IMG/VR virus record: IMGVR_UViG_3300009068_000128
Coordinates: 1-30,142 of that record
DNA from: a virus
DNA: 30,142 nucleotides
Direction: 5' to 3' (one strand)
The position numbers and the translations under genes are program-made. Position 1 is the first letter of the stretch. Each line of letters begins with the position of its first letter. Under the pieces are notes generated by a model. That model was not told where the DNA came from and searched no databases. It worked only from the letters and a program-made list of their open reading frames with translations. Shown here in pieces: positions 1 to 30,142 of this stretch.

Positions 1-1391
1 GCTTTTACTGCTGGCTCGGCAGCTGGAGTTATTGGTTGTGTTACTACCGGCACTGCAGCTGGTTGAGATGTTGTCTCTGGTGCAGGTGGAGGCTCTACTA
101 CTGGTTTCGCAGCTGGTAGTTCAGTTGTTGCTGGAGCAGCTGGAGCTGGTGGTTTGGTTGGTGGCTCTGCTGCTACCGGTGTTGCAGCTGGCGATGCTGG
201 TGCTGGTACTACAACTGGTTCTTTTGTTGCTGGCGTAGCTGACGGTTCAGATAATCCTGGAGCTGCTACAGATGCAGGTGGAGCTGCTACAACCGGCGGA
301 TTCGTTGGTGCTGCTGGTTGATTTACTGTTACTGGAGCCGATGGTTGTTGAATTCTAGACGCGTCTTCCTGGGAAATAGGATTTCTTGCGTTGTGTCTTT
401 CTAATTCTGCTTCTATTCTAGGAATAGAATTTCGCGCAGCAACGCCATTTTGACCTGGTCTGTTTGCTAACTCTCTCGCTCGAGCTAGCCTTTCCATTAT
501 TCTTTGTCTTTCGGGATCTTCTAGATTTTCCGTAAGACCAGCCTGCTCTCTTCTTTCCTCAGAACGTTGTCTTTGCGCATCGAGTACAGGTTGTTCTGAT
601 GGAGTGACATTTTGTGTATCACCCATCTGGCTAACGTCGCCAAGATTTTCTCTAGTAGCTTCTTGCTGACGCTCAGCAGTTGCCAGTTCTTCTGGGCTCG
701 GTGGAGGTGGCGCTGGAGTTTGATCTTCATCTTCATCGTCGTCTTGTTCGTTTTCAGGTAAAGAATTAAACTCTTGCCAAAGTTGATACAGAGCATAAAC
801 ATCCGAAACAGCGAGACCGATAGTAACTGCTGCGACAAGCCAACCAGCAATAGGAACCGTAGCTAACCCCGCACTCGTAGCTAATCTAGCTCCTATTCTG
901 GCGAATATCGCAGGCGCTCTTCTACGTAGAAATCTCATAAATCTAGACCAGCGAGATCTAGGAGATCTAGTTCTTGCTGTTGGTTTTTGACGGCGTTCTG
1001 GTCTATCTAATCCAGGTAGATCAGGAATATTCGGTCCGTCGTTTTCTCCACCACCCAACAGCCCAGGCAATAATGAAGCTGACTGAGGATTAGATGATCT
1101 TTTCAGACCAGACAGAATCTGTTCTAGTAATTGATTTTGTTTACTTTGCGCGTCAATAATCGCATTGAATGTATCGTTGTTTTTGCTGAACGAAGCATTC
1201 AACGATGTTCTAGTTCTTTTAGAATCGTACTCTTCTCTGTCAGTTTTAGAACCAGAACTTTTATTTAGAATCCTACCAAGCGTAGGAAACATTTTATTGA
1301 ACGCAGCAGACCCAAGTCTCGTTGCTGCACGCGCAGCTCCACTAGCAATTGATGTTACTCTATTTGCTGCCGGTAGAGCTCTTTTTGCCAT
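1..1391 (-). CDS. Pro/Ala/Thr-rich membrane-anchored phage protein, N-terminal part (runs off left edge)
   Basis: A minus-strand frame stays open from ATG 1391-1389 to the window edge (463 codons, C-terminus missing). The start overlaps the stop of the holin-like gene (TAATG), which suggests translational coupling. Residues 1-60 are basic. A short helix rich in Gln and Leu follows (about 75-95, FNAIIDAQSKQNQLLEQIL). An Arg-rich stretch (about 125-160) leads into a hydrophobic segment (about 170-200, containing ATVPIAGWLVAAV) that is a likely membrane helix. An acidic cluster (DDDEDED, about 215) and a charged helical region come next. From about residue 345 the protein is almost only Pro, Ala, Thr, Val and Glu, like an extended linker, so a further domain may lie beyond the edge. 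I do not recognise the family. Its place after the gp26- and holin-like genes allows a hub, tape-measure-like or lysis role, but nothing visible decides this. Confidence 0.75.
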   Translation of the reverse strand, partial: MAKRALPAANRVTSIASGAARAATRLGSAAFNKMFPTLGRILNKSSGSKTDREEYDSKRTRTSLNASFSKNNDTFNAIIDAQSKQNQLLEQILSGLKRSSNPQSASLLPGLLGGGENDGPNIPDLPGLDRPERRQKPTARTRSPRSRWSRFMRFLRRRAPAIFARIGARLATSAGLATVPIAGWLVAAVTIGLAVSDVYALYQLWQEFNSLPENEQDDDEDEDQTPAPPPPSPEELATAERQQEATRENLGDVSQMGDTQNVTPSEQPVLDAQRQRSEERREQAGLTENLEDPERQRIMERLARARELANRPGQNGVAARNSIPRIEAELERHNARNPISQEDASRIQQPSAPVTVNQPAAPTNPPVVAAPPASVAAPGLSEPSATPATKEPVVVPAPASPAATPVAAEPPTKPPAPAAPATTELPAAKPVVEPPPAPETTSQPAAVPVVTQPITPAAEPAVK

Positions 1392-1852
1392 TACGATCTA
1401 CCTGCAATCTTTTCTTGACCGCGTGTCCAAGCAGCTACACCAAGAATAGCGCCGAATGCCATATGAATCAAACCACCACTAGACAAAGTCAAAGGCTGCC
1501 AGGTTGTGTATGGGAAATCCACACCAACAACATTTCTGAATATCGGTAGGATAATAGAGAGAAGCGGAAATATTATAAAATCAAATGCGCAGATAGCCAT
1601 ATACAGCCAACCCATCGCCGGACGCCAATATGTTTTAGCCCAGTGATCGTTTTGTTTTGCTATCTGATCTTTTGCTATCATAGCATCGATCTCAGCCTGA
1701 GCCAGACCGACTGCTGGGTTCATCTGCGTTTGAGATGAACCAAAAGTACCCACAGGAATTCGAGATGAGTTATTGATCGCTCTCACTTCATCCTGCGCAG
1801 GTCTTGGGAAACTATTGTCGTCATCCGGATCCGGTGTTGCAAATCTAGGCAT
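1391..1852 (-). CDS. Holin-like membrane protein of T4-type phages
   Basis: This 153-aa protein has a polar N-terminal half and two or three membrane segments (about 80-106 and 122-142). The pattern W-RPAMGW-x-YMAICAFDFIIFP, then a loop, then TLSSGGLIHMAFGAILGVAAW, then a charged tail (RGQEKIAGRS) resembles the holin-like proteins of marine T4-type phages and, more loosely, the 3TM holin family of gene-transfer agents. Such proteins would make holes in the inner membrane to release endolysin. The start is ATG 1852-1850: AGGAG (1858-1862) lies five bases before it, whereas the upstream in-frame ATG at 1873 lacks a comparable site. The start overlaps the end of the frameshift ORF by eight bases, and the stop overlaps the next start. 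No endolysin gene is adjacent in the window. The family call rests on recognised patterns; the lysis role is inferred. Confidence 0.6.
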   Translation of the reverse strand: MPRFATPDPDDDNSFPRPAQDEVRAINNSSRIPVGTFGSSQTQMNPAVGLAQAEIDAMIAKDQIAKQNDHWAKTYWRPAMGWLYMAICAFDFIIFPLLSIILPIFRNVVGVDFPYTTWQPLTLSSGGLIHMAFGAILGVAAWTRGQEKIAGRS

Positions 1853-2027
1853 TTTTTCTCCTGTGCTCTTCAAGCTCTTTTAGATATTGCAGGAGCATTT
1901 CAACAAAGATGTCACGTTCGAAAGGATAAAGATTTTCAATATCTGCAACAGAATATTTATGGTGTTGAACCAGCGAGAATATGGAAACGTAGTAATTCTC
2001 TAGAGTATTATGGTTCAATCCAACGTA
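1845..2027 (-). CDS. Small -1 frame ORF after the gp26-like gene; probable frameshift extension
   Basis: This 60-codon frame begins directly at the slippery run and ends at TAG 1847-1845. It encodes a compact, helix-forming peptide with the motif YSVADIENLYPFERDIFVEM, followed by a charged helix (LLQYLKELEEHRRKNA). The only early start is TTG 2018-2016, overlapping the gp26-like stop, with no clear ribosome-binding site; the first in-frame ATG lies deep inside the conserved motif. The frame is exactly -1 relative to the gp26-like gene and is entered by a slip on T_TTT_TTT. The product would then be a 297-aa fusion. Similar short PFERD-type peptides follow the gp26-like gene in other marine T4-type phages, as far as I recall. 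In T4, hub assembly gene 51 lies directly after 26, but I cannot show homology to gp51. A separately started 57-aa protein remains possible. Confidence 0.55.
   Translation of the reverse strand, partial: YVGLNHNTLENYYVSIFSLVQHHKYSVADIENLYPFERDIFVEMLLQYLKELEEHRRKNA
1954..1961 (-). promoter_or_regulatory. Possible T4-type late promoter box CATAAATA before the holin-like gene
   Basis: The minus strand reads CATAAATA, one base off the T4 late consensus TATAAATA. It lies about 100 bases upstream of the holin-like start, inside the small -1 ORF. A late promoter here could boost the holin-like and following gene separately from the upstream genes. Seven-base AT-rich matches can occur by chance. Confidence 0.3.
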
Positions 2028-2737
2028 AAAAAATCTGAGAGCGTTGTTAGCTCAATCACCCTATTGTTTCCATTCTTGTTTTTGTATTCGATCTTGTAAT
2101 ACAACTTGGGAACATTGGACATAAAGTCTTGTATCTTTTGAAAAACATCAACACCGACATCGTCAAGGAATTGTTCTATTTCTTTCTTGGTGTAGTCTGA
2201 TGGATCGAAGATATCGTCACCGTCGTAGATCTTATCGATACAACGAACAATCAATTCGTAAAATGCATCGTCGCCTGATTTCAAAAACTCTTTGTCATCA
2301 AACAAAGATGCTGGCGGATAACGCATCTGAATTCCCATGTCGTCGGTGATCTTTACGACCCTCTCAACCTTTTCCGGGAACTTGACTTCGATTTCTTTCA
2401 GATCAATTTCAAAATTGTATAGCTCTTGATCTTCGTTGTCTCGGTAAGAAACCTTCACGACGTTATTGACAGACACAGATCTCAGCTGAATGAAGAGATA
2501 CTCTAGATCGAAAATAGCCAGCTTATCAACATCAAATGAATCATTGATAGCGCAGTTGTTTACGACTTGCTTGATTGCTCTGAGCATGTCACCTGAATCT
2601 TCCGATGCCTTAGCCATCAACAGAAGCTTCTCTTCCTTGACTAGGAACGGGCGGAAAGGTTCTACTTTCTTACGATCGAAACCAGATGATGGAATATGAA
2701 ATTCGTAAATTGGGTGTTTGATTTTAGGTAGTGGCAT
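2015..2737 (-). CDS. 26: gp26-like baseplate hub assembly protein (T4_baseplate family)
   Basis: The 240-aa protein starts MPLPKIKHPIYEFHIPSS and continues with FRPFLVKEEKLLLMAKASE (about 28-46), then CAINDSFDVDKLAIFDLEYLF. This is the typical opening of the T4_baseplate family that includes T4 gp26 (208 aa). The family acts in assembling the baseplate hub and is not a major part of the finished virion; a chaperone role resembling the lambda G tail chaperone is my inference. ATG 2737-2735 is preceded by GGAG at a good distance. The stop (TGA 2017-2015) comes just after a slippery T run, so a longer 297-aa form is likely. The neighbour upstream is the tail-tube-fold protein, 22 bases away. In T4 the order 26-51-27-28-29-48-54 also groups this gene with tube and hub genes. 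Confidence 0.75.
   Translation of the reverse strand: MPLPKIKHPIYEFHIPSSGFDRKKVEPFRPFLVKEEKLLLMAKASEDSGDMLRAIKQVVNNCAINDSFDVDKLAIFDLEYLFIQLRSVSVNNVVKVSYRDNEDQELYNFEIDLKEIEVKFPEKVERVVKITDDMGIQMRYPPASLFDDKEFLKSGDDAFYELIVRCIDKIYDGDDIFDPSDYTKKEIEQFLDDVGVDVFQKIQDFMSNVPKLYYKIEYKNKNGNNRVIELTTLSDFFTLD
2027..2033 (-). other. Slippery heptamer T_TTT_TTT (candidate -1 ribosomal frameshift site)
   Basis: Seven T residues on the minus strand sit in zero frame as GAT TTT TTT ACG TTG GAT TGA, so both tRNA positions can re-pair perfectly after a one-base backward slip. The gp26-like stop follows five codons after GAT (four after the last TTT is counted out as ACG, TTG, GAT). The -1 frame is open for the next 60 codons. 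I see no strong upstream Shine-Dalgarno or clear downstream stem; an eight-base palindrome (CTCTAGAG, 1998-2005) is the only nearby symmetry. RNA polymerase slippage on the T run would give the same fusion. Confidence 0.55.
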
Positions 2738-2759
2738 AATGTATCTCCATTGTTAATGT

Positions 2760-3497
2760 TTATGATCCTGTTTGGAATACTGGTGTCGGTGATACTTCGC
2801 CATTTAGACCAATAAAACCTTCATTTCCAACTGCTTGATTGACACCTGTTGGTGGTCTAGGCGATTCAGTTCTTTGCGGAACTACTTGTGCTGTTTGACC
2901 AGGACCTATAGTTGCACCAGATTCATATACACCCATGTCGTAACCACTGTAAAACCATTCTTTGAATGAAAATCTTACACTGAATTCATACAGGCGATTA
3001 TTTTCGCTCCAAGACAAACTAACATCACTCAACGAAATCGGAAAAGCTTCTTTCAAAATGATAGCGTTGGTTTGACGACCAGCATTATCAAAAACAAATA
3101 TTTGAATATCTGTCTGATAGTACTGTTTGTATTCAACTTTATAGCTAGGCTGACTTCCTCCACTCACCCCAGTATAGTCAAATATCCCATTCATCCATTT
3201 CGCAAAGTATTTCCAAAAAGCATTGTTATTGTTATCGAGGAAGTTGATATCAACGTCCGTGAAGTTTACATTGGTTGGGAATTTCTGTGATGGACCCACA
3301 CCATAACGCGAAACGTTTTGAGTGTCTAGATCGACTCCGGGAACTTTTACTGAGTTCGCTCTGTATTCGATTGATCTTTGTACCACTTCGAACCCATTTT
3401 GCAAAATTATGGGCGGTGGGATTCTTACAATGAACTTGTTAGTTTGGACAGTTCCACTATTATTTATGTGAGCCGAAAATCTTGCGATGTTGAACAT
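2760..3497 (-). CDS. Tail-tube-fold protein, probably baseplate tail-tube initiator (gp54-like)
   Basis: This 245-aa protein carries the core pattern of T4-type tube proteins: a lead beta strand (NKFIVRIPPP), a segment ending in KVPGVDLDTQNVSRYGVGP (about 50-70), then FTDVDINFLDNNNNAFWKYFAKWMNGIF (about 79-105), and a late strand set (ISLSDVSLSWSENNRLYEFSVRFSF) as in gp19-like tube subunits. A Pro- and Gly-rich tail of about 50 residues is added at the end. Proteins of this fold either form the tube (gp19) or start it on the baseplate (gp54, gp48). Its place beside the gp26-like and gp4 genes, far from any sheath or portal gene seen here, favours gp54-like, but gp19 is not excluded. The start overlaps the stop of the upstream gene (TAATG). 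Confidence 0.55.
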   Translation of the reverse strand: MFNIARFSAHINNSGTVQTNKFIVRIPPPIILQNGFEVVQRSIEYRANSVKVPGVDLDTQNVSRYGVGPSQKFPTNVNFTDVDINFLDNNNNAFWKYFAKWMNGIFDYTGVSGGSQPSYKVEYKQYYQTDIQIFVFDNAGRQTNAIILKEAFPISLSDVSLSWSENNRLYEFSVRFSFKEWFYSGYDMGVYESGATIGPGQTAQVVPQRTESPRPPTGVNQAVGNEGFIGLNGEVSPTPVFQTGS

Positions 3498-4093
3498 TAG
3501 ATCATCTCTCTCGACTCGCGCCAGACTTTTTCCTTGGTCGCTTTTCTAAATTGTTCTGTCGGTAGCATCAGCGCGGAATCCCAGTTGGTAGGTTCAATAT
3601 TTAGGTAGTTACTCGCGACATGATCCCAAAGATAATGTTTCAGACATGGCTTGAACCAACGATATTTAGATGCGGAAGCCAAGACTTGATAAGAGATCTT
3701 CAACTTTGTTGTATCGTTATGCTTGGTATTGTTTACGATCTGATACAGAGCATCCATAAGTTTCGCGCGCAATACAGGCGGGAGATAATGTAGATTGATT
3801 CCTAAAAATCCGTTGTCTTTGAAATCAACAAGAAAAATCAGTGGAAACAAATCGTAGTAAGGAAGTGTCTGTTTGTGTTTTGGATCGTAGAAGAACGTAT
3901 ACATTTTGCCAATAGACTTCTGATCCAGAACAGTCTTGATGTTCTTTTTGTCATTCATCATTCGGCGACGGTTGACGGTGCGAACATCCAGCGCAGCCTG
4001 TCTAAACCATTCGCGCGCTTCTTCTACATCAGACCTGTCTATACCTTCTGCTTTGCCGCGCTGCGATAGTTGTTGAAAAATGTATGCGGTCAT
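3497..4093 (-). CDS. Conserved T4-superfamily protein, possibly DNA end protector (gp2-like)
   Basis: The 198-aa protein has a basic N-terminus with an AREWFRQ helix and several Arg (about 26-46). A well-packed core follows: IGKMYTFFYDPKHKQTLPYYDLFPLIFLVDF (about 61-91), GFLGINLHYLPPVLRAKLMDAL, LKISYQVLASASKYRWFKPCLKHYLW, ending with WDSALMLPTEQFRKATKEKVW. I recognise this as a conserved protein of distant T4 relatives. In T4, gene 2 (DNA end protector, which joins the head before tail attachment) lies next to gene 4, and here the protein sits beside gp4 with an ATGA overlap, so gp2 is my best guess from context; I cannot demonstrate it. It is shorter than T4 gp2 (274 aa). A tail-completion role would be the main alternative. 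Confidence 0.45.
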   Translation of the reverse strand: MTAYIFQQLSQRGKAEGIDRSDVEEAREWFRQAALDVRTVNRRRMMNDKKNIKTVLDQKSIGKMYTFFYDPKHKQTLPYYDLFPLIFLVDFKDNGFLGINLHYLPPVLRAKLMDALYQIVNNTKHNDTTKLKISYQVLASASKYRWFKPCLKHYLWDHVASNYLNIEPTNWDSALMLPTEQFRKATKEKVWRESREMI

Positions 4094-4533
4094 TTACCGT
4101 AGATTTCTTTCTCTGTCATGATGACGAAGTTCCAGCCTTTGTCTTTACAATATTCTTCAGCAGCTGCCCACTTGGCGGAGTTAACTCCCCATGTAAAGAC
4201 TTCATTCAGGTATCGCTTCGTCACCGTTGATTTTTTCTTAGGCTCGACTGTCTGCGCTTTCGGTTTGACTTCGATCAGCATCGTCTCGCTCAATCCCTGT
4301 CTGTTCTTTGTATTTATAAGAAAATCCGGGAAATATCGATGCATTTTTCCATCGACTGGTGAACGATAAGGTATGATTGTCTCTTCTGACTTCCACCATA
4401 CGACATCCTGATGCTGATCAAAATGAGTCATCAAGCGAAGCTCCCAACTAGATCGATACACGATATTGGTTGGGTCGCCTTTGTATTTTTTCGGGTTTCT
4501 TGGTTTGAAATAGCCTTGTGTGTACTTTGCCAT
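4090..4533 (-). CDS. 4: Head completion protein gp4 (PD-(D/E)XK nuclease fold)
   Basis: The 147-aa length matches T4 gp4 (also called gp50/gp65, about 150 aa). Family landmarks are in order: GYFKPRNPKKYKGDP at the N-terminus, YRSSWE (E31), SEETIIPYRSPVDGKMHRYFPDF (D70) and MLIEVKPK (E88-V-K90). E31, D70 and E88-x-K90 fit the PD-(D/E)XK active site of Vsr/gp4-like nucleases. In T4, gp4 acts after DNA packaging, readying filled heads for tail attachment. It is the first gene of the leftward block. The start at ATG 4533-4531 follows a weak GAGAAG site. Its last base triplet overlaps the next start (ATGA), so the two are probably co-translated. Confidence 0.88.
   Translation of the reverse strand: MAKYTQGYFKPRNPKKYKGDPTNIVYRSSWELRLMTHFDQHQDVVWWKSEETIIPYRSPVDGKMHRYFPDFLINTKNRQGLSETMLIEVKPKAQTVEPKKKSTVTKRYLNEVFTWGVNSAKWAAAEEYCKDKGWNFVIMTEKEIYGK
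4311..4318 (-). promoter_or_regulatory. Possible T4-type late promoter box TATAAATA inside gp4
   Basis: The minus strand has a perfect TATAAATA. It lies inside the gp4 gene, about 218 bases before the next start at 4093, and could serve the genes downstream of gp4. It may equally be chance in coding DNA. Confidence 0.35.
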
Positions 4534-4547
4534 CTTCTCAATTTCAT

Positions 4548-4555
4548 TATAAATA
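4548..4555 (+). promoter_or_regulatory. T4-type late promoter box TATAAATA for the rightward block
   Basis: A perfect TATAAATA stands in the only intergenic gap of note, 35 bases before the tube-cap start. T4 late promoters consist of this single box, read by the gp55 sigma factor, with transcription starting about seven bases after it. That places the start near 4562 and leaves room for the AAAGG ribosome-binding site at 4575-4579. Confidence 0.65.
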
Positions 4556-4566
4556 GAAGCAACCAG

Positions 4567-4574
4567 TATTTATC
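4567..4574 (-). promoter_or_regulatory. T4-type late promoter box GATAAATA for the leftward block
   Basis: The minus strand reads GATAAATA, one mismatch from the late consensus, about 34 bases before the gp4 start. Expected transcription start is near 4560. With the plus box at 4548-4555 it makes an imperfect inverted repeat (TATAAATA, 11 bases, TATTTATC), so the two promoters face each other. Confidence 0.5.
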
Positions 4575-4589
4575 AAAGGTAAACTAGGA

Positions 4590-5621
4590 ATGTCGGGAAC
4601 AGGAAACCAACCAAGAAATACACCAACGAATTTAGCGGATGTAGCTGCAAGAGTTGGAATAACAGCAAACAGAATAGCAGCTGCTCAGGGTTTAGCAGCT
4701 GCTGCAATAGCAGTTTATACAACTGCGGATGCTGTTAAACTGTATAACAGAAGAGCTGGAATGGCTGCTCAATTTCAGCAAGGTCTTATTTTCCCTAGAG
4801 ATCTCGTTCAGAACAATAGAGATTTTTATGTTTCTTTCAGTTTTCAAGAATACAAAAAAAGATCAATCAATGATTCTCCGTTTTTAAGGTCTACTGGAAC
4901 TGTTCGTTTACCTTTACCTAGTAATTTGAAAGACAATTTGAGCGTTTCTTACGCAACAGAATCTCTTGGACCTGCTGTCGGCGCTGCTTTGGAATCGGCT
5001 GTTGGAACAAGTTCATCTGCTACAGGTGGTTCTAGACTTGAAGAAGGATTAGGAAAAGCGCTTGAGACTGGTTTATCTGCCGCACAGGGTGCTACAATCG
5101 AAGCTGTTCAAAGACAAGTACCACAAGTTGTAGCTGCAGCATCTGCTTATTCTGGAATAGCTGTAAATCCTTATCAGACAGTTCTATTCAAAAATCCCAA
5201 TTTCAAGAAACACAGTTTTTCCTGGAAACTTATGCCAAGAGATGAACAAGAATCTGGTATAATCAGAGATTTGGTTAGAACATTTCAATTTCACGCTTCC
5301 CCAGGTGTCTCTGAAGGCAATGGGTTGTTTTTCTCTTTCCCAAGTAGAGTTATTATAAGTTTGTTTCCTTCTAGCGAATTCCTTTACAGATTCAAACCTT
5401 GTATTGTTGAAAGTGTAGATGTTAATTACGCTGCTGGATCCGGTCCGTCATTTTTCAAACGTTCTCAAGCTCCGACTGCTGTAACGTTTAGCATTCAGAT
5501 GCAAGAAATCGAATATTGGACTAATAATGATTTTGAAGGTAATGCTTTCGACGATATTGCTGCTATAGCTCGTAATGCTAGATTGTTAACAGGGGTTACA
5601 CCCGGAGAAAATCCTAATTAG
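4590..5621 (+). CDS. 48: Baseplate tail-tube cap, gp48-like
   Basis: This 343-aa protein is close in length to T4 gp48 (364 aa). The N-terminal 60 residues are Ala-rich and helical. Tube-like strands follow (FYVSFSFQEYKKRS, about 79-92), and an Ala/Gly-rich insert occupies about 130-190. The conserved C-terminal half has NPYQTVLFKNPNFKKHSFSWKLMPRDEQES (about 192-221), IIRDLVRTFQFHASPG, FPSRVIISLF, FKPCIVESVDVNYA and AVTFSIQMQEIEYWT. These match the tail cap family of T4-type phages, which sits on the hub and seeds tube polymerisation. Start ATG 4590 follows AAAGG at 4575-4579. It is first in the rightward block, behind the late promoter. A gp54 identity is the main alternative, since both share the tube fold. 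Confidence 0.7.
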   Translation: MSGTGNQPRNTPTNLADVAARVGITANRIAAAQGLAAAAIAVYTTADAVKLYNRRAGMAAQFQQGLIFPRDLVQNNRDFYVSFSFQEYKKRSINDSPFLRSTGTVRLPLPSNLKDNLSVSYATESLGPAVGAALESAVGTSSSATGGSRLEEGLGKALETGLSAAQGATIEAVQRQVPQVVAAASAYSGIAVNPYQTVLFKNPNFKKHSFSWKLMPRDEQESGIIRDLVRTFQFHASPGVSEGNGLFFSFPSRVIISLFPSSEFLYRFKPCIVESVDVNYAAGSGPSFFKRSQAPTAVTFSIQMQEIEYWTNNDFEGNAFDDIAAIARNARLLTGVTPGENPN

Positions 5622-5637
5622 GATAAGGATTCCGTAA

Positions 5638-6513
5638 ATGGCTGAGAAGTACTTCGAAAAATTCCCAATAATCCAATACGCGAACAACTACGTTCGTAAC
5701 ATCACAGAGCGTGCAGTTGTTCTAAATGCTGTTTACAGCAGTCCTGTGCTATACTACGCATATGATATTGGAGAGGGCGAAAGAGCTGACAACATTGCTG
5801 ATCGTTATTACAACGATGAGTATATGGGCTGGATTCTACATCTAACGAACAAGATCGTCGATCCTTATTATGATTGGTATATGGATCAGACAACTTTCCA
5901 AGACTTCATAGTAAAGAAATATGGTTCATACGTTAATTCAGTAACCAAGATCAAATACTACAGGAACAACTGGTATTCATACCCGGATTCTATCTCCGTT
6001 TCGCAGTTCGAAACGATCACTCAAACGTTGAAGAAGTTCTACGAGCCCATATATGGAGATGTATACCAGTCGACTACTCCTCTTGGTTATAAGAGAAAAC
6101 CAATTGACTGGAAGAGATCAACCAATAATGTTGTTAGTTACAATGTAGATGGTTCAGACTATATAACTGATGAGATCGTAAACGTGTACCGCAATTCAAC
6201 TTTAATCGGTAGTGGTCAGGTTTGTGGCAAGTCAACAACATCTCTCACGATACATCATACTTCAGGTATTGTAACCGAAGACGTTGGTATCAATACGATG
6301 TCAGTTGTTGGTAGAGAAAGCGCAGAGAGCAAAAACTATACAGCAGCTACACTTCTTGTCAGCAATATACCAGCAGAGGAACTGAATTACTGGGATCCCG
6401 TTTACCTCTACGATTACGAAAATGAGATCAACGAGAGAAACAAAACCATTCAAGTTCTGAAGAGCGATTATTCCGGTAAGCTCGCCAAAGAACTGAAAAC
6501 TCTATTGAGGTAA
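5638..6513 (+). CDS. 53: Baseplate wedge protein gp53
   Basis: Residues 1-120 match the gp53 pattern: YFEKFPIIQYANNYVRNIT at the start, then YAYDIGEGERADNIADRYYND (about 41-61), YMGWILHLTNKIVDPYYDWYMDQ (about 62-84) and a closing helix. The C-terminus ENEINERNKTIQVLKSDYSGKLAKEL matches the family's final helix. gp53 bridges the wedge core (gp6-gp7-gp25) and helps join the six wedges around the hub. At 291 aa it is longer than T4 gp53 (196 aa); the extra material lies between about 110 and 250 and looks like a small beta insert (VVSYNVDGSDYITDEIVNVY). The RBS AAGGAT sits seven bases before ATG 5638. The next gene starts one base after the stop. Confidence 0.85.
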   Translation: MAEKYFEKFPIIQYANNYVRNITERAVVLNAVYSSPVLYYAYDIGEGERADNIADRYYNDEYMGWILHLTNKIVDPYYDWYMDQTTFQDFIVKKYGSYVNSVTKIKYYRNNWYSYPDSISVSQFETITQTLKKFYEPIYGDVYQSTTPLGYKRKPIDWKRSTNNVVSYNVDGSDYITDEIVNVYRNSTLIGSGQVCGKSTTSLTIHHTSGIVTEDVGINTMSVVGRESAESKNYTAATLLVSNIPAEELNYWDPVYLYDYENEINERNKTIQVLKSDYSGKLAKELKTLLR

Positions 6514-6514
6514 T

Positions 6515-7753
6515 ATGTCAAATAGTTTGTCTATTGGCGATGTCCTAGTATCAAATTTGATTGTAACTTCTCAGCGCGGAAGTCTCAATCTAACCAGATC
6601 GTTTGTGTCTGCATCTATCTACGAGAGTATTTTTACTCCTGGAGTAGTGTGTGACATCACGGTTCTGGATACGCAGGACATTATTGGTAATCTAAGATTG
6701 CTTGGCGACGAGACTTGCACATTCACATTCAAAAGTCCAAACCTCAAAGAAGCCAACTACACGTTTGCTCTATATGAGATCGGCGACCAGCAACAGCTGG
6801 ATAGCCAGAGAGCGAAAACATATGTTTTGAAGTGTGTTTCAGAAGAAGCAATGTACGCCAAGACTAATTATGTTCAAAAAAGCTATGATGATCTTTGTTC
6901 GAATATGGTCAAAGACATATGTGATCGATATCTGTTTACTAAAAAAAGAATTGAGGTCGAAGAGACCAGAGGTAATCAGAACGTTCTAGTTCCTCACAAG
7001 AGTCCATTCGAAGCAATCAAAATGATCAGAGCTAGATCGGTTTCTACAGAAGAGAATCGTTCCTCTTCATATGTATTTTTTGAAACAAGAGAAAATGAAG
7101 AGCAGCTACTGAGGTTCTGCACGATTGAGTCTAGATTTGCGACCGAGCCTGTAAAAGAGTTCAAGCAGTCTGGCGCTATCAATATCAACTCGCTGAGCAA
7201 CGAACAAGACAATAACATTCTGGCATTTTCTATTCCGCAACAGCTTTCTTCTATTGATCGTATCACGTTTGGTGGACCAAGAAGAGTAACGTCTTTTAAC
7301 TTTACTACCTGGCAGTTTGAAACGAAGGATGTTCAAACTTCTGATACTAGCTACAAAGATGGCGGAAAAGGAACTGATGTTTCATCCGGATTCATAAATC
7401 GTTATTTCAATGCTAGAATCCCACCGCAATCACTGATTCCTATCGATATATCACAAAGAGCGGTTACTCACATCCCAGAATCAACTGCTGACTTCCAGGC
7501 ATACATAGCTCAATTATTACAAAATGCATTGAAGATAAGAGTTCCTGGCGACACTCAGCTGACTGCTGGAGTGACAATCAATTGTGCGCTACCAAACAGA
7601 TCAGCGACGACTAATAATATGAAAGAAGATCCTCTGATGTCTGGGAAGTTTTTGATTTCTAGAATCCATCATAAGATTGGTTTGGTTCAGGAGAGACCTA
7701 GATATACTTGCATCATTGAAGCATTGAAGGGTAGATTTGAGGAAGGCGCATGA
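6515..7753 (+). CDS. 27: Baseplate central hub protein, gp27-like
   Basis: The 412-aa length fits T4 gp27 (391 aa). The opening (SRSFVSASIYESIF-type strand GSLNLTRSFVSASIYESIFT, about 22-41, then GVVCDITVLDTQDII) is the gp27/VgrG hub pattern. A helix with YDDLCSNMVKDICDRYL (about 123-139), the SPFEAIKMIRARS segment (about 163-175) and YVFFETRENE are also typical. The C-terminus returns to a barrel domain (DPLMSGKFLISRIHHKIG, then RYTCIIEALKGRFEE). gp27 forms the trimer that links the tube to the gp5 needle. The start overlaps the region right after the gp53 stop, and the stop overlaps the gp5-like start (ATGA), so hub and needle base are probably made in step. Confidence 0.78.
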   Translation: MSNSLSIGDVLVSNLIVTSQRGSLNLTRSFVSASIYESIFTPGVVCDITVLDTQDIIGNLRLLGDETCTFTFKSPNLKEANYTFALYEIGDQQQLDSQRAKTYVLKCVSEEAMYAKTNYVQKSYDDLCSNMVKDICDRYLFTKKRIEVEETRGNQNVLVPHKSPFEAIKMIRARSVSTEENRSSSYVFFETRENEEQLLRFCTIESRFATEPVKEFKQSGAININSLSNEQDNNILAFSIPQQLSSIDRITFGGPRRVTSFNFTTWQFETKDVQTSDTSYKDGGKGTDVSSGFINRYFNARIPPQSLIPIDISQRAVTHIPESTADFQAYIAQLLQNALKIRVPGDTQLTAGVTINCALPNRSATTNNMKEDPLMSGKFLISRIHHKIGLVQERPRYTCIIEALKGRFEEGA

Positions 7754-9384
7754 CAGATCGTAATTTTGGGCAGGTATCGGCTATTTTCATTGCTGAAGTA
7801 GTTAGCGTCCACGACCCGCATCAATCAGGTAGAGTCAAAGTTAGAATCTACGGTAGACACGACGATAAAACGAACATACCTGATGATGCTTTACCCTGGG
7901 CGCAGGTTGTTCAGCCTGTAACCTCAGCCGCTAATGGTCGTATGGGAACTGCTCCTGTTGGTCTTGTGGTTGGATCTAGAGTATTTGGGCAATGGGCTGA
8001 TGCCGATCATCAGCTTCCTATTATTCTTGGTGCTGTCGGGAGAGCAGGAGATCCGGTAGAGGGTCAGACAACTGGTGGCGCTCCGACGATCGATACAGCG
8101 ACCGGAAGTATACCTCCTGGAAGCCAAGGTAATCCAAACAATCCGTACACATCACTGAATGAAAACAGAGTAAGTATTTCGGATATCGATTCGGGTCAGA
8201 CTGATATCATAGCAGTCAGTAACACAACTGGCGGAGTTTTGACTAGCCTTGTAGAGTCAAAAATGGCTAATCCAACTCTACCGACTACTGCTTCGTATAA
8301 TAAAAACAGCAGTATGAACGTTCTTGATATTGTAAACGCTGTTGATCCTCTTGGTACGCTCGCCTCGCTTCCTTGTTTGAACAACAACCTTATTTCGATC
8401 AGTTCAATAATAAGTTTCCTAGGAAGCACGGTCGCCGGTATTGTTTCGGGAATTGTAAATACAGCAATTCAGGCGATCAAAAACGCTCTACTGAAACTTG
8501 CCCAAAAGATTGGTTTGTTCAAGCTTCTCGGTATGCTGAATGCTGCTGTCTCTAAAGTACAGGAAGTTCAGAAACTTATAAACGCATTGAATATTCGAGT
8601 ATGTGGTGTAAATCTTATCAATCAGGGAGTATTTGATACAGCTAACTACGCAATGGCTTCTGTTATTGGTGGATTGAATACAGCTGTTGGAGCAATAACC
8701 GGTGGTATCAATACAGTTATAAACACTGCCACGGGAGCAGTAACTGCAGCTGGTGCTGCTATAACTAACGCCACAAATTCCCAGCTCAATTCATTGATTG
8801 CGTCAGTTCCTGCGCCTCCTGCAATCTCTGTAGCTACAGCAACATCAGCAAAACCAAGCGCGACCTATACATTATCTACTCCACCTGACGGATACATTCA
8901 GCAATATTATACAGTTGACAATGATCCGTATCCTGGATTCATTGAATGGAAAGATCCGAACGGAACTAATCCTTCTGTTTACACTCCAAGAAATGGAGAG
9001 CCGAACTACGCGAGCGCGCAGGAACATACTACCTTTGCAGCCCAGAATCATTTCACATCTACTATTGGTAATACATTACTGAGTGGGCAGCCTCTGTCAT
9101 TTGATACATTATCGAAGGCAGTCTCTGGTAGCCTTAACTTTACGCAGGCATTTGGTATGTCTAAAGTATTAGGTGCTGGTGCTGGTGGAGCTCAAATGGC
9201 TGGAGTTGTAGCTGCTTTGATACCAACTGTTGTTTCAGGCATTCGCTCTGTATTTCAAACTAACATAAGTCAGGCTACGTATACGTCGAGTAGCACAACA
9301 CAGCCAGTAAACAATTTCATGCGTTCGCAAGGAGTATTGGCAAGGCAACGCCAAAACATGCGTACCGGTTTGAATGTAACATAA
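7750..9384 (+). CDS. 5: gp5-like hub protein: OB-fold domain without recognisable lysozyme
   Basis: Residues 1-105 form a gp5/VgrG OB-fold: IFIAEVVSVHDPHQSGRVKVRIYG, LPWAQVVQPVTSA, VGLVVGSRVFGQWADADHQLPIILGAVG. This domain anchors the cell-puncturing needle to gp27. In T4 gp5 (575 aa) a lysozyme and then a beta-helix follow in the same chain. Here, after a Gly/Asn/Thr linker, residues about 205-345 are hydrophobic and Ala/Gly-rich (ISSIISFLGSTVAGIVSGIV, then LGMLNAAVSKVQEVQKLINAL), with no Glu-Asp-Thr lysozyme signature that I can see. The C-terminal 180 residues are of unknown fold (DNDPYPGFIEWKDPNG). The needle is encoded next door. The domain order suggests a hub protein whose enzymatic part has been replaced; a very diverged enzyme at the C-terminus is not excluded. 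Confidence 0.75.
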   Translation: MTDRNFGQVSAIFIAEVVSVHDPHQSGRVKVRIYGRHDDKTNIPDDALPWAQVVQPVTSAANGRMGTAPVGLVVGSRVFGQWADADHQLPIILGAVGRAGDPVEGQTTGGAPTIDTATGSIPPGSQGNPNNPYTSLNENRVSISDIDSGQTDIIAVSNTTGGVLTSLVESKMANPTLPTTASYNKNSSMNVLDIVNAVDPLGTLASLPCLNNNLISISSIISFLGSTVAGIVSGIVNTAIQAIKNALLKLAQKIGLFKLLGMLNAAVSKVQEVQKLINALNIRVCGVNLINQGVFDTANYAMASVIGGLNTAVGAITGGINTVINTATGAVTAAGAAITNATNSQLNSLIASVPAPPAISVATATSAKPSATYTLSTPPDGYIQQYYTVDNDPYPGFIEWKDPNGTNPSVYTPRNGEPNYASAQEHTTFAAQNHFTSTIGNTLLSGQPLSFDTLSKAVSGSLNFTQAFGMSKVLGAGAGGAQMAGVVAALIPTVVSGIRSVFQTNISQATYTSSSTTQPVNNFMRSQGVLARQRQNMRTGLNVT

Positions 9385-9393
9385 GGATATATT

Positions 9394-10182
9394 ATGTCAG
9401 ACGCAAATAACAGACGCCATCCGGAATCTACATTCGAAGCCGAATACCCGTATAATCAATCAACGATTACACGCAGCGGTCATGAGATTCATATCAATGA
9501 CACTCCGGATAAAGAAAGTCTGCGAATCGCTCATACTAAAGGTAGCTACGCCGAAATTGATAAAGACGGAAGAACCGTGGTCAATTCAGTTGGTAAAGCA
9601 TATTACTATATGTGCGATGGTTTCAGCACTACTATTGATGGTCATTACGATGTAAAAGTAAAAGGCGTAATGAATGTCAATGTTGATGGTTCTGTCAAAG
9701 AAGAGACCGCTGGTAACCGATACATGGCTGCGGGTGGCGAGTATGTCGTCGGCGTTGGTAGTGTTTTATCACAGACTATTGTTGGTGATAAATATGAATC
9801 AATCGGTGGCGATGAAACAGTAGGTATTGCTGGAGCAGAATACAAAAGTGTTGGAACAGATTCAGTAACGCATATCAACGGCGTAAAGACCGAAATACTA
9901 AACGATGATTGGTCTGTAACTTCTAGTGGTAATATTGAAATCATTAGTAGTGGTAACATACGAATCAAGTGTAAGAATTTTGAGGTCGAAGCCGAGACGA
10001 TTACACTAAAGACAATCAGTGGCGATGTGACTATCGATTCTCAAGGTAGAGTTCTGTCGACATCTCAAGATAAGACTGAGATTCAAGGATCTAACATAGA
10101 TATTCTATCTACCGGTCAGACTGTGATTGAATCTTTCGGTCAAACCAAGATCGTCGGTAATCCGCTCAATCTTAACCCATAA
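9394..10182 (+). CDS. Beta-helix needle/spike protein (gp5 C-terminal-like)
   Basis: The 262-aa protein has an N-terminal linker domain (RHPESTFEAEYPYNQSTITRSGHEIHINDT, with RIAHTKGSYAEIDKDG after it) as found just before the needle in VgrG/gp5 proteins. From about residue 75 it consists of short beta repeats: VKVKGVMNVNVDG, VGVGSVLSQTIVGDKYESIGGDETVGIAG, then IEIISSGNIRIKCKNFEVEAE and TVIESFGQTKIVG. Such repeats build the trimeric triangular needle that crosses the outer membrane. In T4 this part is fused to gp5; here it is a gene of its own, ten bases downstream of the OB-fold gene and nine before the PAAR gene. The role as needle shaft follows from domain type and order. Confidence 0.8.
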   Translation: MSDANNRRHPESTFEAEYPYNQSTITRSGHEIHINDTPDKESLRIAHTKGSYAEIDKDGRTVVNSVGKAYYYMCDGFSTTIDGHYDVKVKGVMNVNVDGSVKEETAGNRYMAAGGEYVVGVGSVLSQTIVGDKYESIGGDETVGIAGAEYKSVGTDSVTHINGVKTEILNDDWSVTSSGNIEIISSGNIRIKCKNFEVEAETITLKTISGDVTIDSQGRVLSTSQDKTEIQGSNIDILSTGQTVIESFGQTKIVGNPLNLNP

Positions 10183-10191
10183 GGATAATAC

Positions 10192-10452
10192 ATGGCTGGT
10201 ATATGTGTATATGGGGATAATGCTGGTGGTTCTATTATAGCAAGTTCTTCCAATGTTTTTGCGCATGGCAAGAAAATAGCGCTGATTGGCGATTCAGTAA
10301 CTCCCCACGGTAAAACTCCACACAACAGCGCTGTAATAGTTGGTGGATCGAGCAAAGTATTCGTTAATGGAAAGGGTGTAGTCAGATCTGGAGACTCTGC
10401 ATCTTGCGGTCACTCAGCATCTTCTTCAGTTTCAGATATATCTGCAGGATAA
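10192..10452 (+). CDS. PAAR-domain spike tip protein (gp5.4-like)
   Basis: The 86-aa protein is about the length of a single PAAR domain. It is Gly-rich with regular turns (VYGDNAGGSIIASSSNVFAHG, then KIALIGDSVTPHGKTPHNS, IVGGSSKVFVNGKGVVRSGD, SASCGHSASS). The two His in PHGKTPH and the Cys-Gly-His near the end fit the His3-Cys metal site of PAAR proteins, which hold one zinc or iron at the very tip. PAAR proteins sharpen the needle of T4 (gp5.4) and type VI secretion systems. It directly follows the needle gene. Confidence 0.85.
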   Translation: MAGICVYGDNAGGSIIASSSNVFAHGKKIALIGDSVTPHGKTPHNSAVIVGGSSKVFVNGKGVVRSGDSASCGHSASSSVSDISAG

Positions 10453-10456
10453 TCAA

Positions 10457-10879
10457 ATGTCAACAAGATCAGATCATTTTACCCAAACAAAAGTAACTCC
10501 GGATCTGTTCTCGGACTTCCTTGACGGTCTAACTCCACATCCAATCACCAAAGATCTTGGTCGTGTAAAGAACGAGCAATCAATCAAGCAGGCACTAAAG
10601 AACATCATTCTAACCAATCTAGGCGAAAGACCATTCCAGCCTAATATTGGTTCGGATGTGTATGCTTCTTTATTCGAGCCTAACGATGTCATTATGGAAG
10701 AAAATCTTAGATTCGCTATAGGAAACGCTATTCGTTTTCATGAACCAAGAGTCAATCTGATTGAAGTGCGTGTTACTTCTTTCTCAGAAGAGGACCGTGT
10801 CGCTATCAATATCATTTTTTCAATAATAAATAGTATGCAAGTGCAAAGTGTAAACCTGTTCCTAAGAAGAGTACGTTAA
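10457..10879 (+). CDS. 25: Baseplate wedge protein gp25
   Basis: The 140-aa protein matches T4 gp25 (132 aa) and the gp25/W/TssE family. It has LTPHPITKDLGRVKNEQSIKQALKNIILTN (about 25-54), the diagnostic GERPFQPNIGSDVYASLFEP (about 56-75), then a helix ENLRFAIGNAIRFHEPRVNLIEVRV and a final strand set. gp25 is the small core of each wedge; it binds the gp6 dimer and starts the sheath. Its C-terminal frame overlaps the gp6 start (TAATG). The family is often annotated as lysozyme-like, but it is structural. Confidence 0.92.
   Translation: MSTRSDHFTQTKVTPDLFSDFLDGLTPHPITKDLGRVKNEQSIKQALKNIILTNLGERPFQPNIGSDVYASLFEPNDVIMEENLRFAIGNAIRFHEPRVNLIEVRVTSFSEEDRVAINIIFSIINSMQVQSVNLFLRRVR
10825..10832 (+). 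promoter_or_regulatory. Possible late promoter box AATAAATA before gp6
   Basis: The box differs from TATAAATA in its first base and ends 46 bases before the gp6 start, inside the end of gp25. The distance fits a promoter for gp6, but the match could be chance. Confidence 0.25.
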
Positions 10880-12702
10880 TGACAAATAACTCAATCAGTC
10901 TGGTAAATCTAGACTTCGATAGTCTAAAAGCAAGTTTGAAAACGTATCTGAAAACACAGAAGCAATTCGCTGACTACGATTTCAATGGTTCTAATATGTC
11001 TGTGTTGCTTGACATCCTAACATACAATACACACCTGAATGCATTTTATATGAACATGGCTGTATCTGAGATGTTCCTAGACTCGGCGCAGCTGCGTAAC
11101 AGCGTTATCTCAAGAGCCAAAGAACTAAACTACATACCAAGATCAGCCAAGTCATCTGAAGCGCAAATCAACGTGCGTTTTCCTCAGACTGGTCTTTCGG
11201 TGCTCTCGATTCCTTCGGGAACTAAATTTACCGGTAAATCAGGCAACGGTACGTTTACATATACAACAAACCAGTCGCATGTGATCTACCCTTCGGGTGG
11301 TTACTTTACTGCCAATCTAAACATATACGAAGGCATATATATCAGCGATGCATTCGTTGTAGACAGTTCAATTGAAGCTCAGCGTTTCGTTATGACAAAC
11401 GACAATATCGATACAGATTCTATGGTTGTTCTCGTCTCAGAAAATAACAGTCAGGCGAACACTTATTTTAATTTGGCTCCAAACCTTTACGGTCTTACTT
11501 CGAACTCTACGATTTACTTTCTTCAGGCTACGGAAGACACTCGTTATGAAATTGTTTTCGGAGATGGAGTGTTTGGTCGTAAGCCTCTGAATAATGCTCT
11601 GGTTTACACGACGTATAGAACATGCTCAGGTTCCTTTGCAGACGGCTCTACGAACTTCACACTTGACGATAACATCGGGGTGATAAACGGTCTAGGAAGT
11701 TTCTTGAGTCCGACCATCACTGTATTCGGCAAGGGAAGCTCTGGCGGCGCTTCGGCGGAAACAATCGACTCTATTAGGTACAACGCGCCAAGACATTATC
11801 AGACTCAGGACAGAGCTGTTACGATGTCTGATTTCAAGAATATGGTTCTTGGTAACTTTACCGAAGTCAAAACAGTGAATGTGTTCGGAGGCGAATCGGT
11901 TGTTGGTTCGGTTCAATTCGGTAAAGTGTTCATCACTCCGGTGACCTATTCCGGAGCTCCTCTCTCAGATCTAGAGAAACAAAACATCGAAACATATCTT
12001 CAAAACAAATGCACATTAGGTATCAAACCTAAAGTCATTGATCCAAATTATCTATATCTCTTAGTCACTTCTAAAGTCAAATTCGACAGTGCCGCGACGA
12101 TCAAAACATTAGCCGACGTGCAATCAATCGTAAACCAGGCGATAGGAATATACGACACCGAATACTTGACTGACTTTGATATCGAATTCAAACTCTCAAG
12201 ACTGGAAGCCGCAATCAACGATTCAGATCAGAGCATCAGTAGTAACGAAACAACTATCGTTATGAGAAAAGATGTAAATCCAGATTTGAACACTGACACT
12301 TACATCGATATCAATTATCGAAATGCAATCGTTCCAGGTTCGTTTTCTTCGACTACGTTTATAAGTGGCGGTAGAAGTTACCAGTATACGGATTATAATC
12401 CAATCAATAATACCTTCTTAATCAATCAATTACCAGGAGGTAAAATCGTAGTAACGAACTCTTCGAAGAACGTTTATCTGAGAGACGTTACTCTTCCCGG
12501 ATACGAGTCTTATTCAACCGCAGGGTCAATCAATTACGTAAACGGTGCAATATCTCTAAATCAGATAACGATTAACGGATTTGTTGATTCGTCGTCAATA
12601 CAGTTCTTCGCTTCGCCTGCGAATCAAGATATTATGGCAAGCGGAAACGATTTGATTCAGATTGATCATGCTAATCTAAACATTACGGTAGTGCCAATTT
12701 AA
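10879..12702 (+). CDS. 6: Baseplate wedge protein gp6 (gpJ-like)
   Basis: This 607-aa protein is near the 660 aa of T4 gp6. The N-terminal part has the family hallmark: FADYDFNGSNMSVLLDILTYN (about 32-52), THLNAFYMNMAVSEMFLDSAQLRNSV, then ISRAKELNYIPRSAKSSEAQI. A central beta domain carries YEIVFGDGVFGRKPLNNALV (about 223-242), and the segment IRYNAPRHYQTQDRAVTMSDFKNMVL (about 301-326) is the conserved gpJ/gp6 signature. gp6 dimers form the inner ring of the baseplate and switch its shape during contraction. Both ends overlap neighbours (TAATG), placing it tightly between gp25 and the gp7-like gene, the order seen in T4 for 6-7-8. Confidence 0.9.
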   Translation: MTNNSISLVNLDFDSLKASLKTYLKTQKQFADYDFNGSNMSVLLDILTYNTHLNAFYMNMAVSEMFLDSAQLRNSVISRAKELNYIPRSAKSSEAQINVRFPQTGLSVLSIPSGTKFTGKSGNGTFTYTTNQSHVIYPSGGYFTANLNIYEGIYISDAFVVDSSIEAQRFVMTNDNIDTDSMVVLVSENNSQANTYFNLAPNLYGLTSNSTIYFLQATEDTRYEIVFGDGVFGRKPLNNALVYTTYRTCSGSFADGSTNFTLDDNIGVINGLGSFLSPTITVFGKGSSGGASAETIDSIRYNAPRHYQTQDRAVTMSDFKNMVLGNFTEVKTVNVFGGESVVGSVQFGKVFITPVTYSGAPLSDLEKQNIETYLQNKCTLGIKPKVIDPNYLYLLVTSKVKFDSAATIKTLADVQSIVNQAIGIYDTEYLTDFDIEFKLSRLEAAINDSDQSISSNETTIVMRKDVNPDLNTDTYIDINYRNAIVPGSFSSTTFISGGRSYQYTDYNPINNTFLINQLPGGKIVVTNSSKNVYLRDVTLPGYESYSTAGSINYVNGAISLNQITINGFVDSSSIQFFASPANQDIMASGNDLIQIDHANLNITVVPI

Positions 12703-14933
12703 TGTCTATTGAGAAGCTTGTATCCCCTTTCATTCCCCAGCAGTTTCCTGCTTTTTATAAAGAAGAAGGTCCGAACTTCATTGCGTTCGTGAAAGCGTAT
12801 TATGAGTGGCTCGAATCACCCGGTAATGCTCTGTATCACTCTAGGTCTCTACTTGACTATGTCGACGTTGATTCAACGGAAGCAAACTTCGTTAAGTACT
12901 TTAAGAATACTTATCTTCAATCACTTCCAGAGTCTATTATAGCGGACAAACGACTACTCGTCAAGCATATTCTTGATCTTTACAGATCAAAAGGAACTCC
13001 GCGCGCGTACGAGTTGCTGTTCAGAATTCTTTATAATGAATCAATTGAAATATACATTCCCGGTGATTTTCTTTTTAAACCATCAGATGGCGAATGGGTC
13101 ATTCCAAGATACATTGAAGTGTCTGACAGTAAATACTTGGAAAAATTGATTGGTAAACAAATTTACAATAGTAGCCGAAACGCGACTGCTGTTGTTGAAT
13201 CAGTTAATCAAAAAATCGTTAACAATCGTTTTATGCATGTGCTTTATCTTTCAACGATTGACGGTAGATTCAAATACGGAGAGAGAATTCTTTCTGAATC
13301 AGTTCCTGAAATAAATTTAAATAATGCTCCTGTAATTCTTGGTTCGCTTACTGCAGTTGCTATTGAAAATGGCGGTTTGGGGTTCAAAAAAGGCGATTTG
13401 GTAGATATATCCGGAACAGGCGTTAATGGTAAGGCTAGAATCGCAGGTATAAGAGACGAGAATGGTAAGGTTCAGTTCAACCTGATTGACGGCGGTAGCG
13501 GTTACAGTGTTAATGCAGTAGTGACAGTCGCGACGTCTCTATATTTAAATGTTTCAAATACGATTGGGTCTTTTGCGATTGGAGATAAGCTAGTTAGTTC
13601 GAACACTGCAGCGAATGGCACTATCACGTTTTCTAACACAACGTTCGTTCAGATGATCAATTTTAGTTCTAATCTAAATTTTTACGTTGGTGATACAGTA
13701 ACCAACTCGAATGGCGCTTCAGGAACTGTCTTGAGCGTCATTGGTGGTGGTGGAACAGGAGCGACATTTAAAGTTGGCGGTCTCGTTAACAAAGAAATTT
13801 TATATGTTAATACGGATTACATAAACAATTATCTTAACGCAAATTTGAATGCCAATTGGTCTTTTGCTCCAAAAAATCCTGTGGCTAATTTAAACTCTGT
13901 AATTAACGATACGTTATCGTTCGAGACTATTGAAGCCGGCACCATTGCATTCCTATCTCAGATTAATCCCGGAGTTGGTTATTCTTCAAATCCGTATATC
14001 AATGTACTGGAACCTAAAGTCGCCAGTCAAAGATATCCGGATGGATTCGGCGGAATCAAAGGTCGAGATGCTTTAATCACTTCAACTGTTGCTAATTCTC
14101 AAGGTGTGGCTACGGCTGTAGAAGTTGTTGATTCTGGTTTCGGTTTCTCTCCCGGAGACACGGTTTTCCTTTCGACGCCTGTAAATCAAGGAGTTGTTGT
14201 GACGGGTGCAGCTGTTATCGACACGGAAGGAAAAGGAACTGGTTACTGGAGAAGCAATAAAGGATTCGTAAGCGATATTATGAAAATACAAGATAGCTAT
14301 TACTATCAAGATTTCTCGTACGATATTTTAGTTAACAGAATGTTGAACGTATACAAAACCATCGTCGAGGATTTGATACACCCATCCGGTATTGCTTTGT
14401 TTGGAAGTTTCAGATTAAAAAATGAATTTACGTCCGAGCAATCTGAAGCAGAAGCTTTTATAAAAACAAAATACGATATATTCGTCGCTTCAGCCAATCA
14501 GACTTTGTTTACTCCACAAACTGGTTATACAGCTGGTAATTTAGATGTCTACCGAAATTATAAAATTATAGCGAACACATCATATGCAAATAATACCGCA
14601 GATGTATTATCAGTTACGAATGCAAACACTTACATCGATGTGAATGATCCGATTTACTATAGCGTTCCTGTCGGTAATACGGCAATTTCTAATTTAACAG
14701 GCAATACATACTACTACGTTACATTTGCAAATTCGAGCTCGATTGCGCTGTCAACCACTATAGGAGGAACCAATGCAAATATTTTGGAAACAAGAACTGG
14801 AGCTGGAGAAATTCATGAGTTCAAGGGTATCAAATTATCAAATTCTGAATTTACTGCAACAAATGGGGTTTCAGTAGCGTTGAATTCGGCAGCTGCTCTT
14901 GGTGACATTATCGAAATTCGCGCTTATTCTTAA
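12702..14933 (+). CDS. 7: Baseplate wedge protein, gp7-like position, with P2 gpI-like N-terminus
   Basis: The 743-aa protein starts SIEKLVSPFIPQQFPAFYKEEGPNFIAFVKAYYEWLES (2-39) and continues with LLVKHILDLYRSKGTPRAYELLFRILYNE (about 88-116). This helix-rich opening with RSKGT is the tail-protein-I type pattern and is conserved in distant T4 relatives at this place. From about residue 210 the protein turns into beta repeats: GxGY/GxGF turns (about 223, 266, 427, 480) and a repeat with SNTTFVQMINFSSNLNFYVGD (about 310-330). The last 130 residues include a VGNTAISNL-YYYVTFANSS-type module also found in the next protein. T4 gp7 (1032 aa) binds gp6, gp8 and gp10, and gene order supports this role. 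Sequence identity with T4 gp7 itself is not evident, so the name rests mainly on position. Confidence 0.6.
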   Translation: MSIEKLVSPFIPQQFPAFYKEEGPNFIAFVKAYYEWLESPGNALYHSRSLLDYVDVDSTEANFVKYFKNTYLQSLPESIIADKRLLVKHILDLYRSKGTPRAYELLFRILYNESIEIYIPGDFLFKPSDGEWVIPRYIEVSDSKYLEKLIGKQIYNSSRNATAVVESVNQKIVNNRFMHVLYLSTIDGRFKYGERILSESVPEINLNNAPVILGSLTAVAIENGGLGFKKGDLVDISGTGVNGKARIAGIRDENGKVQFNLIDGGSGYSVNAVVTVATSLYLNVSNTIGSFAIGDKLVSSNTAANGTITFSNTTFVQMINFSSNLNFYVGDTVTNSNGASGTVLSVIGGGGTGATFKVGGLVNKEILYVNTDYINNYLNANLNANWSFAPKNPVANLNSVINDTLSFETIEAGTIAFLSQINPGVGYSSNPYINVLEPKVASQRYPDGFGGIKGRDALITSTVANSQGVATAVEVVDSGFGFSPGDTVFLSTPVNQGVVVTGAAVIDTEGKGTGYWRSNKGFVSDIMKIQDSYYYQDFSYDILVNRMLNVYKTIVEDLIHPSGIALFGSFRLKNEFTSEQSEAEAFIKTKYDIFVASANQTLFTPQTGYTAGNLDVYRNYKIIANTSYANNTADVLSVTNANTYIDVNDPIYYSVPVGNTAISNLTGNTYYYVTFANSSSIALSTTIGGTNANILETRTGAGEIHEFKGIKLSNSEFTATNGVSVALNSAAALGDIIEIRAYS
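14631..14827 (+). repeat. Module shared with gp8-like protein, copy in gp7-like C-terminus
   Basis: The encoded segment reads NDPIYYSVPVGNTAISNL, then TYYYVTFANSSSIALSTT. It matches the gp8-like segment at about 16591-16800 (SAGNTAIAGL, TYYIEFANSTVVALKAT) in order and spacing. It looks like one small beta domain used in two adjacent genes. Confidence 0.6.
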
Positions 14934-14941
14934 AATAAATA
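14934..14941 (+). promoter_or_regulatory. Possible late promoter box AATAAATA before gp8-like gene
   Basis: This box lies in the 32-base gap between the gp7-like stop and the gp8-like start, ending 24 bases before ATG 14966. One mismatch to the late consensus. Being intergenic makes it more credible than the in-gene matches. Confidence 0.38.
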
Positions 14942-14965
14942 GCATAAAGGTAATTGGGCGAACTA

Positions 14966-17900
14966 ATGGCAACACTTACGATTAACCATTACATAAATCA
15001 GGCAAACGGTTTCATCACTGACATTCGTAATAACAGAAATGGTTATTACATGTTTGCGTCTAGACCACAACCTTGGGCTAACAGCTCTGGTGGTGATGAC
15101 GATTATGCAGTATTAGGAACTAACAATTCGGTTGCTCAGGTGGAACAAACCGTATATGACGATCTGCTTTACGGTAAACTTCTTACTGATTCAGACGTTA
15201 GTAATTTGATTCCGCGTTACGACTGGGTTATCAACACCAAGTACGACGTTTACGATCAGACGGTTACCGATCTCTATTCAAAAAAATTCTACGTTGTAAC
15301 CGACAAATACGAAGTGTATAAGTGTATCGACAATAACAACGGCACTACATCCTACGTAAAACCAACTCTTACGTCCACTTCCGGGACGTTTAAAACTGGC
15401 GATGGTTACGTCTGGAAATACATGTATACGATCGACGCATCATCAAACTCTAAATTCACAACCGCAAATTATATTCCAGTTAGCACGAACGCTGCTGTTC
15501 AAGGAAACACAACTCCGGGTTCTATTGATGTTATTAAAATTACCGATGGAGGAAATAGTTACTTCGTTTATGAAACTGGCTATATCGGCGGAACGGTCGG
15601 TAATTACGTAATTCAGCTTCCTCAATCGTCTTCTAACACAGACGATTATTATGTAAAATCTTCGATATATTTAAAATCAGGGTTCGGAGCAGGTCAGATT
15701 CGCGAAATTTCTTCGTCTAATGGAACTTCAAAGCAGATATACGTAAACGAACCGTTTGATACTTACACAAGACTAGATCTCGCCGATGTGTCTGGAACTG
15801 TCGCGACGGGATATTTCATCGAACAGCCTGTGGATGAAGTTAATTACTTGTATGCGCAAGGCTACTTTAATTCTAATTCTACGGTGTCGCAGTCTGATAC
15901 CGGCGTTTCTGGTAAGGTATTAGCAACCAATAGTTCTGTCGTGCAGATAACAAGATATGCAGCGAACACACTTTTCCAGAATGGGTTTCCAATCGTTGAC
16001 GCAGCGTACTCAGGAACCTTAAAGACCGGAAACGTCTCTGTCGGTAACGTTGGATCTTGTAATATTGCTTTTGTTACAACTGCTGGTTCCGGTTATACAG
16101 CTAACGCTACAGTAACAATCACAGCCAATGGAACTGGATCCGGAGCAACTGCTAATGCTCAGGCTAATGCTAGTGGTAAGATTTCAGCTATCAATATTAC
16201 AGCTGTGGGTAATTCTTATTTCGTAGCTCCAACTCTTACAATATCCGCTCCTGCTGCTCAGACATTCAACTCTAACACTGCGGTCACTGCTGGAACTGGT
16301 GGTGGTTCAAATAACGTTATTAATCTTACTCGTTTAGACAATATTTCTTTGTCTGGAGGAATCGCTCTTGGGTATAACAATAATGATATCATAACAGTTA
16401 AATCGGCAACAACCAATGCCACTGTCACTTTTACGACAAACTCAACAGGTGGTAGTCTCGCGTTTACAATCGCGAATACTGGAGTAGGTTTTGATTTATC
16501 TGGAACTATTCCAGTATCAAATATAGCTATCACTAACTCAACCGGTGGAACAGCTACTGGTAATACGACCGTAACTTATTTGGTCGCAAACGTAGCTTCT
16601 GCCACAGCTTTTTATACTGCCAACGATCTAATTACCTATACAGTTTCTGCTGGTAATACGGCAATAGCCGGTCTTACATCTGGTACAACTTATTATATTG
16701 AATTTGCAAACTCAACTGTTGTTGCTCTAAAAGCAACTGCAACAGGTTCCCGCATAGCTTTAACCAAAGGTGTAGGTTCAACTGGGCATACTCTTCAAGG
16801 TCAGACCGCTACAGCTATTATGTATTGTGACAATCAGATTGTTCGCGGATACGGAACTCAGCTGAATGATTCAGCTAATGGTTATGCGAACGGAGAATAT
16901 ATTCGAGTTGGTGCTAATACAGTAAGTAATATTCGTAGGGTTGCAAACAACGTAAACACCACTGTTTTGATTACAGATCTACCTTTTGGTGTTTCCTTTA
17001 CAGCCTCTAACAATTCTCACTATAAAATGAATGTAGCGGCGCAGCCTGCATCTATTGTAATTAAAAGAACGAATGGGTACGTTTCGAACACTAACCTAAC
17101 TTCTGTGCAGGTTTCTATTACAAATTCTTCTATTGCTGGAGTGTATTTCTCCGTGGGTGAGAAAGTTAATATGACCAATTCCGGTCTTGTTAACCAAGGC
17201 GCAAATGCAATTATCGCGTATTCAAACTCTTCGACTGTAATCTTATCGAGCGTATCGGGATCCTGGCAGGCTAACAGCGGAGGAACTCAATTTTACGTAA
17301 ATGGAGAATCTTCGCTACAGCTTTCGCAGATTGTGTCTGTGCAAAGTAATCCGAATATTACAATCAACAAGCCCAACGGAACGTTTAAACTCGGTTACCC
17401 AGTATTTTTTAAAACGACAGCGAACAGCGCGTCGAGTGGTAATGCGACTCTAGTCTCTCAATTAAACCTCCCGAACGATCAGACCGAATATCAGATCGGA
17501 CCGACCGTAAGCATAACTGGAGATGGTTCGAATGCCATTGCTATTGCTGTTGTCAACACTGCAGCTAATTCTAGCTACGACGTTGTTGGTATTAACATTG
17601 TAAATCCAGGCACCGGATACACTCAAGCTAACGTTTCAATTTACGCCAACACAAACTACGGTATCGGAGCTAAAGCCAGAGCAATTATCTCTCCATTGTA
17701 CGGGCATGGATACGATTCTGTAACCGAACTAGGCGGAAGATACGTTGGGGTTGACGCTAAGTTTGACACAATTACAAACGAGAGCTATAAGATCCTTGGC
17801 TATGGTTCTTACAGAAAAGTAGGTATCTTACAAAATCCACAATTCAGAGACATTAAAATAACTCTTACCGATTTTGATCGTGTTAATTTGACTTTAAACA

Positions 17901-18865
17901 GCACTTCTGGAACTTGGGCGAATGGCGAGGTCGCTTTACAGTCAAGTACAAATGCTGCAGGAATTGTTGTATATGGTAACTCTACGTTCCTTCAATTAAA
18001 GAATGTAAAGGGAACGTTCAATATTTCTAACACAGTTCAAGGTTATTATTCGAACACAACGTCAAATGTTGTTACCGCTAATACAATCTACTTCCCTGTC
18101 GGAAACTCGGCTGAGATCATTACGCAATCGAATTCAGGCTCTGTTGGTGTAATCACTTCAGTAATAAGCAATACTGTATACTTCATGAGCAACGTTGTTG
18201 GTCAGTTTGCTACTGGCGATGTTATGTACGACGCCATCGTAAATGCTTACGCTACGGTTTCTAGTATCTACGCTTCAAACGGAACTATCGATGTATCTTC
18301 GAATTTCGGTAATCGTTTCAATCAAACTGCGAGAGTAACTCTCACTGCGAATACTGGCGCGTTCTCTAAAAACGAGTATGTTCAGCAAGATATTTCGATG
18401 GCTAGTGGTAGAATCGTTTCAGCGACCGACGAAAAAGATCTGTCTATTTCAATAATCAGCGGTGCTTTTACGATCGGTCAAACAGTCACGGACACGACAA
18501 CCAACGCTAACGGTATTTGCACTTTTGCGAATTCGACTTACTTAAAATTGACTTCTGTAAGCGCAAACCTGTCATTCGGCTCGGGTCGCACTATAAATAA
18601 TGGAGTTGCTGCAACAGCAAACGTTACTGGGGTGTATCCAGTACTCGTATTGAATGATGTATCTGACGTAAATAATTTTCAGGCTGGTTCGAACGCTATT
18701 AACGGACAAACTTCGGGCGCTGCTGGCACTTGCAATAATTACTTACTGATTACAAACCCAGATCTAGTTAGAGATTCTGGAAAAATGATTTATACTGAAA
18801 GTTTCACGCCAGTTACTCGTTCGGCGACTTCCAAAGAAGAAATACGTATTGTTATTAAATTTTAG
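14966..18865 (+). CDS. 8: Baseplate wedge protein gp8-like, greatly enlarged
   Basis: The start ATG 14966 (MATLTINHYINQANGFITDI) is preferred over the TTG 12 bases upstream; GGTAATTGGGCGA precedes it. Residues 1-200 match gp8: YYMFASRPQPW (about 27-37), TVYDDLLYGKLLTDSDVSNLIPRYDW and TGDGYVWKYMYTIDASSNSKF (about 143-163). The second conserved gp8 part, HGYDSVTELGGRYVGVDAKF followed by YRKVGILQNPQF, appears only at about 912-960. T4 gp8 has 334 aa in all; here about 700 residues of Asn/Thr/Ser-rich beta modules separate the two parts and 340 more follow. gp8 dimers sit at the wedge periphery and bind gp7, gp10 and gp6. The insert contains GSGYT-type repeats (16078-16105 encodes TAGSGYTAN) and a module shared with the gp7-like protein. 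Confidence 0.78.
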   Translation: MATLTINHYINQANGFITDIRNNRNGYYMFASRPQPWANSSGGDDDYAVLGTNNSVAQVEQTVYDDLLYGKLLTDSDVSNLIPRYDWVINTKYDVYDQTVTDLYSKKFYVVTDKYEVYKCIDNNNGTTSYVKPTLTSTSGTFKTGDGYVWKYMYTIDASSNSKFTTANYIPVSTNAAVQGNTTPGSIDVIKITDGGNSYFVYETGYIGGTVGNYVIQLPQSSSNTDDYYVKSSIYLKSGFGAGQIREISSSNGTSKQIYVNEPFDTYTRLDLADVSGTVATGYFIEQPVDEVNYLYAQGYFNSNSTVSQSDTGVSGKVLATNSSVVQITRYAANTLFQNGFPIVDAAYSGTLKTGNVSVGNVGSCNIAFVTTAGSGYTANATVTITANGTGSGATANAQANASGKISAINITAVGNSYFVAPTLTISAPAAQTFNSNTAVTAGTGGGSNNVINLTRLDNISLSGGIALGYNNNDIITVKSATTNATVTFTTNSTGGSLAFTIANTGVGFDLSGTIPVSNIAITNSTGGTATGNTTVTYLVANVASATAFYTANDLITYTVSAGNTAIAGLTSGTTYYIEFANSTVVALKATATGSRIALTKGVGSTGHTLQGQTATAIMYCDNQIVRGYGTQLNDSANGYANGEYIRVGANTVSNIRRVANNVNTTVLITDLPFGVSFTASNNSHYKMNVAAQPASIVIKRTNGYVSNTNLTSVQVSITNSSIAGVYFSVGEKVNMTNSGLVNQGANAIIAYSNSSTVILSSVSGSWQANSGGTQFYVNGESSLQLSQIVSVQSNPNITINKPNGTFKLGYPVFFKTTANSASSGNATLVSQLNLPNDQTEYQIGPTVSITGDGSNAIAIAVVNTAANSSYDVVGINIVNPGTGYTQANVSIYANTNYGIGAKARAIISPLYGHGYDSVTELGGRYVGVDAKFDTITNESYKILGYGSYRKVGILQNPQFRDIKITLTDFDRVNLTLNSTSGTWANGEVALQSSTNAAGIVVYGNSTFLQLKNVKGTFNISNTVQGYYSNTTSNVVTANTIYFPVGNSAEIITQSNSGSVGVITSVISNTVYFMSNVVGQFATGDVMYDAIVNAYATVSSIYASNGTIDVSSNFGNRFNQTARVTLTANTGAFSKNEYVQQDISMASGRIVSATDEKDLSISIISGAFTIGQTVTDTTTNANGICTFANSTYLKLTSVSANLSFGSGRTINNGVAATANVTGVYPVLVLNDVSDVNNFQAGSNAINGQTSGAAGTCNNYLLITNPDLVRDSGKMIYTESFTPVTRSATSKEEIRIVIKF
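16591..16800 (+). repeat. Module shared with gp7-like protein, copy in gp8-like insert
   Basis: The encoded segment carries AFYTANDLITYTVSAGNTAI, TYYIEFANSTVVALKAT and ends GHTLQG. It parallels the gp7-like C-terminal copy at 14631-14827. The copies differ at DNA level, so the sharing is old or under diversification. Confidence 0.6.
18592..18599 (+). promoter_or_regulatory. Possible late promoter box TATAAATA within gp8-like 3' end
   Basis: A perfect eight-base match stands 281 bases before the DUF4815-type gene. It could give a separate late transcript for the distal structural genes. It is inside coding sequence, so chance is quite possible. Confidence 0.28.
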
Positions 18866-18879
18866 TTTAAGAGGATAGA

Positions 18880-21800
18880 ATGGAACTAGACACAGATCTT
18901 TCGCGCAAGCCTTACTTCGACGATTACGACGTAAAAAAGAATTTTTACCGCGTACTTTATCGTCCAGCTTCGGCTGTTCAGGCACGCGAACTCAATCAGA
19001 TGCAGACTATTCTACAAGATCAGATTGACAAGTTCGGTCGTCATATTTTCAAAGAAGGTTCTGTCGTTGAAGGTTGCGCGTTCACATTCGACAATTCTTA
19101 CAATTACGTAAAAATCAAAGACAACTATGCAAACAACTCCGCTATTTCTAACATTAACGATTTCGTCGGTAAAATTGCAATTAACACAAACGGTCTTCAA
19201 GCTCGCGTTGTAAACGCTCTGAGTGGTTACGAATCAGAAAATCCTAATCTGAATACGCTTTATCTTAAATATTTGAATTCATCAACGTATGCGAATGGAT
19301 TTCAGCAAACCGTATTCGCCAACAATGAGACTGTTCAGATCAAAACTGACTCCGCTGTTAATGTTGGTAATGTAGTTGTAGCGACTGTTACAAATTCAAC
19401 TGGTAAAGGTTATGCCTTCACTACAACCGAGGGTGTAATCTTCAAAAAAGGATTTTTCATTCGCGTCGAACCTCAAACTTTGGTTGTTAACAGATACAAT
19501 AATATACCTGATGGGGTTTCTGTCGGATTTGAAGCTGATGAGGAAATCGTTACACCGGAAATTGACACATCGCTTCTTGATAATGCTGCTGGCTCTCCAA
19601 ACTACGACGCTCCCGGAGCTCATCGTTTAAAGCTCGTCCCTATGTTGGTTTCAAGAGCATCAAACTCTGTATCTAATACGGCAACTTTCTTTTCGCTTTG
19701 TGATTTTAAGAATGGTTTGCCAGTTTCAATTAAGAATGATCCTCAATATGCTGCTATAGCAAAAGATACAGCTCGCCGCACGTTTGAAACGAACGGTGAC
19801 TATATTGTAAATCCGTTTCTTCTGAGCACTGACAAAAAATACAACTACACAGAGAACACGGCTAATTCAACTTATCTCAGTATTATTTCTTCTCCAGGTA
19901 TTGGTTACGTCAAGGGTTATCGAGTAGAGTTTATCAACAACAATGCAGCCGACCTACGTAAAGCAACTGATTATGTAACACTAACAAATCAGCTTGTCAC
20001 TTCCAATTTCGGATATTACTTTAATGTAAATCAGTTTGTTGGCGATTTCAATAATGATCAACTTGCGCAAGTCGAATTACACAGCGTCGCAAAAACAGCC
20101 ATAGCCGGAAAGACGTTTCTAAGTACATCTTATTCTTCCTCTACAAAAATTGGTACAGCTTACGTACGAGGCGTTGAATATTACTCTGGTGTGCCTGGAG
20201 TCGACGCTGAATACTCCCTTTATGTTTTCAATATCTCTATGTCTGCTGGTCAGAAAATTGATGATGTTAGAAGCGTTATCTACTATAATGGAAGCTTAAA
20301 GGCAGTAGCTGATATCATTCTAGATAAAAATTTCAACGGAAATTTTATTGCTAAGATTCAAGAATCTGCTGGTGAAACAGCGATATTTCCTTTTGGACAA
20401 AAAGCTATTCGCCGCGAAGGGTTTTCTTCGACAGCTCAGTATGCTTACAGAAACAGAGCAAACGCTACATTCCTAGCGACAAGTGGTTCTCTATCTCTTA
20501 CTCTAGCTTCTGCGGTTGGATCGGGAACAGAAACATTTAATTACGGAACAGGATATCTGACAGAGTCTGCAGAAAATACGTTCATTGTAATTCCTGTAAC
20601 AACTGGCTATAGTAATAACAAAACTGGAACGGTTTCTGTAAGTAATTCTTCTCCAAACGTCGTTGGTTCTTCTACTACGTTCTTGACCGATTACGGTGTG
20701 GGTGATTATTTGTATTGTAATACAGCAACGAAACTTATCAAGTCGATTTCTAACAATACGTCTATGGTTGTTGATTCGGCATTCGTTTTTGTTTCTTCAG
20801 GTCTTAATCATCAAAAGACTTGGCCAGCTGGATCTCCTTTAAACTTTCAGACTTCAACCAGAACAATCAATATTACTTCAACAACGACAGCAAACATCGC
20901 TCTTGGTGAAACAGCCAATGCTAACTTCGATGCATCTGTTTACTTTGATATTCTTCGTTCTGGCACTAAACCTATTGACAAAATTATCAATAAATCGACT
21001 TACGTAAAAATCCAGGCTAATACAAACTCCGGAGGAACAACTGGTCCTTGGTGCCTTGGTATCCCTGATGTTCTAAAATTGAATTCTGTTTACGTTGATA
21101 ACAGCGGCGGAACGTATTCGACATCAAATCCGGATAGAGTTACATCTTTCAGAATCGATAATGGTCAAAGAGATAGTTATTATGGGTTTGCTTATCTTAC
21201 AACAACAGCTCCAATTGCTCCAAACGCAACGCTACTTGTTTCTGTAGATAATTTTGTTGCGTCCCCTTCTCAGGGTGTAGGTTTCTTCAACGCAGCTTCT
21301 TACCCTGTCGATGATGCAAACACATCAAATACTTCGGCTATTCAAACTTATCAGATTCCTCAGTACACTTCAACAATCGGTTCTTTGTTTGATCTGAGAG
21401 ATAGCGTCGATTTCCGCCCTTACGCTGTTAATACGGCAGTCGCGAACGCTTCTTCTGTTGGGTCTGCTACGATCAATCCTTCGGGCACTTTGACTCTTTA
21501 TTCTTATGGCGCGAATGGTTCGTATCTACCAACTCCGGGAACAAACTACCAGTCAACAATTCAATATTATCTCCCAAGAAAAGATAGAATCTCCTTAGCA
21601 ACTTCCGGTGAGATTCTCGTAACCGAGGGAACGCCAGCAATCAACCCGGCACCGCCTCCGGAACTTCCTGGATCGATGACCATTGGTATTGCTACTGTTG
21701 CACCTTATCCTTCGCTAACTCCAGCAGAAGCCAAGACATATAATCGTTATGATTATGCTGTTCAGACCAGCATTCTACAAACAAAACGTTATACGATGGC

Positions 21801-23172
21801 TGATATCAATAAAATCAATACGCGTATTGACAGACTAGAATACTACACCTCTTTATCTCTGCTTGAACAAGCAACATCTTCGCTTCTTGTTCGTAGCGGC
21901 GATACAGGTCAGAATCGTTTTAAAAATGGTATCCTTGTTGATCCGTTTAAGAACCATTCAATCGGTAATACAAACGATCCTAATTATATGATCGCGATTG
22001 ATGAAACTAAATCTGAGGCTAGACCTTATTTCCGTCAGCAGACTATTGGTATGAAATTTAATCCTTCCGCTTCTACTGCGGTTATAAAGGGTTATGTCGT
22101 AATGCTTCCTCATACTTCAAACAACATAATTCAACAACAGCCTTTCGCTTCGAAATATTTAAAATGCACACAAGGTGAATATACGTATCGCGGCACAGTT
22201 GTTCTTGATCCCCCTGGTATTCTTGACTCGGATATCACACAAGGTCCGGTGATCAATAGTAATCTAGATTTGTCGTCTAACTTTATTAACGCTACAAATT
22301 CTCTAAACTCTATGTTTGGAACGCAATACGGTAACTGGACTGATTATGGGTCAGCGCAATTTGTTGGTCAACAATCTAGTGACAATCAAATCGGAAATAG
22401 CGGTGGTAACTATGCAGCTGGTCAGCTTCAAACTTGGCAAACTAATGTTACAACAACTCTTTCTAAACAACAGCAACAGATCAACAAAAGATTTAGCACA
22501 GCCGTTTCTGATACAAATGTAGAAATCGGAAATTATGTTACGGATGTATCGGTTCAGAAGTTTGTTCCAGCTAGGCAGATTTTTTTCTACGCGAGAGGTA
22601 TGAAACCGAATACAAGGCTGCACGTCTTTCTAGACGGAATTGCTCTTGATCAAGACGTTCTTCCTCTTGCTCCTTACTCCGGAGCTTTAGTTCCTTCCGG
22701 TGGTAATAATTTCACTGACGCAGGAAATTTAGTTTATATTTCTAAAGCTTCTGGTAATTTCCAGTACGCTGGTATTACAGATTGGGGTAAAGCTTTATAC
22801 AGCAATGCATCAGGTAATGCCTATGGTATTCTGGCTATCCCAGCTGGATTGTTCAAACAAGGCGAACTTGAATTCCGCATTACTGACATTAGTAATCTAA
22901 CCGTAGGCGAAGGCGCAGTTGAAACTCAATGTTCAACCAAGCTATTCTGTTCTGCTTTATCTGTCCAAAAAAGCAAAACAAATCTACAGGTGAGATCTGG
23001 AACGATAAATATAGAAGAAGAAAAACAAACGAGAACTGTTTATCAAAATCAAGTGATGACTGACACTTGGCAGTATTTTGATACAAGCATTCCAAATCCG
23101 CATTGCCCACCTGAAAATGAACCACCAAATATCTCACAGATCAGTCAAGGCTTCGGACCACCAAGAAGATAA
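18880..23172 (+). CDS. DUF4815-type tail/baseplate structural protein
   Basis: The 1430-aa protein opens with DLSRKPYFDDYDVKKNFYRVLYRP (about 6-29), then VQARELNQMQTILQDQI and FGRHIFKEGSVVEGC. This is the DUF4815 signature found in virion proteins of many T4-type and other myoviruses. Middle parts are beta-rich, with ASSVGSATIN-like strands and a DSVDFRPY motif (about 844-851) typical of the family; YTMADINKINTRIDRLEYYTSLSLLEQA (about 971-998) is a helical hairpin-like segment. The C-terminal region has FVPARQIFFYARGMKPNTRLHVFLDG (about 1228-1253) and GILAIPAGLFKQGELEFRITDIS, also family-typical. Its place right after gp8 is where T4 has gp9-gp10, so a peripheral baseplate or fibre-attachment role is inferred. 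RBS AGAGGA precedes ATG 18880. Confidence 0.78.
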   Translation: MELDTDLSRKPYFDDYDVKKNFYRVLYRPASAVQARELNQMQTILQDQIDKFGRHIFKEGSVVEGCAFTFDNSYNYVKIKDNYANNSAISNINDFVGKIAINTNGLQARVVNALSGYESENPNLNTLYLKYLNSSTYANGFQQTVFANNETVQIKTDSAVNVGNVVVATVTNSTGKGYAFTTTEGVIFKKGFFIRVEPQTLVVNRYNNIPDGVSVGFEADEEIVTPEIDTSLLDNAAGSPNYDAPGAHRLKLVPMLVSRASNSVSNTATFFSLCDFKNGLPVSIKNDPQYAAIAKDTARRTFETNGDYIVNPFLLSTDKKYNYTENTANSTYLSIISSPGIGYVKGYRVEFINNNAADLRKATDYVTLTNQLVTSNFGYYFNVNQFVGDFNNDQLAQVELHSVAKTAIAGKTFLSTSYSSSTKIGTAYVRGVEYYSGVPGVDAEYSLYVFNISMSAGQKIDDVRSVIYYNGSLKAVADIILDKNFNGNFIAKIQESAGETAIFPFGQKAIRREGFSSTAQYAYRNRANATFLATSGSLSLTLASAVGSGTETFNYGTGYLTESAENTFIVIPVTTGYSNNKTGTVSVSNSSPNVVGSSTTFLTDYGVGDYLYCNTATKLIKSISNNTSMVVDSAFVFVSSGLNHQKTWPAGSPLNFQTSTRTINITSTTTANIALGETANANFDASVYFDILRSGTKPIDKIINKSTYVKIQANTNSGGTTGPWCLGIPDVLKLNSVYVDNSGGTYSTSNPDRVTSFRIDNGQRDSYYGFAYLTTTAPIAPNATLLVSVDNFVASPSQGVGFFNAASYPVDDANTSNTSAIQTYQIPQYTSTIGSLFDLRDSVDFRPYAVNTAVANASSVGSATINPSGTLTLYSYGANGSYLPTPGTNYQSTIQYYLPRKDRISLATSGEILVTEGTPAINPAPPPELPGSMTIGIATVAPYPSLTPAEAKTYNRYDYAVQTSILQTKRYTMADINKINTRIDRLEYYTSLSLLEQATSSLLVRSGDTGQNRFKNGILVDPFKNHSIGNTNDPNYMIAIDETKSEARPYFRQQTIGMKFNPSASTAVIKGYVVMLPHTSNNIIQQQPFASKYLKCTQGEYTYRGTVVLDPPGILDSDITQGPVINSNLDLSSNFINATNSLNSMFGTQYGNWTDYGSAQFVGQQSSDNQIGNSGGNYAAGQLQTWQTNVTTTLSKQQQQINKRFSTAVSDTNVEIGNYVTDVSVQKFVPARQIFFYARGMKPNTRLHVFLDGIALDQDVLPLAPYSGALVPSGGNNFTDAGNLVYISKASGNFQYAGITDWGKALYSNASGNAYGILAIPAGLFKQGELEFRITDISNLTVGEGAVETQCSTKLFCSALSVQKSKTNLQVRSGTINIEEEKQTRTVYQNQVMTDTWQYFDTSIPNPHCPPENEPPNISQISQGFGPPRR
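23004..23011 (+). promoter_or_regulatory. Possible late promoter box GATAAATA
   Basis: One mismatch to the late consensus, 174 bases before the 832-aa protein, inside the DUF4815-type gene. Weak evidence. Confidence 0.18.
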
Positions 23173-23184
23173 AGTAGGAAGTAA

Positions 23185-25683
23185 ATGAAACCAATTGCAC
23201 AAACATTCATCATTAATGAGCCTTCTACTGGCGTCGAAGCAGTTTTTCTAACAAAGCTTGATCTTTATTTTCAGCAAAAATCGACTATTTTTGGAGTTGA
23301 AGTTCAGATTAGAGAAACGAATAATGGTGTTCCGACAAACATAGTGGTTCCATATGGATCAAAGACTATCGAATCATCGGCAGTGACTACAAGCGCGGAC
23401 GCATCTCGTGCGACGACATTTGAATTTGATACTCCAGTAATGTTGAGAACGAATGAGCAGTACGCGATTATTGTTGCTCCAGTTGCCAATGATTCAAAAT
23501 ATCAAATTTGGGTTGGTGCTCTCGGAGGAACTGACGTATCTTCGAACGTTCCTATCACCAACAACAATCAACTTGGTTCTCTGTTTATCTCTTCAAACGA
23601 TTTAAATTTCACTCCAGCGCAAAACGAAAGTTTAAAGTACACCGCATATATCGCTAATTTTACTTCTTCTTCGGCGACAGCGGTGTTTAATAATGCGTTG
23701 ACGGATCACCTGGTTGTAACTGATAAAATTGGTGATTTTTTAAAACAAGAGAAGCTGGTAGTCTCAAACAACTATATGCGTAATACATCTCTTACAATCT
23801 CCGGTTCCAATACCTTTGCGAACGGCGAAATGGTATTCCAACCTCTGGGAACTTCAACAGCGAACCTCGCGCAATCCACCGCGTATGGTACTGTTTATTA
23901 CGCAAGCAACACCAAAGTATTATTGAGCAATACTTACGGATCTTTTGATGCCGTTAGCGGTCTGAGAGGGGCTACATCTAATACTATAACAACCGCTCCT
24001 TCTGCTGTTTACGCAAACGTTGCAACAACCTCAGCTTGTAACGTAATAACAGTTCCCGACGCAAACACTTCTTTGACAACAGATTTCGCCGTAGGCAATT
24101 TTATCTACGTTGGTACGAGCGCAAAAACTAACTTTCAGATTTTACAAGTTAACAGCGCTTCGGCTGCTTCTAGAACGCTAACTCTTTCTGGAGCTTTAAA
24201 GTTTACTGATCCTGCAGCTATCATTGGTAGAGTAAAAAATGATGCCAATCTTACCGGTAACTTTTCAAGCATAACTGGTGGGGACAATATGTTTTTAACA
24301 ATGACTTCGGTCGCTGTTAATGCAACGTCTAATTTTGCTAATTGTCAAGGCGCTCTGTTGATAGGTAGAACTTCTGGAGCTTCCGTTGTAATTAGCGACG
24401 TTTACGATTTGATGTATGAAGGTATCACGACTACGATTCCAGATGTTGAGCCTAATATGACAGCAACATATTGGAATTTTTCTGGCACAGGTAATAATAC
24501 CGGAAGAACAAGCGATAGCGCGAGCTATTCAATCGCCAACGAAATTCCATATGATTTCATAGATAAAACTAGAATAATTATGTCAAGAAGTAGCGAATTC
24601 GCTAATCCGCCATCAGCTGGTGTAGGAAACAGTTCTCTAACTGTAACAGCGACTCTTCAAACATCGAATACAAAAATCACTCCGTACATTGACACAATCA
24701 GAAACTCTGTAACGACCACACATAATCTTGTTTATCCGAATACTTCAATAAACGGTTTCGTCATATCTTACAGCAACTCTGCTGGTAATTTCGCAATTGG
24801 CGATGCCGTTCAACAGGCTAATTCTACCGTTACGTCCAACGGTACTGTATTCTTCAGTAACTCATCTATACTGCACGTTACAAACGTAGTGTCATCAAAT
24901 GTTTCTTCGATCTCGACTTTCAATATCTCAAACACCAGCATTTATAACGCCACGCAGGCTATTACGGCTAACATAACGGCTGTCGCCACATTCGGAGAGA
25001 CGGGCAATATTTCTTCGAGCGCGACTCGTTATATTTCAAAAAATGTTATTCTAGCCGAACAGCAAGATGCTGAAGATTTGGTTTGTTACGTAACTGCATA
25101 TAGACCCCCAGGCACTGATTTAAAAGTGTATGGTAAATTCCTTGCTGGTTCTGACAGCGATACATTTCAAGCTAAAGATTGGTCTGCATTAGTTGAAACG
25201 ACAAGTACGGCTCTCATAAGCAGTCTTGTGAACAAAGAAGACTATGTAGAACTCGTATACGATCTTCCTACTTCTGTTCAGATCGTCGCCAATTCGGCTA
25301 GTGTTAACGCGACTTCAGCTAATGTTTCGGTCGGATCAACCGATCCTTTCAATGCTGGTGATTTTATCTATATCACAGACAATACAACCGGAAAAATTAA
25401 CGTACGAAAGGTAAATCAAATCGCAAATTCAACTTCGATGGTATTGGCTTCTAACCTTTCGTTCGTTTCTTCTAACTGCGCTGTTGGTTTGATTCCTGGT
25501 ATGCAGTCTCAGGCTGGAGCGTTCAAATACGCCAACAATAACAGTATTGCGCGTTACATAACTTCTGCAGACGGCGTGTTTGATACGTTTAAAGTGTTTG
25601 CCGTTAAAATCGTTCTCGTGTCCGACACGTATCAAATCGTTCCCAAAATGTCCGATATGAGATGTTTGGCTCTGCAGGTCTAA
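23185..25683 (+). CDS. Virion structural protein following DUF4815 gene, with jelly-roll-like N-terminus
   Basis: The 832-aa protein begins MKPIAQTFIINEPSTGVEAVFLTKLDLYF (1-29), then FGVEVQIRETNNGVPTN, FEFDTPVMLRTNEQYAIIVAP and YQIWVGALGG. This lectin-like beta sandwich pattern regularly follows DUF4815 genes in T4-type phages. The middle contains repeated small modules (YGTVYYASNTKVLLSNTYGSF about 229-249, and GTVFFSNSSILHVTNV about 551-566), also seen in the gp7- and gp8-like proteins. The C-terminal part (SARYISKNVILAEQQDAEDLVCYVTAYRPPGTDLKVYGKF-like region, about 613-653) and KVFAVKIVLVSDTYQIVPKMSDMRCLAL at the end are conserved among such proteins. Likely a baseplate periphery or fibre-base component. 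RBS AGGAAG precedes the start; the next gene starts one base after the stop. Confidence 0.65.
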   Translation: MKPIAQTFIINEPSTGVEAVFLTKLDLYFQQKSTIFGVEVQIRETNNGVPTNIVVPYGSKTIESSAVTTSADASRATTFEFDTPVMLRTNEQYAIIVAPVANDSKYQIWVGALGGTDVSSNVPITNNNQLGSLFISSNDLNFTPAQNESLKYTAYIANFTSSSATAVFNNALTDHLVVTDKIGDFLKQEKLVVSNNYMRNTSLTISGSNTFANGEMVFQPLGTSTANLAQSTAYGTVYYASNTKVLLSNTYGSFDAVSGLRGATSNTITTAPSAVYANVATTSACNVITVPDANTSLTTDFAVGNFIYVGTSAKTNFQILQVNSASAASRTLTLSGALKFTDPAAIIGRVKNDANLTGNFSSITGGDNMFLTMTSVAVNATSNFANCQGALLIGRTSGASVVISDVYDLMYEGITTTIPDVEPNMTATYWNFSGTGNNTGRTSDSASYSIANEIPYDFIDKTRIIMSRSSEFANPPSAGVGNSSLTVTATLQTSNTKITPYIDTIRNSVTTTHNLVYPNTSINGFVISYSNSAGNFAIGDAVQQANSTVTSNGTVFFSNSSILHVTNVVSSNVSSISTFNISNTSIYNATQAITANITAVATFGETGNISSSATRYISKNVILAEQQDAEDLVCYVTAYRPPGTDLKVYGKFLAGSDSDTFQAKDWSALVETTSTALISSLVNKEDYVELVYDLPTSVQIVANSASVNATSANVSVGSTDPFNAGDFIYITDNTTGKINVRKVNQIANSTSMVLASNLSFVSSNCAVGLIPGMQSQAGAFKYANNNSIARYITSADGVFDTFKVFAVKIVLVSDTYQIVPKMSDMRCLALQV

Positions 25684-25684
25684 C

Positions 25685-25900
25685 ATGACGGAATTTTTAA
25701 AAGTAAAAGACAATAAAAATTTAATCAGAGAAAAACAAAGCAATGCGATTCTCAACACTAATGTAAAAGAGTTAAATAAATACAAAGAAGAACGCGAAGA
25801 GAAAATGAAACTAAAGAAGATCGTCGACGAAAATCAACAAATGAAAAATGATATAGAAGAGATCAAATCTCTGCTGAGACAACTGATAGGGCAGAAGTAA
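25685..25900 (+). CDS. Small coiled-coil protein in the fibre cluster
   Basis: The 71-aa protein is highly charged (Lys, Glu, Asn) and almost fully helical, with heptad-like leucines and isoleucines from about 26 to 68 (NVKELNKYKEEREEKMKLKK, VDENQQMKNDIEEIKSLLRQ). It starts one base after the upstream stop and ends three before the next start, so it is translated with the fibre genes. Its codons and length argue for a real gene. A structural connector, a trimerising bundle or a fibre assembly factor are all possible; no function can be assigned. Confidence 0.65.
   Translation: MTEFLKVKDNKNLIREKQSNAILNTNVKELNKYKEEREEKMKLKKIVDENQQMKNDIEEIKSLLRQLIGQK
25775..25782 (+). promoter_or_regulatory. 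Possible late promoter box AATAAATA
   Basis: One mismatch to the late consensus, about 122 bases before the 535-aa fibre gene, inside the Lys-rich coiled-coil gene where AAATAAATA arises easily from Asn/Lys codons. Weak evidence. Confidence 0.18.
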
Positions 25901-25903
25901 CAA

Positions 25904-27511
25904 ATGACTATTGCAGTAGCCAACGTCGTATCGAATACAGATACCTTCGGTACTTGGATAACCGTAACAAATACTCTTGCTAGTATCGCATCTCAAAACG
26001 CAGTTACCATAGACACATCTACTGCCGGTTCTTTGTCGACCGGTAATGGCTATGTAAATGGTTATTTCGGAGCGAACACTCTCGTGGCTTATACGGGTAT
26101 TGCCGGAGGAACTCTTGCTGTCGGTAATACGCTCAATCTAATAACAAATACAGCTTTCACTTACGTTGGATCAAATCTAGTATCGTTCAACGCTAACTCT
26201 ACGTTTTCGAATGTTGTAATCACGTCTAATGCTGTTTATATCGTTCCGACAGGCGGCAATACTACGCTTGGTGGTAATTACCTGAACGTCAATTCATCTG
26301 TAACAAATGTAACCTCTACCTCCTTCAACGTTAATGCTATCGCTACAATAACCGGTAATACGGCAATAAAAGCAAACGGTTCGTTTTCCGTTCTTACAAT
26401 TAACGGCAATACGCTATTAGCAAACACAACAAATACTACGATTGTCGGCAATACAACTTTTGCTAATTCTGTTTTGATTGGTGGTCTTGCTAATGTAAAC
26501 CAGCTGAACGTTTCTGGAGCAGTGACGAGTAATATTGCTGGTAATTTGAGAATTGAGGGTAGCGTTTCAATTGGCGGAAATCTAGCATATGCCGGTACTA
26601 GTGGTGGAGATATTATACCTTTTTCAAACAATTTTATCAAACTCGGTAATGCCAACAGTTGGTGGTCCGTCGTATATGCGAATAGCATTTACGGAACTAC
26701 CACGAATACAGTAAATCTTATCGTTACTGGAACGACCAGTTTCGCGAATTCTTTGCTTCCTTCGTCAAATGCTGTTTACAGTTTAGGTAATACGACCGCG
26801 TATTGGAACTCAATATACGTTTCAAATTCTTATCCTAATAATGTAATAATTTCAAATAATGTTTTCGTTCCAGCTGGCACTGCTGGAGCTCCTGCGATTA
26901 CGTTCACTAGTAACACTGACACGGGAATTTATCGACCTGCAACAGCAACTTTTGGAATAACTGCAGGTGGGTCGCAAATACTAACGGTAAACACAACCGT
27001 AGTTGCTGTAAATTCGGCAATAACTGTTTCGAATACAATAGCTGTGACGGGCAACGCAACGTTTACTAACACGATCGTCGTTACAGGCAACGCAACGCTT
27101 TCAAATACTTTGGCTGTTGCTGGTGTGACAACATTATCTTCCAATGTTGCTGTGGCTGGTAGAATGTTACTAAACGGTATCAGTCATCAATTCGCAAATA
27201 GTTATACATTCACGAATAGCACAGCAGCTGCTAATATAGACAGCGTCTCGGCATCCACATATCGTTCATACGAATACACCGTGCAGCTTTCGGACTCTAC
27301 GGTGACGCCAAATCCTTATTACCACATCACAAAAATTTCAATTATACACGACGGAACAACTCCTTACCTAACTGAATACGGGACTCTGTTCAACATCGTT
27401 TCTCTTGGAACTTTTGACGTTATTATTAACGGTGGTAATATTGCATTACAGCTAACACCATCTACAGCAAATGTTGTTGCTAAATTCATCAGAACTTCTA
27501 TAGTTCCATAA
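25904..27511 (+). CDS. Tail fibre-like structural protein with beta repeats and C-terminal sandwich
   Basis: The 535-aa protein is rich in Asn, Thr, Ser, Val and Gly. The N-terminal 45 residues (SNTDTFGTWITVTNTLASIA) are an opening often seen in fibre proteins of marine T4-type phages. Residues about 100-230 are irregular beta repeats (GNTTFANSVLIGG, SGAVTSNIAGNLRIEGSVS). A conserved fibre segment LGNANSWWSVVYANSIYG, echoed by LGNTTAYWNSIYVSN, lies at about 247-304. TSNTDTGIYRPATATFGITAGG (about 335-356) is a common tail-fibre motif. Four 12-residue repeats follow (about 376-423). The last 110 residues form a likely sandwich domain (YEYTVQLSDSTVTPNPYYHI, GTFDVIINGGNIALQLTPS). The product should be part of the host-binding apparatus; the exact fibre is unknown. 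Confidence 0.65.
   Translation: MTIAVANVVSNTDTFGTWITVTNTLASIASQNAVTIDTSTAGSLSTGNGYVNGYFGANTLVAYTGIAGGTLAVGNTLNLITNTAFTYVGSNLVSFNANSTFSNVVITSNAVYIVPTGGNTTLGGNYLNVNSSVTNVTSTSFNVNAIATITGNTAIKANGSFSVLTINGNTLLANTTNTTIVGNTTFANSVLIGGLANVNQLNVSGAVTSNIAGNLRIEGSVSIGGNLAYAGTSGGDIIPFSNNFIKLGNANSWWSVVYANSIYGTTTNTVNLIVTGTTSFANSLLPSSNAVYSLGNTTAYWNSIYVSNSYPNNVIISNNVFVPAGTAGAPAITFTSNTDTGIYRPATATFGITAGGSQILTVNTTVVAVNSAITVSNTIAVTGNATFTNTIVVTGNATLSNTLAVAGVTTLSSNVAVAGRMLLNGISHQFANSYTFTNSTAAANIDSVSASTYRSYEYTVQLSDSTVTPNPYYHITKISIIHDGTTPYLTEYGTLFNIVSLGTFDVIINGGNIALQLTPSTANVVAKFIRTSIVP
27029..27172 (+). repeat. Four tandem 12-residue (36-bp) repeats in the 535-aa fibre protein
   Basis: Units encode SNTIAVTGNATF, TNTIVVTGNATL, SNTLAVAGVTTL and SSNVAVAGRMLL. 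The first two share the identical stretch GGCAACGCAACG at 27050-27061 and 27086-27097, exactly 36 bases apart. The spacing fits one turn of a beta-helix or a triple-stranded fibre repeat. Confidence 0.8.
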
Positions 27512-27520
27512 GAGGTTGAC

Positions 27521-27847
27521 ATGGCAGCTAAAATAAACATTGTAATCGACCAGGGAGCTACGTTCAATACAACGTATACAATCCACAACATATCAGACGA
27601 GCCAATCGATTTCACAGGCTATACGGCTAATTCTCAGATTAGAAAAACATATTCTTCGTCGAGCGCTTACACATTCAATGTCGGATTGAATAGTAATGGA
27701 CAAGTAACTCTTTCTATGGGCGCTGCAACAACGGGAAGTATTGTTGCAGGTCGTTATGTATATGATGTTGAGGTCGAAGATCTTACTGGGGTTCGATCGC
27801 GTATTGTTGAAGGAATTGTAACGGTCACTCCACAAGTGACGAGGTAA
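27521..27847 (+). CDS. Small Ig-like/BppU-N-like fibre-associated protein
   Basis: The 108-aa protein opens with INIVIDQGATFNTTYTI, then EPIDFTGYTANSQIRK (about 28-43), ending RYVYDVEVEDLTGVRSRIVEG and VTVTPQVTR. This resembles the small beta-sandwich proteins found beside tail fibres in many phages and the N-terminal domain of baseplate upper proteins, which plug a fibre into the baseplate. AGAGG precedes the start. It lies between two fibre proteins with gaps of nine and two bases, in keeping with a connector. Confidence 0.6.
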   Translation: MAAKINIVIDQGATFNTTYTIHNISDEPIDFTGYTANSQIRKTYSSSSAYTFNVGLNSNGQVTLSMGAATTGSIVAGRYVYDVEVEDLTGVRSRIVEGIVTVTPQVTR

Positions 27848-27849
27848 TC

Positions 27850-28209
27850 ATGGCTTTCGTAGTTAAATCGATAACGAATAACCAATATAAAGTTAAGGTA
27901 GTCAATCAAAACGGCTCGCTTTTGACAGTGCCATCCAGTGTTCCTGTTGTAACCACTTCAGCCATTTCTGATCTTAGTAGGTATTCTAATTCGACTGTTA
28001 TGTTGGCTAATGATGCCACGACTTACGCGAACGCGATAGTTTATGCATCAAATCTTGTAGCTAATAGTATAGCGAATATCACCGTGTCTTCGATTTCCGA
28101 CGTTCAGCTTTCACAAAATCCTCCGGCAAATAACAGCACGCTGGTGTTCAATACAACAAACAATAAATATGTCATTAGACAAATGGACCTAGACGGGGGC
28201 AGCTTTTAA
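27850..28209 (+). CDS. Small fibre-associated protein of unknown function
   Basis: The 119-aa protein starts AFVVKSITNNQYKVKVVNQ, a short beta meander, then a Pro/Val/Thr/Ser segment (about 24-40). A helical Ala/Asn/Ser region follows (about 50-80, with DDATTYANAIVYASNL-like content), then VSSISDVQLSQNPPANNSTLVFNTTNNKYVI (about 79-109), which resembles the domain at fibre stalk ends in many phages. Its stop overlaps the start of the long fibre gene (TAATG), so it is likely coupled to it. It may be a short stalk or a head piece of the fibre. No firm family. Confidence 0.5.
   Translation: MAFVVKSITNNQYKVKVVNQNGSLLTVPSSVPVVTTSAISDLSRYSNSTVMLANDATTYANAIVYASNLVANSIANITVSSISDVQLSQNPPANNSTLVFNTTNNKYVIRQMDLDGGSF
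28162..28169 (+). promoter_or_regulatory. Possible late promoter box AATAAATA before the long fibre gene
   Basis: One mismatch to the late consensus, ending 39 bases before the fibre start, a distance that suits a T4 late promoter. It lies in Asn/Lys/Tyr codons of the preceding gene, so chance is possible. Confidence 0.25.
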
Positions 28210-30142
28210 TGGCTAATCAGATTCAAATCAAGCGTAGTACTACCAATGCTAATCCTATTGGATTGGCCAATGGCGAGCTTGCTTATACTTCTAATGGCGA
28301 TCAACTTTTTATTGGTAGCCCGAACGGTTCAATTGTTGCTATTGGTGGTGCTAGATTTCCAGGCGTATTAACCGCCAATCAAGCTCTTGTAGCAAACTCT
28401 ACCGGTTTCCTAGATCAGATTAAAGTCCTTACGGTAAACGTCAGATCTGTCTATGCAAATGGATCTTTAGGTAGTGCTGGGCAATTACTTGCAACCAATG
28501 GAGCAAACGTTTATTGGTACACTCCATTACCAGGAGTTGCTGGTTCTAATACTCAAATTCAGTTTAACGATTCTATATCTCTGAACGCTTCGGCTGGTTT
28601 CACGTTTGATAAAACCACGAATACAGTCGGTATCGGCGCTGGTACTGTAAATGCAACCAATTATTCCGGTACAGCCAACAATGCCAATAATCTCGGCGGA
28701 GCTGCGGCATCTGTATACGTCAATACATCTGGTAACTTTACGGTTGGTGGCAATCTTAATCTAACTGCAGCCAACAATTATTTCACCCAGGGTTTATACA
28801 TTGGTGCCAATGTAACTGTTAACACAACTTCTGCGTTTGTTGGTAATGCTACAGTCAATACAAATATGTCGGCTGGGCAGATTGCAATCTCTGGTGCGAC
28901 AGTCAACTCTACAATTTACACCGGTACGGCGAATAACGCTAATAATCTTGGCGGCGCTTCTTCTGGTTCTTATGTTAATACTTCGGGTAACTATACCGTA
29001 GCAGGCAATATCAATTTTACTGGTGCGAATAATCAGTTTACAAATGTTTATGCTTCCGGTCTTGTTGTTGGCGCAAATGTCGTTGTTAACACAACTCAAA
29101 TCACTGTTGGTAATACCAGCGTTTACACGACTGTAAACTCTACTGCCGTAAACACTGGAACTCTTTCAACACTTGGAAATACTAATCTAGGTGGCTCTGT
29201 AGTAATCACAGGTAACTTAACGGTTAGTGGTTCTTATAATGTTATCAATGGTAATACCGTAGCGTATACCGATAACATGCTATTCTTGAACCAAGGTGTT
29301 CTGACAAACATCAGTAATATCAGCGGAAATGGTAGTGTTATTACATTCACTGCAAATAATAATTTTGCTCCTACTTGGTCTGTTCTAGTAACTAATGTAA
29401 CACCTTCGTCCTATAATGGCACTTATGTTGTTACGGTAGCTAATTCGACTACGTTTAAAGTTGCTAATACTAACTCAGCTGCTTATACATCAGGTGGTCT
29501 TGCTAGAGGTCAGTCAGATACAAATCCGGATCTTGGTTTTGCTGCTGCTTATAATGACGGAACATATCACCATACTGGTTTCTTCAGAGACCACGTAACT
29601 GGTGTTTGGAAAGTATTCGATGGTTATATTCCAGAACCAGATGCAAGTGTTTACATTGATCAGTCAAACAATTCGTTCAATATCGCTCCGTTCCAAGCAA
29701 ATAATCTTTACGTAGGTAACACTACAACTTACGGTACGATTAATGCTACGAATTTCAGCGGTACGTCAAATAATTCAACTTACCTGAATGGGCAACTCGC
29801 TTCTTATTATACTAATGCTACCAACATTACTACCGGAACATTGCCTGATGCTAGACATAGTTCAGCCATCGTAAACACTTCTGGTAATTTTGTTATTGGC
29901 GGTAATTTAAATATCACATCAACAAATAATTATTTTAATAACGGATTGTTTGTTGGTGCAAATGTTGTTATCAATACAACCATGGTTGCGGTTGGTAATG
30001 CCACAGTTTATACAAACACCACTGCAGGTCAGATTAGCATCTCTGGTGCGACAATCACTGCGACCAATTATTCTGGCACCGCTAACAATGCCAATAATCT
30101 TGCTGGCGCTGCAGCTTCTGTATACGTAAACACTTCGGCTAA
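28209..30142 (+). CDS. Long repeat-built tail fibre protein, N-terminal part (runs off right edge)
   Basis: A frame from ATG 28209 stays open to the end (644 codons plus two bases). The opening NQIQIKRSTTNANPIGLANGELAYTSNGDQLFIGSPNG (3-40) is the typical N-terminus of phage fibre and tropism proteins that attaches to the baseplate. It is followed by repeats starting GTANNANNLGG (about residues 154, 239, 518 and 623). Between repeats two and three lies a domain with TPSSYNGTYVVTVANSTTFKV (about 398-418) and DLGFAAAYNDGTYHHTGFFRDHVTGVWKVFDGYIPEP (about 440-476), a segment common in marine phage fibres. The receptor-binding end and any chaperone would lie beyond the window. The start overlaps the previous stop. 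Confidence 0.75.
   Translation, partial: MANQIQIKRSTTNANPIGLANGELAYTSNGDQLFIGSPNGSIVAIGGARFPGVLTANQALVANSTGFLDQIKVLTVNVRSVYANGSLGSAGQLLATNGANVYWYTPLPGVAGSNTQIQFNDSISLNASAGFTFDKTTNTVGIGAGTVNATNYSGTANNANNLGGAAASVYVNTSGNFTVGGNLNLTAANNYFTQGLYIGANVTVNTTSAFVGNATVNTNMSAGQIAISGATVNSTIYTGTANNANNLGGASSGSYVNTSGNYTVAGNINFTGANNQFTNVYASGLVVGANVVVNTTQITVGNTSVYTTVNSTAVNTGTLSTLGNTNLGGSVVITGNLTVSGSYNVINGNTVAYTDNMLFLNQGVLTNISNISGNGSVITFTANNNFAPTWSVLVTNVTPSSYNGTYVVTVANSTTFKVANTNSAAYTSGGLARGQSDTNPDLGFAAAYNDGTYHHTGFFRDHVTGVWKVFDGYIPEPDASVYIDQSNNSFNIAPFQANNLYVGNTTTYGTINATNFSGTSNNSTYLNGQLASYYTNATNITTGTLPDARHSSAIVNTSGNFVIGGNLNITSTNNYFNNGLFVGANVVINTTMVAVGNATVYTNTTAGQISISGATITATNYSGTANNANNLAGAAASVYVNTSA
28668..30142 (+). 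repeat. Long repeats in the tail fibre (GTANNANNLGG units)
   Basis: Repeat starts are at 28668, 28923, 29760 and 30075, each in frame. Unit one is 255 bases (85 residues) and unit three 315 bases (105 residues). Each unit carries GTxNNxxxLxG, VYVNTSGNF-type, a GGNLN strand, YIGANV-type and GATVNxT strands. The third start is diverged (GTSNNSTYLNG). The fourth unit is cut by the window edge. Confidence 0.75.

Follow-up and report, generated by a model that had tools for sequence, protein, structure and literature searches.

In phage lambda, the tail module holds, beside the tail tube gene, a gene for a short tail assembly chaperone (gpG) with a slippery sequence, GGGAAAG, near its 3' end; slippage at this site adds a C-terminal domain encoded in the -1 frame to give the long form, gpGT. 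G-T frameshifting of this type was described in a 2016 review as conserved in long-tailed phages "except T4" (PMC5009743). For T4 itself, PMC3004832 lists gp26 and gp51 among the hub assembly chaperones. According to two papers that cite their work (PMC10885494, PMC12846349), Vladimirov, Gautam and Davidson (2022, Virology 566:9-15) identified the tail assembly chaperone genes of T4-like phages; in PMC12846349 they are the source given for poly-T -1 slip sites within these genes, and in PMC10885494 for T4-like phages with separate short and long genes. Judging from the match in architecture, these chaperone genes are presumably those for gp26 and gp51. In the group of phage Adele (Vandenendeviridae/Andersonviridae, PMC12846349), the short chaperone gene likewise has a poly-T -1 slip site at its end, which is conserved family-wide and takes the form of a GTTTTT motif. 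Finally, the gp51 proteins of cyanophages and marine vibriophages were described as lacking the first ~200 residues, in a paper in which the word frameshift is absent (PMC3037559).

Here, we analyzed a viral sequence of 30,142 nucleotides (IMG/VR record IMGVR_UViG_3300009068_000128; hereafter the window) from an uncultured T4-like phage that very probably makes a short and a long chaperone by a one-base slip on seven T's (Table 1). The gp26-like ORF starts on the minus strand with the ATG at 2737-2735 and ends with the codons GAT (2035-2033) TTT (2032-2030) TTT (2029-2027) ACG TTG GAT TGA (2017-2015). Because the zero-frame codons are GAT TTT TTT, the seven T's at 2033-2027 lie in the T_TTT_TTT (X_XXY_YYZ) phase. 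No stop interrupts the -1 frame before the TAG at 1847-1845; read through the slip, the sequence is ...LSDFF|YVGLNHNTLENYYVSIFSLVQHHKYSVADIENLYPFERDIFVEMLLQYLKELEEHRRKNA, so that the predicted long form has 297 aa (237 + 60) and the short form 240 aa. An earlier note on this DNA had read the heptamer, the TGA and a -1 frame open to 1845 in the same way and had proposed forms of these two sizes; the positions were confirmed on the sequence and the sizes are correct.

Table 1. Positions of the chaperone locus and its neighbours in the window.
Feature	Position	Strand	Basis
Tail tube protein gene, immediately upstream	2760..3497	-	phrog_45 tail tube, 1.1e-30
Shine-Dalgarno motif GGAG of the gp26-like gene	2745..2748	-	sequence
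gp26-like short form of the tail assembly chaperone, 240 aa	2015..2737	-	PF12322 and phrog_150 matches
Slippery heptamer T_TTT_TTT	2027..2033	-	phase read on the sequence; conserved in relatives
Zero-frame stop TGA of the short form	2015..2017	-	0-3 codons past the slip in 91/93 representatives
Stem 5' arm TTGAACCA	2011..2018	-	pairing and covariation
Stem 3' arm TGGTTCAA	1965..1972	-	pairing and covariation
-1 frame extension, 60 codons + TAG, gp51 C-terminal domain	1845..2027	-	phrog_634
Holin-like gene, next downstream	1391..1852	-	phrog_3427 holin, 7.7e-08
Large ORF, 463+ aa, runs off the window	3-1391	-	no PHROG match, no Pfam match above cut-off

Like lambda gpG/gpGT, the locus combines a short chaperone, a correctly phased X_XXY_YYZ heptamer shortly before the short ORF ends and a C-terminal domain in the -1 frame; as part of the tail module, it adjoins the tail tube gene. 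It differs from lambda in its slippery sequence and in its gp26-type body of ~235 residues, which has no fold match among solved structures. Furthermore, the gene directly downstream is holin-like and, unlike in lambda, is not a recognisable tape measure gene. The system of Vladimirov et al., as represented in the citing papers, resembles the window locus in its short and long T4-like tail assembly chaperones; however, T4 derives the two forms from two genes, whereas the window locus is predicted to frameshift. Phage Adele is similar in its slip site but belongs to another phage family. The gp51 proteins of cyanophages (S-PM2, S-ShM2 and others) carry the window's extension domain at 48-60% identity among the best 60 records and are encoded in the -1 phase behind gp26, as in the window. 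In these phages the heptamer is T_TTT_TTC rather than T_TTT_TTT and gp51 is annotated as a separate gene.

The gp26-like ORF matched PF12322 (T4_baseplate, E 2.1e-54) with residues 23-237 on profile positions 13-218 of 219, and phrog_150 (baseplate hub) at E 1.8e-60. PF12322 thus covers the short form over its length, placing it in the T4 gp26/gp51 family. An AlphaFold2 model of the short form (pLDDT 91) had no match in the PDB below E 0.78, and so no fold shared with a solved chaperone; its best structural matches in BFVD were other T4-like gp26 and hub proteins. The missing PDB match concerns common descent with lambda gpG, not how the locus works. The extension matched phrog_634 (baseplate hub assembly catalyst, i.e. 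gp51) at E 2.2e-21. When the two parts were fused, the phrog_150 score rose and phrog_634 aligned over residues 190-295, as expected if both families contain full-length fusions.

We pooled loci from 80 IMG/VR relatives of the window gp26, from scans with the gp26 of S-PM2, HTVC008M, phiM7 and ValKK3, and from named isolates. The zero-frame gp26 stop was readable in 258 loci, which form the denominator of the phase count. The gp51 domain lies in the -1 frame in 257 of these 258 relatives and in none was it split from gp26 in any other phase; the 258th, from a Campylobacter phage, is a single long ORF. The heptamer was present in 256 of the 257 loci with a -1-frame domain, as T_TTT_TTT in 105 and as T_TTT_TTC in 151. 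In the one locus with this domain and no heptamer call (L180), gp26 is cut short by a stop at codon 162, probably through a sequence error. Because homopolymer runs are error-prone, and because Campylobacter phage CJLB-13 has a single long ORF, we considered whether the shifted frame as a whole could be a sequencing or assembly error in what is really one long ORF. However, the same layout is found in the finished isolates S-PM2, HTVC008M, phiM7, ValKK3 and S-CAM1 and in more than 240 other loci. The finished genomes effectively refute an error of this kind, and we assign it a negligible probability.

In a non-redundant set of 93 sequences (<80% identity), the codon preceding the two Phe codons is GAT, AGT, TCT, AAT, GCT, ACT or CAT: the amino acid varies among Asp, Ser, Asn, Ala, Thr and His, and the third base is always T. 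In the rest of gp26, Phe is encoded by TTT in 60% of cases and the fraction of third-base T is 0.35-0.68 for Asp, Ser, Ala, Thr and Asn. Using gp26's own codon usage and taking each of the 93 sequences as independent, the chance of NNT-TTT retention is ~10^-43, a value that is too extreme, since the sequences share ancestry. The heptamer was likewise present in 27 of 27 representatives with <50% identity, which were drawn from loci already having it (256/257). Conservation of the heptamer and of the -1 phase is far beyond chance, and the sequence architecture is under strong nucleotide-level selection. Two marine relatives (L194 and L220) keep the heptamer and have a zero-frame stop eight codons downstream.

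We next consider where translation of the extension could begin. Its sole candidate start is the TTG at 2018-2016, which overlaps the TGA and is preceded by poly-T with no Shine-Dalgarno. In principle, coupling to the gp26 stop could let ribosomes start at this TTG and translate the extension as a small gene of its own, a stand-alone gp51. The TTGA overlap is a typical coupling arrangement, and many cyanophage records annotate gp51 as a short gene of its own; S-PM2, for example, has an ATG 5 nt after the start of its gp26 stop codon. However, the TTG is common only to the window's near relatives and a few others, and just 32 of the 93 representatives have any -1-frame start within 15 nt of the gp26 stop. 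None of the 93 combines such a start with a Shine-Dalgarno; by comparison, a Shine-Dalgarno precedes gp26 itself in 54. Even when the search was extended to the first 16 codons, a start with a Shine-Dalgarno was found in only 3 of 93, and 53 lack any ATG, GTG or TTG among the first 12 codons of the -1 frame past the slip. Thus, the representatives do not have the start codon and ribosome-binding site of a stand-alone gp51; what they have is the G/GT-type arrangement, a conserved overlapping -1 frame with no initiation site of its own. Several phages also annotate nothing in this position, or start gp51 inside the conserved domain, and a separate gene would leave the T run, its phase and the downstream stem unexplained. 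We therefore judge a separate gene very unlikely, in agreement with the earlier note, which had found no convincing start or ribosome-binding site and had argued that the small ORF is not a gene in its own right. Although cyanophage gp51 has no usable start, annotations often show it as a gene of its own or omit it. In several cyanophages (L084 2501-2656; L094 2001-2159; L096 2001-2147) the gp51 domain is unannotated or its start has been placed inside the conserved domain, because the domain lacks a start of its own.

The region downstream of the heptamer is predicted to fold. The 60 nt starting 5 nt past the heptamer had a mean z of -2.57 relative to shuffled sequences (61% below -2), compared to -0.23 (5% below -2) for a control stretch of gp26. 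RNAalifold returned no consensus structure from the alignment of the window clade or from that of 23 cyanophage sequences, and stems were therefore tested by naming them; the window-clade stem rests on individual folds (32/38) and on pair counts for the stem that we named. In most relatives this stem has 9 bp and begins one base earlier than in the window (2019), 7 nt past the heptamer. In the window clade, alignment columns 15-23 pair with columns 62-70, and 93.4% of cells are paired compared to 18-39% when the stem is slid. Three of the pairs have double changes (25 double-change cells), and the covariation score was reached in 0 of 500 shuffles. Columns 21 and 64, for example, are CG in 14 sequences, UA in 11 and UG in 11. 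Because the column 21 base is a silent third position when read in the -1 frame, protein constraint alone does not account for its covariation.

A single stem common to all clades was considered and rejected, as the window-clade stem is formed by 0 of the 23 cyanophage sequences. One cyanophage clade has a different 11-bp stem (94% paired, one double-changed pair) and a second has yet another (91% paired, no double change); with so few double changes, covariation is weak in both. These clade-specific stems all start 5-10 nt downstream of the slip site. We think it about as probable as not that the stimulator has been rebuilt repeatedly, with different helices at this distance from an invariant T_TTT_TTY, and that T4 and its kin later replaced the device with two genes. 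We found no earlier description of the downstream stems in the accessible literature, in which Vladimirov et al. 2022 is represented by citations of it.

The heptamer and the stems also bear on a transcriptional origin of the long form, in which slippage of RNA polymerase on the T run would insert one extra U into some mRNAs, and these would encode the long form. The T run is present in nearly every locus and the protein outcome would be the same. However, RNA polymerase slippage usually needs about nine T's, and 52 of the 93 representatives have only six consecutive T's, which is short for the polymerase. Moreover, the X_XXY_YYZ phase is invariant and the stems lie 5-10 nt downstream, as at ribosomal sites. 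We consider polymerase slippage a scarcely credible source of the long form.

We favor with high confidence a model in which the locus is one tail assembly chaperone gene that yields two products via a -1 ribosomal slip on T_TTT_TTT, helped by a stem-loop. Most ribosomes would terminate at the TGA of the gp26-like frame, yielding the 240-aa short form. A minority would slip back one base on T_TTT_TTT, with both Phe tRNAs re-pairing with TTT, and the stem-loop 7 nt downstream would probably stimulate this step. In the -1 frame the slipped ribosomes would no longer encounter the TGA and would go on to translate the 60-residue gp51 domain, so that their product would be the 297-aa long form. The phase of the heptamer, the conservation of the -1 frame, the missing usable start and the covarying stem of the window clade are properties that can be read on the sequences; slippage itself, and its efficiency, we infer by analogy with lambda. 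By the same analogy, the short and long forms may play the roles of lambda gpG and gpGT towards the tape measure and tail tube proteins. In E. coli constructs, U_UUU_UUU is much less shift-prone than A_AAA_AAG (PMC5009743), and the yield of the long form may therefore be low or host-dependent.

The earlier note had further proposed that the T4-type gp26 family works by frameshifting. This probably holds for the lineage of the window but not for T4. T4 gp26 (208 aa, ending GLKEFFELL) and T4 gp51 (249 aa) both match PF12322 and phrog_150 and align with each other at E 2e-06, and phrog_634 is matched by the C-terminus of gp51 only, not by gp26. T4 gp51 is a single ORF composed of a gp26-like body and the extension domain, and genes 26 and 51 lie on opposite strands (L085 11803-13229). 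T4 itself does not frameshift: its gp26 resembles the short form, and its gp51, encoded by a gene of its own, is a full-length long form. Since the two are separate paralogous genes, the gp26 family as a whole does not work in the same way. A profile built from 70%-non-redundant extensions matched the gp51 of T4 (8.8e-08), Xman (1.6e-09) and Aeromonas phage 25 (7.8e-13). In T4, Aeromonas phage 25 and an RB43-like phage, it matched gp51 and not gp26. The extension, which shares its phrog_634 match with T4 gp51, is thus homologous to the C-terminus of full-length gp51 and belongs to this family. In the RB43-like phage (L097 2001-3294) the long gene precedes the short one, adjacent and on one strand, a second layout of the duplicated chaperone.

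A tree of gp26 bodies places T4-type gp26 and gp51 in one group that excludes the frameshift forms (98/93). The tree has long branches and a midpoint root and was used only for this grouping, which is consistent with a duplication in the T4 lineage. The frameshift arrangement occurs in ValKK3, which is classed with T4 in the family Straboviridae. The Campylobacter long form was not placeable in the tree. In phage CJLB-13 (L092) it is a 246-aa single ORF with a gp26-like body and a gp51 domain that ends at about 2180, and BFVD holds a gp26-like hub protein of Campylobacter phage CP220. These records suggest that Campylobacter phages, too, have the T4-like two-gene layout.

Collectively, these data support the view that, in a large group of T4-like phages, most of them uncultured, one chaperone gene has two products. 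They also bear out the earlier note's link between T4 hub assembly and G/GT chaperone logic, although this link had been published in substance and, as the citations of Vladimirov et al. 2022 in PMC12846349 and PMC10885494 indicate, is not new. What we add is a further member predicted to frameshift, a broad test of conservation and the downstream stems. The short/long pair is reached by two routes: predicted slippage, in the window, cyanophages, a pelagiphage, alphaproteobacterial phages and those of the KVP40 type; and two genes, in T4, RB43-like phages and Aeromonas phages. This natural comparison makes the required short-to-long ratio testable.

Finally, we examined the genes that follow the chaperone. 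The holin-like gene has an AGGAG of its own and an ATG that overlaps the extension at its end (ATGCCTAG); its match to PF11351 (5e-05) is just under the Pfam cut-off. The large ORF beyond it has a basic N-terminus and a long Ala/Pro/Val-rich C-terminal part and, lying downstream of the chaperone, is a candidate tape measure or tail-associated protein. In HTVC008M, an annotated tape measure gene follows the extension with one small gene between them.
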